From: Conexibacter sp. CPCC 206217
GTDB taxonomy: Bacteria; Actinomycetota; Thermoleophilia; Solirubrobacterales; Solirubrobacteraceae
DNA: 64,000 bases
Reading direction: 5' to 3'
Assembly: GCF_030646165.1 (NCBI RefSeq)
Contig: NZ_JAUTDO010000014.1
Coordinates: forward strand, 1-64,000
The notes under the pieces were generated by a model, which was given only the letters and a program-made list of their open reading frames with translations, was not told where the DNA came from and searched no databases. Both the position numbers and the translations under genes were made by a program. Below, in pieces: positions 1 through 64,000 of the stretch. Each line of letters opens with the position of its first letter. The first letter of the stretch is position 1.

Positions 1-86
1 TGGGCGCGGCGGCGCCCCAGCCGCGTGCCGCGCGGCGCGCGCCCGCGCGGTCGGCTGCGAGCGGCGCGGCCCGCGCGCGGGCTCGG

Positions 87-1463
87 CTACGCGCGCTCGA
101 GCAGCGCCACGCACTCGATGTGCGGCGTCTGCGGGAACATGTCGACCGGGCGCACCTTGCGCAGCACGTAGCCGGCCTCGACGAACTGGGCCGCGTTCGG
201 CGCCAGCGTCGTCGGGTTGCAGGAGATGTAGACGAGCCGCTTGGGCGACGCGTCGATGATCCGTCTGACGACCTTCTGCGACAGGCCCGCGCGCGGCGGG
301 TCGACGACGACGACGTCGGGCGAGCCGGCCTTGTCGACCAGCAGTCTCAGCGCCGTGCGGACGTCGCCGGCGAAGAAGTGCGCGTTGTCGATCTCGTTCA
401 GCCTCGCGTTGTTGATCGCGTCGGCGATCGCGTCCTCGACGATCTCCAGGCCCCACAGCTCGCCCGCGCGCGGCGACATCGTCAGGCCGACGGTGCCGAT
501 GCCGCAGTAGAGGTCGTAGAGGCGCTCGAAGCCGGCCAGCGCGGCGTAGTCGGTCGCGATCCCGTAGAGCTTCTCCGACATCTCCGTGTTGACCTGGAAG
601 AAGGCGTGCGGGGAGACGCGGTACGTCATCCCGCTCAGCTCCTCCTCCAAGTACTCTCTGCCGGCGATCAGCGTCGTGTCGCCGCTGGTGGTCGTCTCGC
701 CGAGGCCGTCGTACTGCGTCCACAGCAGGCCGTCGCAGTCGATCGCCTTCGCGAACGCGTCCTGGTCGAGATCGTCGCCCGGCATCGTCACGAGGCGGAC
801 CTGGAACTGGCCGGTGCGGCGCCCCTCGCGCACGACGCAGTTGCGCAGGAAGCCGCGGCGGGTGCGGCGGTCATACGCCGTCAGCCCCTGCTCGCGGCAG
901 AATCTGAGGACCTGGTCGCGGACCGCGTTGCCACGCTCGGACGCGAGCAGGCAGTCGTCGATCTGGACGATTCTGTCCCACTCGCCGGGCGCGTGGAAGC
1001 CGAAGATCAGCTCGCCTCTCTCGGCCGTGCCCTCGGTCCCGAACGAGTATTCGAGCTTGTTGCGGTAGCGCCACGTCTCCAGCGCCGGCACGATCGGCTC
1101 CAGCTCGAAGCCGGCCAGCTTGCCGATGCGGCGCAGCGCGTCGTCGACCTGCTGGGTCTTGATCTCCAGCTGCTTCTCGTACGGGAGGATCTGCCACGGC
1201 GCGCCCGGATGCTGCGCGACCGGCGCGATCCGGTCGGGGCTCGGCTGCAGCACCTCGAGCGTTATCGCCTCGCCGTAGTCGCGCTTGGTCTTGGTGACCT
1301 TCGCGCGCACCTTGTCGCCGGGGATCGCGCCCTGCACGAACAGCACGTAGCCGTCGTGCCGTGCGACGCCGTTGCCGCCGAAGGCGAGGCTGTCGATCGT
1401 CAGCTCCAGCTCGATGAAGCGGTCGGGCCGCTTCTTGCGTGGTGTCGTGTCGGGCGTGCTCAT
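87..1463 (-). CDS. TrmA/RlmD-family RNA (uracil-5-)-methyltransferase
   Basis: SAM-dependent methyltransferase that would methylate C5 of uridine in rRNA or tRNA in the cytoplasm. The 458-residue protein has an N-terminal TRAM-like domain (about residues 17-80), a SAM-binding motif LYDLYCGIGTVG, the motif VVVDPPRAG, and the catalytic Cys in YISCNPTT. The start chosen is the ATG that begins MSTPDTTPRKK; the reading frame stays open far upstream, but that part is only a shadow of the divergent peptidase gene. In E. coli RlmD a set of Cys residues before the YEAQL-like helix binds a 4Fe-4S cluster. Here that stretch (HPGAPWQILPYEKQL) has none, so this is a cluster-free member. Which RNA it modifies cannot be read from sequence. 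Confidence 0.93.
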   Translation of the reverse strand: MSTPDTTPRKKRPDRFIELELTIDSLAFGGNGVARHDGYVLFVQGAIPGDKVRAKVTKTKRDYGEAITLEVLQPSPDRIAPVAQHPGAPWQILPYEKQLEIKTQQVDDALRRIGKLAGFELEPIVPALETWRYRNKLEYSFGTEGTAERGELIFGFHAPGEWDRIVQIDDCLLASERGNAVRDQVLRFCREQGLTAYDRRTRRGFLRNCVVREGRRTGQFQVRLVTMPGDDLDQDAFAKAIDCDGLLWTQYDGLGETTTSGDTTLIAGREYLEEELSGMTYRVSPHAFFQVNTEMSEKLYGIATDYAALAGFERLYDLYCGIGTVGLTMSPRAGELWGLEIVEDAIADAINNARLNEIDNAHFFAGDVRTALRLLVDKAGSPDVVVVDPPRAGLSQKVVRRIIDASPKRLVYISCNPTTLAPNAAQFVEAGYVLRKVRPVDMFPQTPHIECVALLERA

Positions 1464-1487
1464 GAAGAGGCTTAGGATGGCAGGGTC

Positions 1488-3071
1488 GTGGACCTTGGTG
1501 CATATCGAGTGCAGGCAGAGACGTTCGTCGCCGAGCTGGGCGACGAGTACCACGCGCACTACGCGGGGCTGCGCGACGGGTTCGAGGTCGACGCGATCTA
1601 CGCGCGTCACGCGGCGCTGTTCGCTCCCGCCGCCGTCGACGCGCTGCGCGTGCTGACCGCCGCCGCCGACGACGCGGCGGGCGTGCGCGACGACGAGGCG
1701 CGGCGACTGCGGATGCTGCTCGACTTCGCCGTCGAGGGCTGCGTCGGCCTCGCGACCGCACCGGCGGCGGAGGCGATCGCGCAGCGCGAGGCGTCGCTGC
1801 GGCTCGACGTCGGCGGAACGATGCTCGGCTTCCGCGAGTCGAGCACCGTGCAGGCGAATGAGCCGTCGCGCGAGCGCCGGGCGGAGATCGAGGCCGTGCG
1901 GCTGGAGGCGACCGAGACGCAGCTGAACCCGCTGCACCGTGAGGCGCTCGCGCGCACGCGCGACGTCGTGCGCGAGCTGGGCTGGTCGAGCTACCGCGCG
2001 CTCTGCAGCGAGCTGAAGGGCTACGACCTGGAGGCGCTGTCGGACGGGACCGCGCAGTTCCTCGCGGCGACCGACGCCGCGTACGCGGGCGTGGTCGAGC
2101 CGGCCCTGGCGCGCGTGGTCGGCGTCGGTCTCGGCGACTTCGCGCGCGCCGACCTGCCGTGGTTCTTCCGCGCGCGGGTCGACGACGACGCCTTTCCGGC
2201 AGAGCGGCCGCTGGAGGCGTACGGCGCGACGCTCGCGGGGCTGGGGCTGGAGCCGACGGCGGGCGGGCGGATCGCGCTCGACGTCGAGGCGCGGCCGCGC
2301 AAGTCGCCGCGCGCCTTCTGCGTCCCGGTCCGCGCGCCGCAGGACGTGCGGCTGGTCGTGGCGCCGGTCGGCGGTCGCGACGACTACGTCGCACTGCTGC
2401 ACGAGGGCGGCCACGCGCAGCACTACGCCCACGTCGAGCCGGCGCTCCCGTTCGAGTTCCGTCAGCTCGGCGACAACGCGGTGACCGAAGCGTTCGCGTT
2501 CCTCTTCGACCACCTCACCGAGGACCCGCGCTGGCTGCGGCGGCGGCTCGGGGTGGGGAGCGGCGGGCGCGGGGCCGCGGCGGGCGCGGGTGCGGCAGGC
2601 TCTGGCTCACGCGGGGCCGTGGCCTCCACCGCGGCGGAGCGCGACGACGACCCGCTCGCCGTCCACGCCCGCGCCGCGCGGCTCGTCTACCTGCGCCGCT
2701 ACTGCGGCAAGCTCGCGTACGAGTCGGTCGCGCATGGCGAGGCGCCGCCCGACGACGCGGCGCTTGCCGACGTCTACTCCCGCTCGCTGTCGAGCGCGGT
2801 CGGCGTCGCGTGGCCGTCGGCGACCTACCTGGCGGACCTCGACCCGGGCTTCTACGTCGCCGCCTACCTGCGCGCGTGGGCGTTGGAGACGCACCTGCGC
2901 CGCTGGCTGGAGCAGCGCTTCGGCCCCGACTGGTTCGCCACGCCCGCCGCCGGCGAGCTGCTGCGCGGCCTCTGGGCCGACGGCCAGCGCCTCAGCGCCG
3001 AGGAGCTGCTGCACACGCTGACCGGCGAACAGCTCGACCTCGCCGTGCTGGTCGCCGATCTGGGGTTGTGA
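1488..3071 (+). CDS. M3-like zinc metallopeptidase
   Basis: Probable zinc-dependent oligopeptidase of the thimet/M3 type, 527 residues. The diagnostic motif is LLHEGGHAQHY near residue 305, an HExxH zinc site. The body is helical and Arg/Glu-rich with no signal peptide, so it is probably cytoplasmic. A Gly/Ala-rich low-complexity insert (about residues 356-384) interrupts the region after the zinc helix. The GTG start (MDLGAYRVQ) lies only 24 bases from the divergent methyltransferase start, so the two promoters must overlap. Peptidase function is a family-level inference; the substrate is unknown. Confidence 0.8.
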   Translation: MDLGAYRVQAETFVAELGDEYHAHYAGLRDGFEVDAIYARHAALFAPAAVDALRVLTAAADDAAGVRDDEARRLRMLLDFAVEGCVGLATAPAAEAIAQREASLRLDVGGTMLGFRESSTVQANEPSRERRAEIEAVRLEATETQLNPLHREALARTRDVVRELGWSSYRALCSELKGYDLEALSDGTAQFLAATDAAYAGVVEPALARVVGVGLGDFARADLPWFFRARVDDDAFPAERPLEAYGATLAGLGLEPTAGGRIALDVEARPRKSPRAFCVPVRAPQDVRLVVAPVGGRDDYVALLHEGGHAQHYAHVEPALPFEFRQLGDNAVTEAFAFLFDHLTEDPRWLRRRLGVGSGGRGAAAGAGAAGSGSRGAVASTAAERDDDPLAVHARAARLVYLRRYCGKLAYESVAHGEAPPDDAALADVYSRSLSSAVGVAWPSATYLADLDPGFYVAAYLRAWALETHLRRWLEQRFGPDWFATPAAGELLRGLWADGQRLSAEELLHTLTGEQLDLAVLVADLGL

Positions 3072-3116
3072 AGCGTCGCGCGCGCCGCGGGTGCGAGGGG
3101 CGCTAGGTTGGGGTCG

Positions 3117-3551
3117 ATGAGTGAGGTTGGCGGTGATGACGACATGGCGATGACGGGTGGGTGCAACTGCGGAGCGGTGCGGTTCGCGGTCACGGCTCCG
3201 TTCGAGTCGGCCGGCTACTGCCACTGCCGGCGCTGTCAGCGCCGCACCGGGACGGGGTCGTCGATCGGCGGGACGGTGGCGTCGTCGGCGTTCGCGATCG
3301 TGCAGGGTGCGGAGCATGTGCGGACGTGGCGGCCCGAGGACGGGTGGGCGAAGTCGTTCTGCGGCGCGTGCGGCTCGCACCTGTTCTCCGGCGGCGTCGA
3401 CGGCGACGCGCTCGTCGGCGTCCGGTTGGGCGCGCTCGACGGCGACCCCGGCATCCGCCCGCAGTGGCGCCAGTGGGTCGGCTCCGCGCTCCCGTGGGAG
3501 CCGATCCCGGACGACGGCCTGCCGCGCTACGAAGGCCGCCGGACGGACTGA
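3117..3551 (+). CDS. GFA/CENP-V family zinc-binding protein
   Basis: Small (about 144 aa) protein of the glutathione-dependent formaldehyde-activating fold. The paired zinc-binding Cys motifs are clear: CNCGAVRF near the N-terminus, CHCRRCQ, and later CGACGSH. Family members bind structural and sometimes catalytic zinc, but many are not formaldehyde-related, so I do not infer a reaction. Start choice is uncertain: ATG 3117 (MSEVGG) is used here, a TTG lies three codons upstream, and an ATG at 3144 (MAMTGGCNCG) would also give a complete domain. The gene is followed by a hairpin terminator. Confidence 0.82.
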   Translation: MSEVGGDDDMAMTGGCNCGAVRFAVTAPFESAGYCHCRRCQRRTGTGSSIGGTVASSAFAIVQGAEHVRTWRPEDGWAKSFCGACGSHLFSGGVDGDALVGVRLGALDGDPGIRPQWRQWVGSALPWEPIPDDGLPRYEGRRTD

Positions 3552-3560
3552 CGAACGCGA

Positions 3561-3586
3561 ACGGCGGCCGATCGCTCGGCCGCCGT
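3561..3586. terminator. Bidirectional hairpin terminator
   Basis: Perfect 11-bp inverted repeat (ACGGCGGCCGA / TCGGCCGCCGT) with a 4-base loop TCGC, lying between the convergent ends of the GFA-family gene and the phasin-like gene. There is no long U tract, as is usual in high-GC actinobacteria. Confidence 0.7.
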
Positions 3587-3638
3587 CGTTGAAGCACTGC
3601 TCGGCGACCGCGGGGCGGGCGCCGGGATGTCGTGGTCG

Positions 3639-4835
3639 TCAGCCGAGTCTGCCGACGGCTCTGCGGGCCTTATCGGCGGTCGCGGCGAGCTTGTCGACGG
3701 CCTCGGCGCGGCGGGCCTTCGCGCTCTTCTCCTCGAGCTTGCGCGAGAGCGCGTCGAGCTGATCGATTCCCTTGCCGAGCAGCTCGTCGAGGTTGCCGAG
3801 CACGTCGTCGGTCTGCTCGCGACCGCGGCGCACCAGCTCCGAGACGAGGTCGTTCGCGTCTCCTCTGGTGACACGGCCCCTCTCGACCGCCTCGTCGAGC
3901 GTGCCCTGGATCTTGTCCGCGGCGAGCAGCACGAGGTTGAGCGGCTCGAAGACGCGATCCGACAACTGCTCGCGCAACGTGCCGACGAGCTGCGCGAGCG
4001 GGTCGCTGTCGCCCTTCGCCGCTCTCACGCTCGCAGCTGCCTCGTCGACGCCAGCCGTCGCAGCGGCGGCCGACGGGCCGGCCGGCGGGGTTCTGGCAGC
4101 GGTCGCTCTTCTCGCCGCAGGTCTGCTCGCGGCGGCTCTTCTGGCCGCAGGTCTGCTCGCGGCCGCTCTCCTGGCCGCCGGTCTTCTGGCCGCAGCTCTT
4201 CTCGCCGCGGGCACTCTTCTGGCGCTGGCTCTCGCGGCGGCCGGCGCTCTTCTCGCCGCGGCTCTCGTCGCTCTCGCCGCCGACGCTCTTCTCGCGGAGG
4301 CGGCGCTCGCCGCCGGTCTGCTCGCGGTCGCTCTTCTCGCTGCGGCGCCGCTCGCGGCAGTCGCGCTTCTCGCGGCTCTGGCGGCCGGTGCTCTTCTGGC
4401 CGCGGCCGCTCTTCTCGCCGCTCTCGCGGCCGGTGCTCTTCTCGCGGCGGTCGCTCTTCTCGCCGCTCTGGCAGCCGGCGCTCTTCTGGCCGCGGCCGCT
4501 CTTCTCGCGGCAGGCGCTCTGCTCGCGGCAGCTCTTCTCGCCACGGCTCTGGCAGCGGCCGGCGTTCTTCTCGCCGCCGCGGGTCTACTCGCGACCGATC
4601 TTCTGGCAGTCGTCGCTCTACTTGTCGCTGCTCTGATCGCGGCGGCTGCTCTTCTCGCGGCCGGTGCTCTTCTCGCGGCGGCCGTCGCGGCAGACGCTCT
4701 TCTCGTCGCGGCTCTCGCGGCGGCCGGTCTTCTGCTGGCCGTCGCTGCTCTTGACGTCGCTCTCGCGGCCGCCGGTCTGCTCGTCGTCGCTCTTCTCGTA
4801 GCGGCGGACGATGCGGGGGACTTCGGCTGCGGCAT
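3639..4835 (-). CDS. Ala/Arg-rich protein with phasin-like C-terminal domain
   Basis: 398 residues in two parts. Residues about 1-265 are a low-complexity, strongly basic tail of repeated units such as ARRAPAARAARRA, rich in Ala, Arg, Pro and Ser, which looks like a histone H1-type disordered nucleic-acid-binding tail but uses Arg where AlgP/PhaF-type tails use Lys. The last ~125 residues form an amphipathic helical domain (LREQLSDRVFEP, GTLDEAVERGRVTRGDAND) resembling actinobacterial proteins annotated as PHA synthesis regulator phasin. This strand is coding because it has a good ribosome site (TGAGGAG) six bases before the ATG and a sensible folded C-terminus; the opposite-strand frame is a Leu/Ala shadow. 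A role coating storage granules and/or tethering them to DNA is inference by analogy with PhaF. Confidence 0.75.
   Translation of the reverse strand: MPQPKSPASSAATRRATTSRPAAARATSRAATASRRPAAARAATRRASAATAAARRAPAARRAAAAIRAATSRATTARRSVASRPAAARRTPAAARAVARRAAASRAPAARRAAAARRAPAARAARRATAARRAPAARAARRAAAARRAPAARAARSATAASGAAARRATASRPAASAASARRASAARATRAAARRAPAAARASARRVPAARRAAARRPAARRAAASRPAARRAAASRPAARRATAARTPPAGPSAAAATAGVDEAAASVRAAKGDSDPLAQLVGTLREQLSDRVFEPLNLVLLAADKIQGTLDEAVERGRVTRGDANDLVSELVRRGREQTDDVLGNLDELLGKGIDQLDALSRKLEEKSAKARRAEAVDKLAATADKARRAVGRLG
4060..4800 (-). repeat. Degenerate in-gene tandem repeat encoding the Arg/Ala tail
   Basis: On the plus strand, units such as GCTCTTCTCGCGGC and GCTCTTCTGGCCGC recur dozens of times at irregular multiples of three. 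They encode the basic tail of the phasin-like gene. Because repeats keep frame, length changes by slippage would lengthen or shorten the tail without breaking the gene. Confidence 0.8.
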
Positions 4836-4903
4836 GACGGCTCCTCAGAAGCAGGATGTAACGGGCGGTCGGCGCGAGGCTACCGCAGCGGCACGTCGAC
4901 CAG

Positions 4904-5776
4904 CTACCGCAACAGCAGTTCGAGCAGGGCTTTTTGTGCGTGACGACGGTTCTCGGCTTGGTCCCAGATGCGCTGACGCGCACCGTAGAGCACTTCCGCG
5001 GTGATCTCGTCACCAGGGTGCGCGGGCAGATCGTGAAGCGCGATCGCACCGGGCGCGGCGAGGTCCAGCAGCGCGTCGTCGACGCGGTAGGACGCAAGCG
5101 CGGCGCGGCGCGCGGCGGCGGTCTCCTCGTCGCCCATGCTGACCCACACGTCCGTATAGACCGCGTGCGCACCGGCGACCGCGCTGGACGGATCTTCGAA
5201 CAGCTCGGCGTCGGCGGTCGGCTCCAGCTGGTAGCCCTTCGGCGAGGCGACGCGCACCTTCACGCCCGCGAGCGAGCCCAGCAACGCGAGCGAGCGGGCG
5301 ACGTTGTTGCCGTCGCCGACGTAGGCGAGCACGACGCCGTCGAGCGCGCCGAACGCCTCCTTCAGCGTCATCAGATCGGCCAGCGCCTGGCACGGGTGAT
5401 GGTCGGCGGTGAGCATGTTGAAGACCGGCACGCTCGCGTGCGCGGCCAGCTCCTCCACAAGCGCGTCCGCATGCGTGCGGATGCCGAACGCGGCGACGTG
5501 GCGCGACAGCACGTAGGCGGTGTCGCGGACCGGTTCGCCGCGGCTCAGCTGCATCTCGTCCGGGCGCAGGATGACCGGATGACCGCCCAGTTCGAACACA
5601 CCCGCCTCGAACGACAGCCGCGTGCGCGTGGACGGCTTCTGGAAGATCAGCCCGACGCTCTTGCCGGCGAGCGCGCGCGAGGAGAGCGGCTCGGCCTTCA
5701 GCTCGATCGCGCGATCGACGAGCGCGAGCAGCTCGTCTCTGCTCAGTTCCGTTCCGGTGAGGAAGTGGCGCGGCAC
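4904..5776 (-). CDS. argF: Ornithine carbamoyltransferase
   Basis: Transfers the carbamoyl group from carbamoyl phosphate to ornithine in arginine synthesis, in the cytoplasm. 290 residues, normal to slightly short. The carbamoyl-phosphate motif STRTR (in QKPSTRTRLSFE), the HHPCQALADL motif and the SMGDE ornithine-loop motif are all present. The GTG start gives MPRHFLTG, the usual N-terminus. The ornithine-binding HCLP motif of most family members reads HDLPAHPGDE here, with Asp in place of Cys. That is the only feature that could question the substrate; a related carbamoyltransferase remains possible. No other arg gene is nearby, and the gene is divergent from the EEP hydrolase 23 bases away. 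Confidence 0.88.
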   Translation of the reverse strand: MPRHFLTGTELSRDELLALVDRAIELKAEPLSSRALAGKSVGLIFQKPSTRTRLSFEAGVFELGGHPVILRPDEMQLSRGEPVRDTAYVLSRHVAAFGIRTHADALVEELAAHASVPVFNMLTADHHPCQALADLMTLKEAFGALDGVVLAYVGDGNNVARSLALLGSLAGVKVRVASPKGYQLEPTADAELFEDPSSAVAGAHAVYTDVWVSMGDEETAAARRAALASYRVDDALLDLAAPGAIALHDLPAHPGDEITAEVLYGARQRIWDQAENRRHAQKALLELLLR

Positions 5777-5799
5777 GCGCGCCAGTGTACGGTCACTCG

Positions 5800-6498
5800 A
5801 TGGCCGTGCGCGTCGTGACCTGGAACCTCTTCCACGGACGCTCCGTCCCACCGCATGATCGCAATCTGTTCGACCTTTTTGCAGATCAACTTTGCACCTG
5901 GTCGTGGGATGTGGCACTCCTGCAGGAGGTCCCGCCATGGTGGGGACCGTTGCTGGCGACCGTCTGCGAGGCCCAGCAGGCGACCGCGCTGACGTCGCGC
6001 ACCCAGCTGCTGCCACTGCGACGCGCGATCGCCCAGCGCCGGCCGGAGCTGATCAAGTCCGGCGGCGGCGGCGCCAACGCGATCCTCGTGCGCGGCGCGC
6101 GGATCACCGCGCACGCGCGACGGCGCCTCTGCCTGTGGCCCGAGCGGCGCGTCGTGCACGCAGTCCGCGACGAGCACGGCCGCTGGTTCGCGAACCTGCA
6201 CGCGACCGTGCACCACGACGCCAACGCCCGTCGCGACATCGCGAACGCGGCCGCCGCGGCGCTGCGCTGGGCGAGCGGCGCACCGCTCGTGCTGGGCGGC
6301 GACCTCAACGTGCGCGATCCCGAGCTGCCCGGCTTCGCGCGCGGCGCGAGCCACGGCGTCGACCACGTCTACGTGACGGGCGGCTTCACGCGCGCGGCCC
6401 CGCGCGAGCTGCTGGAACGCGGTGCGCTGTCAGACCATGCGCCGGTGCTGGCGACGCTCGGCGAGCCCCCGCGCGCGACGGATCTGGGCGGGGCGTGA
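5800..6498 (+). CDS. Endonuclease/exonuclease/phosphatase (EEP) family hydrolase
   Basis: 232-residue metal-dependent phosphodiesterase-fold protein. EEP motifs occur in the expected order: TWNLFHGRS at the N-terminus, LLQEV, GGDLNVRD, VDHVYV and the C-terminal LSDHAPV catalytic His. No signal peptide, so a cytosolic DNA/RNA nuclease or a phosphoesterase; the family is too broad to name the substrate. ATG 5800 (MAVRVVTWN) is chosen because the motif begins at once; an upstream ATG at 5785 only adds five residues. It is divergent from argF. Confidence 0.85.
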   Translation: MAVRVVTWNLFHGRSVPPHDRNLFDLFADQLCTWSWDVALLQEVPPWWGPLLATVCEAQQATALTSRTQLLPLRRAIAQRRPELIKSGGGGANAILVRGARITAHARRRLCLWPERRVVHAVRDEHGRWFANLHATVHHDANARRDIANAAAAALRWASGAPLVLGGDLNVRDPELPGFARGASHGVDHVYVTGGFTRAAPRELLERGALSDHAPVLATLGEPPRATDLGGA

Positions 6499-6534
6499 CC
6501 GGTCAGCGATCCGTCGCGGAGCGAGGCGTGACCG

Positions 6535-8385
6535 TCAGCGCCCGGCGCCGCGCCGCTCTCCGGGCAGCAGCGTGAACGGGACCCGCGCGACAACCTGCTT
6601 CGGCTTCGCGCCGCGGCCGCCGACCGACGACGCGCGCACCAGCAGCCGGTAGCGGCCCGGGCGCAGCGGCCGGCCGCTGCCATCACGGCCGCCGATCGCG
6701 ATCGCGACGCGGCCGGCTCTGCGCACGTGCACACGCCGGACGGTCGCGCGCGCGGGCCGCAGGTGGCGCCAGCCGCCCGCGACACGCGGCTGCAGCGTGA
6801 CCGCGATCGCGGCGGGCGCGGTCACGCGCAGCCGCAGGTTCGCCCGCTGACCGAGCGCGAAGCGGTGCGGCGTCAGCCGCACGTCGCGCAGCGCGAAGCG
6901 CGGGCTCGGGGCGATCCTTCTCGGCACTCGCGGCGCTCGCGGCGGCGTCGGCGGCGTGCTCGGCGGGACGACGGGCGGCTCCCCGAACGGGTAGCGGTAG
7001 GGCAGCGGGCAGCCCGACTCGTCGACATGCCGCGCCGCCGCCAGCTCCGCCCCGTGCCAGACGAGCAGCCGTCTGCACGTGTAGCCGAGCCGGACGAAGG
7101 CTGGCCCGCTCGCCTGCTCGCCCGTCTGCGAGACGGTGAGCGGCGATCCCTCCTGCGCGCCGTCGGAAGTGAGCTGCTGCAGCTCGACGCGGCGCGGACC
7201 GCCGGCCGCGCCGACGTCGTACGCGAGGCCCTGTCTGCCGCTCAGGAACGTCGTCAGCGCAAGTCTGCCGATCGTCTCGCCCGCGGCCACCGGCCCGACG
7301 GTCTGCGGCGACGAGGGCCAACCGTCACCGGCGACCAGGCGCACGCGGACGCGATCGCCCGGCGCCTCGGTCCAGGCAACGCCCCATACCCACGGCTGCT
7401 GCGGCCAGAAGGCCTCGTCGCCGACGGTCGCGGCGAGCGGCCGTGCGGCAAGGTCGCCGTCGGTCCCGACCTGGCTCAAGCGCAGCACGTTTCGCGTCGG
7501 CGCACCGCCGGGCGCGAGCGTCCGCGCCAGCACCTCCTGCTCGTCGCTGCCGAGCAGCGGCGGGTCGCTGCCGCGCCACACGACCAGGTAGCCGAACCAC
7601 GGCATCCCTTCGATCGCGAGCGACCCGACGGCGTCGCCGGCCGGGTCCGACAGCTGCAGGGCCTCCGGCGCGATGCGACCCTGGTCCGGATCCCAGCCCT
7701 GCACGACGACCTGCGCGCGCCCGGCGTCGCCGGCGCGCACGCCGCGCCAGGTGACGAGCGCGGTGCGGCCGTATCCCTCGTGCACGACCGCGACCTCGTC
7801 GATCCGTTCGTGGGTCGTCTCCGACAGCGTCACGGGCGGCGCCAGCGGCGCGCCGTCCTGCGCGATCCGGCGACCGACGACGCGCTCGCCGTCGGCGTCG
7901 CGCGCGACCCAGACGACGAGCCACTCGTTCGCCTCCTCCGCGGTCGCGTCCGCGGACGCAGCGCCGACGGCCGATGTCGCGGCGATCGCGTCCGCCGAGG
8001 CGGCGACGGCGGCTGGCGTCATGATCGGCGCCTGCCGCTGGCGATAGGCGAACGCCACGCCGGCGTCCTCGCCCGCTGGGACGCTCGACGCGTCCGAGAC
8101 GGTGACGTCCTCCCCGACCACGCTGCCGGACTGCGGCGCGAGGCGGCGCACGACGAGCTGCGGCGTGTCCCCGCCGACCACGTGCGGCAGCAGCGTCTCG
8201 CCGAACGGCGCGCCGAGCGGGAGCGACCCGATCGCGGGCGAGAGCGGCACGGGCAGCTGCAGCGGCGGGCCTTCGAGCACGGGGTCCGGCGGGTCGTACG
8301 GCGGATCGGCCGAGGCGGCGGCAGGTCCGATCGAGCAGCAGACGACGGCTGCGATGACGGCGGCGGCGATTCCGTGGCGCGGCAC
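6535..8385 (-). CDS. Secreted protein with C-terminal Ig-like domain
   Basis: 616 residues, function not recognised. The GTG start is preceded by AGGAGA and gives an export signal (short basic start, hydrophobic core, then AAASADP). The middle (about 60-470) is a run of beta-rich segments with regularly spaced Trp and acidic residues, as in extracellular beta-propeller or WD-like repeats. After a Pro-rich linker, the last ~110 residues (FALRDVRLTPHRF... onward) look like the Arg-rich Ig-like domain that ends many secreted proteins of this order. Probably cell-surface or extracellular; no catalytic motif is visible. Confidence 0.7.
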   Translation of the reverse strand: MPRHGIAAAVIAAVVCCSIGPAAASADPPYDPPDPVLEGPPLQLPVPLSPAIGSLPLGAPFGETLLPHVVGGDTPQLVVRRLAPQSGSVVGEDVTVSDASSVPAGEDAGVAFAYRQRQAPIMTPAAVAASADAIAATSAVGAASADATAEEANEWLVVWVARDADGERVVGRRIAQDGAPLAPPVTLSETTHERIDEVAVVHEGYGRTALVTWRGVRAGDAGRAQVVVQGWDPDQGRIAPEALQLSDPAGDAVGSLAIEGMPWFGYLVVWRGSDPPLLGSDEQEVLARTLAPGGAPTRNVLRLSQVGTDGDLAARPLAATVGDEAFWPQQPWVWGVAWTEAPGDRVRVRLVAGDGWPSSPQTVGPVAAGETIGRLALTTFLSGRQGLAYDVGAAGGPRRVELQQLTSDGAQEGSPLTVSQTGEQASGPAFVRLGYTCRRLLVWHGAELAAARHVDESGCPLPYRYPFGEPPVVPPSTPPTPPRAPRVPRRIAPSPRFALRDVRLTPHRFALGQRANLRLRVTAPAAIAVTLQPRVAGGWRHLRPARATVRRVHVRRAGRVAIAIGGRDGSGRPLRPGRYRLLVRASSVGGRGAKPKQVVARVPFTLLPGERRGAGR

Positions 8386-8505
8386 GAGAGGGTCTCCTGG
8401 AGGCGACGAGCGAGGTGGTGCGGCGAGGGTAGCGGCGCTGCGCCAGCGGATCGATCCCTAACGCTCAGCGCACCAGCCGTTCGATCCCGAGCGCGGCGCG
8501 GCGCG

Positions 8506-11231
<2,726 letters not shown>

Positions 11232-11237
11232 GAGCCT

Positions 11238-11330
11238 CCTTCCCTGCGCCGGCATTATCCGGATCAGGTCGTGACGGTCGGCGGTGCGTGCTCACCGCCC
11301 TCTCAGCCCGCTGATGGGCTCCCGTGCCGA
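11238..11330 (-). promoter_or_regulatory. TPP riboswitch (THI element)
   Basis: Read on the minus strand, the element has the two hallmark blocks of the thiamine pyrophosphate aptamer: GGGCTGAGAGGG in the 5' half and ACCTGATCCGGATAATGCC followed by GGCGCAGGGAAGG in the 3' half. The last block merges into the AAGGAGG ribosome site of thiO (11235-11241), so ligand binding would directly bury the Shine-Dalgarno sequence. Translational control is therefore more likely than termination; no separate terminator is visible between aptamer and start. Confidence 0.95.
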
Positions 11331-11395
11331 CGATGGTAGCGCCCGGACGGGCAAGCGCGGTTGCGCGCCAGCTCGCGCTCCGTCACGATTCGCGG

Positions 11396-12358
11396 ATGGA
11401 TCACGCGATGGGGGGCGTGCCCGCGACCGCGGCGCACGAGGGGCAGCCGCAGCGACCGGGCTGGTGGTGGACGATCGGCAACCTGCTGCTGGCGTATCTG
11501 CTGACGCTCGCCGGCTTGCTGCTCGTGGTGGTCGCCACGTCGCCGTTGCACGTCGACATGTCGCTGGCGGTGAACCGCGATTGGCCGTGGGCGCCGAGCG
11601 GCGTGTGGGCGATCGCCGCCGGCGCTTCCCCGGCGCTGCTCGTCGCGGTCCTGTTCGCGCTCTTCCTGCGGTTGATGGTCGAGTGGCGCAGCGATTGGAA
11701 GCTGCGGCTGGCGCCGGTCGTGCTCGTGACGTTCCCGCTGTTCCTGCTGTCCCCGCCGGTCAGCAGCGAGCCGCAGTCGCAGCAGCAGGGGTTCTGGGCG
11801 TTCGTCGTGCTGCTCGTGGTCGTGCGGCAGCTCGCGATCGTGCCACAGCGCGGGGCGTGGCGCCCGTCGCGGCCTCTTCTGGTCGCGCTCGGCACCGCGG
11901 CCCTGCTGCCGACGCTCGCAACGATCGCCTACCGGCCGCTGCACCCGCTCAACGTCCAGGTCGGCGACCGCCAGCCGGGCGGCGGCCCGCACTGGAGCTT
12001 CGGTGACGGCTCGTCGTTCGAGGTCCCGTTCGCGATCTCGAACGAGAGCTTCGCGGACACGCGGGTCCTGTCGATGACACCGGTCGCCTCTGGCGCACCG
12101 GTCGTGGTGCAGCTCGACAACTACAGCGGGCGCACGTTCCGGTTCGAGGACATGTACGTGCCGTTCCCGCCTGCCGGCATGCCGGCGACGGCGGAGGGTT
12201 CGCTGACCGGCCGCGTCCGGCTCGCGCCCGGCACCTGCAGAACGCCCGGTGCCCATCGCGCCGAGCTGCGCGAGCTGGTGCTGGTGGTCGAGACGCTCGG
12301 CCTCACGCGGACGCAGCGGATCCCGGTCTCGCCGACCGAGTCGCTGCACTGCGGCTGA
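11396..12358 (+). CDS. Membrane protein of unknown function
   Basis: About 320 residues, not recognised. Four or so hydrophobic helices fill the first half (LLLAYLLTLAGLLLVVVA, LLVAVLFALFLRL, LVTFPLFLLSPPV, FVVLLVVVRQLA, then one near GTAALLPTLATIAY). The second half is a hydrophilic, beta-rich domain that starts after RPLHPLNVQVG and would lie outside the membrane, with two Cys (CRTPGAHR and the C-terminal HCG) that could form a disulfide. The ATG at 11396 (MDHAMGG) is used; one at 11408 is possible. It is divergent from the thi operon, with the riboswitch leader between. Confidence 0.65.
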   Translation: MDHAMGGVPATAAHEGQPQRPGWWWTIGNLLLAYLLTLAGLLLVVVATSPLHVDMSLAVNRDWPWAPSGVWAIAAGASPALLVAVLFALFLRLMVEWRSDWKLRLAPVVLVTFPLFLLSPPVSSEPQSQQQGFWAFVVLLVVVRQLAIVPQRGAWRPSRPLLVALGTAALLPTLATIAYRPLHPLNVQVGDRQPGGGPHWSFGDGSSFEVPFAISNESFADTRVLSMTPVASGAPVVVQLDNYSGRTFRFEDMYVPFPPAGMPATAEGSLTGRVRLAPGTCRTPGAHRAELRELVLVVETLGLTRTQRIPVSPTESLHCG

Positions 12359-12433
12359 GGCGTCCGCGCTACAGCTTTCGCCCCGATCTGCCGACATACC
12401 TGTTCGCATGCAATTCGATTGCTGGAGCGAGAG

Positions 12434-12943
12434 ATGAGCGAGACGTTTGTGCTGGTCGGCGCGTACGAGCGCGAGGCCGACGCGCAGGCCGACTACGAGG
12501 CCGTGCGCGAGCTGCACGCCGCCGGGCTCGTCGGGACCTACGACGCGGCGGTGATCCACCGCGACGGCGAGCACCACGTGCACGTGCGCCGGCACGAGAA
12601 GCCGACGCAGCACGGCGCCTGGACCGGCCTGGCGGCCGGCGCGCTGCTGGGGATCCTGTGGCCGCCGTCGCTGATCGGCACCGCGCTCGCCGGGGGCGCC
12701 TTCGGCGGCCTCGTCGGCCACTTCTGGCGCGGGCTGCCGCGCAAGGAGCTGAAGGAGCTGGGCGAGACGCTCGACGAGGGCCAGGCCGCCCTCTTCGTCG
12801 TCGGCGAGGCGACCGTCGAGGAGGCCGTCCGCGCCGCCGTCAAGCGCGCCGACAAGATCGTCTCCAAGGAGCTGAAGGCGGAGGCGAAGGAGCTGCAGAA
12901 GGCCTTGAAGGAAGCGGAGCAGGAGCAGGCCGCGCAGGCCTGA
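12434..12943 (+). CDS. DUF1269-type small membrane-associated protein
   Basis: 169 residues. The N-terminal half is a ferredoxin-like alpha/beta unit (FVLVGAYEREADAQADYEAV, TYDAAVIHRDG), followed by a glycine-rich hydrophobic hairpin (GLAAGALLGILWPP, GGAFGGLVGHF) and a highly charged C-terminal coiled coil full of Lys, Glu and Ala. This matches the DUF1269 family, whose role is unknown but which is often tied to stress or membrane homeostasis. ATG 12434 has GGAG seven bases upstream. A second family member lies at 22389-22880. Confidence 0.75.
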   Translation: MSETFVLVGAYEREADAQADYEAVRELHAAGLVGTYDAAVIHRDGEHHVHVRRHEKPTQHGAWTGLAAGALLGILWPPSLIGTALAGGAFGGLVGHFWRGLPRKELKELGETLDEGQAALFVVGEATVEEAVRAAVKRADKIVSKELKAEAKELQKALKEAEQEQAAQA

Positions 12944-12968
12944 TCCGGGCGCGGCTTGCCGTGGTCCC

Positions 12969-13000
12969 CCGCGGCGCGTGGGAGTGAGAGCGCGCCGCGG
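12969..13000 (+). terminator. Hairpin between DUF1269 gene and thiE
   Basis: Perfect 10-bp inverted repeat CCGCGGCGCG / CGCGCCGCGG with a 12-base purine-rich loop, 26 bases after the DUF1269 stop and 41 bases before thiE. A terminator is likely, but a leader structure for thiE is possible. Confidence 0.5.
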
Positions 13001-13041
13001 TGGAGCACGGCCGGCCGAGTCGCTGCGAAGATGAGGGGCTG

Positions 13042-13722
13042 ATGCCCCTCTCCTCCGGCACCGAACGGCGCGCGCGCCTGGCCGCTGCGCGCCTCTACCT
13101 CGTCTGCGATTCGCAGGGCGACGGACACGACCTCGCCGCCTTCCTCGACGCCGCCCTGCGCGGCGGCGTCGACCTGATCCAGCTGCGCGACAAGCACGGC
13201 GACGAGGAGACGATCCTGCGCGCGGCGGAGGTCTTCCGCTCCGCCGCCAGCACGCACGACGCGCTGTTCGTGCTCAACGACCGGCCGGACCTGGTCGAAG
13301 CGACCGGCGCCGACGGCGTCCACGTCGGGCAGGACGACATGGGCGTGCCGCAGGCGCGCGTCGCGGTCGGCGACGAGCGCATCGTCGGGCTCTCGACGCA
13401 CACGCCCGCGCAGGTCGACGCGGCCGCGCAGGACGACGTCGACTACTTCGCCGTCGGCCCCGTGCACGCGACGCCGACCAAGCCCGGCCGCCCGGCCGTC
13501 GGGCTGGAGCTGATCGAGCACGCCGCCGGCGAGCCGCGCCGGATCCCCTGGTTCGCGATCGGCGGCCTCGACGCGACGAACCTGCCCGCCGCGGTCGCCG
13601 CCGGCGCACGCCGCGCCGTCGTCGTGCGCGCGCTGACGCAAGCCGGCGACCCGGAGGCGACGGCGCGCGCGCTACGTGCAGGGATGGAGCCCGCGGAGGT
13701 CCCCGGTGGCGCAGCAGCGTAG
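13042..13722 (+). CDS. thiE: Thiamine-phosphate synthase
   Basis: Joins the pyrimidine and thiazole phosphates to make thiamine phosphate. 226-residue TIM barrel: RLYLVCD, VDLIQLRDKHGDEE, FVLNDRPDLVEATGADGVHVGQDD, VGLSTHT, DYFAVGPVHATPTKPGR and the C-terminal WFAIGGLDA are the expected motifs. ATG 13042 follows GAGGGG. It lies opposite in strand to thiO-S-G and has no visible TPP aptamer, so it is not under the riboswitch. Its end overlaps the next gene by 17 bases. Confidence 0.94.
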   Translation: MPLSSGTERRARLAAARLYLVCDSQGDGHDLAAFLDAALRGGVDLIQLRDKHGDEETILRAAEVFRSAASTHDALFVLNDRPDLVEATGADGVHVGQDDMGVPQARVAVGDERIVGLSTHTPAQVDAAAQDDVDYFAVGPVHATPTKPGRPAVGLELIEHAAGEPRRIPWFAIGGLDATNLPAAVAAGARRAVVVRALTQAGDPEATARALRAGMEPAEVPGGAAA

Positions 13723-14323
13723 ACGCAAGCGCGGCAGCGGCAGCGCGGGCGCCGCGACCGGCGGGCTCGCCGACACGCCCGCGCTGGTCGAGGACGCGAA
13801 GCCGCGGCGCGCTCGCGCCGGCTCGCCCGCGGCCGCGCCGCCCGCGACCGCCGACGGCGCGCTCCAGGACGCCCCGGTCGCCGGCGAGAGACGACCCAGC
13901 CGCACCGAGCGGCGCAACGCCGAGGCGCGCGCGGCGCTCGTGCCGCTGGCGGAGGGCGAGCGGCCCGGGGCGGTCACGGTCGCGGCGATCGTCTCGGTGG
14001 TGCTGGCCGCGCTCGTGCTGATCGGCTACTTCTCCGGCGCGCGCGTCGGCGGCGAGGGGTCGCTCGGCGGCGCGCTGCTGCTGAGCGCGATCCTCCTGCT
14101 CGCCGCCTGGGGGATGTGGACCGTCCGCTACTGGGCGGTGCTCGGCTTCGAGGCGCTGCTGGCGTTCCAGATCGTGATCGCGTCGCTGTCGCTGGCGGTC
14201 GCCTCGAACTGGTGGGCGGCGCTGCTGTGCGTCGCGCTGATCGGGCTCGGCGGCTGGCTCTTCTGGAAGCTGATCCGCGCGATGGCGCGGATCCAGATGC
14301 CCGAGCGACGCCCCGCTGCGTGA
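13706..14323 (+). CDS. Membrane protein with disordered basic N-terminus
   Basis: 205 residues, not recognised. The first ~85 residues are disordered and rich in Arg, Ala and Pro (starting MAQQRRRKRGSG); the rest has four hydrophobic helices (VTVAAIVSVVLAALVLIGYF, LLLSAILLLAAWGMW, FEALLAFQIVIASLSLAVA, WAALLCVALIGLGGWLFW). The GTG start with GGAGG upstream overlaps the end of thiE, so it is co-transcribed and coupled. A role connected with thiamine is not indicated by sequence. Confidence 0.7.
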   Translation: MAQQRRRKRGSGSAGAATGGLADTPALVEDAKPRRARAGSPAAAPPATADGALQDAPVAGERRPSRTERRNAEARAALVPLAEGERPGAVTVAAIVSVVLAALVLIGYFSGARVGGEGSLGGALLLSAILLLAAWGMWTVRYWAVLGFEALLAFQIVIASLSLAVASNWWAALLCVALIGLGGWLFWKLIRAMARIQMPERRPAA

Positions 14324-14423
14324 GCGCCGCCCGGCCCGTCAGCGCCGCTGACGCGACCCGCCGCGGGCGCTTCTGCTAGGCGCACGGCGTCTTCAAAGGA
14401 CGTTCGTATAGTCTCGAATCACC

Positions 14424-15797
14424 ATGCCCGACACTTATGACTGCATCGTCATTGGGTCCGGTCCCGGCGGCTACGTCGCGGCGATCCGCGCGGCGCAGCT
14501 CGGGTTGCGGACCGCCGTCGTCGAGAAGGACCAGATCGGCGGCCGATGCCTCAACTACGCCTGCATCCCTGCGAAGGTCGTCCTGCGCTCGGCTGACATC
14601 CTGTCCGAGGTCGACGAGGCCGCGGAGTTCGGCATCGACGTCCCGGCCGGCCGCACCGTCGACTTCGACAAGGTCCAGGAGCGCCGCAAGAGAGTCGTGA
14701 GAACGATGACCGGCGGCGTCAGCGGTCTCTTCAAGAAGAACAGAATCGACGTCATCGAGGGGACCGGGAAGGTCACCGCCGATGGCAAGGTCGTCGTCGG
14801 CGACACGACCTACGAGGCCTCCAAGGGCGTCATCGTGGCGACCGGGTCGATCAAGCGGCCGATCCCCGGCACGACCTTCGGCGGCCGCGTGATCGGCACC
14901 GAGGAGGCGTGGGCGCTGGAGTCCCTGCCGAAGACGCTCGTCGTCGTCGGCGCCGGCGCGTCCGGCTCCGAGATCGCCTCCGCGTACGCCCGCCTCGGCA
15001 CCGAGGTGACGCTGTTCGAGGGCCTCGACCGCGTGCTGCCGACCGAGGACGCCGAGATCTCCAAGCTCGCCGAGCGCGGCCTCAAGAAGCAGGGCATGAA
15101 GATCCACACGAGAACGTTCGTGGAGAACGTCGAGACCGGCGACAGCAGCGTCAGATTCACGTTCAACGGCGAGGCCGGCGAGGCCGAGTGGCTCGTCATC
15201 GCCGCGGGCCGCGGTCCGGATGCCGACGCGCTCGGGCTCGACGAGGCCGGCATCAGGCTGACCGACAGAGGCCTGATCGAGGTCGACGGCGCGCTGCGCA
15301 CGTCGGTCAGAGGCGTCTGGGCGATCGGCGACATCGTGCCGGGCCCCGCGCTCGCGCACAAGGCGTCCGACGAGGGCATCATCGCCGCCGAGGACATCGC
15401 CGGCATCAGAACGCACCCGATCGAGTACATCGACATCCCGCGCGCGACGTTCTGCACCCCGAACGTCGCGAGCTTCGGCCTGACCGAGGCGCAGGCGCGC
15501 GAGGCGGGCTACGACGTCGTCGTCGGCAGAGTGCCGTACGGCGCAGTCGGCGCCGGCACCGTCTACGGTGACCGCGCGGGCGTCATGAAGATCATCGGCG
15601 ACAAGAGATACGGCGAGCTGCTCGGCGGCCACATCATCGGCGCGAAGGCGACCGAGCTGATCCAGGAGCTCGTCAACGCGAAGTCGCTCGAGGGCGGCTA
15701 CCCCGAGGTCGCGCGCATCGTCCACGGTCACCCGACGCTCTCCGAGGGCGTCATGGAAGCCGCGCGCGACGCCGACGGCTGGCTGATCCACGGGTAG
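14424..15797 (+). CDS. lpdA: Dihydrolipoyl dehydrogenase (E3)
   Basis: Reoxidises the dihydrolipoyl groups of 2-oxoacid dehydrogenase complexes with NAD+. 457 residues. FAD fold CIVIGSGPGGYVAAIRAAQLG, the redox disulfide in GGRCLNYACIPAK (Cys spacing as in the family, though the usual text is GGTCLN-GCIP), NAD fold VVVGAGASGSEIAS, the second FAD motif VWAIGDIVPGP, and the dimer-interface catalytic His-Glu in HPTLSEGVMEAA are present. It is the only E3 in the window and heads a four-gene run ending in an E2, so it may serve both that E2 and the pdhA-pdhB-E2 set at 31-34 kb. Confidence 0.95.
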   Translation: MPDTYDCIVIGSGPGGYVAAIRAAQLGLRTAVVEKDQIGGRCLNYACIPAKVVLRSADILSEVDEAAEFGIDVPAGRTVDFDKVQERRKRVVRTMTGGVSGLFKKNRIDVIEGTGKVTADGKVVVGDTTYEASKGVIVATGSIKRPIPGTTFGGRVIGTEEAWALESLPKTLVVVGAGASGSEIASAYARLGTEVTLFEGLDRVLPTEDAEISKLAERGLKKQGMKIHTRTFVENVETGDSSVRFTFNGEAGEAEWLVIAAGRGPDADALGLDEAGIRLTDRGLIEVDGALRTSVRGVWAIGDIVPGPALAHKASDEGIIAAEDIAGIRTHPIEYIDIPRATFCTPNVASFGLTEAQAREAGYDVVVGRVPYGAVGAGTVYGDRAGVMKIIGDKRYGELLGGHIIGAKATELIQELVNAKSLEGGYPEVARIVHGHPTLSEGVMEAARDADGWLIHG

Positions 15798-15807
15798 GAG
15801 CAGCATC

Positions 15808-16473
15808 TTGGTGCCGGAGCCTTCACTTCCGGTCACGCACCATCCCGCGGCCGTGTCCCCTGCAGAGGGGGCGCGGCCGCAGTTCTTCTACGACCTCGGC
15901 GACCCCGAGTCCTATATCGCCGCGGAGCGCGTGATCGCGTCGCTGCCGATCGTGCCGGAGTGGATCCCGATCTCCGCCGACGGACTGCCCGAGGGCAGGG
16001 TCTCCGAGCGGCCCGGTCGCCGCGTCGCGCTGGAGGCGCTCGCCGCCAGACGCGGCCTGCAGCCGCTGCGCTGGCCGGCGCACTGGCCCGGCGAGACGCG
16101 CCGCGCGCTGATCGTCGCGACCTACGCGAAGCAGCTCGGCCGCGTCGTCGCCTTCTCGCTGGCGGCCTTCAGGCAGGCGTACGCGGGCGGCCGCGAACTG
16201 GCCGACGACGAGACGCTGCTGATCGCCGGCGCCGCCTGCGAACTGCACCCCAACGCGGTCGCCAAGGCGCTGGAGCGCCCGGCGCTCGGCTCCGCGCTCG
16301 ACCTCGCGACGGTCGCGGCCGTCGCTGCGGGGGTCAAGCGCGTGCCGGCGCTGACGTGGGAGGGCCAGGTCTTCCACGGCGACGCCGGCGTCGGCGTGCT
16401 CGCGGACGTGCTCGAGACCGAGATCGCACGGGCGGCGGCGATCGCGGAGGCGCTCAGATCGGCGGACGCATGA
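15808..16473 (+). CDS. DsbA-family / 2-hydroxychromene-2-carboxylate isomerase-like protein
   Basis: 221-residue thioredoxin-fold protein of the DSBA-like/HCCA-isomerase group: FFYDLGDPESYIAAERV at the start, a large helical insert, and the late KRVPALTWEGQVFHGDAG segment with the cis-Pro typical of the fold. It has no CxxC pair, so a thiol-disulfide exchange role is unlikely; the isomerase branch uses glutathione or another thiol. The start is TTG 15808 (seven bases after GGAG) or GTG 15811. It lies 10 bases after lpdA and its stop overlaps the next start (ATGA). Confidence 0.7.
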   Translation: MVPEPSLPVTHHPAAVSPAEGARPQFFYDLGDPESYIAAERVIASLPIVPEWIPISADGLPEGRVSERPGRRVALEALAARRGLQPLRWPAHWPGETRRALIVATYAKQLGRVVAFSLAAFRQAYAGGRELADDETLLIAGAACELHPNAVAKALERPALGSALDLATVAAVAAGVKRVPALTWEGQVFHGDAGVGVLADVLETEIARAAAIAEALRSADA

Positions 16474-16721
16474 AGGCCAATCGCGCCTACGAGCTGATCG
16501 TCGCGCGGGAAGGCCGCGGGCCGGCCTTCCTCGCCGCGCCGGACCGCACCGACCGGATCGAGGTCGTCGAGATCGACAGCGGCGAGGCGGTCCTGTTCTG
16601 GGAGCTGGAGCCACGCGCCGCGTCGCGTCTGGCACGGGCGCTGCGCGAGGACATGGGACGGCTGGAAGCGGACGACTTCATCGCCGCCTGGCGCGCTGCG
16701 CAGGAACGCGGGGGGCGGTAG
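16470..16721 (+). CDS. Small protein of unknown function between E3 and E2 genes
   Basis: 83 residues, not recognised. It begins MKANRAYELIVAREG, with an alternating hydrophobic strand pattern (DRIEVVEIDSGEAVLFWEL) followed by one long amphipathic helix (AASRLARALREDMGRLEADDFIAAWRAA). Soluble, no Cys. The ATG overlaps the previous stop by four bases, so expression is coupled to the DsbA-like gene. Composition and coupling make it a credible gene. Confidence 0.65.
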   Translation: MKANRAYELIVAREGRGPAFLAAPDRTDRIEVVEIDSGEAVLFWELEPRAASRLARALREDMGRLEADDFIAAWRAAQERGGR

Positions 16722-16855
16722 CTCCCACCCCCCGAGCTGAGGAGATCGCCGCGACGGCGGGCATGGCCGAGAGCGTCTGCTCCGCTATCGTGGCGAGCAC
16801 GGCCGATATCAGATCGGCACAGGAGAAGCGTAGGTCGTATCGAAAGGAACCCGCC

Positions 16856-18199
16856 GTGCCGGATGTCGTGATGCCCCGCTTGTCGGACTCGATGGAGGAG
16901 GGCACGATCATCAAGTGGTTGAAGGCCTCCGGCGACGAGGTGCAGCGTGGCGAGGAGATCGTCGAGATCGAGACCGACAAGGCCAACATGACCTACGAGG
17001 CGGACGCCGCGGGCACGTTGGAGATCATCGCCGAGGAAGGCGCGACGCTGCCGATCGGCGATCCGATCGCGCGCATCGGCGACGGCAGCGAGCCGGCGCC
17101 GGCCAAGAGAGAGGCGCCGAAGGCCGCCGCTGCCGCGGCCGCCGCTGCGACGGATGCGCCCGCCGCGCCTGCCGAGACGGCGACCGAGACCGTCGCCGCG
17201 CCCGCTCCCAGCGACGACTCCGGCGCCAGCAACGGCGACGGCAACGGCCGCGTGAAGGCCTCGCCCGTCGCGCGCCGACTGGCGCAGGAACTGGGCGTCG
17301 ACCTCGCTGCCGTGTCCGGCACCGGCCCCGGCGGCCGGATCGTCAAGTCCGACGTCGAAGACGCCGCCGGCACGGCGAAGTCCGCTCCGGCGGCCGCCGC
17401 GGCCGCGGCCGAGCCGGCGCCGGCCGCAGAGGCTGCGCCCGCCGCCCCCGCCAAGCCCGCGAAGGAGATCCCGGGCCCGGTCGTCTCCGGCGACTCCGGC
17501 AGCGGCAAGGGCGAGGTCACGATCGTCGAGCTGACGCGCACGCAGACCGTGATCGCGCGCCGCATGGCCGAGTCGAAGGCGACGATCCCGGACTACACCG
17601 TGACGACCGAGGTCGACATGGAGGCCGCCGTCTCGCTGCGCGAGCAGATGAAGGCCGCCGCGACGGAGAACCTGCGCGCACCGTCGTTCAACGACATGGT
17701 CGTGAAGGCCGCGGCGCTCGCGCTGCGCGAGTTCCCGAAGGCCAACGGCGGCTACAGAGACGGCAAGTGGGAGCTGTACAGCCGCGTCAACGTCGGCGTC
17801 GCGGTCGCGACCGACGACGCGCTGATCGTCCCGACGGTGTTCGACGCCGACAAGAAGGCGCTCGGCGAGATCTCGCGTGACGCGCGCGCCCTCGCCACGC
17901 GCGTGCGGGCCGGCAAGATCACGCCGCCGGAGCTGTCGGGCGCGACCTTCACGGTCTCCAACCTCGGCATGTTCGGCACGACCGAGTTCACGGCCGTGAT
18001 CGTCCCGGGCCAGGCCGGCATCCTGTCGGTCGGCGCGCTGCGCGACGTCCCCGTCGTCAGAGGCGGCCAGGTCGTCCCCGGCAAGCGCATGAGCATCACG
18101 ATCGCCGCCGACCACCGCATCCTCAACGGCGCCGAGGCGGCCCAGTTCCTCGCCCGCGTTCGCGAGCTGCTCGAAACGCCCTTCTCCCTGGCGTTCTAG
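16856..18199 (+). CDS. 2-oxoacid dehydrogenase E2 (dihydrolipoamide acyltransferase)
   Basis: 447-residue E2. N-terminal lipoyl domain with the lipoylated Lys in EIETDKANM, an Ala/Pro linker, a peripheral subunit-binding domain (ASPVARRLAQELGVDLAAVSGTGPGGRI), a second Ala/Pro linker, and the catalytic acyltransferase domain beginning near LTRTQTVIARRMAE. The catalytic motif HxxxDG reads HRILNG, so the His is kept and Asp is Asn. The GTG start (MPDVVMPRLSDS) follows AAAGGA. It is the fourth gene after lpdA with no E1 beside it. Whether it is acetyl- or another acyl-transferase cannot be told. Confidence 0.9.
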   Translation: MPDVVMPRLSDSMEEGTIIKWLKASGDEVQRGEEIVEIETDKANMTYEADAAGTLEIIAEEGATLPIGDPIARIGDGSEPAPAKREAPKAAAAAAAAATDAPAAPAETATETVAAPAPSDDSGASNGDGNGRVKASPVARRLAQELGVDLAAVSGTGPGGRIVKSDVEDAAGTAKSAPAAAAAAAEPAPAAEAAPAAPAKPAKEIPGPVVSGDSGSGKGEVTIVELTRTQTVIARRMAESKATIPDYTVTTEVDMEAAVSLREQMKAAATENLRAPSFNDMVVKAAALALREFPKANGGYRDGKWELYSRVNVGVAVATDDALIVPTVFDADKKALGEISRDARALATRVRAGKITPPELSGATFTVSNLGMFGTTEFTAVIVPGQAGILSVGALRDVPVVRGGQVVPGKRMSITIAADHRILNGAEAAQFLARVRELLETPFSLAF

Positions 18200-18213
18200 C
18201 GCCGCGGCGACCG

Positions 18214-18260
18214 AGGACCGAAGGATCGCTGCGGTAGAGCAGCAGCGATCCTTCGGTCCT
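18214..18260. terminator. Long hairpin element, copy 1 (bidirectional terminator)
   Basis: Perfect 19-bp inverted repeat (left arm AGGACCGAAGGATCGCTGC) with a 9-base loop containing GTAGAGC, between the convergent E2 and MFS genes. The arms and loop core recur at 42668-42714 and, degraded, at 29650-29696, so it belongs to a dispersed family. Confidence 0.8.
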
Positions 18261-18277
18261 CTTTGCGTTCAGGACCC

Positions 18278-19843
18278 TCACCCCACCGCCGCGTACGCGC
18301 TCGCGTCGTCTCCGTCAGCGTCGGCCGCTCTCTGGCGGCGCAGCATCAGGGCGGCCAGCACGGTCGCGAGCAGCAGCACGCCGGCGGCGACGTAGTAGGC
18401 GCTCGAGGTCGCGGTCGTGGCCGCCTCGCGCAGGTCGTGCGCGAGCGCGGGCGGGATGTCGGCGGCGGACGGGCCGCCGCTGCCGGCCGCGCCGCCGCTG
18501 GAGTTGAGCGCCGCCTCCAGCTGCGAGACGTCCGCGGCGGGGACTCTCTGCTGCGCGATCACGTCCTGGACCTGCGACAGCTGGACGTTGGCGACGACCG
18601 TGCCCATCAGCGCGATCCCGAGCGTCGCGCCGACCTGGCGCATCGTCTGGATCACGCCGGAGGCCTGACCGCGCAGCGCGGCCGGCGCGGCGTTCATCGC
18701 GTCGGTGTTGGCCGGACCCATCACGAGCGCGAGGCCGATCCCCATCAGCAGGTAGCCGGGGACGATCCAGGGATACGACAGCTTGCTCATCGCGGCCGCG
18801 TTCCAGATCAGCGCGATCGCGACCAGCCCGGCGCCGGTCGCGACCGGCAGGCGCGGGCCGATTCTGTCGTAGAGCGCGCCGGAGCGGGGCGCGATCACCA
18901 ACAGCGGGAGCGTCAGCGGCAGCAGCGACAGGCCGGCCTCTATCGGGCCGAAGCCGAGCACGTCCTGGACCCAGATCGCGCCGAAGACGGAAACGCCGGT
19001 GAGGCCGAACTGGACCGCCGCGAGAACCGTGTTGTCCGCCGTGAAGTTGTGATTGGCGAACAGCCGCAGCTGCACCAGCGGCGCCGTCTGGCGCAGCTCC
19101 CAGAGAATCGTCGCCGGGATCAGCAACGCCGCCGCGATCAGCAGGCCGACGGTCTGCGGCGAGCCCCACCCCCACGTGCGCGACTGCATCAGCGCGAGCA
19201 CGAGCGAGCCGATCCCGAAGACGATCAGCGGCGCGGCGACCCAGTCGACGCTGCCGCCCTGCGGTCTGTCCGGACGCAGTGTCGTCTGCGCCAGCACGAG
19301 CATCACGAGCCCCACCGGGAGGTTGACGAAGAAGACCGCCCGCCACGTCACGCCCTGCACCAGCAGGCCGCCGATCAGCGGCCCGAGCGCGAGGAAGATC
19401 ATCGAGACGCCGGCGTAGACGCCCATCGCGCGGCCGCGCTCTCTGGGACCGAACGAGTTGATCACGATCGCGCCGCTGGCGGGCGTCATCATCGCGGCGC
19501 CGATCCCCTGGATCGCGCGCGCGACGATGATCCACGTCTCCGACTGCGCGAAGCCGCAGGCGGCGGAGGCGAGCACGAACGTCAACGCGCCGACGCGGAA
19601 GACTCTGACGTTGCCGAGGATGTCGCCGGCCCGTCCGCCGAGTGCGACGAAGACCGCGATCGCGAGCAGGTAGGCGTTGACGACCCATTGCACGCCGGTC
19701 GTCGACAGCCCGAGGTCGCGCTGCATCGTCGGCAGCGCGACGGAGACGACGGTCTGGTCGATCAGGATCATCGACAGAGAGCCCGTCATCGTGATCAGGA
19801 TCCACCAGCGGCGATTCTCCTCGGTGATCCTCAGCTTCCCCAT
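18278..19843 (-). CDS. MFS drug:H+ antiporter-2 (DHA2/EmrB) exporter
   Basis: 521 residues with about 14 hydrophobic helices, as in the DHA2 (EmrB/QacA) subfamily. Helix 1 carries the motif LIDQTVVSVALPTMQRDL, followed by VQWVVNAYLLAIA, and the loop-2-3 motif is GGRAGDILGN; antiporter motif C lies in GVYAGVSMIFLALGPLIGG. It would pump hydrophobic or cationic drugs or metabolites out across the cytoplasmic membrane using the proton gradient; substrate unknown. The C-terminal tail ends in a last helix plus a short charged stretch. It converges with the E2 gene across the hairpin and is divergent from the K+ channel gene. Confidence 0.9.
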   Translation of the reverse strand: MGKLRITEENRRWWILITMTGSLSMILIDQTVVSVALPTMQRDLGLSTTGVQWVVNAYLLAIAVFVALGGRAGDILGNVRVFRVGALTFVLASAACGFAQSETWIIVARAIQGIGAAMMTPASGAIVINSFGPRERGRAMGVYAGVSMIFLALGPLIGGLLVQGVTWRAVFFVNLPVGLVMLVLAQTTLRPDRPQGGSVDWVAAPLIVFGIGSLVLALMQSRTWGWGSPQTVGLLIAAALLIPATILWELRQTAPLVQLRLFANHNFTADNTVLAAVQFGLTGVSVFGAIWVQDVLGFGPIEAGLSLLPLTLPLLVIAPRSGALYDRIGPRLPVATGAGLVAIALIWNAAAMSKLSYPWIVPGYLLMGIGLALVMGPANTDAMNAAPAALRGQASGVIQTMRQVGATLGIALMGTVVANVQLSQVQDVIAQQRVPAADVSQLEAALNSSGGAAGSGGPSAADIPPALAHDLREAATTATSSAYYVAAGVLLLATVLAALMLRRQRAADADGDDASAYAAVG

Positions 19844-19893
19844 GGTGCTCCTCTTGTCGTCGCTGGATTCGACATGCCGCCGCCCGGACCGCG

Positions 19894-20568
19894 ATGCTGT
19901 GCGCCGTCATGCGCATCAGACCACACCCGGAAGCTGCATATCGTTACGGCGTCGTATTGGTGCTCGCGCTGATCTCCGTCGTCTTCTTCATCGTCACGCC
20001 CGATCGACCTTTGAGCCGCGCGATCGGATTGCTGCTGACGACGTCGATGCTGCTCGTGATCGTGATGACCGCGCGCGGCGATGCGGTGCTGCGCGGCTCG
20101 ACCGCCGCGACGGCAGGGGTCGTCGCGCTCGCGGTCGCGATCGCGGTCGTGTTCGACGCCGTGTCACCGTGGATCGGGTCGGCGCTCGGCGTCGTGCTGA
20201 TCGGCGGCACGCTGTCGGAACTGGTGATCGGGCTGGCGCGGATGCTGCGCACGCAGGGCGTGACGATCAGAGCGGTCTCGGGTGCGCTCGCGGTCTACCT
20301 GCTGTTCGGGCTGCTGATCTCCGAGCTGGTGACGGTCGGCGGGCACATCGGCGGCAACGCGTTCTTCGCGCAGGGAACCGACGGCTCGCAGAGCCAGCAC
20401 GTCTACTTCGCCTTCACGACGATGACGACGACCGGCTACGGCGACCTCACGCCGGCGACCTCCTTCGGCCGCGCGCTCGCGGTCATCGCGATGCTGGTCG
20501 GGCAGATCTACCTCGTCACGGTGATCGCGATGCTCGTCGGCAACCTGCGCCGCCGCAGAGTCGACTGA
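19894..20568 (+). CDS. Two-pore-domain-like (Ion_trans_2) potassium channel
   Basis: 224 residues, six hydrophobic helices, and near the C-terminus a pore loop plus selectivity filter TTTGYGDLTP, the defining K+ channel signature, followed by the last inner helix (LAVIAMLVGQIYLVTVIAMLVG). It has no cytoplasmic RCK/TrkA domain, so gating would be by membrane signals. ATG 19894 is used (19909 is also in frame). It lies between an exporter and an antiporter, in a stretch devoted to cation and drug movement. Confidence 0.85.
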   Translation: MLCAVMRIRPHPEAAYRYGVVLVLALISVVFFIVTPDRPLSRAIGLLLTTSMLLVIVMTARGDAVLRGSTAATAGVVALAVAIAVVFDAVSPWIGSALGVVLIGGTLSELVIGLARMLRTQGVTIRAVSGALAVYLLFGLLISELVTVGGHIGGNAFFAQGTDGSQSQHVYFAFTTMTTTGYGDLTPATSFGRALAVIAMLVGQIYLVTVIAMLVGNLRRRRVD

Positions 20569-20573
20569 GCGGT

Positions 20574-22367
20574 TCACGCAAGCGCCAGCACGACGTCGCC
20601 GGGATGGCGCGCCGGCAGGTCGCCGGCGGCGAACGGGTGCACGGCGAGCGCGCCGTTGCGTCTGCTCTCGCGCACGACGAGGAGTGGGAGGACGGCGGCG
20701 TCCGCCGCGGCGATCTCCACGCGCGCCGCGCCCGCGGGAGGCGTGTCCGTCTCGACCACGCGCACCCGCGCGCCCGCCTCGAACCGCTGCGCCAGCTCCT
20801 GCGCGCTGGCGCCGTCGCCGAACAGCGCGGGTTCGAGCGTGCGGTTGCGGGCGACTATCTCCGGGCGGCCGTCGGCGGCGGGCAGCGCGAACACGCGCGC
20901 GGCGCCCAGCTCGCCGGCCAAGCGCGCGGTCAGCAGTTCGTTGAGCGCGTCGTCGGGCGTCGTCACGAGCACGAGCCCGATCGCCTCGTCGAGCGGGTCG
21001 TCGTCGACGGCGCCGTCGCCCAGCAGCGGGTCGCCGCAGACGACGAGGCCCTCGGCGCGCGCGGCGGCGGCCTCGCCGGCGTCCGGGCTCCACATGCGCA
21101 CGTCGGCGCCCGCCTCGCCCAGCGCCCGCGCGAGCGCGCGCGCCCACGGCGCCGCGCCGACGACGAGCACCCCGGCCGGCTCGCCGTGCGTCAGCCCGAG
21201 CGAGCGCGCGACGAGCGGCGCCAGCACGGCGTAGACGCCGACCGTGCCGGCGATCACGGTGAAGACGATCGGCACGACCTTGTCGGCGCCCGGCGCGCCC
21301 TGCTGCGCCAGCTCCAGCCCGAAGACCGACGCCGTCGAGGCGGCGACGATCCCGCGCGGGGCGAGCGTCGCGACGAACGCGCGCTCGCGCCACGGCAGCC
21401 CGGTGCCGGCCGTCGACAGCAGCACGCCGAGCGGCCGCACGACGATCACCAGCCCGGTGACGACGACGAGCGCCGGCCAGCCGAGGTCGATCACGTCGGT
21501 CAGGTCGACGGTCGCCGACAGCATGATGAACAGCAGCCCGAGCAGGATCGCGCCGAGCGTCTCCTTGAACTCGACGATCCGCTCGATCTCGACGCGCTTC
21601 TGGTTCGCCAGCGCGACGCCCATCGCGATTGCCGCGACGAGGCCGGCGTCCTCGCGCAGCACGTCGGCGGCGGCGAACGCGGCGACGACCGCCATCAACG
21701 TCGCGGCGACCTTCTGGCGGTCGGCCAGCCAGCGCGCCTGCAGCAGCGGCATCAGCAGCAGCGCTCCGGCCGCGCCGCAGCCGAGCCCGACGACCAGCGT
21801 CAACGCGAAGTCGCCCACGCGCAGCGAGATGCCGCCGCCGGAGAAGTCGAGCGCGTCGAACGCGACGACGGCGAAGATCGCGCCGACCGGGTCGACGACG
21901 ATCCCCTCCCACTTGAGGACCGAGCGGACCGAGCCGATCGGCCGGATGAAGTCGAGCATCGGCAGCACGACGGTCGGGCCGGAGACGATCACGATCGCAC
22001 CGATCAGGATGGCGATCGCGTGCGGCACGTCGAGCAGCACGTCGACGAGCAGCGCGGCGCCGACCCAGGTGACCAGCGCGCCGATCGAGACGAGCCGCGC
22101 GACGACGGAGCGGACCGGGCCGGCCAGCTCCTCGCGCCGCAGCCCGAGCGCGCCCTCGAAGAGGATGATCCCGACGGCGATCGAGATCGCGTCGGTGAAG
22201 GCCGGCCCCAGCAGCGCCTCGGGGTCGACGAGGTTCAGTACGTCGCCGGCGAGCACGCCGACGACCAGCAGCGGGACGATCGCGGGGATGACGAGGCGCG
22301 CAGCCAGCAGCTGCGCGCCGACGGCCAGCACGACGACGAGCGCCAGGCCGACCAGCTCGTCATCCAT
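20574..22367 (-). CDS. CPA-type Na+(K+)/H+ antiporter with C-terminal nucleotide-binding-like domain
   Basis: 597 residues. The first ~390 form a cation:proton antiporter of about 12 helices with the family motifs GIILFEGALGL, IVSGPTVVLPML and VVDPVGAIFAV (the Asp-Pro ion-binding region). The remaining ~200 residues are soluble: an Rossmann-like unit GVLVVGAAPWARALARALGEAGADV resembles a TrkA-N domain, then a TrkA-C-like stretch (RVRVVETDTPP). The soluble part probably senses nucleotides to gate transport. The stop is six bases from the convergent channel gene. Confidence 0.87.
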   Translation of the reverse strand: MDDELVGLALVVVLAVGAQLLAARLVIPAIVPLLVVGVLAGDVLNLVDPEALLGPAFTDAISIAVGIILFEGALGLRREELAGPVRSVVARLVSIGALVTWVGAALLVDVLLDVPHAIAILIGAIVIVSGPTVVLPMLDFIRPIGSVRSVLKWEGIVVDPVGAIFAVVAFDALDFSGGGISLRVGDFALTLVVGLGCGAAGALLLMPLLQARWLADRQKVAATLMAVVAAFAAADVLREDAGLVAAIAMGVALANQKRVEIERIVEFKETLGAILLGLLFIMLSATVDLTDVIDLGWPALVVVTGLVIVVRPLGVLLSTAGTGLPWRERAFVATLAPRGIVAASTASVFGLELAQQGAPGADKVVPIVFTVIAGTVGVYAVLAPLVARSLGLTHGEPAGVLVVGAAPWARALARALGEAGADVRMWSPDAGEAAAARAEGLVVCGDPLLGDGAVDDDPLDEAIGLVLVTTPDDALNELLTARLAGELGAARVFALPAADGRPEIVARNRTLEPALFGDGASAQELAQRFEAGARVRVVETDTPPAGAARVEIAAADAAVLPLLVVRESRRNGALAVHPFAAGDLPARHPGDVVLALA

Positions 22368-22388
22368 GGTGCGATTCCGTGAAGCGGC

Positions 22389-22880
22389 TTACGCCTCTTC
22401 GGCGAAGGTCTCGCGGAGTCTGGCCTCGTCCTCGTTGGAGAGATTCGTGTAGAGCAGCTCGGCGTTGGAGAGGTCGAACTCGGCCTCGACCTTGTCGAGC
22501 ACGGCGTCCGACGTCAGCAGGAACAGCGCCGACGTGCCCGGCGTGATTCTGTCGCGCGCCTGCGCGATGAATCTGTCGTCGATGCCGACGTCCGTCAGCG
22601 AGCCGGCGATCGCGCCCGCGGCGGCGCCGACGGCGAGGCCGAGCAGCGGGATGAAGAAGATCAGGCCGAACAGCAGGCCCCAGAAGGCGCCGCCCATCGC
22701 GCCCGCGCCGGCGAGGTTGTTCAGCTGGCGGGTCTTCGGCTTCTTCTTGCCCTCCTCCCAGCTGACGATCGCGGCGTCATGGATCTTGATCAGGCCCTGC
22801 TTCTGCAGCTGCTCGAGCTTCTCGATCGACTGCTCGGCACCGGCGGGGTCGTTGATCTTCCACACTGTCAGCGTCGCCAT
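22389..22880 (-). CDS. DUF1269-type protein
   Basis: 163 residues: an alpha/beta N-terminus (LTVWKINDPAGAEQSIEKLEQL, KIHDAAIVSW), a Lys-rich turn, a glycine-rich hydrophobic hairpin (GAMGGAFWGLLFGLIFFIPLLGLAVGAAAGAIAGSL), and a C-terminal region with SALFLLTSDAV. This is a close relative in layout of the 12434 gene, with longer membrane helices. It is preceded by a recognisable promoter (see 22931-22959) and is divergent from a TetR gene. Confidence 0.8.
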   Translation of the reverse strand: MATLTVWKINDPAGAEQSIEKLEQLQKQGLIKIHDAAIVSWEEGKKKPKTRQLNNLAGAGAMGGAFWGLLFGLIFFIPLLGLAVGAAAGAIAGSLTDVGIDDRFIAQARDRITPGTSALFLLTSDAVLDKVEAEFDLSNAELLYTNLSNEDEARLRETFAEEA

Positions 22881-22930
22881 CTGTGGTCCTTTCGGGAGGG
22901 GGAAGCGCCGTTCGCGCTCCTGCCCGGCGG

Positions 22931-22959
22931 ACGCTACGGACTCGTTGTCGCCAGGTCAA
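22931..22959 (-). promoter_or_regulatory. Sigma-70-like promoter of the DUF1269 gene
   Basis: On the minus strand TTGACC (22959-22954) and TAGCGT (22936-22931) are separated by 17 bases, a good -35/-10 pair, about 50 bases before the DUF1269 start codon. Confidence 0.5.
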
Positions 22960-22975
22960 TAAGCCGACTCTCGAA

Positions 22976-22991
22976 CTCCACAAGTGTGGAG
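22976..22991. promoter_or_regulatory. Candidate TetR operator
   Basis: Perfect inverted repeat CTCCACA-AG-TGTGGAG (7-2-7) in the gap between the divergent DUF1269 and TetR genes, just upstream of the DUF1269 -35 box. Size, symmetry and position fit an operator for the adjacent TetR protein, which would then control itself and the DUF1269 gene. Binding is inference. Confidence 0.5.
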
Positions 22992-23039
22992 CTTTCCGTG
23001 CGGGGAACTGGCGCGCATGCACGGGGTAGGGTGGGACTG

Positions 23040-23660
23040 GTGAGAACGGACCCTCCCCGCTGGAGCCGCCTCGATCCCGACGCCCGTCGCGGCGAGATCG
23101 TCGCCGCCGCCAGACGTCTCTTCACGACGCGCCCGTTCGCGTCCGTCTCGATCACGGCGATCGCAGAGGAGGCGGGCGTCTCGCGCGCGCTCGTGACGCA
23201 CTACTTCGGCGGCAAGCGCGAACTGTTCCTCGCCGTCCTGCAGCAGTTCGGCGAGCTCGGCAGCATCGTCCCGCGGACCGACCTGAGACTGCCGATCGAG
23301 GAGGTCGTCGCGCGCAACGTCGTCGCCTGGCTCGACTTCATGGAGGCCAACCAGGAGATCGCCTACGCGATCGCGTCGCTGACCTCGATCGACCGCGACC
23401 CCGCCGTCGCCGCGGTCGTCGACGACATGCGCGACAGAATCGTCGACCGCATGCTCGTCAACCACTTCGGCGCGACCGACGTGCCGCCGCACGTGCGCTT
23501 CGTGCTGCGTGCCTACACCGGCTTCGCGCAGGTCGCGGTCGCCGACTGGCTGTCTGGCAGACGCGCGACGCGCGAGCAGGTCCGCGTGCTGATGACGCGC
23601 GGGCTGCTGACGATCGTGCGCGAGGTGCTGCCGGCGGTCGGCGAGGCGAGATCAGATTGA
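23040..23660 (+). CDS. TetR-family transcriptional regulator
   Basis: About 206 residues. N-terminal TetR HTH: RRGEIVAAARRLFTTRPFASVSITAIAEEAGVSRALVTHYFGGKRELFLAVL. The C-terminal half is an unassigned helical ligand/dimer domain. The GTG at 23040 (after GGGTGGGAC) is used; a GTG three codons earlier is also in frame. Divergent from the DUF1269 gene across the palindrome at 22976-22991, its probable site. Confidence 0.85.
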   Translation: MRTDPPRWSRLDPDARRGEIVAAARRLFTTRPFASVSITAIAEEAGVSRALVTHYFGGKRELFLAVLQQFGELGSIVPRTDLRLPIEEVVARNVVAWLDFMEANQEIAYAIASLTSIDRDPAVAAVVDDMRDRIVDRMLVNHFGATDVPPHVRFVLRAYTGFAQVAVADWLSGRRATREQVRVLMTRGLLTIVREVLPAVGEARSD

Positions 23661-23763
23661 GCGGGGCAACGGTCGCGCGCCCGGAATTCGCCGGACCAGG
23701 CGCACGACCGCGACCCGCACACCACCGTCGCGCGCGATCGCTCCGCTCCCCCCTCCGACTTGT

Positions 23764-24225
23764 TCAGGCGTTCAGCCCGATCGCCTCGAGGTCGAGCGGG
23801 TGGACCCACGACTCGGCCAGCATCTGACCGCCGAGGCCCTGCAGCTTCTCCCGCAGCGGGATCGCCCAGCGGTGCTCCAGCAGCGCGATCGCGGCCGCCG
23901 TTCCGGGCGGGATCGCGTCGGCGACGAACCAGATGTCCTCGTCGTCGGCCTCGATCTGCTCCGCGTGGCTGGGCAGGCCGGCGTCCGCCTCGGCCTGCAG
24001 GCCGGTCAGCGCGCTCAGCAGCTTGCCCAGCTCCGCGTCGCCGTCGGCCGCAGCCTGCACCTCCAGCAGCTGCACGGTGCCGTCATGCGCCTTGCGCACG
24101 GCCAGCACGTCGACGAGCCGCACGATGTCCTGCTCGGCGAGCCGCTGCAGCTCCGCCAGCAGCTCGCCTCTCGGCTCGCCGCCGTCGAAGCCGAAGACGA
24201 CGAGCTGCATCGGTCCCAAAGTCAT
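23764..24225 (-). CDS. DUF6325-like small protein
   Basis: 153 residues starting MTLGPMQLVVFGFDG. The first half is an alpha/beta unit (GELLAELQRLAEQDIVRLVDVLAVRK, GTVQLLEVQA); the second has an acidic stretch (IEADDEDIWFVADAIPPGTAAAIALLEHRWAIPL) and ends HPLDLEAIGLNA. This matches actinobacterial proteins of the DUF1269/DUF6325 type, whose function is unknown. It is followed upstream by a SHOCT gene 14 bases away, a pairing often seen in actinobacteria, so the two form an operon. Confidence 0.7.
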   Translation of the reverse strand: MTLGPMQLVVFGFDGGEPRGELLAELQRLAEQDIVRLVDVLAVRKAHDGTVQLLEVQAAADGDAELGKLLSALTGLQAEADAGLPSHAEQIEADDEDIWFVADAIPPGTAAAIALLEHRWAIPLREKLQGLGGQMLAESWVHPLDLEAIGLNA

Positions 24226-24239
24226 CTCTCGTGATCCTC

Positions 24240-24548
24240 TCAGGCGCCCTGGAGCACTTTCGCCTTGGCCGCGTCGAACTCGGCCTGAGTGAGCGCGCCG
24301 GCGTCGAGCAGCCCCTTCAACTCGTTCAGCTTCGTGACGAGGTCCCCGCCCGCGGGCGCCGCTGCGGGCGCGGGCGCGGCGACGGGCGCCGGCGCCGCAG
24401 GAGCGGCCTGCTGCTGCTCCAGCTGCTCCAACCGCTGCTCCTGGTCGGACTCGCGGTAGCTCGATCTCGCGGCGCGCTTGCCGGCCATGTAGCCGGCACC
24501 GCCCATCATCGCGGCCCGCATCAGCGGTCGCCGCCGGGGCACAAACAT
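24240..24548 (-). CDS. SHOCT-domain protein
   Basis: 102 residues. An N-terminal basic/Met-Gly-rich stretch (LMRAAMMGGAGYMAGKRAARSS), a Gln/Ala/Pro linker, and a C-terminal SHOCT domain (VTKLNELKGLLDAGALTQAEFDAAKAKVL), a short helical oligomerisation module. First gene of the two-gene unit with the DUF6325-like gene. Likely an adaptor at the membrane; function unknown. Confidence 0.82.
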   Translation of the reverse strand: MFVPRRRPLMRAAMMGGAGYMAGKRAARSSYRESDQEQRLEQLEQQQAAPAAPAPVAAPAPAAAPAGGDLVTKLNELKGLLDAGALTQAEFDAAKAKVLQGA

Positions 24549-24614
24549 GGCACTCTCCGTTCGTGAAATTGGCGATGCGCAAATTATCCACCGCGAACCT
24601 ACCGGGGTTCAACC

Positions 24615-25751
24615 GTGCCCACCACGACGCCCACCACTCCAGATAGCGTTGCGCCCATGCCGCTTCGCAGCCGCATCCTGATCGGGCTCGCAGGCGTCCT
24701 GACCGTGCTCGCGCTGCTGGGCGCATGGGCCGACCGTCAGCTGCTGAACACCGACGACTGGACCAGCACCAGCGCCGCGCTGCTGCGCGAGGACTCGATC
24801 CGCAATCCGGTCGCCGACGCGATCGCGGCGCAGGTCGCCGACGGCTCGCGCGCGACCGACCTGCTGCAGGAGGTGCTGCCGCCGCGGCTGCAGCCGCTGG
24901 CGCCGCAGGCCGGGGCGCTCGTGCGCGAGGCCGCGCAGCGGGCGACCCAGCGGCTGCTCGACACGCCGAAGGTGCAGCAGCTGTGGGTCGACGCCAACCG
25001 CATCACGCACCGGCAGTTCGTGAGACTGGTCGACGGCGACGGCACCGTCGTCAACGGCACCGGCGTCGTGCTGGACCTGCGCCCGCTCGCGGTCCAGGTC
25101 GCGCAGCAGGCCGGTTTCAGCGGCGACCGGCTGGAGCGGCTGCCGCAGCCGGCGGGGCGGATCGTGCTGGTGAGACCGAAGCAGCTCGACACGCTGCGCA
25201 AGCTCGGCGACGTGCTCGGCACGCTCGCGTGGCTGCCGGGCGTGCTGGCGCTGCTGCTGTACGCGGCGGCGATCTGGTGGGCGCCGAGAGCGCGGCGGCG
25301 CGCCGTGCTCGGCACCGCCGTGGCGCTCTTCACAGCCGGCCTGATCGTGCTCGTCGCGCGGCGGATCGGCGGCCACGTGCTGGTCGACGCGGTCGCCGCC
25401 GACGGACCGTACGTCCCGACGGCGCAGGCGATCTGGCGGATCGTGACCTCGCTGCTGGCGGAGCTGGCGGTGGTTACGATCGTCGTCGGCGCCGTCGGCG
25501 GGTTCGGCGCCTGGCTCGCCGGCCCCGGCCCGCGCGCCAGCTGGCTGCGAGCGAAGACAGCTCCCGCGCTGGCGGTCCCCTTGAGCGGTGCGCTCGGCGG
25601 CGCCGCGCTGATCTACCTCGTGCTGCTCGCCTGGGGCCCGCTGACGGTCCTGCGGCGCCCGCTGCCGATCGTCGTGTTCGGCGTGCTGCTGCTGGCGGGC
25701 GTGTGGCTGCTGCGGGAGCAGATCGTGCGGGAGCAGGAGGACGCCGCGTGA
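24615..25751 (+). CDS. Membrane protein of unknown function, first gene of a HerA-like operon
   Basis: 378 residues, not recognised. One N-terminal helix (ILIGLAGVLTVLALLGAWADRQL), a ~170-residue extracytoplasmic domain beginning LNTDDWTSTSAALLREDSIRNPVADAIA, then four helices in the C-terminal half. The NTDDW / IRNPVADAIA pattern is common in actinobacterial membrane proteins of unknown role. Start GTG 24615 (ATG 24657 is an alternative). Its stop overlaps the next gene's GTG start by four bases (GTGA), so it is coupled to the ATPase. Confidence 0.7.
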   Translation: MPTTTPTTPDSVAPMPLRSRILIGLAGVLTVLALLGAWADRQLLNTDDWTSTSAALLREDSIRNPVADAIAAQVADGSRATDLLQEVLPPRLQPLAPQAGALVREAAQRATQRLLDTPKVQQLWVDANRITHRQFVRLVDGDGTVVNGTGVVLDLRPLAVQVAQQAGFSGDRLERLPQPAGRIVLVRPKQLDTLRKLGDVLGTLAWLPGVLALLLYAAAIWWAPRARRRAVLGTAVALFTAGLIVLVARRIGGHVLVDAVAADGPYVPTAQAIWRIVTSLLAELAVVTIVVGAVGGFGAWLAGPGPRASWLRAKTAPALAVPLSGALGGAALIYLVLLAWGPLTVLRRPLPIVVFGVLLLAGVWLLREQIVREQEDAA

Positions 25752-27250
25752 GCGCGATGGATGCGCTGCCGCAGCGGATGTCCGCGTACCGCGCGCTGCG
25801 CGAGCAGGTCGAGCGGGCGCTGCTGCCGCTCGCCAGCTCGCTCGACGGGCGCAGATTCTCGCTGCAGGCGTCGCTGCACGACCTGCAGCTGCGGCCGGGC
25901 GGCTACGTGACGCTGCGCGACGACGCCGGGCACGAGCGGCTCGGGCAGCTGGAGTCGCTGGAGCTGGTGCGCGAGGAGGCCGCGAACCTCGCGCTGCCGA
26001 GCGCACAGGACGACGTCCCGAGCATCTCGACGCGGCTGATCGTGCGCTGCGCGCGTGGCGAGGGGCGGCTCGTCGACGACGATCCGACCGCCTTCCACGA
26101 CTACCTCGCAAGCCCGGCCGACCCGCGCAGGGTCGCCGCCTGGCTGGCCGCGCGCGGCGCCCGCGCGCCGCTGCCGATCGGCGAGCTGGCACGCGCCGAC
26201 GGGGTCCCGTACGCGATCGACGCGCGCGGCTTCGACCGCCACACGTTCTTCTGCGGCCAGTCCGGCTCCGGCAAGACGTACTCGCTCGGCGTCGTGCTGG
26301 AGCAGCTGCTGATCAACACCGAGCTGCGCGTGATCGTGCTCGACCCCAACTCCGACTTCGTGCGGCTGCGCGAGGCACATCCGCGCGCGGACCCGGGCGT
26401 CGCGCAGACGTGGGCGAGCGCGGCGGCGCGGATCGCGGTGCATGCGGCGACGGTCCCCACCCACCCGCTCGACGAGCCGCTGCGCCTGCGCTTCCCCGAG
26501 CTGAGCCCGGCCGCCCACGCGGCGCTGCTGCGACTGGACCCGATCGACGACCGCGAGGAGTACTCCGACCTCGCGCAATTGCTGCGCGAGCGCCCCGGCG
26601 ACGTCGAGGCGCTCGGGCGCGCGCTCGCGGGCGAAGGCAGACGGCTGGCGACCCGCGCCCGCAACCTCGGCGTCGACCGCTTCGCCGTGTGGGCGCGCGA
26701 GCGGCCCGGCTCGCTGCTGGACGCGCTCGACCGCGACGACTGGCGCTGCCTCGTCGTCGACCTCGGCTCGCTGCCGGAGCCGGCCGAGCAGGCGCTCGTC
26801 AGCGGCGCGCTGCTGGAAGGGCTGTGGGCGCGCCGCCAGCAGCGCAGACCGGTGCTCGTCGTGATCGACGAGGCGCACAACGTCTGCCCAGCCGCGCCGG
26901 AGAACCCGCTGACCGCGCTGGCGACCGACGCCGCCGTGCGAATCGCGGCGGAGGGGCGCAAGTTCGGGATCTACCTGCTGGTCTCCACCCAGCGGCCCCA
27001 GAAGGTCCACCCGAACGTCGTCTCGCAATGTGACAACCTCGTGCTGATGCGACTGAACTCGGCTGCGGACGCGGCCCATGCGGCCAGCGTCTTCTCGTTC
27101 GTGCCGCCGGCGCTGATCGAGCAGGCGACCGGCTTCGGGCTCGGCGAGAGCCTCGTCGCCGGCCGCATCTCGCCGCACCCCGCGTTCGTGCGCTTCGGTG
27201 CCCGCGTCGCGCAGGAGGGCGGCGCGGACGTTCCCTCAGACTGGGCATGA
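25748..27250 (+). CDS. HerA/VirB4-like DUF87 ATPase
   Basis: 500 residues. About 150 N-terminal residues (a beta-barrel-like HAS-type domain) precede a RecA-like ATPase with Walker A GQSGSGKTYSLG, Walker B VLVVIDEAHN, and the late LLVSTQRPQKVHPNVVSQCDNLVLMRL motif typical of HerA and VirB4/FtsK-type motors. HerA relatives translocate DNA or form ring-shaped motors with a nuclease partner; no nuclease is next to it here. Start GTG 25748 has GGAGG seven bases upstream and overlaps the membrane-protein stop. Its own stop overlaps the next ATG. Cargo is unknown. Confidence 0.85.
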   Translation: MSAMDALPQRMSAYRALREQVERALLPLASSLDGRRFSLQASLHDLQLRPGGYVTLRDDAGHERLGQLESLELVREEAANLALPSAQDDVPSISTRLIVRCARGEGRLVDDDPTAFHDYLASPADPRRVAAWLAARGARAPLPIGELARADGVPYAIDARGFDRHTFFCGQSGSGKTYSLGVVLEQLLINTELRVIVLDPNSDFVRLREAHPRADPGVAQTWASAAARIAVHAATVPTHPLDEPLRLRFPELSPAAHAALLRLDPIDDREEYSDLAQLLRERPGDVEALGRALAGEGRRLATRARNLGVDRFAVWARERPGSLLDALDRDDWRCLVVDLGSLPEPAEQALVSGALLEGLWARRQQRRPVLVVIDEAHNVCPAAPENPLTALATDAAVRIAAEGRKFGIYLLVSTQRPQKVHPNVVSQCDNLVLMRLNSAADAAHAASVFSFVPPALIEQATGFGLGESLVAGRISPHPAFVRFGARVAQEGGADVPSDWA

Positions 27251-28149
27251 GCACGAGTCCCAGGGACCCGTTCGCCTGGCTCAGCAGACCGATCGCGGGC
27301 CGCACCGTGCCGGCGCGCGCGGTCGAGCTGCTGCGCGCCTGCGCCGATCGCGTGATCCGGATCCAGTTCGTCGACCGCGCCGTCGCGCTCGGCTCGCTCG
27401 CGTTCACCGCGCTGGTGCCCCTGCTGGTGATCGTCAACGCCTACATGCCCGGTGCCGACGGCATCGGCGAGACGCTGATCGAGCGCTTCAAGCTGTCCGG
27501 CTCGACCGCCGACCTCGTCAACCAGGTGTTCGCCGAGCCGGAGACCTCGCGCGGCGCGATCTCGGTCTTCGGCGTCCTGCTGCTGTTCGGGTCGGCGTTG
27601 TCGTTCACGCGCGCGCTGCAACGGCTCTACGAGCTGGCCTGGCGGCTGGACGCGCGCGGCTGGCTCGGCACCGTCGCGGGCCTCAGGTGGCTGGCCGGAG
27701 TCGTCGTCTGGGCGACCTTGGTCGGGTCGGTGCGCCAGTGGCTGCTGGACGAGACCGGGCCGGTCGCGTCGCTGGTGATAATCCTCTCGACGGGCGCCGC
27801 GCTGTGGCTGTTCACGCCGTGGGTGCTGCTGGCCAGACGCATCGAGTGGCACAGACTGATCCCGACCGCGCTGCTGACGTCGGTCGGGATGACCGCGCTG
27901 TCGGTCGGCTCGATCGTCTACATGCCCGAGGCGATCGCCTCCTCGGCCGACCGCTACGGCTCGATCGGGATCGCGATCGCGCTCGTCTCGTGGCTGGTCG
28001 GGACCGGCTTCGTGCTCGTGCTCTGCGCGGCCGTCGGGGCGGTCCTCGGCGGTGAGACCGACACCGCCCCGACGGACGCGCAGACCGCTACGGCTGGGCC
28101 GGCGCCGGCAGTTGGATCAGCGAGACCGCCGCTCCGACAGGATCGTTGA
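27247..28149 (+). CDS. YihY/BrkB-family membrane protein
   Basis: 300 residues, with six helices in the pattern of the YihY/virulence-factor BrkB family (VDRAVALGSLAFTALVPLLVIV, ISVFGVLLLFGSALSFTRALQRLYELAW, TGAALWLFTPWVLL, IAIALVSWLVGTGFVL) and a hydrophilic C-terminal tail. The family is a conserved inner-membrane protein of unsettled function. ATG 27247 overlaps the ATPase stop by four bases, so the three genes are translationally coupled. The end overlaps the convergent VOC gene by 62 bases. Confidence 0.8.
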   Translation: MSTSPRDPFAWLSRPIAGRTVPARAVELLRACADRVIRIQFVDRAVALGSLAFTALVPLLVIVNAYMPGADGIGETLIERFKLSGSTADLVNQVFAEPETSRGAISVFGVLLLFGSALSFTRALQRLYELAWRLDARGWLGTVAGLRWLAGVVVWATLVGSVRQWLLDETGPVASLVIILSTGAALWLFTPWVLLARRIEWHRLIPTALLTSVGMTALSVGSIVYMPEAIASSADRYGSIGIAIALVSWLVGTGFVLVLCAAVGAVLGGETDTAPTDAQTATAGPAPAVGSARPPLRQDR

Positions 28150-28897
28150 GAACCGCGATCCGGCCGGCGGGCGTGTCGAACGGCGCGACCGCGACGAGCC
28201 CGCCGAGCGTCGTCGCCAGCTGCGTGCTCGCGTCGAGGTCGGAGACCGCGAAGTAGGTCATCCAGTGCGCCGGCAGGTCGCTCGGCCAGAGGTCGCCGTC
28301 CATCGGCATCAGGCCGCCGATCGCGCTCTGCGGATCGGGCTCGCCGTCGCCCGCGAGATGCCATGTGAAGTAGCGCCCGGCGGGCATCTCCAGCGCAGCG
28401 CTGCGCCAGCCGAAGACGGCCGCGTAGAACGGCAGCGACGTGTCGACGGCGCGGGTCGTCAGCTCGTTCCAGGCGAGCGCGCCCGGCTCGTTCACGATCC
28501 CGGCGCCGCGGTGTCTGTTCGCCTGCCAGACCGAGAAGACCGCGCCGCCGGGATCCTGCACGACGGCCATCCGCCCCGCGTCGAAGACGTCGAACGGCGG
28601 CGCCAGCACGTTGCCGCCGGCGGCGCTCGCGCGCTCGGCGGCCGCGTCGGCGTCGTCGACCGCGACGTAGGTGTTCCAGGCCGGCGGCGCGCCCTCCAGG
28701 CCCTGTGAGCTGATCGCGGCGACGTCGCGCTCGCGCAGGCGGGCGATCAGGTAGCTGGCGGTCGCCTCCGGGGGCATCGTCTCCTCGGTCGTCCAGCCGA
28801 GCAGTTCGCTGTAGAAGACCGCGGCGCTCGCTGGACTCTCGGACGCATGGTCGACCCAGCACGGCACACCGTGCTCGTAGCTGTCCCGTTCGCTCAT
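28088..28897 (-). CDS. Two-domain VOC (glyoxalase/bleomycin-resistance fold) protein
   Basis: 269 residues with two tandem VOC domains: residues about 10-130 (CWVDHASESPASAAVFYSELLGWTTE, ending VVQDPGGAVFSVWQA) and about 145-265 (FYAAVFGWRS, ending VLNDPVGAAVSLIQL). This resembles CFP32/hydroxylase-like VOC proteins of actinobacteria. The fold binds metal and small molecules; no substrate is assignable. Upstream sequence to 29075 (178 bases) holds no further gene. Confidence 0.85.
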   Translation of the reverse strand: MSERDSYEHGVPCWVDHASESPASAAVFYSELLGWTTEETMPPEATASYLIARLRERDVAAISSQGLEGAPPAWNTYVAVDDADAAAERASAAGGNVLAPPFDVFDAGRMAVVQDPGGAVFSVWQANRHRGAGIVNEPGALAWNELTTRAVDTSLPFYAAVFGWRSAALEMPAGRYFTWHLAGDGEPDPQSAIGGLMPMDGDLWPSDLPAHWMTYFAVSDLDASTQLATTLGGLVAVAPFDTPAGRIAVLNDPVGAAVSLIQLPAPAQP

Positions 28898-29075
28898 GCT
28901 GATCCTCCTGCCGCGGATGGTCGTCCTCGGACCCTAATCCTGTCCATGGACGGGCGGAACAGCGCGCGACCGCGCGGGCGCCATCATCGCCAGCGGTGCG
29001 GGACGATCTGCGCGAGCGGGCGCGCGTCAGCCGCTCGCGCGTCGGAGGAACGGGTCGTATGGCAAAGTGCTGGCG

Positions 29076-29618
29076 ATGATCCGCCCCGCCGACCCCGCCC
29101 GCGACGGCGCCGCCTGCGCCGCGATCTACGCGCCGTCCGTCAGCGACGGCGCCGCCTCGTTCGAGGAGATAGCGCCCGACGCCGGGCAGATGGGCGAGCG
29201 GATCGCGCAGCTGAGCCGTGTGCACCCGTTCCTGATCTGCGAGCGCGACGGTCGCGTCGCCGGCTACGCCTACGCGGCTCAGCACATGACGCGCGTCGCC
29301 TACCGCTGGGCCGCGAACGTGTCGGTCTACGTCGATGCGGCGTACCACCGCAAGGGCGTCGGCCGCGAGCTGTACGCGGCGCTGCTGGACGCGCTGCGCG
29401 CGCAGGGCCTGCGCGTCGCGTGCGCCGGCATAACGCTGCCCAACCCCGGCAGCGTCGGGCTGCACGAGTCGTTCGGCTTCGAGCAGGTCGGCGTCTACAG
29501 AGCGATCGGCTGGAAGGCCGGCGCCTGGCGCGACGTCGGCTGGTGGCAGCTGCAGCTGGCGCCGCAGGACGAGCCGCCCGGCGGCGCGCCGCCGCCGGAG
29601 CCGCTGCCGCCCGCCTGA
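29076..29618 (+). CDS. GNAT N-acetyltransferase (phosphinothricin-acetyltransferase-like)
   Basis: 180-residue GNAT protein. MIRPADPARDGAACAAIYAP, FEEIAP, FLICERDGRVAGYAYA, WAANVSVYVDAAYHRKGVGRELY (acetyl-CoA pyrophosphate site) and GLHESFGFEQVGVYRAIGWK, then DVGWWQLQL follow phosphinothricin/methionine-sulfoximine acetyltransferases closely. Such enzymes acetylate phosphinothricin-like amino acid analogues; the true substrate may be another amino acid. The ATG at 29076 is used because family members start MIRPA; GTG 29067 is in frame. A Pro-rich tail ends the protein. Confidence 0.85.
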   Translation: MIRPADPARDGAACAAIYAPSVSDGAASFEEIAPDAGQMGERIAQLSRVHPFLICERDGRVAGYAYAAQHMTRVAYRWAANVSVYVDAAYHRKGVGRELYAALLDALRAQGLRVACAGITLPNPGSVGLHESFGFEQVGVYRAIGWKAGAWRDVGWWQLQLAPQDEPPGGAPPPEPLPPA

Positions 29619-29649
29619 CCCGCGCGCCGCGCCACGCCGCTCGCCCGGC

Positions 29650-29696
29650 GGACCGACAGATCGCCACCCCTCAGCAGCAGCAATTCTTCGGTGGTG
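29650..29696. terminator. Degenerate hairpin element (copy 3)
   Basis: Between the convergent ends of the GNAT gene and the 29711-30322 membrane gene. Left part GGACCGACAGATCGCCAC and right part CAGCAGCAATTCTTCGGT resemble the arms of the 18214 element with several mismatches; the stem is now imperfect. Confidence 0.35.
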
Positions 29697-29710
29697 GAAA
29701 TCGGACGGGG

Positions 29711-30322
29711 CTAGCGGGTGCCCGCCGCGAAGTGGGCGTTGGACTCGGCGCCGCCGAATCTGATCCCGGCCGGGTAGGTCGCGACGACGTCGACGACGGC
29801 GCAGAACGCTCTGTCGGGATCGCTCACGCGCGGGACGCAGACGCGGTAGAGGCTGCCGTCGACGATCGCGACGACGTCGGCGAGGTCGACGTGACGGCGA
29901 AACTCGGCCGGTGCGTCCTGCTGCGCGCCGATCCAGGCGCGACCGCGCGCCAGCGCCTCCGTCTGCGCCGCCGCGTTGCGCCGCAGCTCGCCGCGATGCA
30001 GCAGGCCGGCGGTGAACAGGCCCGCGGTCAGCAGCAGCACGAGCACGATCCCGACGCGGTCGCGGGCGACGAAGCCCGGCAGGTCCGGCCGCGCCGTGCG
30101 CAGCACGACCCCGCCCAGCGGCGCCAGCGCGGCGACGGCGAGCAGATTGAGGAAGGCGGCCAGCAGCAGCCCGCCGACGAGATCCGGCCCCTCGCCGGAG
30201 ATCGGCAGCCGCGCCAGCAGCAGCCCGTCGACGACGACGAGCACCGCCAGCAGCGGCGCCAGCGCCGCCCCGCGCAGGCGCCAGCGCAGCCGAGACGACC
30301 ACACGCGCTCCGTCGAATCCAC
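29711..30322 (-). CDS. Small membrane protein of unknown function
   Basis: 203 residues, not recognised. Three hydrophobic helices in the first half (LAPLLAVLVVVDGLLLARL, LVGGLLLAAFLNLLAVAALAPLG, VGIVLVLLLTAGLFTAGLL) are followed by a soluble ~85-residue C-terminal domain (AEFRRHVDLADVVAIVDGSLYRVCV, AVVDVVATYPAGIRFGG) that would face outside, with two Cys. It stands alone, separated from the carbonic anhydrase gene by about 62 bases. Confidence 0.65.
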   Translation of the reverse strand: MDSTERVWSSRLRWRLRGAALAPLLAVLVVVDGLLLARLPISGEGPDLVGGLLLAAFLNLLAVAALAPLGGVVLRTARPDLPGFVARDRVGIVLVLLLTAGLFTAGLLHRGELRRNAAAQTEALARGRAWIGAQQDAPAEFRRHVDLADVVAIVDGSLYRVCVPRVSDPDRAFCAVVDVVATYPAGIRFGGAESNAHFAAGTR

Positions 30323-30384
30323 CGACCCAGCCTACGCCCCGGCGCGCGTGTGAGCGGCTGCAGCGCCGCAGTGGCGCGACCTGC

Positions 30385-31014
30385 TTAGGAGACCGTCTCG
30401 GCGAGTGGTCTGAACATGCCCTGATCCACGTCGTAGACCTGCACTTCGCCGGTCTTGATGTCGTAGACCCAGCCGTGGATCGCGAAGTCGGGCTCCTTCA
30501 GGCGTCTTGCGATGAACGGGAGCGTGCGCAGGTGCTCCAACTGCACGAGCACGTGCTCGCCGACCGCCACGCGCATCAGCGCGTCGCCGTGCAGGTGCGC
30601 GTAGCGCTCGCGCACGATCTTGCCCGTCTCCTGGGAGCTGAGCAGCCACCGCTCCAGCGTCGGCAGGCCCTCGATCGTCTCCGGTCTGAGGATCGCGTCG
30701 ACGGCACCGCAGTGGGTGTGGCCGCAGACGACGACGTCGCGCACGCCCAGCACCTCGACGGCGAATTCGAGCGAGGCGGCCTCGCCGGGCGCGTCGCCGC
30801 CGCTCGCCGGCACGATGTTGCCGGCATTGCGCACGAGGAAGATGTCTCCTGGCGCCGCCTGCGTGAACATCTCCGGCAGCACGCGCGAGTCGGAGCAGCT
30901 GACGAGCGCGATCTGCGGTCTCTGCCCGTCGTGCGCGAGGCGCTCCATCAGCGACCGCTGGCTGCGGAAGCCCTCGCGCTTGAAGTCGTGGATCCCGGCG
31001 AGGAGGTTTCTCAT
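30385..31014 (-). CDS. Beta-class carbonic anhydrase
   Basis: Interconverts CO2 and bicarbonate. 209 residues. The zinc ligands appear as CSDSR (Cys plus the Asp-Arg dyad) and later HTHCGAVDA (His and Cys), with the usual LVRNAGNIV between them. No signal peptide, so cytoplasmic. Beta-carbonic anhydrases supply bicarbonate for carboxylases; nothing nearby says which. ATG 31014 is used. Confidence 0.93.
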   Translation of the reverse strand: MRNLLAGIHDFKREGFRSQRSLMERLAHDGQRPQIALVSCSDSRVLPEMFTQAAPGDIFLVRNAGNIVPASGGDAPGEAASLEFAVEVLGVRDVVVCGHTHCGAVDAILRPETIEGLPTLERWLLSSQETGKIVRERYAHLHGDALMRVAVGEHVLVQLEHLRTLPFIARRLKEPDFAIHGWVYDIKTGEVQVYDVDQGMFRPLAETVS

Positions 31015-31259
31015 CGTTGATGGATCCTAGGCCCCGCGCGAGCGGATCGCCCCCAGCCGTTGCGACAGCGATGGCGCAGGTCGGATGCGTGACCTTCCGA
31101 CGAACGCGACCTCACCCACCCGGTCGGGGGGTCGGCGGAGGAGTAGCCTCCAAGGTGATGTGTCCCCTGTGGTCGTGCCCGATCGGAGACCCCGGAAGAG
31201 CACGCAGGGAGCCGGACGGAGATCCCGCTCCGGTTCACGAATCGAAAGGGTGAGGCAGG
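31015..31259 (+). other. Non-coding leader before pdhA
   Basis: This 245-base gap separates the carbonic anhydrase start from pdhA. It holds a short hairpin (GGAGGAGTAGCCTCC) and pairing potential between TCCCCTG and CAGGGAG stretches around 31160-31210, but I recognise no known riboswitch class. It must carry the promoters of both divergent units. Confidence 0.3.
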
Positions 31260-32333
31260 ATGGCGACGCAGACTGCGCAACCGGCGGCAGCGACGGCGGA
31301 CGACGTACCTGACGTACCGGCGCACCTGACCCGCGACGACCGGGTCGAACTGCTCCGCACGATGCTCATGATGCGCGGCATCGAGCAGCGCGCGATGAGC
31401 CTCTACCGCCAGGGCAAGGTCCCCGGCTCCTTCTACGACGGCTACGGCCAGGAGGCCGTCTCGGCCGGCGCGACGTTCGCGATGGCGGCGGCCGATCGCA
31501 TCTGCGCGCTGCATCGCGACCTCGCCGCCCACATCGTGCGCGGCACCGAGCCCGAGCGGATCCTCGCCCAGTACATGGGCCGCGCGACCGGCGTCACGGG
31601 CGGGCGCGACGGCAACGTCCACTTCGGCGACAGGGACCGCGGCGTCGTCGGGATGGTCTCGATGCTGCCCGACATGATGCTCGTCGCGACCGGCATGGCG
31701 ATGGCGTTCAAGCTGCGCGGCGAGGCGCGCGCGGCGCTGACCTTCTTCGGCGACGGCTCGACCTCGCGCGGCGACTTCCACGAGGCGCTCAACTGGGCGG
31801 CCGTGCAGCGGCTGCCGGTGATCTTCGTGCTGGAGAACAACCAGTACGCCTACTCGACGCCGCTCGCGCGCCAGTTCGCCGTCGAGCCGATCGAGCGCGC
31901 GCGGGCGTACGGGATGCCGGGCGTGAGGGTCGACGGCAACGACGCCGAGGCGATGTTCGAGGTCACGCGCGCGGCGCGCGCCCGCGCGATCGACGGCGGC
32001 GGCCCGACGCTGATCGAGGCGGTCACGATGCGGATGCACGGCCACGCCGCGCACGACGACATGAGATACGTGCCGCCGCAGCTGCTCGAGCGCTGGCGCG
32101 AGCGCGACCCGATCGAGCTGCAGCAAAGACGGCTGACGGCGCTGGCGCCGCCGTTCGACGTCGCCGCGCTGAGCGACGCCGTGCAGGCCGAGGTCGACGC
32201 CGCGACCGAGCGCGCGCTGACCGCGCCGATGCCCGACCCGGCGACCGCGACCGACGGCGTCTTCGCCGTCGGCGAGGCGGTCCCGCTCGGCGACGGCCGG
32301 GCGCCCTGGAGCGGCTTCGCGCGGGAGTCCTGA
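31260..32333 (+). CDS. pdhA: Pyruvate (2-oxoacid) dehydrogenase E1 alpha
   Basis: Thiamine-diphosphate-dependent decarboxylase subunit. 357 residues. HRDLAAHIVRG, GRDGNVHFGDRDRG, the TPP/Mg motif in ALTFFGDGSTSRGDFHEALNWAA (GDG...N with LENNQYAYST) and GPTLIEAVTMRMHGHAAHDD are typical of pyruvate/acetoin or branched-chain E1 alpha. Substrate is not fixed by sequence. First gene of pdhA-pdhB-E2-lipB-lipA; its last base overlaps the next start (TGATG). Confidence 0.9.
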   Translation: MATQTAQPAAATADDVPDVPAHLTRDDRVELLRTMLMMRGIEQRAMSLYRQGKVPGSFYDGYGQEAVSAGATFAMAAADRICALHRDLAAHIVRGTEPERILAQYMGRATGVTGGRDGNVHFGDRDRGVVGMVSMLPDMMLVATGMAMAFKLRGEARAALTFFGDGSTSRGDFHEALNWAAVQRLPVIFVLENNQYAYSTPLARQFAVEPIERARAYGMPGVRVDGNDAEAMFEVTRAARARAIDGGGPTLIEAVTMRMHGHAAHDDMRYVPPQLLERWRERDPIELQQRRLTALAPPFDVAALSDAVQAEVDAATERALTAPMPDPATATDGVFAVGEAVPLGDGRAPWSGFARES

Positions 32334-33304
32334 TGCCCGAGTTGACGTACCTGCAGGCGATCTCAGACGGGCTGCGCGACGAGATGCGCGCGGACGAGCG
32401 CGTCTTCGTGATGGGCGAGGACGTCGGCGAGTTCGGCGGCGCGTTCAAGGTCACAGACGGCTTCCTCGCGGAGTTCGGCGAGGGACGCGTGATGGACACG
32501 CCGCTGGCCGAGTCCGGCATCGTCGGGACCGCGGTCGGCGCCGCGGTCGTCGGCATGCGCCCGGTCTGCGAGATGCAGTTCTCCGACTTCGTCGCATGCG
32601 GCTTCGACCAGCTCGTCAACGTCGCGGGCAAGATGCACTACCGGCAGGGCCTCGCCGTCCCGATCACGGTGCGGCTGCCCAGCGGCGGCGGTTTCTCCGG
32701 CGGCCCGTTCCACTCGCAGAACCCGGAGGCGTGGTTCATGCACTCTCCAGGCATAAAGGTCGTCGCCCCTTCCAATCCCGAGGACGCGAAGGGAATGCTG
32801 ATCGCGTCGATCCGCGACCCCAACCCGGTCGTCTACCTGGAACACAAGAACCTCTACCGGCGCGTCAAGGGCGAGGTGCCGGCGGGCGCGTACGAGACCG
32901 ACTTCAGCGCCCGCGTCGCGCGCGCCGGCGACGAGCTGGTCGTGATCGCCTACGGCGCGATGGTGCACACGGCGCTGGAGGCGACCGCGCCGGAGCAGCT
33001 CGACGGCGCCGCGGTCGAGGTGCTGGACCTGCGCTCGCTCGTGCCGCTCGACGAGGAGGCGATCCTCGCGTCCGTGAAGAAGTGCTCGAAGGTCGTCGTG
33101 CTGGACGAGGCGAACTCGACCTGCGCCGCCGGCGCCCAGGTCGCGGCGCTGATCGCCGAGCGCGGCTTCGAGGACCTCGACGGGCCGGTCGTGCGGATCG
33201 CGACGCCGGACGTCCCGATCCCCTTCAGCCCGCCGCTGGAGCAGGCCGTCCTGCCGGGCGTGGAGCGCGTCAAGGAGGCGTGTCGTGACCTCCTCGCGTA
33301 CTAA
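32333..33304 (+). CDS. pdhB: Pyruvate (2-oxoacid) dehydrogenase E1 beta
   Basis: 323 residues. Transketolase-like beta subunit that completes the E1 active site: TYLQAISDGLRDEM, VFVMGEDVGEFGGAFKVTDG, FSDFVACGFDQLVN, PSGGGFSGGPFHSQNPEAWF, YLEHKNLYRR, EVLDLRSLVPLDEEAILASV and VVRIATPDVPIPFSPPLE are standard. It is translated through the one-base overlap with pdhA; the next start lies inside its 3' end (20-base overlap). Confidence 0.93.
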   Translation: MPELTYLQAISDGLRDEMRADERVFVMGEDVGEFGGAFKVTDGFLAEFGEGRVMDTPLAESGIVGTAVGAAVVGMRPVCEMQFSDFVACGFDQLVNVAGKMHYRQGLAVPITVRLPSGGGFSGGPFHSQNPEAWFMHSPGIKVVAPSNPEDAKGMLIASIRDPNPVVYLEHKNLYRRVKGEVPAGAYETDFSARVARAGDELVVIAYGAMVHTALEATAPEQLDGAAVEVLDLRSLVPLDEEAILASVKKCSKVVVLDEANSTCAAGAQVAALIAERGFEDLDGPVVRIATPDVPIPFSPPLEQAVLPGVERVKEACRDLLAY

Positions 33305-34523
33305 GCCCGCCACCGCCGCCGCTGGCCTGGTCGACGTCGAGATGCCGCAGATGGGCGTCTCAGTCGTCGAGGGGACGGTCGTCGAGTGGAAGGTCGCGAT
33401 CGGCGAGGAGATCGCCGCCGAGCAGACGATCTGCGAGATCACGACCGACAAGATCGACACCGAGCTGCCGGCGCCCGCCAGCGGCGTGCTGCGCGAGATC
33501 GTCGTCGCCGTCGGCGAGACGGTCGAAGTCGGGACGGTGCTGGCGCGGATCGCGGCGGGCGAAGGTGCTGCGACGGCCGCCGCTCCCGCGCCCGCGATTG
33601 CGCCGGCCCAGGCGACGAACGGCAACGGCAACGGGCACAGCCGCCACTACTCGCCCGTCGTCACGCGAATCGCTGCGGAGCACCACGTCGACCTGACGCA
33701 GGTCGCCGGCACCGGCCGCGACGGCCGCGTCCGCAAGCAGGACGTGCTCGCGTTCGTCGCGCAGGCGGCGCCCGCCGCGGATCCGCCGCTGCACATCGAG
33801 AGCCCGTACAGGCCGGATCCGGCGCCGGAGGCGAACGGCTCCGGCACGCTCTCGCGCATGCGCCGCCAGATCGGCGAGCACATGAAGCGGTCGCTGGAGA
33901 CCGCGGCGACCTGCACGACCTGGATGGAGGTCGACATGGGGCGCGTCGAGCACGCGCGCAAGCAGGCGCGCGTCGGCGACCTCAGCGGGATCACCGCGCT
34001 GCCGATCGTCGCGCGCGCGACGATCGAGGCGCTGCACGAGTTCCCCGCGCTGAACGCGACGCTCGACGGCGAGCGCTACGAGCAGCACCGCCGCATCCAT
34101 CTCGGCATCGCCGTCAGCCTCGGCAGGGAGGGCGGCCTGATCGTCCCCGTGATCCGCGACGCGCAGGAGCTGTCGGCCGAGGGGCTCGCGACGCGGATCA
34201 TGGATCTGGCCAAGCGCGCGCGCTCCGGCAGGCTCGCGCCGGACGAGGTCCACGGCGGCACGTTCACGATCACCAACCCCGGTCAGCACGGCTCGATCAT
34301 GGCGACGCCGGTGATCAACCAGCCGCAGGTCGCGATCCTCGATCTCGAGGCGATCGTCAAGCGGCCTATCGTTGTCAGCGACGATGACGGCAACGACATG
34401 ATCGCGATCCGCCCGCAGACGATCCTCGGACTCTCCTGGGATCACCGCGCGCTCGACGGCGTGCTCGCCGCGCAGTTCCTCGGCGCGGTGCGACGGCGGC
34501 TGGAACGCTGGGAGCGAAGCTGA
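33285..34523 (+). CDS. 2-oxoacid dehydrogenase E2 (dihydrolipoamide acyltransferase)
   Basis: 412 residues. Lipoyl domain with the target Lys in CEITTDKIDTELP, short linker, subunit-binding domain (YSPVVTRIAAEHHVDLTQVAGTGRDGRVRKQDVL), and a catalytic domain ending with the complete HxxxDG site in SWDHRALDGVLAAQFLG. The GTG start has AAGGAGG upstream and lies inside the 3' end of pdhB. It is the E2 of the same operon as E1, and differs from the 16856 E2 by its shorter linkers and intact catalytic Asp. Confidence 0.93.
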   Translation: MTSSRTKPATAAAGLVDVEMPQMGVSVVEGTVVEWKVAIGEEIAAEQTICEITTDKIDTELPAPASGVLREIVVAVGETVEVGTVLARIAAGEGAATAAAPAPAIAPAQATNGNGNGHSRHYSPVVTRIAAEHHVDLTQVAGTGRDGRVRKQDVLAFVAQAAPAADPPLHIESPYRPDPAPEANGSGTLSRMRRQIGEHMKRSLETAATCTTWMEVDMGRVEHARKQARVGDLSGITALPIVARATIEALHEFPALNATLDGERYEQHRRIHLGIAVSLGREGGLIVPVIRDAQELSAEGLATRIMDLAKRARSGRLAPDEVHGGTFTITNPGQHGSIMATPVINQPQVAILDLEAIVKRPIVVSDDDGNDMIAIRPQTILGLSWDHRALDGVLAAQFLGAVRRRLERWERS

Positions 34524-35300
34524 ATGGGACACAAGCCGGTGAAGGAGACGCTCTGGGTCGTCAGACTCGGAGTCGTCGCGTACGAGGAAGCGCTCCAGCT
34601 GCAGGAGGCGCTGCGCGTCAAGCGCCAGGACGGCGAGCTGCCCGACGTGCTGCTGCTGCTGGAGCACCCGCCGGTCTACACGCGCGGGCGCCGCTCCAGA
34701 GACGGCGAGCTGTCGTTCGCCCCGGAGTGGTACGCCGAGCAGGGCGTCGAGATCGTGACGGTGCCGCGCGGCGGCCTGCTGACCTACCACGGCCCCGGCC
34801 AGCTGGTCGGCTACCCGATCGTGCGGGTCAAGGAGGTGAGAGCGCACGTGCACCTGCTGGAGCAGACGCTCGTCGACGCGCTCGCCGACGAGGGGATCGC
34901 CGCGCACGCGCGCGAGGACGACGGCCCCGCCTACATGGGCGTGTGGGTCGACGGCGAGCGCAAGCTGGCGTCGGTCGGCGTGCACGTCGCGCAGCACGTC
35001 TCGACGCACGGCTTCGCCGCCAACGTCGACAACGACATGCGGCCGTGGGAGTGGGTCACGGCCTGTGGCCTGCCCGGCGTGACGATGACCTCGATCGCCG
35101 ACGAGCGCGGCGAGACGGCCCGCACGCACCCGCCCGCGAGCGAGCCGCTGGCGCTCACGCGCGAGCCCTCCGCGACGGTCGAGCGCTTCTCCGCGCACGT
35201 CGTCAGACGCTTCTCGGAGCGCTTCGGCGTGCGCGCGGTCGAGGTCGACCGCGGCGCGCTCGGGGTCGAGCTGCCCGAGCCGGAGCCGGCGGCGGGCTGA
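34524..35300 (+). CDS. lipB: Octanoyltransferase
   Basis: Transfers octanoyl from acyl carrier protein to the lipoyl domains of E2 proteins. 258 residues. Family motifs: LLLEHPPVYTRGRR, RGGLLTYHGPGQLVGYPIV, the catalytic Lys in GERKLASVGVHV, HGFAANVDND, and the catalytic Cys in TACGLPGVTMTS. The ATG begins immediately after the E2 stop, so the enzyme that starts lipoylation is made with its substrates. Confidence 0.95.
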   Translation: MGHKPVKETLWVVRLGVVAYEEALQLQEALRVKRQDGELPDVLLLLEHPPVYTRGRRSRDGELSFAPEWYAEQGVEIVTVPRGGLLTYHGPGQLVGYPIVRVKEVRAHVHLLEQTLVDALADEGIAAHAREDDGPAYMGVWVDGERKLASVGVHVAQHVSTHGFAANVDNDMRPWEWVTACGLPGVTMTSIADERGETARTHPPASEPLALTREPSATVERFSAHVVRRFSERFGVRAVEVDRGALGVELPEPEPAAG

Positions 35301-35400
35301 CCCTCCCTCGGCACCCGCAAGCGGGTCGTGAAGCGCCGGAAAACGCCGCGCTGGAGCCCGGAACGTCGTTCGCGCAGCGGTGTACTAGCCTTAGCGGATC

Positions 35401-36381
35401 GTGAGCGCGACTGACGAACGCAAGCATCAGACCCGCTCCCGCTCGAATCCCGGCGGGATGGACGTGCTGAAGGTGCTCGGCCCCGACGTGCGCCCGTTCC
35501 GCGAGCGCAAGCCGTCGTGGTTCAAGGTGCCGGCCCCGGGTGGCCCCAAGCACCGCGAGCTGACGAGAATGATCAAGGCGGAGAACCTCAACACCGTGTG
35601 TGTCGAGGCGGCCTGCCCGAACGTCGGCGAGTGCTGGGAGCGTGGCACCGCGACGTTCATGATCCTCGGCGAGACCTGCACGCGCCGCTGCGGCTTCTGC
35701 AACGTGCAGACCGGCAAGCCGACCTGGAACGACCCGCTCGAGCCGGCCCGCGTCGCCCGCTCGGTCGCGAAGATGGGGCTGCGCCACGCGGTCATCACGT
35801 CGGTCGACCGCGACGACCTGCCGGACTACGGCGCCTCCGCCTTCGTCGGCACGATCCGCTCGATCCGGATGCAGGCGCCGGACTGCAAGGTCGAGGTGCT
35901 GACGCCCGACTTCCGCGGCCAGGAGATGCCGCTGGCGAAGGTGATCGCCGAGCGCCCGGACGTCTTCAACCACAACTGCGAGGTCGTCCCGCGCCTCTAC
36001 CCCGTCGCCCGTCGCGGCTCGAAGTTCCTGCGCTCGGCGCGGGTGCTGAGAAACGCGAAGCTGATGGGCGGCGACGAGGTGACGACGAAGTCGGGCCTGA
36101 TGGTCGGCCTGGGCGAGACGTTCGAGGAGATGGTCGAGACGTTCGAGATCCTGCGCGAGCACCACGTGCAGGTCCTCACGGTCGGCCAGTATCTGCGCCC
36201 GACCGAGCGCCACCTGCCGGTCGTGCGCTACTGGCACCCGGACGAGTTCAAGGCGCTGGAGGACGCGGCCTACAAGCTCGGCTTCGACCACATCGCCGCC
36301 GGCCCGCTCGTGCGCTCCTCGTACCACGCCGACCAGCACGTCCCGCAGCAGCAGCCCGGCGTCGGGCCGCTCGCCGCGTAG
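35401..36381 (+). CDS. lipA: Lipoyl synthase
   Basis: Radical-SAM enzyme that inserts two sulfurs into the octanoyl chain. 326 residues. The auxiliary cluster motif CVEAACPNVGEC and the radical-SAM motif CTRRCGFC are both present, together with the conserved RHAVITSVDRDDLPDYG and FNHNCEVVPRLYP regions; the C-terminal Arg-Ser segment (LVRSSYHADQ) is kept. Start GTG 35401. Following lipB by 100 bases, it completes the E1-E2-lipoate unit. Its cofactor is 2 x 4Fe-4S. Confidence 0.96.
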   Translation: MSATDERKHQTRSRSNPGGMDVLKVLGPDVRPFRERKPSWFKVPAPGGPKHRELTRMIKAENLNTVCVEAACPNVGECWERGTATFMILGETCTRRCGFCNVQTGKPTWNDPLEPARVARSVAKMGLRHAVITSVDRDDLPDYGASAFVGTIRSIRMQAPDCKVEVLTPDFRGQEMPLAKVIAERPDVFNHNCEVVPRLYPVARRGSKFLRSARVLRNAKLMGGDEVTTKSGLMVGLGETFEEMVETFEILREHHVQVLTVGQYLRPTERHLPVVRYWHPDEFKALEDAAYKLGFDHIAAGPLVRSSYHADQHVPQQQPGVGPLAA

Positions 36382-36466
36382 TAGCCTGCGGCTCCGCGGG
36401 TTTCCGGCGCGCACGCGGCGACGCGACGCGCGGTCGTGGAGCCCGCACCGCCGCACCGCGACGCAC

Positions 36467-37048
36467 GTGCTCCCGCTCAAGGACAACCTCCCGACCGATC
36501 GTCTGCCGATCGTCACGATCGCGTTGATCGCGGCGAACGTCGCGGCCTGGTTCGTGCTGCACGACGGCGGCTTCCTCGTGCTGCTCGTCGACGTGCTGTT
36601 CATGTGGTGGTTCGGCCCCAGCGTCGAGGACTCGATGTCGCGTCCGCGCTTTGCGCTGCTGTGCCTGCTCGGCGGCGGCGTCGCGTTCGGCCTGCAGGCG
36701 CTGCTGGACGGCGACGCGGTCGCGCCGGCGGCGACGGTCGGGGCGATGGGCGCGGTCGCGGCAGTGCTCGGCGGCTACGCCGTCCTGTACGCGCGCGCCC
36801 GCGTCCTCAGCGTCGTCCCGCTGCCGCTGCTGGCCGGGCTCGTCGAACTGCCGGCGCTGGTCCTGCTGGCCGTGTGGTTCGCGCTGCAGGCGCTGCTGGC
36901 GGCGACGTCGCTCGGCGACGTCGCCGGTGACGGCGGGGCCGCGTTCCTCGCCCAACTCGGCGGCTTCGGCGTCGGCCTGCTTGCGATCAAGTTGCTCGTG
37001 CAGCGACCGAAGCCGATTCCCGCCCATGCTCGCGGCGCGCTCTCGTGA
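36467..37048 (+). CDS. Rhomboid-like membrane protein lacking the catalytic dyad
   Basis: 193 residues, six helices, with the rhomboid layout: MWWFGPSVEDSMSRPRFALLCLLGG matches the loop-1/TM2 region of bacterial rhomboids. In active enzymes the Ser is in GxSG and the His in a C-terminal AHxxGF. Here those positions read GAMGAV (Ser to Met) and AQLGGF (His to Gln), so the protein should be proteolytically dead, like iRhom-type pseudoproteases. GTG start. It is 85 bases after lipA, and the next small gene overlaps its stop by four bases. Confidence 0.8.
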   Translation: MLPLKDNLPTDRLPIVTIALIAANVAAWFVLHDGGFLVLLVDVLFMWWFGPSVEDSMSRPRFALLCLLGGGVAFGLQALLDGDAVAPAATVGAMGAVAAVLGGYAVLYARARVLSVVPLPLLAGLVELPALVLLAVWFALQALLAATSLGDVAGDGGAAFLAQLGGFGVGLLAIKLLVQRPKPIPAHARGALS

Positions 37049-37224
37049 ACACGAGAAACGCGATTCTGGGCGCGTCGCTGGCGTTCATCGCCGTGCTCGC
37101 GTTCCTGACGCTGCGTGACCTCGTCGTGAACGGGGTCACGGCGCTCGGGGTCGTGTCCGTCCCGGTCGTCGCGATATTGGCGATCGGCGTGATCGGGGCG
37201 ATGGGTCAGCCGCCGCGCAGATAG
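37045..37224 (+). CDS. Small two-helix membrane protein
   Basis: 59 residues from a GTG overlapping the rhomboid-like stop (GTGA). Translation begins MNTRNAILGASLAFIAV and has two hydrophobic helices (about residues 7-22 and 32-52), ending GQPPRR. Its coding pattern, coupled start and lack of any competing frame support it. No known family seen. Probably acts with the rhomboid-like protein in the membrane. Confidence 0.6.
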   Translation: MNTRNAILGASLAFIAVLAFLTLRDLVVNGVTALGVVSVPVVAILAIGVIGAMGQPPRR

Positions 37225-37255
37225 CGCGCCGGCGCGCCGCTTTCGCGGCGTCGAG

Positions 37256-37283
37256 TTGACAACCTAAGAGCATTAGGTAATCT
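37256..37283 (+). promoter_or_regulatory. Strong sigma-70-like promoter of the MBL-TetR operon
   Basis: TTGACA (37256-37261) and TAATCT (37278-37283) with a 16-base spacer, near-consensus and unusually AT-rich for this DNA. The spacer itself is an operator-like palindrome. Confidence 0.7.
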
Positions 37284-37298
37284 CCTAAGAACATTCGG
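37263..37298. promoter_or_regulatory. Tandem operator-like repeats
   Basis: CCTAAGAGCATTAGG (37263-37277) and CCTAAGAACATTCGG (37284-37298): two imperfectly palindromic 15-mers whose starts are 21 bases apart, two helical turns. The first fills the promoter spacer and the second follows the -10 box, so a bound repressor would block RNA polymerase. The TetR encoded in the same operon is the likely ligand-responsive binder; that link is inference. Confidence 0.65.
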
Positions 37299-37318
37299 AG
37301 ATGACTTGGAGGTTCCCC

Positions 37319-38011
37319 ATGCGCACCACGAGAGTGACCGAGCAGATCGCCCAGCTGACCCGCTTCGGCCTGATGAACGCCTACCTCGTGCGCGAGGACG
37401 ACGGCTTCACGCTCGTCGACACGATGGCGGCGGGCAGCGCCGGCGGCCTGGTGGGCGCGGCCGCCGAACTGGGCGCGCCGATCCGCCGGATCGTGCTGAC
37501 GCACGGCCACGGCGACCACACCGGCTCGCTCGACGCGCTGCGCGCCCGACTCGGCGACGCGGTCGAGGTGCTGATCCCCGCTCGCGACGCACGCATCCTC
37601 GCCGGCGACAGAACGTTCGATCCCGGCGAGAGCACGCGCAAGCTCAGAGGCACCTGGTCGAAGGTCGCCACGCAGCCCGACGTGCTGCTGGCGCCGGGCG
37701 ACCGCGTCGGCAGCCTCGAGGTCGTCGCCAGTCCCGGCCACACGCCCGGGCACGTCGCGCTGCTGGACACCCGCGACCGCGCGCTGATCTGCGGCGACGC
37801 CTTCAGCACGATCGGCGGCACGACCGTCGCTGGCGCCGGCAACTGGCGCTTCCCGCTCGTCGCGTTCGGGACCTGGGACGGGGAGCGGGCGTTGCAGAGC
37901 GCGCGCGAGCTGCGCGCGCTGGAGCCGACGCTGCTGGCGCCCGGCCACGGCCGCGCGGTGCCGGCGCCGGCGCGCGCGATCGACGAGGCGCTGGCGAAGG
38001 CGGCGCGCTGA
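37319..38011 (+). CDS. Metallo-beta-lactamase-fold hydrolase
   Basis: 230-residue MBL hydrolase. The zinc-binding motif LTHGHGDHTGS, the third ligand in SPGHTPGHVAL, the bridging Asp in ALICGDAFS, and the final APGHG His are present. Soluble, no signal peptide. The ATG at 37319 follows GGAGG; an ATG at 37301 is too near its purines to be used. Controlled by the promoter/operators at 37256-37298 and co-transcribed with the TetR gene, so the enzyme probably acts on the TetR ligand or a related compound. Substrate unknown. Confidence 0.85.
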   Translation: MRTTRVTEQIAQLTRFGLMNAYLVREDDGFTLVDTMAAGSAGGLVGAAAELGAPIRRIVLTHGHGDHTGSLDALRARLGDAVEVLIPARDARILAGDRTFDPGESTRKLRGTWSKVATQPDVLLAPGDRVGSLEVVASPGHTPGHVALLDTRDRALICGDAFSTIGGTTVAGAGNWRFPLVAFGTWDGERALQSARELRALEPTLLAPGHGRAVPAPARAIDEALAKAAR

Positions 38012-38571
38012 TGGCCCGCGCCGGTCTCACCCCCGCCGCCGTCGTCGACGCAGCCGCCGCGCTCGCCGACGCCGACGGCCTCGACGCACTCACGCTCGCA
38101 CGGCTCGCCGCCGCGCTCGGCGTGCGCACGCCGTCGCTCTACAGCCACGTCGGTGGGCTCGACGACCTGCGCCGCCGGCTCGGCGCGCGCGGCGCCGCCG
38201 AACTGGCCGAGGTCGTCGGCGGCGCGGCCGTCGGCAAGGCGCGCGGCGACGCGCTGCGAGCGGCCGCGGACGCCTACCGCGCCTACGCGCTGGCGCATCC
38301 CGGCACATATCTGGCCTTGCAGCAACCGCCGGATCCCGACGACCCCGATGCCGTCGCGGCCGGCAGCGCGGCGGTCGGGGTCTTCGCCGCGCTGCTGTCC
38401 GGCTACGGCCTGGAGGGATCGGACGCGATCCACGCGATCCGCGGCGTGCGCAGCGCGTTGCACGGCTTCGTCGCGATCGAGACGAGCGGTGGCTTCGGGA
38501 TGGCGGAGGAGGTCGACGAGAGCTTCGCGCGGCTCGTGGCGCTGCTCGACAGAGGGCTCAGCTCGGCGTGA
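38011..38571 (+). CDS. TetR-family regulator with WHG-type C-terminal domain
   Basis: 186 residues. HTH: AVVDAAAALADADGLDALTLARLAAALGVRTPSLYSHVGGLDDLRRRL. The C-terminal domain (DAYRAYALAHPGTYLALQ, IRGVRSALHGFVAIETSGGFGM) is the TetR_C_33/WHG type. The ATG overlaps the hydrolase stop by one base. Probable autoregulator of its own operon through the tandem repeats. Confidence 0.88.
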   Translation: MARAGLTPAAVVDAAAALADADGLDALTLARLAAALGVRTPSLYSHVGGLDDLRRRLGARGAAELAEVVGGAAVGKARGDALRAAADAYRAYALAHPGTYLALQQPPDPDDPDAVAAGSAAVGVFAALLSGYGLEGSDAIHAIRGVRSALHGFVAIETSGGFGMAEEVDESFARLVALLDRGLSSA

Positions 38572-38673
38572 CGCCCGGCGGTCGGTCTCCTCGTCGGGCT
38601 GCTCGCCGGCGCCTCAATTCGCGGTGACGCCCGGGCGCTGCGCCAGCGGGGTCGGCCTGCCATCCTCTCTCGC

Positions 38674-39699
38674 GTGTCCGTCCATCGCGGCAGACGGCGC
38701 CGCGGGCGCTCCTTGCGCCTGGGTTGGACCGCGCTCGCGTGCGCGGTCGCGCTCGTCGTCGCGGGCGGCTTCGTCGCGCTGCGCAGCGACCGGCTCGACA
38801 CCGCCGCGGGCGGTCGCGGCGGCCCGATGGGACCGGCGCCCGCAGCCGCCGCCACCGGCAGCGGCCCGCTCGCAGACGCTCCGCCGACGCCGCAGCCGCA
38901 CGACTGGGCGCGGATCCCCTCGCCCGACACGGTCGTCACGACGAGACTGCGCAAGCCGCCGCGCAGCGGCCTGCTCGTCGACGCGGCCACGGGTCGCGTG
39001 CTGTGGCGCGACGAGCCGGAGCTGCGACTGCCGATCGCCAGCGTCACGAAGATGATGACCGCGCTGCTTGTCGCGGAGCGCACGAGCCCGCGCGATCCGG
39101 TCCCGATCACGCCCGAGGCGCTCGCCTACGCCGGCTCCGGCGTCGGCATGCTGCCGAGAGGCCGTCGCGTGCAGGCCGAGACGCTGCTGTACGGGCTGCT
39201 GCTGCCGTCCGGCAACGACGCCGCGATCGCGCTCGCGCAACACATCGCCGGCAGCGTGCCGAGATTCGTGCGGTTGATGAACGCGCGTGCGCGTGAACTC
39301 GGCCTCAGCTGCACCCGCTTCGCCTCCCCCTCCGGCATCGTCGACCGCGGCAACTGGTCGTGCGCGCCGGACCTCGCGCTGCTGGCGCACGAACTGCTGA
39401 GCAAGCCGCGCCTCGCGCGCGTGGTGCGCACGCGGCTGACGGCGATGCCGCTGCCGATCAGAGGCGGCAGAGTCTGGCTCGCCAACCACAACCCGCTGCT
39501 GCTGGCCGGCTACCCCGGCGTCGACGGCGTCAAGACCGGCTTCACCGACGCCGCCGGCCGCTGCTTCGTCGGCGCCGCCCACCGCGGCGACAAGAGACTG
39601 ATCGTCGTCCTGCTCGACTCCCCGGATCCCGGCAAACAGGCCGCGCGCTTGCTTGACGCAGGCTTTGCTGCATTAGCGAACACCCCTACGCACAATTGA
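38674..39699 (+). CDS. D-alanyl-D-alanine carboxypeptidase (S11, PBP5-like)
   Basis: 341 residues. N-terminal basic run and one hydrophobic helix (TALACAVALVVAGGFVAL) anchor it to the membrane, with the catalytic domain outside. Active-site motifs: SxxK in IASVTKMM, SxN in PSGNDAAIAL, and KTG in VKTGFTDAAGR. It trims the terminal D-Ala of peptidoglycan side chains. The C-terminal dimer domain of E. coli PBP5 is absent, as in other actinobacterial relatives. GTG start at 38674. The 103-base gap before it contains no obvious gene. Confidence 0.92.
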   Translation: MSVHRGRRRRGRSLRLGWTALACAVALVVAGGFVALRSDRLDTAAGGRGGPMGPAPAAAATGSGPLADAPPTPQPHDWARIPSPDTVVTTRLRKPPRSGLLVDAATGRVLWRDEPELRLPIASVTKMMTALLVAERTSPRDPVPITPEALAYAGSGVGMLPRGRRVQAETLLYGLLLPSGNDAAIALAQHIAGSVPRFVRLMNARARELGLSCTRFASPSGIVDRGNWSCAPDLALLAHELLSKPRLARVVRTRLTAMPLPIRGGRVWLANHNPLLLAGYPGVDGVKTGFTDAAGRCFVGAAHRGDKRLIVVLLDSPDPGKQAARLLDAGFAALANTPTHN

Positions 39700-39837
39700 C
39701 ACACTTTCCACGATAAATAGCGGCGACAGATGAACACCCCGGGCGGGAGGAGGCGATCGGGCACTGCCGGGTTGGAGTCTCGCGGCCGGTATCGTGCTCG
39801 GCCAGGAGATTTGGCCAGCCAGCCAGGAAGGAGCGAC

Positions 39838-41049
39838 GTGGATCTCAACGACACGCCAGAGCAGGCCGCATACCGCAGCGAGGTGCGGGCGTGGCTCGAC
39901 CAGAACGCCTCGCACGCGCCGCATGAGCGGGGGACCGGCGACGATGCGGAGGCGGTTGCCGCGCATCGCGCGTGGCAACGGCGGCTGGCGGAGGCGCGCT
40001 ACGTCGGCGTCACCTGGCCGGCGGAGCACGGCGGCGGCGGCCGCGGACCGCTGGAGCAGGTGATCGTCAACCAGGAGATCTCGCGCAAGGGCGTGCCCGG
40101 GATCCTCGACGTGATCGGCGTCGGGATGCTCGGCCCGACGATCATCGCGCACGGCAACGACGCGCAGAAGCAGCGCTACCTCGGCCCGATGCTGCACGGC
40201 GACGAGGTCTGGTGCCAGCTCTTCTCCGAGCCCGCGGCCGGCTCGGACCTCGCCGGCGTGCAGTGCCGCGCCAAGCGCGACGACGACGGTGGCTGGCGGA
40301 TCACGGGCCAGAAGGTCTGGACGACGAACGCGCAGTTCTCCGCCTTCGGCCTGATCCTCGCGCGCACCGACGCCGACGTCGCCAAGCACAAGGGCCTGAC
40401 GATGTTCATCGTGCCGATGGACGCCGCCGGCGTCACGATCGTGCCGCTGCGCCAGATCTCCGGCGAGCCCGAGTTCAACGAGGTCTTCTTCGACGACGTG
40501 CGGCTGGAGCCCGGCAGCGAGGTCGGCGCCGTCAACGGCGGCTGGGGCGTCGCGCTGACGACGCTGATGTTCGAACGCCTGACGATCGGCGCCGGCAGCG
40601 AGGGCCTCGGCTACCGCGCCGACCGCTTCGCCGCGGCGCTCGCCTCCGACGAGGCTGCCTCGGCGGACTCCGAGGTGCGGCGGGAGTTCGGCGAGCTGGC
40701 GAGCGAACTGCTCGCGCTGCGCTTCAACGGCTACCGCCTCTTGACGGCGCTCAGCCGCGGCCAGATCCCCGGCCCGGAGGCCGGGCTCGGCAAGGTCACG
40801 GCGGTCAACGCCGCGATCGCGGCCGGCGACCTGATCGCCGACGTGCTCGGGCCCGACGCGCTCGCCGAAGGCGAGTGGGCGGACCTGATCTCGTTCCTGC
40901 CGGGCCTCAAGTCGGCCGGCGGCACCGAGGAGATCCTGCGCAACACGATCGGCGAGCGCGTGCTCGGGCTGCCACCCGAACCACGGCTGGACAAGGGCGT
41001 CCCGTTCTCGGAGCTGCGCGCCAAGGAGCGCCAGGAGGTGAAGGCATGA
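39838..41049 (+). CDS. Acyl-CoA dehydrogenase, subunit 1 of a pair
   Basis: 403-residue FAD acyl-CoA dehydrogenase family protein: TPEQAAYRSEVRAWLDQN, VTWPAEHGG, LGPTIIAHG, CQLFSEPAAGSDLAG, WRITGQKVWTTNAQF and the late SAGGTEEILRNTIGERVLGLP. The GTG start follows AAGGAG. It overlaps the next gene, also an acyl-CoA dehydrogenase, by four bases. Pairs of unequal members are known to form heterotetrameric acyl-CoA dehydrogenases in actinobacterial steroid side-chain oxidation, so a joint enzyme is plausible; substrate unknown. Confidence 0.88.
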   Translation: MDLNDTPEQAAYRSEVRAWLDQNASHAPHERGTGDDAEAVAAHRAWQRRLAEARYVGVTWPAEHGGGGRGPLEQVIVNQEISRKGVPGILDVIGVGMLGPTIIAHGNDAQKQRYLGPMLHGDEVWCQLFSEPAAGSDLAGVQCRAKRDDDGGWRITGQKVWTTNAQFSAFGLILARTDADVAKHKGLTMFIVPMDAAGVTIVPLRQISGEPEFNEVFFDDVRLEPGSEVGAVNGGWGVALTTLMFERLTIGAGSEGLGYRADRFAAALASDEAASADSEVRREFGELASELLALRFNGYRLLTALSRGQIPGPEAGLGKVTAVNAAIAAGDLIADVLGPDALAEGEWADLISFLPGLKSAGGTEEILRNTIGERVLGLPPEPRLDKGVPFSELRAKERQEVKA

Positions 41050-42224
41050 ACTTCGAGCTGTCGGACGAGCAGGTCTTCCTGCGCGAGGCCGCGCGTGACG
41101 CGCTCGGCCGTGTCAGAACGGTCGAGGCCGCGCGCGCGGCCCTGGAGGGCGAGGCGCTGCCGGACCTGTGGCCGACGGCGTCGCAGGCGGGCTGGACGGG
41201 CCTGCTGATCGACGAGCAGCATGGCGGCGCGGAGTTGGGCGCGCTCGACGCGATGCTCGTGATGGCCGAGGCCGGGCGCGTGCTGGCGTCCGTCGCGCTG
41301 CTCGGGCACCTGCCCGCGACGGCGCTGCTGAACGTGGACGGGCAGCATCCGAAGCTGCTCGCGGCGCTCGCCGCCGGTGAGCAGCGGGCGGCGTTCGTGC
41401 CGCTGCGTCCCGGCGACGACCGCGATCCGGCGTGGACGGCCGAGCCGCGCGGCGGCAAGCGCCGCGCGGCCGCGCCGACCGTCGGCCCGCTCGCGAGCGG
41501 CGACGACGCGGAGGGCGGTCGCTATGACGCGACCGTCAGCGGCGAGGTCGCCTGGGTGCCGGACGCGCCGGGTGCCGACGTGCTCGTCGTGGTCGCGCTC
41601 GACGGCGACACGCCGGTCGCGCTGCTGGTCGGCGGTGACGCCGACGGCACTCCGGCCCGGGGCGTCAGCGTCGAGCCGACGACGGCGTACGACGCGACGC
41701 GCGCGCTCGGCCACGTCACGCTCGACGGTGCGCGCGCTCGGCGCCTGCAGGTCGGCGCCGACGAGCTGGCGGCGGCCTGGTACCTGACGCATGCGCTGAT
41801 CGCGGCCGAGTCGCTCGGCACGGTCGAGGAGTCGCTGACGCGATCGCTCGAGTACGCGAAGGAGCGTTACACGTTCGGCCGCGCGATCGGCTCCTACCAG
41901 GCGGTCAAGCACGCGCTGACAGAGGTGCTGCGGCGGCAGGAGAACGTGCGCTCGCTGCTCTACTACGCCGGCTGGGCGCGGCAGGACGCGCCGGCCGAAT
42001 TCGCGGTTGCGGCCAGCGCCGCACGCTCGGCCGCGGGTGCGGCGCTCGACTACGCCGCGCGCGAGCTGATCTCCGTCCACGGCGGGATCGGCGCCACCTG
42101 GGAGCACGACGCGCCGCTGTTCTTCCGCCGCGCGCAGCTGTCGCGACGGCTGCTCGGCGGCACGGGAGACGCGACCGACCGCGTCGCCTCCGAGCTGCTC
42201 GCCGCGGCGCACGCGACGGCGTAG
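41046..42224 (+). CDS. Acyl-CoA dehydrogenase, subunit 2 of a pair
   Basis: 392 residues. The acyl-CoA dehydrogenase fold is clear (FELSDEQVFLREAARDAL, GWTGLLIDEQHGG, EYAKERYTFGRAIGSYQAVKHAL, ELISVHGGIGATWEHDAPLFFRRAQ). The central beta domain is more divergent than in subunit 1 and contains a basic insert around RGGKRRAAAPT. ATGA overlap with subunit 1 and GGAGG upstream indicate equal co-expression. Heteromeric partner inferred. Confidence 0.86.
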   Translation: MNFELSDEQVFLREAARDALGRVRTVEAARAALEGEALPDLWPTASQAGWTGLLIDEQHGGAELGALDAMLVMAEAGRVLASVALLGHLPATALLNVDGQHPKLLAALAAGEQRAAFVPLRPGDDRDPAWTAEPRGGKRRAAAPTVGPLASGDDAEGGRYDATVSGEVAWVPDAPGADVLVVVALDGDTPVALLVGGDADGTPARGVSVEPTTAYDATRALGHVTLDGARARRLQVGADELAAAWYLTHALIAAESLGTVEESLTRSLEYAKERYTFGRAIGSYQAVKHALTEVLRRQENVRSLLYYAGWARQDAPAEFAVAASAARSAAGAALDYAARELISVHGGIGATWEHDAPLFFRRAQLSRRLLGGTGDATDRVASELLAAAHATA

Positions 42225-42272
42225 CGATGTCTGCCAGCGGCCCGTCCGGGGCCGCTGGCAACGTTCGCCGTC

Positions 42273-42623
42273 ATGAGCGACGACGACATCATCATCACCA
42301 CGATGAACGACCTGCCCGGCTACGAGATCGTGGAGGTGTACGGCGAGGTGTTCGGCCTCGTCGTGCGGGCGCGCAACGCGTTCGGCAACATCGGCGCGTC
42401 CTTCCGCACGATCGCCGGCGGCGAGGTGAAGGGCTACACGAAGCTGCTGACCGAGTCGCGCAACCACGCCGTCGAGCGGCTGAAGGAAGCCGCCGGCGAG
42501 CATGGCGCCAACGCCGTCATCGCGATGCGCTTCGACTGCAACGACATCGGCAACGTGATGAGCGAGGTCGCCGCCTACGGCACCGCCGTGACCGTGCGGC
42601 GCGCGTACGCGAACCCGGCCTGA
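42273..42623 (+). CDS. YbjQ/UPF0145 family protein
   Basis: 116 residues. MSDDDIIITTMNDLPGYEIVEVYGEVFGLVVRA and the later LKEAAGEHGANAVIAMRFDCN are the YbjQ signature; the family forms pentamers and has been called heavy-metal-binding, though evidence for metal is thin. Soluble, one Cys. Transcribed alone, ended by the hairpin element at 42668. Confidence 0.88.
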   Translation: MSDDDIIITTMNDLPGYEIVEVYGEVFGLVVRARNAFGNIGASFRTIAGGEVKGYTKLLTESRNHAVERLKEAAGEHGANAVIAMRFDCNDIGNVMSEVAAYGTAVTVRRAYANPA

Positions 42624-42667
42624 GCCCAAGCGGCAGAAGCCGGCGGGAAGCGGCGGGCAAAGAGGTG

Positions 42668-42714
42668 AGGACCGAAGGGTTACTGCTGTAGAGCCGCAGT
42701 AGACCTTCGGTGCT
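42668..42714. terminator. Long hairpin element, copy 2
   Basis: Same layout as the 18214 copy: 19-base arms (left AGGACCGAAGGGTTACTGC) with a 9-base loop containing GTAGAGC, here with a few stem mismatches. Between the convergent YbjQ and DUF3891 genes. Confidence 0.72.
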
Positions 42715-42756
42715 CGCCGCCGCCGGCGACGTGCGGCCCCGCCGCCGCGACCGCCC

Positions 42757-43545
42757 CTACGGCTGCACGAAGATCCGGACCGTCTGCGGCGTCGCCGCCG
42801 CGAAGTCCTCGCGGAACTCGGCGTCGGTCGCCCATGTGCGCTTGGGGACCAGGCGGCGCACCATCGTCAGCGCCAGCGATCTGTCGGCGAACGGGTACGG
42901 CGAGAAGCGCAGACGCCAGGGACCGAGCGGGTCGATCGTGACGCGCAATCTGCCGCCGCCCTCGATCGGGACGTCCTCCGCGGCACCGCGCGCCGTGCCG
43001 CTCTCGAGGTCGCCGAGGCCGCAGAAGAGCGAGACGAGGTCGGCGACCTGCAGCAGCGCATAGTCGTGCCAGCGCTCCTCCTCGGAGACGTCGAGTTGCG
43101 CCGCGAGCGCGGCCTGGCGCTCCTCCTCCTGGTCGCAGAAGACGTCGGCCATCGCGCGCAGGTCCGGATCGAGTCTCATCTCGCCCGCGGGGACGACGCC
43201 GTAGCGGCGGCGGTAGAGGCCGCTCATGTGCATCGAGACGAGCAGCCCCGCGTACGGGTCCTCGTCGCAGACGACCTCGACGCCGGCGCGGTAGAAGGCG
43301 AGGTGCGGCGCAACCGCGACGCCGAGGAAGTTCTGCGGCGCACCGCTGTCGGGATCGATCCGCGGGCGCCGGTCCCAGACGCTCCAGCCGTCGTCGTGGC
43401 GCGTCGCCGCGAGCACCGCCGACGCGTGGCGGGCCGGCCGCGTGAACCCCTCCCCGCCCCACGCGGCGACGAGCTGCCCGGCGAGATCGCCGTGGTCGGG
43501 CTGCAGGACGATCTGCCAGGCGTCGCCGGCGTCGCGAACGAGCAT
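42757..43545 (-). CDS. DUF3891-family protein
   Basis: 262 residues of the DUF3891 family: QPDHGDLAGQLVAAWG, AVLAATRHDDGW, VSMHMSGLYRRRYG, DVFCDQEEERQAALAAQL, HDYALLQVADLVSLFCGLGD and the C-terminal YPFADRSLALTMVRRLVPKR. It looks like a His/Asp-rich helical enzyme, possibly HD-like phosphohydrolase, but the function is not established. Soluble. Confidence 0.82.
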   Translation of the reverse strand: MLVRDAGDAWQIVLQPDHGDLAGQLVAAWGGEGFTRPARHASAVLAATRHDDGWSVWDRRPRIDPDSGAPQNFLGVAVAPHLAFYRAGVEVVCDEDPYAGLLVSMHMSGLYRRRYGVVPAGEMRLDPDLRAMADVFCDQEEERQAALAAQLDVSEEERWHDYALLQVADLVSLFCGLGDLESGTARGAAEDVPIEGGGRLRVTIDPLGPWRLRFSPYPFADRSLALTMVRRLVPKRTWATDAEFREDFAAATPQTVRIFVQP

Positions 43546-43626
43546 GGTGCGAGCCTACCCCGCGCGACGGTCCGCGCGCGCTCATGGAGCGTTTACGCGC
43601 CGTTGCAAGGGGCAGCATCAGCCTCG

Positions 43627-44628
43627 ATGTCAGTAGGTTCCGCCGCCGTGCTGCAGTGCCGCGATCTCCACCTCCGCTATGGCTCCGTGGTCGCGCTCGA
43701 CGGCCTCTCGCTCGACGTCGAGCCGGGCCGCATGACCGGCTTCGTCGGGCCCAACGGCGCCGGCAAGACGAGCACGATGCGAATCGTCCTCGGGGTGCTC
43801 GGGGCCGACAGCGGGACGGTCAGCTGGAACGGCCGGCCGCTCGACGCCGACGACCGCCGCCGCTTCGGCTACATGCCGGAGGAGCGCGGCCTCTACCCGA
43901 AGATGCGGATCGCCGACCAGCTCGTCTACCTCGCCCGCCTGCACGGGCTCGACGGCACGCAGGCGCGCCGCGCGACCGACGACCTGCTCGACCGGCTCGG
44001 CCTCGCGGACCGCGCCCGCGACGAGCTGGAGTCGCTCTCGCTCGGCAACCAGCAGCGCGTCCAGCTCGCCGCCGCGCTCGTCCACGGCCCCGACCTGCTG
44101 GTGCTCGACGAGCCGTTCTCCGGCCTCGACCCGATCGGCGTCGACGTGCTCGCCGGGGTCCTGCGCGAGGAGGTCGAGCGCGGCGCGCCGGTGCTCTTCT
44201 CCTCCCACCAGCTCGAGCTGGTCGAGCGCCTCTGCGACACCGTCGCGATCGTCAAGGACGGCCGCATCGTCGCGGCCGGCGGGGTCGAGGAGCTGCGCCG
44301 CGAGCACCGCCGCCGGATGGTCCGCGTCGAACTGGAAGGCGACGACGGGCGCGCGGGGAACGCCGGTTGGCTCGCCGGCCTGCCCGGTGTCGAGGTCGTT
44401 CCGCGCGCCGGCGACGGCGAGCGCGGCGTGCTGGTCGCGCTGGCCGACGACGCCGACGCACAGCACGTGCTCGACCGCGCCCGCGCCACCGGGCCGGTGG
44501 CGCACTTCAGCTTCGTGCTGCCGACGCTCAGCGAGCTGTTCCGCGAGGTCGTGACCGACGCACCGGCGGCCGGTGAGACCAACGCACGCGCGCGTGACGC
44601 GCCGGCTCCAGCGGCGGCGCGGGCATGA
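43627..44628 (+). CDS. ABC transporter ATP-binding protein
   Basis: 333 residues. Walker A GPNGAGKTST, signature loop written LSLGNQQRV (LSGGQ equivalent), Walker B LLVLDEPFSGLDP, switch His in FSSHQLE. The C-terminal ~100 residues after the ATPase (MVRVELEG..., PTLSELFREVV) are the accessory domain found in NatA/ABC-2 type exporters. Start ATG 43627 is used; GTG 43648 would also give a complete ATPase. It pairs with the permease 69 bases downstream. Confidence 0.88.
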   Translation: MSVGSAAVLQCRDLHLRYGSVVALDGLSLDVEPGRMTGFVGPNGAGKTSTMRIVLGVLGADSGTVSWNGRPLDADDRRRFGYMPEERGLYPKMRIADQLVYLARLHGLDGTQARRATDDLLDRLGLADRARDELESLSLGNQQRVQLAAALVHGPDLLVLDEPFSGLDPIGVDVLAGVLREEVERGAPVLFSSHQLELVERLCDTVAIVKDGRIVAAGGVEELRREHRRRMVRVELEGDDGRAGNAGWLAGLPGVEVVPRAGDGERGVLVALADDADAQHVLDRARATGPVAHFSFVLPTLSELFREVVTDAPAAGETNARARDAPAPAAARA

Positions 44629-44697
44629 GCGAGCGACCGACGAGGTCGCAGCGATGAGCGACCGCGGCATCGGCCCGTGCCCGGCGAGGCCGGCCGC

Positions 44698-45900
44698 ATG
44701 AGCGTCGGCAACGGCGGGCGCAGCAGCGTCAACCCCCGCTGGCTCGTCGCCCGCCGCGAGCTGACCGAGCGCGCGCGCAGCCGCGCGTTCCAGATCGGCA
44801 CCGCCGTCCAGATCGTCGCGATCCTGATCGTGCTCGCGATCGCCGCCTTCACCGGCGGCGGCGAGGACACGAAGAAGGTCGCGCTCGTCGGCGCGGCCTC
44901 GCAGCCGTACGCGCAGGCGCTGCAGGACGCCGGCCCCGCGCTCGACGCGACGATCGAGACGCCGTCCTACGACGACGCGGCCGCCGCCAGACGCGCGGTC
45001 GACGACGGCGACGTCGACGCCGCGGTCGTCGACGGCAGCCAGATCTTCGTCAAGGACGATCCCGACGACACGCTCGCCGCGGCCGTGCAGGCGACGCGCC
45101 GTCAGCTGGCGCTGCGCGACGCGCTCGACAGAGCCGGCGTCCCGCCCGCGCAGCTCAACAGCGCGCTCGACCCGCCGCCGCTGCGGGTGCGGGTGCTCGA
45201 ACCCGGCAACGCGGATCGCGGCGCGCGCCAGACGATCGCGTTCGTCGCGGTGCTGCTGCTGTACATGGCGATCTTCACCTACGGCCTGTGGGTCGCGGGA
45301 GGGATCGTCGAAGAGAAGGCCTCGCGCGTGATCGAGGTCGTGTTGAGCGCGATCAGGCCGCGCGAGCTGCTGGCCGGCAAGATCGTCGGCCTCGGCGTGC
45401 TCGGGGTCGCGCAGTTCCTGCTCGTGATCGCCGTCGGGCTGCTCGGCGCGAGCCTGCTCAACGCCGTCGACCTGCCGCACGTGACGGTCGGCTGGGTCGC
45501 GATCGTCGCGCTCTGGTTCCTGCTCGGCTACGCGCTCTACGCCTGCGTCTACGCGGTCGCCGGCGCGCTCGTCTCGCGCCAGGAGGACCTGCAGTCGAGC
45601 ACCGGCGCGCTCAACATGGTCGTGGTCGGCTCCTACATCCTCTCGTTCGTCGCGCTGCAGGACCCCGACGGCGGGCTGATGACGACATTGTCGTTCCTTC
45701 CGCCGAGCGCGCCGATGGCGATGCCGGCGCGCTGGCTGGTGAGCGACGTGCCGCTGTGGCAGCTGCTCGTCTCGATCGCGATCAACCTCCTCAGCACGGT
45801 GCTGCTGCTGCGGCTGGCGACGACGGTCTACTCGCGCGCGGCGCTGCGGATCGGGCCGAAGCTGTCGCTGCGCGGCATGCTCGCGCGCGGCACGGCGTAG
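44698..45900 (+). CDS. ABC-2 type permease (NatB-like)
   Basis: 400 residues. N-terminal helix (AVQIVAILIVLAIAAFTG), a ~180-residue extracytoplasmic domain (KKVALVGAASQPYAQALQDAG), and five C-terminal helices with the motif EEKASRVIEVVLSAIRPRELLAGKIVGLGVLG typical of NatB-type Na+ or drug exporters. ATG 44698 follows GAGG; a GTG seven codons upstream is weaker. Works with the 43627 ATPase; the exported substrate is unknown. Confidence 0.86.
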   Translation: MSVGNGGRSSVNPRWLVARRELTERARSRAFQIGTAVQIVAILIVLAIAAFTGGGEDTKKVALVGAASQPYAQALQDAGPALDATIETPSYDDAAAARRAVDDGDVDAAVVDGSQIFVKDDPDDTLAAAVQATRRQLALRDALDRAGVPPAQLNSALDPPPLRVRVLEPGNADRGARQTIAFVAVLLLYMAIFTYGLWVAGGIVEEKASRVIEVVLSAIRPRELLAGKIVGLGVLGVAQFLLVIAVGLLGASLLNAVDLPHVTVGWVAIVALWFLLGYALYACVYAVAGALVSRQEDLQSSTGALNMVVVGSYILSFVALQDPDGGLMTTLSFLPPSAPMAMPARWLVSDVPLWQLLVSIAINLLSTVLLLRLATTVYSRAALRIGPKLSLRGMLARGTA

Positions 45901-45973
45901 ATCGCGCGCGCGACATGGCGAACAAGCAGCTGGAGCAGGCGGGCAACCAGCAGCTGCTGCAAGGGCGGACCAG

Positions 45974-46004
45974 GGGCGGTGCGGAGTCCACTTCCGCACC
46001 GCCC
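45974..46004. terminator. Bidirectional hairpin terminator
   Basis: Perfect 12-bp inverted repeat GGGCGGTGCGGA / TCCGCACCGCCC with a 7-base loop, between the convergent permease and secreted-protein genes. Confidence 0.75.
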
Positions 46005-46032
46005 TGTCCTCCCGCCCTCACGGTGAGGCCAC

Positions 46033-47142
46033 CTACCGCCGTGCTCTCGTCCGCGCCGCCGGCACCGTGAGTCTCTTGACGAGCGTGTTCGCGCCCGGCG
46101 CTGTCACCGTTACCCGGTAACTGCCGCCGCTCAATCTCCCCGGCAGCGCGAATCTCACCGCGCCCGCTCTGCGCGCGACCGCTCTGAGGCGCCCGGCGCC
46201 GGTGCAGACGGTGCGCCGCGGTCTGCGTCGCTGCGTCGTGCAGCGCTCCAGCCGCGCCGTCACCGTGACAGGCGCGCTCGTGCTCAGCGTCAGCGTTCGC
46301 CCTCTCAGCCCCAGTCTCGACAGCACCGGCGCTGCCGGCTGCTGCGGCTGCGGCTGAACAGGAGGCGGCTGCACTGCCGGCGGCACCGGCGGGGTCTGCG
46401 GCAGCACCGGCGCCGGCGGCGGCGTCGCCTCCCAGTCGACCTGCAGCAGCACCTCGTAGCCGTCCATCCAGCCGACGTCGGTGTTGGAGTTGCCGTTCGT
46501 CAGCTCCGGGTGCAGGAACGACGCGGCCGGCGCGCTGAGGTCGAACGTGCCGTGCGTGCCGAAGTCGTGCACCGGCAGCGAACCCGGCCCGACGGCGCTG
46601 ACGACGACGATGTCGTTGTACTGGCCGCCGCGGCGGTTGGGATCGAGGCCCGTGCTGGCCGGCAGGTCCAGCGGCACGGTCGTGACCGCGTTCGGCGCCG
46701 GCGTGAAGATCGGCCCGCTGCTGCGATGCGTGCAGCAGAGCCCGCTGCCGGAGCTGATGATCGAGATCCGCAGCGGCGCGGGATTGGCGCCCGAGCGCAC
46801 GCGCGCGGCGGTCACTCTGCCGTCGCCGCCCGGCACGTAGGTCGAGGCCGTCGTCAGCGGCGCCGCGAACCACATGCACGACGTGACGTTCGTCGCCAGC
46901 AGCTGTATCCCGCCGCCGAAGCCCGGATACGGGCGCGCCTCGCAGCCGAACGGGAGGTTCGCTGTCTGGTCGAGTCTGCTGCCGAAGGTGACGGCGCCGG
47001 CGCCGCCTGTCGCCGGGCCAGCCAGACCGAGCGCAAGCGCGGCGAACGCGGCCGCGAGCACGAGTGCGCGTCGCATCAGCAGCCGCCCGCCTTCGCGAGC
47101 GGGAAGGTGCGGCGGCGCCGGTGGACGGGTGGACACGGGCAC
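46033..47142 (-). CDS. Secreted protein with C-terminal Ig-like domain
   Basis: 369 residues, not recognised. The GTG start is chosen because AAGGAGG lies six bases upstream; it gives a 22-residue Pro-rich lead before the hydrophobic signal (RRALVLAAAFAALALGLAGPA). A later ATG (47076) would give a shorter normal signal peptide. The middle is a beta-rich domain with six Cys, a Pro/Gln linker follows, and the end (LGLRGRTLTLSTSAPVTVTARLERC) is the Arg-rich Ig-like module also seen at the end of the 6535 gene. Exported, probably to the surface. Confidence 0.72.
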   Translation of the reverse strand: MPVSTRPPAPPHLPAREGGRLLMRRALVLAAAFAALALGLAGPATGGAGAVTFGSRLDQTANLPFGCEARPYPGFGGGIQLLATNVTSCMWFAAPLTTASTYVPGGDGRVTAARVRSGANPAPLRISIISSGSGLCCTHRSSGPIFTPAPNAVTTVPLDLPASTGLDPNRRGGQYNDIVVVSAVGPGSLPVHDFGTHGTFDLSAPAASFLHPELTNGNSNTDVGWMDGYEVLLQVDWEATPPPAPVLPQTPPVPPAVQPPPVQPQPQQPAAPVLSRLGLRGRTLTLSTSAPVTVTARLERCTTQRRRPRRTVCTGAGRLRAVARRAGAVRFALPGRLSGGSYRVTVTAPGANTLVKRLTVPAARTRARR

Positions 47143-47210
47143 TACACGCCTCCTTGCGGGCGGGATCTACGTGGAAACTGCGTAGGCGCTGCGGGTACTC
47201 TCAGGCGGCG

Positions 47211-48296
47211 ATGAGCGCGCGCACGGAAGCGATGGAGCAGCGGCTGGTGACCCTCGTCGGCGACGCCTACGGGTTCGCCGACCTGGACGAGTTCCGCCAC
47301 GGGATCCTGCCGCTGCTGCGCGAGGCGGTGCCGAACGACTACGCCGCCTACAACGAGGTCGACGACGACCCGGAGCGGATGATCGGGATCTCCGAGCCCG
47401 TGCTGCCGGCCGACCTGCCGGTGCGCTGGGCGCGACTGGCGCACCAGCATCCGGTGCTCGAATACGTGCGTCGCACACGCGACGGCCGGCCGCGCCGGAT
47501 ATCGGACTTCGTCGACCACGAGACGTTCCAGCGGACCGCGCTCTACCGCGAGATCTACCAGCCGATCGGGGTCGCGACGCAGGTCGCGTTCACGCTCCCG
47601 TCGCGCCCGCCGGTCGTCGTCGGGATCGCGCTCAGCCGCGGGCCGGAGGACTTCAGCGACGACGAGTGCACGCTGCTCTCGCAGGCCCGTCCGCACCTGA
47701 TCCAGGCGTACCGCACGATCGAGCTGTCGACCGCGCGGGCGGCGACGCTGGCGGCCCTGGAGCGGGGCCTCGACGCGCTCACGAACCCAGTGCTGGTGGT
47801 CGATTCCCACGGTCGCGTGAACTTCGCGACCGACGCCGCGCGGCTGCTGCTGGCCGACCGCCTCGACCTCGACGAGCAGTTCTCGCGCCTGCCGCAGCCG
47901 CTGATCGACGCGCTCGCCCGGCGCGGTGCGCGCAGCGGCGGGACGCCGCCGACGGAGCCGCTGCTGCTGGGCGCCGGCGAGACGGCGCTGACCGTCCGCG
48001 TGCTGCCCGGGCCCGACGGCGACGGCACCACGATCCTGCTGCTGGAACCGGGTACCGGCGGCATGAGCGCGACCGCGCTGCAGGGGCTCGGGCTGACGGC
48101 GCGCGAGGCCGAGGCGCTGCGCTGGATCGCGCTCGGCCGCTCCGGCCCGGAGGCCGCCACGCTGATGGGGATCTCGCCGCGCACGGTCGAGAAGCACCTC
48201 CAGCACGTGCACGCCAAGCTCGGCGTCGCGACCAGCTCGCAGGCCGCCGCGACCGCCTGGGCGGCGGTCGGCGTACGGCATCCGCGCGGCCGCTGA
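47211..48296 (+). CDS. LuxR-family regulator with GAF/PAS-like sensor
   Basis: 361 residues. The last ~55 (LTAREAEALRWIALGRSGPEAATLMGISPRTVEKHLQHVHAKLGV) are a canonical LuxR HTH. The first ~200 look like a GAF-like sensing domain (AVPNDYAAYNEV, ALYREIYQPIGVATQVAF, LSRGPEDFSDDECTLLSQARPHLIQAY) and a short PAS-like unit follows (LTNPVLVVDSHGRVNFAT). Cytoplasmic. It is divergent from the 46033 secreted gene, which may be a target. Confidence 0.85.
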   Translation: MSARTEAMEQRLVTLVGDAYGFADLDEFRHGILPLLREAVPNDYAAYNEVDDDPERMIGISEPVLPADLPVRWARLAHQHPVLEYVRRTRDGRPRRISDFVDHETFQRTALYREIYQPIGVATQVAFTLPSRPPVVVGIALSRGPEDFSDDECTLLSQARPHLIQAYRTIELSTARAATLAALERGLDALTNPVLVVDSHGRVNFATDAARLLLADRLDLDEQFSRLPQPLIDALARRGARSGGTPPTEPLLLGAGETALTVRVLPGPDGDGTTILLLEPGTGGMSATALQGLGLTAREAEALRWIALGRSGPEAATLMGISPRTVEKHLQHVHAKLGVATSSQAAATAWAAVGVRHPRGR

Positions 48297-48462
48297 AGGC
48301 ACACGCCGGGTCTCCTGCTGCGCGCTCACGAGGTTGAAGGGTCGCGCGTCTGAAGGGGTCCCACCAGAGGTCAGAAGTGGGTACGCGGTCGCCCGCCGCC
48401 GGGCCCGCGTGGCGATGCGGCCTGCTAATGATGGATCGACGCTGCGAAGGAGCGACGAAGGC

Positions 48463-49377
48463 GTGGATCACGGACAGGACCACGAGGGCGAGCAGGACCG
48501 GCGCGGTCAGCGGCCGGCGGGTGCGGGCGGGCGGGCGGACGCGGCGCACCGGACGGGCATGGGCGCGCGCGAGCTGCTGCCGTTGCGCGTCGCCTGCCTC
48601 ATCGGTCTCGCCGACTCGCTCGTCGCGCTGATGACGGCGCTGCTGTCGCGGCCGGATCCGGTCAGCGTCGTCTGCGGGATCGGCTTCGTCGCCGCCTGGA
48701 CGGCGGCGCTGGCGACCGCCTCCCGCTGGGCCGCGCCCGTCGCCGCGCGCGCATGGCTGCTGGTGCCGCTCGGCGTCGTCGCGCTCGTGCCGGCGCTGTT
48801 CGACGGCGGCTATCCCGGCAACCTCGCGACGCAGCCGATGTGGATCGTGCTCGTCGCGGCGGCGCTCGCCGGCTGGCGCGTGACGGTCGCGACCGGCGCC
48901 GCGCTCGCACTCGGCAAGCTCGCGGTCTTCGTCGTGACCGGCACCTCGCTGACCGGCCTGCTGCCCGGCGGCGGCGAGCCGGACGAAGCGACGACCGCGA
49001 CGCTCGCCCCGCTCGCAATCGCCCTGCTCGGCCTCGTCGGCGTGGCGGCACTGCGGCGGGTGCAGGCGGCGATGGGCGCGGCGACGGCAGCGGCGCCTGC
49101 GGCAATGGGACCGGCATCAGCGGCGGCGACCGCCCACCCGACACCGGCGGCCGCGGCGCGCACGGCGCCGGCCCCCGCGCCTACCCGCTCGCCACGGCTC
49201 AGCCCGGCCGAAGAGGCCGTCGTCGGCCTGCTCGCCGACGGGTTGACGCCGAAGCAGATCGCACACGTGCGCGGGACGTCGCTGGCGACGGTCCGCACGC
49301 AGATCAAGCGCGCGAAACGCACGACGCAGGCGCGCACGCTCGACGAACTGGTGGCGAGCGGATGGCGCCCGACCTGA
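48463..49377 (+). CDS. Membrane-anchored LuxR-type HTH protein 1
   Basis: 304 residues. After a short hydrophilic lead, four or five helices (LPLRVACLIGLADSLVALMTALL, VVCGIGFVAAWTAALATA, AWLLVPLGVVALVPALF, MWIVLVAAALAGWRVTVATGAALALGKLAVFVV, LAPLAIALLGLVGVAAL) precede an Ala/Pro linker and a C-terminal LuxR-like HTH (LSPAEEAVVGLLADGLTPKQIAHVRGTSLATVRTQIKRAKRTTQARTLDELV). GTG 48463 has AAGGAG upstream. Its end overlaps the next gene, of the same design, by 16 bases. The 48297-48462 stretch has no recognised gene. Confidence 0.72.
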   Translation: MDHGQDHEGEQDRRGQRPAGAGGRADAAHRTGMGARELLPLRVACLIGLADSLVALMTALLSRPDPVSVVCGIGFVAAWTAALATASRWAAPVAARAWLLVPLGVVALVPALFDGGYPGNLATQPMWIVLVAAALAGWRVTVATGAALALGKLAVFVVTGTSLTGLLPGGGEPDEATTATLAPLAIALLGLVGVAALRRVQAAMGAATAAAPAAMGPASAAATAHPTPAAAARTAPAPAPTRSPRLSPAEEAVVGLLADGLTPKQIAHVRGTSLATVRTQIKRAKRTTQARTLDELVASGWRPT

Positions 49378-50372
49378 GGCGCACCAACCACTCGCGCGCG
49401 CTGCCGGCCGGGTTCGGCCGCGGTCCGAGCGATGCCGTGGAGGCCGCGGGCGACACAGCGGCGGATCCGCGCCCGGCCGATGCCGCCGCACCGGATCCGC
49501 GGCGGGTCGGCGGCGCCGTCCCCGAGCCGCGCCTGGCCGCCGCCGACAGCGTGCGCTTCGCCGCGTTCGAGGCCGGGCTGCTCGGCGTCGCGGCGGCGAC
49601 CGTCTACGCGCTGACGCTCGTGCTGCTGCGGGCAAGCGGCGCGGCGGCGGTGTTCGGCGCCGGCTGCTGCGCGCTGCTGCTGATCGCGCTCGCGGTCGCC
49701 GCGCGCGATCCCGCGGTCGCGTTCGTGACGCTGCAGCGCCGCCCGATCGTCGTGCCGGCGCTCGGCGCAATCGCGGGGCTCTCACTCGCCGCGCTCGGTC
49801 CCGACAACCGCCTGCTGTTCCTGCCGATCCTGCTGCTCCTCGCCGCGCTCGGCATGACCGCCAGCCCGCGTCGCGCGCTCGCCGCGAGCGCGCTCGCGAC
49901 CGCCGGCCTGCTCATGCCGCTGCTCGCCGATCCCGACGCGATCAGCGACCGCCGGCTGCTGGTCCTGACCGCCGCGGGTCTGCTCGCGATCCCACCCCTG
50001 CTGGCCGCCCTCGTCGCCCGCGCCGGACGAGCGACGACACGAGACGAGCCGGTCCCACCGAACACCGCAGGTTCGATGTCGTCTGACGACATCGAACCTG
50101 TCCTCTTCCTCGCGGACGCGCCGCCGAGACCGGCCGCGACCGACGGGTCGCCGCTGACTCCGCGCCAACTCGAAGCGGTCGCGCTGACGGCGGCGGGGCT
50201 GCGGCATGCGGAGATCGCGGAGCGGCTGGGGGTGTCGATCCACCAGGTGCGGCGGTTGCTGCGGCAGGGGCGCGAGCGCGTTGACGCGAGCACCACACGC
50301 GAGCTGGTCGCGTGGGCGATGATGCGGGGGATCGTCGGTCCTGAGACCGAAGCGAGACCCTCGGACGACTGA
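49362..50372 (+). CDS. Membrane-anchored LuxR-type HTH protein 2
   Basis: 336 residues with the same plan as the previous gene: about six helices in the middle (AGLLGVAAATVYALTLVLL, AGCCALLLIALAVAA, VVPALGAIAGLSLAAL, LLFLPILLLLAALGM, LAASALATAGLLMPLL, LLVLTAAGLLAIPPLLAALVA), a linker, and a C-terminal HTH (LTPRQLEAVALTAAGLRHAEIAERLGVSIHQVRRLLRQGRERV). The linker contains the 33-base palindrome at 50068-50100. Probably works as a pair with the 48463 protein. Confidence 0.75.
   Translation: MAPDLRRTNHSRALPAGFGRGPSDAVEAAGDTAADPRPADAAAPDPRRVGGAVPEPRLAAADSVRFAAFEAGLLGVAAATVYALTLVLLRASGAAAVFGAGCCALLLIALAVAARDPAVAFVTLQRRPIVVPALGAIAGLSLAALGPDNRLLFLPILLLLAALGMTASPRRALAASALATAGLLMPLLADPDAISDRRLLVLTAAGLLAIPPLLAALVARAGRATTRDEPVPPNTAGSMSSDDIEPVLFLADAPPRPAATDGSPLTPRQLEAVALTAAGLRHAEIAERLGVSIHQVRRLLRQGRERVDASTTRELVAWAMMRGIVGPETEARPSDD
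50068..50100. repeat. 33-base perfect palindrome inside a coding region
   Basis: Two 16-base arms (left CAGGTTCGATGTCGTC) around a single T. It keeps the frame open, encoding SMSSDDIEP between membrane and HTH domains. As RNA it could form a 15-bp stem with a 3-base loop. Confidence 0.85.
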
Positions 50373-50441
50373 CGCGGGGGTCCAGATCCACTTTGATGTG
50401 CGCCGATGCACGCACGGACACCGAATCGGAGGAGGCACTCC

Positions 50442-50801
50442 ATGCGTTTCAAGTCGACACTGCTCGCGGTCAGCGCGGTCGGCGCAATCGCATTTGCAGG
50501 TTGCGGCGGCGACTCGGCCGAGGACACGGTCAACACGCTGAGACAGCAGGGCCAGGCGCTGCAGGAGAAGGGCAGAGCGCTGCAGCAGAAGGCGAGAGAC
50601 CTCGCGCAGCAGGTCAGAGACGGCAGGATCACCGCCGAGGAGATGCAGAGACAGCTCCAGGACGGCGCGAACGAGATCCAGAGAGACGCGACCGACGCCG
50701 CCGGCGACGCGATCGACAACCTGCAGGACTCGGACCTCCCCGACGACGCGAAGCAGCAGCTCGAGGATGCGAAGAAGCAGCTGGAGGAAGCGACCAGATA
50801 G
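50442..50801 (+). CDS. Gln/Asp-rich lipoprotein
   Basis: 119 residues. Signal MRFKSTLLAVSAVGAIAFAG ends at a lipobox Cys (FAGC, residue 21), so it is lipid-anchored outside the membrane. The rest is a single long coiled-coil-like helix with heptads rich in Gln, Lys, Arg, Glu and Asp (TVNTLRQQGQALQEKGRALQ...), and no globular domain. ATG 50442 follows GGAGGA. No family is recognised. Confidence 0.8.
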   Translation: MRFKSTLLAVSAVGAIAFAGCGGDSAEDTVNTLRQQGQALQEKGRALQQKARDLAQQVRDGRITAEEMQRQLQDGANEIQRDATDAAGDAIDNLQDSDLPDDAKQQLEDAKKQLEEATR

Positions 50802-50896
50802 GTCGCCTCACGGTGCACGGGCCGCGCGTCGGGGCGCGGCCCGGCGCTCGGTGCGACCGCGACGGGCCGCGCTCCGCGCAGCCCGGCCCCGCGCTC

Positions 50897-52504
50897 CTAG
50901 CGCCGCGGTCCGCCCGGGATCTCGTCGCGCAGCGCTCTGAGCCCGGCGGACGCCGGACCGTTCACGGCCGGCAGGCCACCGGCCGACGCCGACGCCGACG
51001 CCGCCCGCGCCCCGCTCCGCCCCGCGCGCGCCGCCTTCGCCGCCGCGCCCGCCCAGTTCGGCGTCGTCGGCGTCTCGCGCAACAGCGTCGGCCACGTCGC
51101 CTCGTCGAGCACGCCCGTCGCAGGCAGCCCCTTCGACGTCTGGTAGGCGCGCACGGCGGACGCGGTGCCGGGGCCGTAGTCGCCGTCGACTCTGATCGAG
51201 GCGCCGGCGCCGGCGAGGTGCTGCTGCGCCCACACGACGAGGTCGCCCTTCGAACCGGTCTTCGAGCCGTTCGCACGCAGCGTCGGATAGCGCGGCGCGT
51301 CGAGCACCTCGACCGGGTCTATGTCCGCGCCGACCGCGCCCCAGTCCGACGTCGAGGCGAAATCCCACACCCACCAGCTGACGCCGGTCGCGCCGTAGCC
51401 GGCCGACAGCTGCCGGAAGCGCCGCACGTCGGCGGCGGCGGTGCCGTCGTAGGTCTGCCCGAGCGGGTAGATCGGCTGCTGGTAGACGGTGTTGTACTGG
51501 TAGGTGATCTGCAGGCTGGTGTCGACCGACGTGCCTATCGTCTTCCAGTAGACCTGCGGCAGGTTGAACGTCGCACCGCCCGGCGCCATGAAGACGGAGT
51601 AGGGGAAGCCCGGGTGGTAGTGGACGTAGGGGAAGCTCGTCAGCGCGATCGGGAAGTCGTCGCCGACGGCGGCGCGCAGCGCTCTCGTGTAGCGCTGCGC
51701 CTGCGCGTACTTGCCCTCGTAGGCGGTCTCGGCGTCGATCACGAAGCAGTCGGCGCCGGCCTCCTTCGCGGCCGCGCCCGCGCGCGCCTCGCCGAGCGGG
51801 TCTCTGCCGTAGACGAACTGCCAGCCGCAGACGTTCAGCCCCGTCGCCTTCAACGCCGCGACGGCGCTGGAGGAGAACTGCGCCCACGGATCGTCGCCGT
51901 CGGCGCTCTTGACGAAGATCGTCCGCACGCCCGCCGCGGCCGCTCTCGCGGCGATCGCCTCGGGGTTGCCGCCGGCGGCTCTTCTGAGGTACCAGATCCA
52001 CATCCCGCTGCCGTCGAAGACGCTTCTGCCGGGGCGCGGCGCGATCGCCGGCGGCGACGTCGGCGCCGGTCTGGTGACCTTGGCCGGCGGCTTGCGGACC
52101 GTGATGCGCTTCGCGTTGGAGTAGCGCGGTCCGGGCACGACGACGCGGATCAGGCCGCTGACAGCGTCTCTCGGCACGCTCACGAGCAGCCGCGTCTTCG
52201 TGCGCAGACGACCACCGACGCGGCGCTTGCCGGCCTTGCCGGCGGCGCTGCGGACCGGGAACTCGACTCTCGCGCGCGTCGTCATCCCGCCGGCGCCGAC
52301 GAGCATCTTGCCGCCGCGCACGACGATCGAGTGCGACTCGGCGCACGGGTACGGCGTCGAGGAGCAGCGCGTGAAGACGAGTCTCAGCTTCGGCGGCTTC
52401 TTCGCTCTTGCCTGCGCGCTCGCGCCGGCGGTCGCGAAGACGGCGCCCAGCAGCGTGAGCGCGGCGACGAGCAGCAGGAGCAGATGTCGGGGGGCGGCGG
52501 TCAT
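50897..52504 (-). CDS. Exported glycoside-hydrolase-like protein with peptidoglycan-binding domain
   Basis: 535 residues. Signal MTAAPRHLLLLLVAALTLLGAVFATAGASA, then an N-terminal beta domain with paired Cys (CSSTPYPC), a Pro-rich linker, and from about residue 165 an alpha/beta-barrel-like domain (GMWIWYLRRAAGGNP..., GVRTIFVKSADGDDPW, FVIDAETAYEGKY, IALTSFPYVHYHPGFPY, YGATGVSWWVWDFA) reminiscent of glycoside hydrolase or DUF1906-type barrels. Residues about 430-490 are a PG_binding_1 domain (VVWAQQHLAGAGASIRVDGDYGPGTASAVRAYQ). Likely acts on cell wall. Catalytic residues not certain. Confidence 0.8.
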   Translation of the reverse strand: MTAAPRHLLLLLVAALTLLGAVFATAGASAQARAKKPPKLRLVFTRCSSTPYPCAESHSIVVRGGKMLVGAGGMTTRARVEFPVRSAAGKAGKRRVGGRLRTKTRLLVSVPRDAVSGLIRVVVPGPRYSNAKRITVRKPPAKVTRPAPTSPPAIAPRPGRSVFDGSGMWIWYLRRAAGGNPEAIAARAAAAGVRTIFVKSADGDDPWAQFSSSAVAALKATGLNVCGWQFVYGRDPLGEARAGAAAKEAGADCFVIDAETAYEGKYAQAQRYTRALRAAVGDDFPIALTSFPYVHYHPGFPYSVFMAPGGATFNLPQVYWKTIGTSVDTSLQITYQYNTVYQQPIYPLGQTYDGTAAADVRRFRQLSAGYGATGVSWWVWDFASTSDWGAVGADIDPVEVLDAPRYPTLRANGSKTGSKGDLVVWAQQHLAGAGASIRVDGDYGPGTASAVRAYQTSKGLPATGVLDEATWPTLLRETPTTPNWAGAAAKAARAGRSGARAASASASAGGLPAVNGPASAGLRALRDEIPGGPRR

Positions 52505-52594
52505 GACAACGGTACGGTCGGGCGGCGGCCGTCAGGCAGCTTAGGCGCCCGACCCGCGTGGATCTGGGCGCTCCGTTGCAAGCCATCAACACGG

Positions 52595-53218
52595 CTATGC
52601 GGCGTGCGTTGCGGTGGGTGCCGCAGAGGGGTGGCGCGCTGACCGGCTCGGCGCCCGTCGACCGCCCCCGCGCGCCAACCGCTCGCGGAACGTCTGCGTG
52701 TGCGCGCGGTCGGGGCGCAGCACGACGATCTCCCCGGGCGCGTTGGCGAGCAGCCAGGCGGTCTCCTCGGGCGTGAAGCCGTCGCCGCCGCTGGCCGTCT
52801 CGGCGGCGAGCACGATCCGGTCGTAGCGCTCGTGCGCGAGCATCTCGCGCAGCGCGTGACGCGAGTCGCGCCCCTTCTCGATGCGCGTGTCGACCGCCAC
52901 CCCGTAGTGCCGCGCGCGCTGCTCGACCGCGTCCAGCAGCGCCAGCGCGACGGCGCTCTGGCGCGGCAGCGGGCAGTCGAGCGCGAGGTGCAGCGGGACC
53001 TCGGCGAGGTAGACCGGCACGAGCGTCGCGTGCTCGGCTCTCGCCAGCCGCAGCGCCGCCTCCAGCGCCGGCATCGACAGCTCCTTGCCGAGGAATGGGA
53101 ACAGCACCCGCCTGCCGCCCAGATCCGGCACGGCGCGCTGGATGCGGTGGCCGCGGATCGCCCACGCGGCAGCCGCCGCGAGCATCAGCGGGACGACGGT
53201 GACGAGCACGTCGGTCAT
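52595..53218 (-). CDS. Universal-stress-protein-like protein with N-terminal membrane helix
   Basis: 207 residues. One hydrophobic N-terminal helix (VLVTVVPLMLAAAAAWAI), then a UspA-like alpha/beta domain (GRRVLFPFLGKELSMPALEAALRLARAEHATLVPVYLAEVP, HERYDRIVLAAETAS, GEIVVLRP). The start overlaps the end of the KdpD-like gene by four bases, so it is the last gene of the kdp operon. A nucleotide-binding regulator of the Kdp sensor is a reasonable guess. Confidence 0.75.
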   Translation of the reverse strand: MTDVLVTVVPLMLAAAAAWAIRGHRIQRAVPDLGGRRVLFPFLGKELSMPALEAALRLARAEHATLVPVYLAEVPLHLALDCPLPRQSAVALALLDAVEQRARHYGVAVDTRIEKGRDSRHALREMLAHERYDRIVLAAETASGGDGFTPEETAWLLANAPGEIVVLRPDRAHTQTFRERLARGGGRRAPSRSARHPSAAPTATHAA

Positions 53219-54336
53219 CCCTCCCGCCTCGTCCGATCCGCGACGATCCGCACGTCGATGCCCGGCAGCGCGGCCAGCAGCCGGCTCGGCAGCGACGGGC
53301 GCAGCAGGCGCTGCAGCGCGTTGCGATGGCTCGGCTCACCGATCAGCACGTAGGTCGTGCCGCGCTCGCGCGCGACGCGCCGGACGGTCGCGACGAGGTC
53401 GTCGCCCTGCTCGATCAGCAGGTGCGCGCCGAGCACGACCGCGAGACGGCGCAGCGCCTCGAGCTGCGCCGTCTCGCCGTCGCTCAGCTCGCGCGGCGGC
53501 TGCAGCCACAGCAGGTCGAGGTCGGTTCCGAGCCGCTGCGCCGAGCGCCACGCGCGCCGCACGACGCGCTGCGACGACGGCGTCGGCTCGACCAGCGCCA
53601 GCAGTCGCTCGCCGATCGCGGCCGGCGCCGCGTCGAGGAAGACGCGCTCCCCGTCGACCCGCCGCGCAGGCGCCGACGACGGCCCGAGGACGCGCCGGGC
53701 CTCGACCTCCTCGGCGACCTGTCGCAGCGCGACCTCGCGCAGCGCCGACAGGTTCTCCAGCGTGAAGAAGTTGTTCAGCGCCGACTCGACGCGCGCCGCC
53801 GGATAGACCTTGCCGGCCCGCAGCCGTTCGATCAGCGCCTCCGGCGTCAGGTCGATCAGGACCAGTTCGTCGGCGTCGCCGAGCACCTCGTCGGGCACCG
53901 TCTCGCGCACGCGCGTCGTCGTCAGCTCCGCGACCTGGTCGTTGAGCGACTCGAGGTGCTGCACGTTGACGGTCGAATAGACGTCGATTCCGGCGTGGAG
54001 CACGTCGGCGACGTCTCTGTAGCGCTTGTCGTGCTCCAGCCCCGGCGCGTTGGTGTGCGCGAGCTCGTCGATCAGGCACAGCTCCGGGGCGCGCGCGATG
54101 ATCGCCGACAGGTCCATCTCCTCCAGCAGCGCGCCGCGGTGCTCGACGCGCCGCCGCGGCACGACCTCGAGCCCGGCGGCCTGCGCGGTCGTCTCCGCGC
54201 GGCCATGGGGCTCGAGGTAGCCGATCGCGACGTCGCGACCGTTCTCGGCCTCGGCCTGCCCCTCCTGCAGCATCCGGTACGTCTTGCCGACGCCCGCCGC
54301 CATCCCGAGGAAGACCTTCAGCCGGCCGGGCATCAC
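53215..54336 (-). CDS. KdpD N-terminal sensor protein without kinase
   Basis: 373 residues: the KdpD sensor domain (about 1-210) with Walker [13 protein letters not shown], Walker B-like [14 protein letters not shown] and the [16 protein letters not shown] motif, followed by a USP domain (about 225-370, [39 protein letters not shown]). Full KdpD (about 900 aa) continues with four helices, GAF and histidine kinase; none is here. The protein ends naturally at a stop with the next gene overlapping, so it is not a chance frameshift. A separate kinase lies at 62927-64000. Probably a K+/nucleotide sensor. Confidence 0.9.
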
Positions 54337-56459
54337 GCCCCCAGCAGGTTGTGGACGATCAGGTCGACGAGCTTGATCCCGATGAAGGGCGCGATCAGGC
54401 CGCCGAGGCCGTAGACGAGCAGGTTGCGGCGCAGCAGCGCGGTCGCGCCGACCGGCCGGAACTTGACGCCGCGCAGCGCCAGCGGGACGAGCATCGGGAT
54501 CACGAGCGCGTTGAAGACGATCGCGGAGACGATCGCCGAGCGCGGCGTCCCGAGGTTCATGATGTTGAGCTTGTCCAGCGGCCCGGTGCCGTCGGCGTGG
54601 GTCGCGTAGGTGGCCGCGAAGATCGCCGGCAGGATCGCGAAGTACTTCGCGACGTCGTTGGCGATCGAGAACGTCGTCAGCGCGCCGCGCGTGATCAGCA
54701 GCTGCTTGCCGACCTCCACGATCTCGATCAGCTTCGTCGGGTTGGAGTCGAGGTCGACCATGTTGCCGGCCTCGCGCGCGGCCTGGGTGCCGGTGTTCAT
54801 CGCGACGCCGACGTCGGCCTGCGCGAGCGCAGGCGCGTCGTTGGTGCCGTCGCCGGTCATCGCGACCATCCGCCCGCCCGACTGCTGCTCCTTGATCAGC
54901 GCGAGCTTCGCCTCCGGCGTCGCCTCGGCGAGGAAGTCGTCGACGCCGGCCTCCTGCGCGATCTTCGCCGCCGTCAGCGGGTTGTCGCCGGTCACCATCA
55001 CCGTTCGGATGCCCATCGCGCGGAGGTGGTCGAACCGCTCCCTCATGCCCTCCTTGACGATGTCCTGCAGGTGCACGACGCCGAGCGCCTGGTTGTCGCG
55101 CGCGACCGCCAGCGGCGTGCCGCCGTCGCGCGCGATCTGGTCCATCGCCGCTCTCAGCTGCGGCGGCGTGGTGCCGCCCTCGGCCGCGATCCAGCGCTCG
55201 ATCGCGTCGCCGGCGCCCTTGCGCAGGCGCACGCCGTCGTAGTCGACGCCGGACATGCGCGTCTGCGCGGTGAACGGGACGAACTGCGCCTCGCTCTGCG
55301 TCAGCTCGCGAGCGCGGATGCCGAGCCTGTCCTTCGCCAGCACGACGATCGAGCGACCCTCGGGCGTCTCGTCGGCGAGCGAGGAGAGCTGCGCCGCCTC
55401 GGCCAGCTCACGCTCCGACACGCCGGGCATCGGCACGAACGCCGACGCCTGCCGGTTGCCGAGCGTGATCGTGCCGGTCTTGTCCAGCAGCAGCACGTCG
55501 ACGTCGCCGGACGCCTCGACCGCGCGCCCGCTCAGCGCGAGCACGTTGCGGCGCACGAGCCGGTCCATGCCGGCGATGCCGATCGCGCTCAGCAGCGCGC
55601 CGATCGTGGTGGGGATCAACGCGACGAGCAGGGAGATCAGCGTCGCGAGCGAGGTCGCGGTGCCGGCGTAGTCGGCGAACGGACGCAGCGTCACCACGAC
55701 GACGAGGAAGATCAGCGTCAGGCCCGCGAGCAGGATCCCGAGCGCGATCTCGTTCGGCGTCTTGCGGCGCGACGCACCCTCGACCAAGGCGATCATGCGG
55801 TCGAGGAACGACTCGCCGGGCTTCTGCGTGACCTCGACGAGGAGCTCGTCGGAGAGGACGCGCGTGCCGCCGGTGACGGCGCTGCGGTCGCCGCCGGCCT
55901 CGCGGATCACCGGCGCGGACTCGCCCGTGATCGCCGACTCGTCGACGGAGGCGATCCCTCGCACGACGGTGCCGTCGCCCGGGATCACCTCGCCCGCGAC
56001 CACGACGACGACGTCGCCCGGCTGCAGCTCGCCGGCGGCCTTCGTGCCGCCGTCGCGCAGTCTCGCGAGCGTCTCGCTGCGCATCGCGCGCAGCGACGCC
56101 GCCTGCGCGCGGCCGCGGCCCTCCGCGATCGCCTCCGCGAAGTTGCCGAAGACGACCGTCAGCCACAGCCAGCCGCTGACGGTGAACGTGTACCAGGCGG
56201 GATCGCTGCCGGCGCCGGCGATCGAACCGCCGAACGCCTGCACGATCCAGACGATCGTCGTCAGCAAGGCGCCGACCTCGACGACGAACATGACCGGGTT
56301 GCGCACCATCGCGCGCGGGTTCAGCTTGCGCAGCGAGTCGAGCAGGGCGGTGCGCAGGATCGCCGGTTCCAGCAGCGATCTGGTCGGCCGCCCCGAACCG
56401 TCGTGCCCGCGCGGGACGCCCGCGGAGGGCGGCGGGGTCTGGTCGGCAACGGCGGTCAT
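54333..56459 (-). CDS. kdpB: Potassium-transporting ATPase subunit B
   Basis: 708-residue P-type ATPase subunit that hydrolyses ATP for high-affinity K+ uptake. The phosphorylated Asp is in [16 protein letters not shown] (as ITGESAPV), [18 protein letters not shown] and the KdpB-type [11 protein letters not shown] are intact. Membrane helices occur in the expected places. ATG overlaps kdpC by four bases and its own stop overlaps the KdpD-like start. Here kdpB follows kdpC, against the usual A-B-C order. Confidence 0.97.
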
Positions 56460-57040
56460 CGGGCGGTCTCCTTGTCGAGCGCGAGGTTGAGTTGCAGGAC
56501 GTTCACGCCGGGCTCGCCGAAGAGGCCGAGGCTGCGGTCGTCCGTGTTCTGGTCGATCAGCTGGTCGACGCGGTCGATCGCGAGGCCGCGGACGGCGGCG
56601 ACGCGATGCGCCTGGATCCGCGCGTTGGCGGGCGTGATCTGCGGATCGACGCCGGAGGCCGACGTCTGGACCGCGTCCGGCGGGATCTGCGCGCGCGTCA
56701 GCGTTCTGTCGTATCCGCCTTCGGTCTTCAGGTACCGCTTCGCGGCCTTCGCGATCGTGTCCCTGGTGTCTGCGCCGTTGGGTCCCGCGTTGGAGAAGAA
56801 CGTCGCGGAGGGGTTGTAGTCGCTCTGCGACGGGCGACTGTGGAAGTACTGGGGTCTGTTGAAGCTCTGCCCCAGCAGGCGCGAGCCGACGACTCTGCCG
56901 TCGCGCTTGACCTGGCTGCCGTTGGCGGCGTCGTTGAACGCGACCTGGCTGACGCCGGTGACCACGAGCGGATAGAGCAGACCGAGCACGAGCGTCAGCA
57001 CGATCAGGCCGACGACGGTGGCTGTGAGGTCCTTCTTCAT
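56456..57040 (-). CDS. kdpC: Potassium-transporting ATPase subunit C
   Basis: 194 residues. One N-terminal helix ([23 protein letters not shown]) and a periplasmic-side domain with [34 protein letters not shown] and [17 protein letters not shown], the standard KdpC segments. It sits between kdpA (one-base overlap) and kdpB (four-base overlap). Confidence 0.96.
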
Positions 57041-58770
57041 CAGAACATCCGATCCGTGAGGCCCTGCACGACCGGGCCGAGCAGGAGGGCTGGGACGAAG
57101 GTGAGGAGCGCGACGAGCAGGATCGTGCCGACCGTCAGCACACCGAACGTCGGCGTGTCGGTGCGCATCGTGCCGGGGCCCGGGGGCGAGGTCTTGCGCC
57201 CGGCGAGCGCCCCGCCGATCGCCAGCACCGCGACGAGCGGCAGGAAGCGGCCGATCAACATCGCACCGCCGCCGAGCACGTCGGCGAAGGTGAAGCCGAA
57301 GGAGCCCGCGTTGCCCGGTGCGTTGGGCTGGATGAAGCCGGTGTAGCCGGCGAACGCGGAGCCGTTGTTGTTCGTCTGCGAGGTGTAGGCGTAGAGCGTC
57401 TCGGAGAAGCCCTGCGGCCCGCCGTTGTAGATCGATCTCAGGCCGTACTTGCTCGCGATCGCGAACGCGGTCGCGACGAGCACGAACAGCGGTACGGCAA
57501 GCGTGCCGACCATCGTCAGCTTCACCTCCCGCGCGCCGATCTTCTTGCCGAGGTACTCAGGCGTGCGGCCGACCATCAGGCCCGCGATGAAGACCGCGAG
57601 GATGATGAACATCAGCATCGAGGTGAGCCCCGAGCCGACGCCGCCGAAGATCACCTCGCCGGTCATCATGTTCGCCATCGGCAGCGCGCCGCCGATGCCG
57701 GTGAGCGACTCCATCGCCGCGTTGACCGCGCCGCACGAGGCGACCGTCGTGACGACCGCGAAGAGCGAGCTGGAGCCGATCCCGAAGCGTGTCTCCTTGC
57801 CCTCGAAGTTGCCGCCGTGGATGCCGGCGAGATGCTGCGCGGGCGTGCCGTGCGACTCCGCCGCGTACACGATCGCAACCGCGATCGCGAAGAAGGTGAA
57901 CATCGCGCCGTAGACCATCCAACCCTGGCGGCGGTTGCCGACCATGCGGCCGAACGTCGCGGTGAGACCGGCGGGGATCACCAGGATCGCCAGCATCGAG
58001 ACGACGTTGGTGAGGCCGCTGGCGTTCTCGAACGGCATCGCTGAATTGACGTTGAAGAAACCGCCGCCGTTGGTGCCCAGCAGCTTGATCGCCTCCTGCG
58101 AGGCGACCGGGCCGAGCGTGATCAGCTGTCTGACCCCTTCCAGACTGGTGAACGCCTGCGCGGGTGACAGTGACTGCACGAGCCCCTGCGAGACGAAGAA
58201 CAGCGCCAACACGAAGGCGAACGGCAGCAGCAGGTACAGCAGCGTGCGGGTGAGGTCGCTCCAGAAGTTGCCGAGCGTCTTCAGGCTGCGCGCGGAGAAG
58301 CCGCGGATGACCGCGATCAGGACCGCGATGCCGACCGCGGCGGAGAGGAAGTTCTGCACCGCCAGGCCGGCCATCTGGCTGAAGTTCGACATCGTCGTCT
58401 CACCGGCGTAGTACTGCCAGTTGGTGTTGGAGACGAACGACGAGGCGTTGTTGAAGGTGACGTCGGCGGGCGCGCCGCCGAAGCCGGCGGGGTTGAACGG
58501 CAGCGATCCCTGCAGGCGCAGGATCGCGTAGAGCAACAACCACGACCCGAGGCTGAAGATCAGAACTGAACGCGCGTAGCCCTTCCAGTCCTGCTCCTGC
58601 TCGGGGTCGATGCGGATGGTCTTGTAGAAGCCGCGCTCGATCGGGCCGAGCACGCGCGGGAAGATCGGCGCGCCGCTGTAGATGCGGTGCATGTAGGCGC
58701 CGACGAGGGGCGTCACCGCGGTCAGCGCCGCGATGAAGACGAGGATCTGGATCCAGCCCTGGACGGTCAT
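57040..58770 (-). CDS. kdpA: Potassium-transporting ATPase subunit A
   Basis: 576 residues, about ten helices. K+-selectivity loops are visible as [56 protein letters not shown] and [15 protein letters not shown]; the inner channel helix [16 protein letters not shown] is also present. It is the translocating subunit. Starts three bases after kdpF. Confidence 0.97.
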
Positions 58771-58773
58771 GTC

Positions 58774-58863
58774 TCAGAGCCGCTCCCCGCGCAGCAGCGC
58801 GTAGGAGAGGTAGAAGAAGACGGCGATCGAGACGAACAGCCCGATCGCGTTGCCGAGGCTCAT
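58774..58863 (-). CDS. kdpF: KdpF small subunit
   Basis: 29-residue hydrophobic peptide MSLGNAIGLFVSIAVFFYL followed by SYALLRGERL. Single helix, and the pattern YALLR near the end is typical of KdpF, which stabilises the Kdp complex. Its ATG overlaps the stop of the preceding micro-ORF by four bases and it lies directly before kdpA. Confidence 0.88.
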   Translation of the reverse strand: MSLGNAIGLFVSIAVFFYLSYALLRGERL

Positions 58864-58940
58864 ATCCGTTCGATTCCTTCGATGAGTGCGAGCATCGCGG
58901 CGAAGAACACGACCGCGAGCGCGATGACGAGGAGGTCCAT
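58860..58940 (-). CDS. Micro-protein upstream of kdpF
   Basis: 26 residues, MDLLVIALAVVFFAAMLAL then IEGIERI: one helix plus a short charged tail. ATGA overlap with kdpF and the protein-like pattern support a real gene, first of the operon. Similar one-helix peptides precede kdpF in other genomes, as far as I recall. It may be a second small Kdp subunit. Confidence 0.65.
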   Translation of the reverse strand: MDLLVIALAVVFFAAMLALIEGIERI

Positions 58941-58975
58941 GCAGACCACTGTGCGACCGCGGCCGCCCAGCCCCG

Positions 58976-59005
58976 ATCAAGATTCAGCGAGGGCGCATCA
59001 AGATT
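58976..59005 (-). promoter_or_regulatory. Direct repeat upstream of the kdp operon
   Basis: AATCTTGAT (minus strand) occurs twice, at 58976-58984 and 58997-59005, exactly 21 bases apart (two helical turns), 36 bases before the first kdp start. A TTGACG -35-like box lies at 59007-59012. OmpR/KdpE-type regulators bind tandem direct repeats, so this is a candidate KdpE site; the assignment is inference. Confidence 0.5.
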
Positions 59006-59084
59006 TCGTCAAGGGGTTTGAGAGGGCTGCGGCTGAGGCGGTGCGAGCCGCCGTGCAGCGAGCGGCGGCCGCGGGTGGGCGGCG

Positions 59085-60719
59085 TCAGCGAGCGACGCGG
59101 ACGATCCGAGCGCGGCCCGGCGAGCCGCCGGCGGCGGGGCGCAACAGCGTGACGAAGGCGGCGTGGCGCGCGAGCGCCGTGCTCCAGAGCACCGTCTGCG
59201 TGCGGTGCGGCGTGCCGGGTGGGCAGGCGCCGGGCTCGCTGCCGTGGTTGGTGTGGTGATGGTCGTGCCCCTCGTCGCGGCGCGCCGTCGAGCCGATCCA
59301 CAGCAGTGTGCGGGTGGCGCTGCCGGGCCGTCGCAGCAGCAGCCGCTGATCGCACGCGCGCGCCTGCGCGTAGAGAAGCGCGTCGCCGTTGAGGCTCGGC
59401 TGCGACAGCTCGGTGCGACGCGAACGCAACACCGTGCGCGACCGCCCGCGCACGAGATCCCGCACGACGATCGAGCTCCCGCGCGCGGTCGAGACCGCGT
59501 AGGTGAGGCGGTCGCCGGCGAGCGCGGGGCGGCCGAGGGTCGCTCCGCGCCGGGTGGCGACGATTGTCGGCGGGGCGAGGCGGGCGCTCGCAGCGGCGGC
59601 CGGGTGCGCCGAACCGCGGCCGGTCGTGGCAGTCGCCGCGTGGGCGCTCCGCGCGAGCGACCGCGCGCGCAGCTCGTCGCCGCCGTCGCGCGTCGTGCGC
59701 CAGGCGACCCAGCGGCGCGAGACGGCCAGCCCGGTGACGCGCGCGGCGGGGACGCGCGCGATCTCGCGCACGGGCGCGTGAAGCGTCCTGACGACGATCG
59801 CATCGCCGCGCACCAATGCCAGCTTCGCCCCGCCGATCGCCAGCTGCGGCGTGAGCAGTCGCGACGGCGGCGACTCGGGCGTCTGCAGCATCCCGCTCCT
59901 CCCGCCGACCTGTCGCCACGCGACGGCACCACCGCTCTGCGACGGATCGGTGGCGTCGCGGGCGACGAGCGTCGCATCAGCCGATGCGGCCGCGGGTCCC
60001 AGCAGGAGCGCGAGTGCGGCGGCTGCGAGCAGGACGGCATCGGCGCGGCGCAGGCGTCGCAACAGGCGCGGCTCGTTCGCCATCCGCTCGGCCAGGCGGA
60101 TGCCGAGCGTGTCGAAGCGCGGAGCCATCGCGACGACCGGCAGTGCGCGGCCGACGCCGAACGCGAGCCCGATCGCGACGCCGCTCGCCGGGTCGCCGAG
60201 CGCGACCGAGATTCCCGCCAGCGCCCAGACGGCGAACACGAGCACGAAGGTCGTGAAGCCGAGCCCGAGCAGGACGCCGTAGAGCGCCGCCGCGAGCGGC
60301 AGCGGCAGCGTCCGCCGCCAGCGCTCCGGCACCTGCCGGCGGATCTGCGGCGCGACGCGAACGCCGAACGCGTCCGCGAGCGCCGCGGCAAGCGCGACGA
60401 TCGCTGCGACGACGAGCGCGATGCTCTGGCCTCTGCCGCCCGTGCCGCTCCCGGCGTGGCCGATCGCCGCGGACGTGCCGCTCCCGCCCGCGCCAAGCGC
60501 CGCGCCGAGCACGCTCAGCAGCCCGAACGTGAGCGCGCCGCCGAGCAGCGCTCCGAGCGCGAAGGTCGTGCAGCTCGTGCGGACCAGCCGGCGGCGCTCG
60601 GCCCCCTCCCGGCCGGCCGCGCCGGCGAGCGTCTCGACCATCGAGAACCCGCACGGGGACCAGGCGCCGGTGACGCCGGCCGTGAACGCCGTCACGGCCA
60701 GCAGCGCTGCCGTCAGCAC
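59085..60719 (-). CDS. MauF/CcdA-like membrane protein fused to a beta-propeller-like domain
   Basis: 544 residues from a GTG preceded by GGAGG. N-terminal half (to about 250): six or so helices with GAWSPCGFSMVETL at residues 18-31, resembling MauF/CcdA/DsbD-type proteins that move reducing power across the membrane. C-terminal half (250-544) is extracytoplasmic and contains repeated beta blades (GRPALAGDRLTYAVS, LSQPSLNGDALLYAQ) like TolB/MauB-type propellers, with a His cluster HDHHHTNH at about 485-492. Start overlaps the stop of the MauA-like gene by 7 bases. Third gene of the Mau-like operon. Confidence 0.72.
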   Translation of the reverse strand: MLTAALLAVTAFTAGVTGAWSPCGFSMVETLAGAAGREGAERRRLVRTSCTTFALGALLGGALTFGLLSVLGAALGAGGSGTSAAIGHAGSGTGGRGQSIALVVAAIVALAAALADAFGVRVAPQIRRQVPERWRRTLPLPLAAALYGVLLGLGFTTFVLVFAVWALAGISVALGDPASGVAIGLAFGVGRALPVVAMAPRFDTLGIRLAERMANEPRLLRRLRRADAVLLAAAALALLLGPAAASADATLVARDATDPSQSGGAVAWRQVGGRSGMLQTPESPPSRLLTPQLAIGGAKLALVRGDAIVVRTLHAPVREIARVPAARVTGLAVSRRWVAWRTTRDGGDELRARSLARSAHAATATTGRGSAHPAAAASARLAPPTIVATRRGATLGRPALAGDRLTYAVSTARGSSIVVRDLVRGRSRTVLRSRRTELSQPSLNGDALLYAQARACDQRLLLRRPGSATRTLLWIGSTARRDEGHDHHHTNHGSEPGACPPGTPHRTQTVLWSTALARHAAFVTLLRPAAGGSPGRARIVRVAR

Positions 60720-61294
60720 GGGACCTCCGTCTGGAAGTACATGACGCAGAAGACCTTGCGATCGCCGTAGCAGTAGCCCGTGAGGGCGGCGTCGCCGTTG
60801 ATGCGGGTGGGATGCGCCGCACAGCAGTCCATCAGGCGCCGCACCTTGCCGCCGCAACAGCGATACCAGGAGCCATCGATCTGTGTGGGTATCCCATATC
60901 GGTCGGGGATGCTGTCCTGGCAGACGCGACTGCGCGGGGCTGGCGGGAGCGGACGACCGTCAGGGTCGCGCAGGCGCCGGCCGCGCCCGTCAACCGGGTT
61001 GCCGCCGCGATCGACCGGCCGCCCCAGGTCGTCGATCGGTCTGCCGTCGCCGGCGCGCAGCGGGAAGCCGCGCAGGTCGACCCGCGGCAGCCCGGTCGGG
61101 TGCGGACACGAGGCGGTCGTGTATGTGTGCCCGCAGAAGTGGAACGCCTCGGCGTCCTCGGTCCCCGCCGCCAGCGTCGCTCCGCCACCCGCGGTCGCCG
61201 CGAGCAGCCAGGCACCGGTTCGCGCGAGAAACCCGCGCCGCGAGGTCCCATCGGCAAGACGGTCGCTCAGCCGAGACCGCCCGCGCTCAGACAT
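60713..61294 (-). CDS. Methylamine-dehydrogenase-light-chain-like Cys-rich Tat protein
   Basis: 193 residues. Twin-Arg signal (SRRGFLARTG at 18-27, hydrophobic core to about 45) predicts Tat export of a folded protein. The mature part has ten Cys (54, 63, 125, 146, 147, 157, 158, 175, 183, 193), enough for five disulfides. SW143YRCC, MDCC157-158 and GYCYG (174-177) align by eye with the MauA sites around Trp57, the double Cys, and Trp108. Trp57 is kept (W143) but Trp108 is Tyr174, and no other Trp remains in the mature part. ATG overlaps the previous stop by 8 bases. Enzyme activity uncertain. Confidence 0.72.
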   Translation of the reverse strand: MSERGRSRLSDRLADGTSRRGFLARTGAWLLAATAGGGATLAAGTEDAEAFHFCGHTYTTASCPHPTGLPRVDLRGFPLRAGDGRPIDDLGRPVDRGGNPVDGRGRRLRDPDGRPLPPAPRSRVCQDSIPDRYGIPTQIDGSWYRCCGGKVRRLMDCCAAHPTRINGDAALTGYCYGDRKVFCVMYFQTEVPC

Positions 61295-62180
61295 GGAACG
61301 CCTCCAACAGCTCGCGTTCGCGCGCAGCGGCCGTCGCGACGAGCGATTCGAGCTGGCGCAGCGCGTTGAACGTGCCCTGCGCGAGGACGCTGCCGTCGAG
61401 GCCGAGGACGACCGCATAGGGGCTGCCGGGGATCTCCAGCGCGCGCCATGCGGCGGCCTCCTCGTACTCGTCGAACGTGAGCACGGTCAGCAGCGGGTCG
61501 TTGGCCAGCAGCGCGACCGAGGGCGCGAGCGCCTGGCACATCGAGCAGCCCGCGGACGTGAAGACCGCGACCGCGAAGCGCGCCCGCTCACCTGGTGCGA
61601 AGCGCTCGATCAACGCGACGCGCACGCCCAGCGGCGGCCCCTCGCCGGGGATCTCGAGCGCCGGCTGCGGGCCCAGCGCCAGCCGCAGCTCGCCGACCTC
61701 ACGGGCGAGTGCCACCACGAGCGCGCCCAGCGCCAGGAGCCCCGCGAGCGCGACACCGAGGCCGATCGCGAGCCAACCGGTCGCGGCCGGGTCGACCGCG
61801 GGCACGAACGGGAGCGTCACGAACGCGAGCGCCAGCAGCGCGGCGCGTGCGACGGCGGCTCCGCTCACACGCGAGCGCGCCCCGAAGCAGCCGCACGGTT
61901 CGCCGCCGCGCCCGCTGCGCAACGCGCGCAGCAGCAGGATCGCGAAGCAGGCCATCAGCGCCGCGGCGCCCCACGCCGCGACCGCGCTGCCGAGCGCCAC
62001 GCCGACCGCGAGCGCCACCTCGGCGACGATCGCCGCGCCCCACACGACCACCCGCGTCCGCGGCGCATCCAGCCCGTACGTCGCAAGCGCCGCCTGCGCC
62101 GCGGTCGGCCGCACGAGCTTGGCGCCCGCACTCGCGAGCAGGATCAGCGCCAGCAGCGCCTCGGCGACCGCGGTCAACAT
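61287..62180 (-). CDS. MauE-thioredoxin (MauE/MauD) fusion protein
   Basis: 297 residues. The first ~160 have five helices and the MauE hallmark CGCFG at residues 96-100; the C-terminal ~110 form an extracytoplasmic thioredoxin-like domain with a redox pair CSMC at 212-215 (VFTSAGCSMC). In methylamine utilisation MauE and MauD are separate and put disulfides into the light chain; here they are one protein. First gene of the Mau-like operon, overlapping the Cys-rich protein gene, which is its likely client. Confidence 0.82.
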   Translation of the reverse strand: MLTAVAEALLALILLASAGAKLVRPTAAQAALATYGLDAPRTRVVVWGAAIVAEVALAVGVALGSAVAAWGAAALMACFAILLLRALRSGRGGEPCGCFGARSRVSGAAVARAALLALAFVTLPFVPAVDPAATGWLAIGLGVALAGLLALGALVVALAREVGELRLALGPQPALEIPGEGPPLGVRVALIERFAPGERARFAVAVFTSAGCSMCQALAPSVALLANDPLLTVLTFDEYEEAAAWRALEIPGSPYAVVLGLDGSVLAQGTFNALRQLESLVATAAARERELLEAFHV

Positions 62181-62252
62181 TGCGGGCTATCACAGCAGCG
62201 CCGACCCGCCGCCGCAACTGGGTGCGGCGCGAAAGCGCTCCCCGCCGCCCGC

Positions 62253-62930
62253 TCACCCCGCGAAGCGGTACCCGACGCCCGGATCGGTGCGGATGTGGCG
62301 GGGGCCGTCGCCGGCCGGCTCGATCTTGTGGCGCAGGTTGGCGATGTGGGTGCGCAGCGTGCGGATGTCGTCGCCGTAGGCCGGACCCCACACCTCGGTC
62401 AGCAGCGCGCGGTGCGTCAGCAGCCGGCCGCGGTTGCGTGCGAGCACGCGCAGCAGGTCGTATTCGATCGGCGTCAGGTGAACCTCCTCGCCGTCGCGCC
62501 GCACGACGCGGCGCGCCAGGTCCAGCTCCAGGCCGTCGACGGAGATCGTCGGCTCGTCGGCGTTGCGCCCGGCGCGGCGCAGGGCGGCGCCGAGCCGCGC
62601 GACCAGCTCGCGCGCGCCGAACGGCTTCGTCACGTAGTCGTCGGCGCCGGCCTCCAGCGCGCGCACCTTCTGCTCCTCCTCGCCGATCGCCGACAGCACG
62701 AGGATCGGCATCTCGCTCCACGCGCGCAGCTGGCGCGTCACCTCGATCCCGTCGCCGTCGGGCAGCACGAGGTCGACGACCGCCGCGTCCGGCGGTCGCG
62801 TCGCGGCGGCGTCGAGCGCCTCCTCGGCGGTCGCGACCGTGATCGGCTCGTAGCCCGCGTCGCGCAGGATCACGCGCAGCGCACGCAGGATCTGCAGCTC
62901 GTCGTCGACGACGAGGATCCGCCCGCTCAC
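62253..62930 (-). CDS. KdpE-like response regulator
   Basis: 225 residues. Receiver domain (phosphoacceptor Asp in AAVVDLVLPDGDG, acidic pair VVDDE, conserved Lys in DYVTKPF) and an OmpR/PhoB winged-helix domain (LTPIEYDLLRVLARNRGRLLTHRALLTEVWG). GTG overlaps the kinase stop (GTGA). Closest in look to KdpE. With the kinase it forms a two-component pair, 72 bases upstream of the Mau-like operon and upstream of the kdp operon, either of which it could control. Confidence 0.9.
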   Translation of the reverse strand: MSGRILVVDDELQILRALRVILRDAGYEPITVATAEEALDAAATRPPDAAVVDLVLPDGDGIEVTRQLRAWSEMPILVLSAIGEEEQKVRALEAGADDYVTKPFGARELVARLGAALRRAGRNADEPTISVDGLELDLARRVVRRDGEEVHLTPIEYDLLRVLARNRGRLLTHRALLTEVWGPAYGDDIRTLRTHIANLRHKIEPAGDGPRHIRTDPGVGYRFAG

Positions 62931-64000
62931 CGCGGCCGCCCTGCCGATATCGGCTCGGCCGGAGCCGTCGCCGGCCCCGGCTCGCCGCCGGCCGGCTCGG
63001 TCTCCAGCGGCAGCTCGACCACGAACGTCGTCCCCTGCCCCGGCAGCGACTCCGCCCACACCCGCCCGCCGTTGGCCTCCACGAAGCCGCGTACGACCGC
63101 GAGGCCCAGGCCGGAGCCGATGTGCCCGTCGACGCGTGGACCAGTCCCGCCCACCCCGCGGTAGAACGGCTCGAAGATCCGCTCCAGCTCGGCGCCGGGA
63201 ATCCCGGGACCGCGGTCGACGATCCGGATCAGCATGCGGTGGCCGACGACGCGGGCGCGCACCGCGACCGGATGCTCGCCGCCGTGGCGGGCCGCGTTCT
63301 CCAGCAGGTTGGCGAAGGCGCGCTCCAACTGCGCAGCGTCGGCGCGCACGAGCGGCAGCTCGCGGTCGATCGCGATGTTGAAGCCGGCCGCGTGCGGCGT
63401 CTCGTCGATCGCCACGCGCAGGACCTCGTCGATCGAGCACCACTCGGGCCGCGGGTCGGCCGCGCCGCCCTGCAGGCGCGAGAGGTCGAGCAGCTTGTCG
63501 ACCAGGCGCGAGAGCCGCTGCGCCTCGCCCGTGACCGCCGCCGCCAGCTCCTCGCGGTCGGCCTCGGTCAGCGTCGAGGACTGCAGCGCCTCGCCGGCCG
63601 TCGCGATCGCGGTCAGCGGCGAGCGCAGGTCGTGCGAGACGGCCCGCAGCAGCGCGGTCTTGATGTCGTCGCTGCGTCGCAGCGCCTGGTTCTCGACGAG
63701 GTCGCGCTGCAGCGCCTCGCGCTGCAGCGCGACGCCGAGGATCGCCTCCAGCGCCGGAACGACCCGCTCGCGCAGCCGCTGCTGCGCGTCGGGCGGCGGC
63801 GCCACGGCCAGCCGCAGCGTCCCGATCCGCCGCGCGCGCTGGTGCAGCGGGACGTCGAGGTCGAGCAGCGGCGCTTTCGCAACCGCTGCGGTACCGAAGG
63901 TGTCGGTGCTCGGACCTGCCGCGGGAGCGAGCACCGGCGGCTTCTCCCCCAGCTCGATCGTCACGCCCGGCGCGAGGTCGAGCGCGTGCGCGAGCCGCTG
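62927..64000 (-). CDS. KdpD-type histidine kinase (5' end outside window)
   Basis: At least 357 residues, open to the window edge (the reading frame continues with no stop up to 64000). The visible part begins in a GAF-like region (LRLAVAPPPDAQQRLRERVVPALEAILGVALQREAL), then HisKA with the phosphorylated His in AVSHDLRSPLTAIA, and an HATPase domain (FANLLENAARHG, GPGIPGAELERIFEPFYRG, GSGLGLAVVRGFVEANGGRVWAES). This matches the kinase half of KdpD, the part that the 53215 gene lacks. The missing N-terminus would show whether membrane helices or a second sensor domain are present. Confidence 0.9.
   Translation of the reverse strand, partial: QRLAHALDLAPGVTIELGEKPPVLAPAAGPSTDTFGTAAVAKAPLLDLDVPLHQRARRIGTLRLAVAPPPDAQQRLRERVVPALEAILGVALQREALQRDLVENQALRRSDDIKTALLRAVSHDLRSPLTAIATAGEALQSSTLTEADREELAAAVTGEAQRLSRLVDKLLDLSRLQGGAADPRPEWCSIDEVLRVAIDETPHAAGFNIAIDRELPLVRADAAQLERAFANLLENAARHGGEHPVAVRARVVGHRMLIRIVDRGPGIPGAELERIFEPFYRGVGGTGPRVDGHIGSGLGLAVVRGFVEANGGRVWAESLPGQGTTFVVELPLETEPAGGEPGPATAPAEPISAGRPR

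What the first reader, a model, noticed from the sequence alone, without database searches (positions are those of the whole stretch)
59085..62180. Mau-like three-gene operon without methylamine dehydrogenase heavy chain
Three overlapping genes encode a MauE-thioredoxin fusion, a Tat-exported Cys-rich protein resembling the methylamine dehydrogenase light chain, and a MauF/CcdA-like protein fused to a beta-propeller-like domain. In known systems the light chain works with MauB (a propeller) and MauG. Neither is in the operon as a separate gene, but the propeller could substitute for MauB. This could be a new, membrane-tethered quinone-like or disulfide-rich redox system, or a non-catalytic structural use of the Mau fold. 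Seen: gene order, overlaps, motifs. Inferred: partnership.
Basis: partly seen in the sequence, partly recalled or inferred. Interest (0 to 1): 0.87.

Follow-up and report, generated by a model that had tools for sequence, protein, structure and literature searches.

The report
Mau-type maturation operon without its enzyme
A bacterium related to Conexibacter, and many of its relatives, keep helper genes like those that mature the small subunit of methylamine dehydrogenase, next to a secreted cysteine-rich protein that resembles that subunit only faintly and has one tryptophan where its cofactor needs two, so the helpers probably serve a different, still unknown secreted protein.

Summary
The three overlapping genes are real and lie exactly where stated. 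P1 (61287-62180) is a MauE-MauD(thioredoxin) fusion. P3 (59085-60719) is a MauF homologue with a repeat-rich, propeller-like tail. P2 (60713-61294) is a Tat-exported protein with ten cysteines in its mature part. P2 is widespread: 29 of 232 genomes of the order, 39 of 299 of a class sample, 27 of 396 of a phylum sample (samples overlap). Of 54 order/class loci, 50 hold all three genes; in five loci of one genus P1 and P2 are one frame. In two other families (20 loci) the set is MauE, MauD, P2 and MauF, without the tail. Mature parts of 73 P2 members match no light-chain profile, but for two separate models the two best-ranked solved folds were TTQ light chains, with low Z (3.1-3.7, tied with an unrelated chain). 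In 70 sequences Trp143, Asp156, Tyr174 and ten Cys never vary; Tyr174 seems to sit where the second TTQ Trp would be (inferred). MauB was found in 0 of 30 P2 genomes, a MauG-type peroxidase in 4 of 30. Best reading: a Mau light-chain maturation module kept for a non-TTQ, disulfide-rich, light-chain-like protein. 'The propeller replaces MauB' is not supported.

The parts
61287..62180 (-). P1: MauE-MauD(thioredoxin) fusion, 297 aa; proposed disulfide-forming membrane module
   Evidence: PF07291 MauE 61.6 bits; weak TIGR02661 MauD; orthologue L158 MauD 110.8 bits
61812..62177 (-). MauE membrane domain of P1 (residues 2-123)
   Evidence: Pfam stretch 2-123
61881..61895 (-). CGCFG motif (CxC) of the MauE domain, residues 96-100
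   Evidence: C-x-C-[FYW]-G found in 44 of 53 P1 frames
61536..61547 (-). CSMC (CxxC) motif of the thioredoxin/MauD domain, residues 212-215
   Evidence: CxxC found in 52 of 53 P1 frames
60713..61294 (-). P2: Cys-rich protein with a Tat-type signal, 193 aa, light-chain-like
   Evidence: fold searches
61199..61243 (-). twin-arginine signal core SRRGFLARTGAWLLA of P2 (residues 18-32)
   Evidence: both Arg invariant in 27 of 27
60821..60868 (-). W143-YRCC...D156-CC core of P2
   Evidence: W, R, CC and DCC in 70 of 70 sequences
60770..60778 (-). G173-Y174-C175 of P2; Tyr at the place proposed for the second TTQ Trp
   Evidence: 70 of 70; equivalence inferred
59085..60719 (-). P3: MauF homologue with C-terminal repeat (propeller-like) domain, 544 aa, GTG start
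   Evidence: hhalign to MauF Prob 98.9 E 1.5e-17; repeats
60642..60662 (-). WSPCGFS motif shared with MauF (WSPCGYS)
59088..59954 (-). C-terminal repeat domain of P3 (residues 256-544), propeller-like by inference
   Evidence: self-alignment with a shift of about 33 columns, E 8.9e-6

Best explanation
This is the light-chain maturation part of a mau cluster (MauE + MauD + MauF), kept and inherited together with a divergent light-chain-like substrate (P2), without the enzyme it normally serves. P2 leaves the cell by the Tat route. The CxxC of the MauD domain then forms or shuffles its disulfides (ten cysteines, at most five bonds), and electrons pass to the CxC of MauE and on to membrane quinone; P3/MauF holds or chaperones the substrate at the membrane. 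The product is a small, disulfide-locked extracytoplasmic protein that keeps an invariant Trp143/Asp156/Tyr174/Arg164-Asn166-Asp168 set but does not carry classical TTQ, because the mature part has one Trp and MauB and usually MauG are missing. Shown by tools: gene identities, conservation, fusions, no MauB profile hit. Inferred: export, electron path, docking, disulfide pattern, lack of TTQ. What P2 finally does is not known; the invariant residues suggest a specific redox or binding function rather than pure structure.
For: MauE over cut-off (separate orthologue 71.5 bits and MauF-fused orthologue 80.6 bits). MauD orthologue E 5.3e-32. MauF E 1.5e-17. All three genes in 50 of 54 order/class loci; P1 and P2 in one frame in 5 loci; CxxC in 52 of 53 and CxC in 44 of 53. 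Two further families hold P2 in 20 of 20 loci chosen for it, with MauD signal in 19 (one only partial), MauF in 18 and MauE in 16 of 20 by profile, in two other gene orders. Ten Cys, W, D, Y in 70 of 70. Two AlphaFold2 models, of the window protein and of its L158 orthologue (pLDDT 70.2 and 93.1), both rank the AADH and MADH light chains first and second of 999 and 998 chains aligned, spanning nearly the whole mature part. MauB 0 of 30, MauG type 4 of 30. PMC7794033 (passages) says mau proteins mature methylamine dehydrogenase, that MauE has been speculated to form disulfides of its beta subunit and that MauD's exact function is unclear (citing van der Palen 1997, not read).
Confidence: 0.68

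Rival explanations
1. P2 is an active quinoprotein with a new protein-derived cofactor: Trp143 is oxygenated and perhaps cross-linked to Tyr174 in place of the Trp-Trp pair of TTQ, made without MauG; electrons go to P3's tail or the membrane.
For: W143, D156 (in DCC, as in MADH) and Y174 invariant in 70 of 70. The order W..C, DCC, [WY]C, V.C, final C is shared with one Thermomicrobium roseum light chain and nearly so with the other; both keep two Trp at these places. MauE/D/F conserved. Fold rank.
Against: No MauG type in 26 of 30 genomes and no heavy chain. No electron acceptor or substrate pathway was identified; the flanking genes were clustered but mostly not annotated, so this was hardly tested. 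The W108-Y174 equivalence rests on a weak alignment. The T. roseum cofactor is unknown.
Confidence: 0.15
2. P2 is an unrelated Cys-rich secreted protein, and the Mau genes are a general disulfide kit hired for it.
For: No significant sequence kinship with MauA beyond the Tat signal. MauE (and in one case MauD) homologues in candidate peptide gene clusters of Streptomyces without other mau genes (PMC7794033, passages; the passage breaks off at precursors 'containing at least 8', which I take to be cysteines).
Against: MauE, MauD and MauF are all kept, and both models rank TTQ light chains first. T. roseum has Me-amine-dh_L proteins with similar helpers.
Confidence: 0.2
3. One reading: P3's propeller tail takes the place of MauB, forming a membrane-tethered light-chain/propeller enzyme. 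This can hold together with rival 1.
For: P3 tail is repeat-rich and is found in 44 of 54 order/class loci. The T. roseum locus has several ORFs that I take for propellers (PQQ_2/BamB similarity below cut-off in three of five, one of them fused to MauE). Two Solirubrobacter-type loci scanned carry, just upstream of P1, a protein with lactonase-propeller similarity.
Against: Tail of 234-289 aa in 19 sequences against 417 aa of the MauB precursor, no MauB similarity (E 0.019), absent in G216, G211 and all genes called in 20 loci of the two other families.
Confidence: 0.12

Closest known systems
mau cluster of Paracoccus denitrificans PD1222 (L123)
   Same: MauF, MauE, MauD and a Cys-rich small protein with a twin-arginine signal in one operon; WSPCG motif of MauF; DCC motif of the light chain
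   Different: The operon here has three genes only: no MauB, amicyanin, MauJ, MauG or NapG/NapH-like (mauM/N) gene in it (genome-wide only MauB and MauG were searched); E and D fused; F fused to a repeat domain; one Trp in the mature light-chain-like protein; ten instead of twelve Cys
Aromatic amine dehydrogenase light chain (PDB 2agy chain H)
   Different: 15-16% identity over the aligned residues; no Me-amine-dh_L profile match; no heavy chain
Thermomicrobium roseum plasmid locus NC_011961 (L124)
   Same: MauE, MauD-like and MauF-like genes with Cys-rich light chains that bear an RR signal and end in Cys; no MauG or MauB profile hit on that plasmid
   Different: Light chains match Me-amine-dh_L (36.2 and 42.5 bits) and keep both Trp; several propeller-like ORFs; MauE fused to one of them
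MauE/MauD-bearing candidate RiPP clusters of Streptomyces (PMC7794033, passages seen)
   Same: MauE (and in one family MauD) without other mau genes, beside a small predicted precursor
   Different: Substrates there are predicted peptide precursors; MauF and a light-chain-like protein are not mentioned in the passages seen

Membership tests
TTQ amine dehydrogenase light chain (PF02975 / TIGR02659) | Match to the curated light-chain profile | tested here: not met
   Window protein none; 0 of 73 members, mature part. L158 full length: TIGR02659 17.5 bits, E 0.0029 (cut-off 196.85), lost when the signal is removed
TTQ amine dehydrogenase light chain (PF02975 / TIGR02659) | Two Trp that form TTQ (W57 and W108 of mature MADH; numbers recalled) | tested here: not met
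   Only Trp143 in the mature window protein; 70 of 70 keep this W and have Tyr in GYC; equivalence of Tyr174 with W108 inferred
TTQ amine dehydrogenase light chain (PF02975 / TIGR02659) | Light-chain fold | tested here: inconclusive
TTQ amine dehydrogenase light chain (PF02975 / TIGR02659) | Twelve cysteines, six disulfides (count in the Paracoccus sequence; disulfides recalled) | tested here: not met
   Ten Cys in mature P2, invariant in 70 of 70; disulfides themselves not testable
mau cluster | MauE | tested here: met
   PF07291 61.6 bits against cut-off 27
mau cluster | MauD | tested here: inconclusive
   Homologous (110.8 bits in L158; 20.5 bits in the window) but under the equivalog cut-off of 188.6
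mau cluster | MauF | tested here: met
   hhalign Prob 98.9, E 1.5e-17; shared WSPCG[FY]S; homology, not proof of the same role
mau cluster | MauB heavy chain | tested here: not met
   PF06433 0 of 30 P2 genomes, own genome included (its 14 control genomes did not ring); control 5 of 6 records
mau cluster | MauG | tested here: not met
   PF03150 absent in G000; 4 of 30 P2 genomes have one, on another contig or 1.8 Mb from P2

The most novel reading that the evidence does not exclude
P2 carries a new protein-derived redox cofactor made from Trp143 and Tyr174 (a Trp-Tyr counterpart of tryptophan tryptophylquinone), matured by MauE/D/F without MauG, in a light-chain-like protein that works without a MauB partner.
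Probability: 0.12. Interest if true: 0.92.

Novelty: new variant of a known kind. Interest (0 to 1): 0.6.

Why it matters
MauD, MauE and MauF are known mainly as helpers of TTQ amine dehydrogenases, and what each does is still vague. Here they form a compact set (in one genus MauE, MauD and substrate are one frame) with a single conserved substrate and no heavy chain or, mostly, MauG. That separates light-chain folding from TTQ chemistry and makes the helpers' roles directly testable. The family is common in the phylum sample and its protein, with Trp, Asp and Tyr invariant in 70 of 70 sequences, has no assigned function. If the site is modified, it would be a new protein-derived cofactor.

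Tried and rejected
Profile comparison of full-length P2 with MauA gave E near 1e-7, but the match was the Tat signal only, so it was rejected as evidence. Mature parts: against MauA of Proteobacteria no better than shuffled columns (33 of 60 free, 35 of 60 with Cys fixed); against Thermomicrobium light chains 1 of 60 and 4 of 60; against both together 3 of 60 and 2 of 60. Kept as borderline. The TIGR02659 hit of L158 (E 0.0029) vanished on the mature part. Profile A1 against PDB sequences: four chance hits, none a light chain. The PF20173 zinc-finger hits of A7 members (14 of 73, best E 0.0019) were treated as Cys-rich chance and not pursued. P3 tail against MauB and against T. roseum propeller-like ORFs: not significant. 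Plasmid searches with P2 and with its L158 orthologue: none. PF02975 in the own genome: none (nothing rang in its controls); in 396 phylum genomes: none over cut-off, one partial hit with a stop at E 8e-4.

Rows dropped: L043, L052, L063 and L064 from the alignment (L043 and L052 because my script took a wrong stretch, L063 cut by a contig end, L064 partial); rows there were cut at CGH, which every kept row had. L043, L052 and L064 are back in A7, whose selection pattern itself demanded CGH, W.RCC and DCC and missed only L063. G113 was a chance hit (no P2 in L065), hence 29 of the 30 listed there. In one search, 27 of the 32 listed have E < 1e-20; the five weak ones were not counted. L050 was left out of the P3 alignments (stop in frame); L044, L045 and L051 were left out of A6 (start misread, no tail, shifted frame). 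L055 and L057 have identical P2. My gene calls come from a simple GC-bias script and can be wrong.
Full report
Observation. The three genes lie on the minus strand at 62180-61287 (P1), 61294-60713 (P2) and 60719-59085 (P3), overlapping by 8 and 7 bases. P1 has a MauE domain (PF07291, 61.6 bits) and a C-terminal thioredoxin-like part with CSMC. P2 has a twin-arginine motif and ten cysteines in its mature part, with one Trp there, W143. P3 starts with GTG. No Pfam or NCBIfam family passes its cut-off for P2 or P3.

MauF and MauD identity. A profile of the P3 membrane part aligns with MauF of Paracoccus and Indioceanicola at Prob 98.9, E 1.5e-17 over 190 columns, sharing WSPCG[FY]S and the R.QVP stretch. 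The MauD identity is weak in the window protein (TIGR02661, 20.5 bits), but in an orthologous operon (L158) MauD is a separate gene that matches TIGR02661 over nearly its full length with 110.8 bits, E 5.3e-32; this is below the equivalog cut-off of 188.6. MauE is separate there too (71.5 bits).

Distribution. P2 is present in 29 of 232 genomes of the order (one search lists 30; G113 proved to be a chance hit), 39 of 299 of a class sample and 27 of 396 of a phylum sample at E < 1e-20 (one search lists 32); the samples overlap. The named relatives are six loci: Solirubrobacter soli, S. phytolaccae, a Conexibacter sp., two Solirubrobacteraceae MAGs and an actinomycetotal MAG. G085, of the window's own genus label, has a contig of the same length (7,429 bases) as that Conexibacter record, so I take the window to be Conexibacter-like (inferred). 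Of 54 loci in order and class, P1 was found in 53, P3 in 51 and all three in 50; three of the four gaps are at contig ends, one (L053) is not. In L064 (G211) the P1 hit is a MauD-like gene only, in an operon like those of the other families below. In four loci of one genus (L052, L055, L057, L058) P3 lies 3.6 kb from P2; in the two I looked at (L052, L055) other genes lie between. In five loci of one genus P1 and P2 form one open frame, four of 447-460 aa and one cut by a contig end, that keeps the RR motif inside. In two more distant families (20 loci) P2 occurs with MauD-like (19 of 20, one partial), MauF-like (18 of 20) and MauE-like (16 of 20) parts by profile. In one family (13 loci) MauE is divergent in 10 and MauF is 195-199 aa; in the other (7 loci) MauF and MauE are one frame in 6 of 7 by profile. 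A protein of about 200 aa with a signal-like start usually follows MauE there: 16 members by clustering, 13 aligned. A profile of the P3 tail hits the P3 gene in 44 of the 54 order/class loci and none of the genes called in the 20 others; in G216 the gene after the tail-less MauF reads as an acyl-CoA dehydrogenase (my reading). So the core is MauE + MauD + MauF + P2; the tail is an addition common in the class.

The conserved site. In 70 sequences the ten Cys, W143, R145, D156, R164, N166, G167, D168, G173, Y174, V181 and H56 never vary. MADH has W57, D76-C-C and W108-C (numbers recalled; the motifs are seen). T. roseum light chains, which match Me-amine-dh_L (36.2 and 42.5 bits), have SSWYMCC or AWWAC, DCC, NWC and a final Cys; P2 has SWYRCC, DCC, GYC, VFC and a final Cys. 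The simplest equivalence is W143 = W57, D156 = D76, Y174 = W108. This is inferred, as residue pairs of the fold match were not available. On it, P2 cannot make TTQ, and MauG-type peroxidases are missing in 26 of 30 genomes (its control rings in E. coli and Methanosarcina). MauB is missing in 30 of 30 (no control rang there, but the family rings in 5 of 6 plasmid records fetched for their light chains).

T. roseum as a bridge. Its plasmid holds two Me-amine-dh_L proteins, four ORFs of about 390-460 aa that I take for propellers (PQQ_2 similarity below cut-off in two of the four), a similar domain fused to MauE, a MauD-like and a MauF-like gene. That plasmid has no PF06433 or PF03150 hit; the T. 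roseum chromosome was not searched. This shows similar helpers rearranged around light chains that keep both Trp.

Mechanism. Most likely P2 is exported by Tat, oxidised by the MauD CxxC (52 of 53) with MauE (CxC 44 of 53) as the membrane partner, and held by MauF. None of these steps is shown here. The only printed support seen is PMC7794033 (passages): mau proteins mature methylamine dehydrogenase, MauE has been speculated to form disulfides of its beta subunit, and MauD's function is unclear (citing van der Palen 1997, not read). The P3 tail (234-289 aa in 19 sequences) has internal repeats, so a small propeller is plausible, but it has no MauB signal. The odds given to the explanations are not exclusive: rivals 1 and 3 can hold with parts of the best one.

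Literature. Searches (open PMC library only; one search listed 20 of 531 and one search listed 15 of 30) listed no paper whose title or abstract start tells of a MauE/D/F operon with a light-chain-like protein in these bacteria; the nearest found is PMC7794033. Papers outside that library, or not listed, may exist.

Verdict. The propeller-for-MauB idea is not supported. Interest lies in a widespread, uncharacterised Mau-like module whose substrate has an invariant Trp/Asp/Tyr set.

Noticed in passing
window 54333-64000: The operon sits inside a kdp locus: histidine kinase 62927-64000 (runs off the window) and response regulator 62253-62930 upstream; KdpF-like peptide 58774-58863 (named from recall), KdpA 57040-58770, KdpC 56456-57040 and a P-type ATPase (KdpB-like) 54333-56459 downstream, in the order A-C-B.
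   Followed up: partly
L124 826-11349 (Thermomicrobium roseum plasmid NC_011961): Unusual mau-like locus: two light chains (one not in the gene table used), several propeller-like ORFs, such a domain fused to MauE, MauD- and MauF-like genes, and no MauB or MauG profile hit on the plasmid.
   Followed up: partly
L052 3175-5370, L055 7672-9879 and 9979-12150: Solirubrobacter-type loci carry large proteins with signal-like starts upstream of P1; the three scanned have the Cu-binding_MopE motif and two of them lactonase-propeller similarity; the cluster has members in seven loci.
   Followed up: partly
L158 3010-3645 and 12 similar: Conserved protein of about 200 aa with a signal-like start and a CxxxC near its end, next to MauE in two other families; no family found for the two scanned.
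   Followed up: partly
window 60923-61105 (P2 linker): The stretch of P2 between its second and third Cys is made of DxxGxPVD-type repeats and is shorter in the two more distant families.
   Followed up: no
L050 7174-8550; L051 4746-6410: P3 of L050 has an in-frame stop, and P3 of L051 seems frame-shifted at its start; both may be assembly errors.
   Followed up: no
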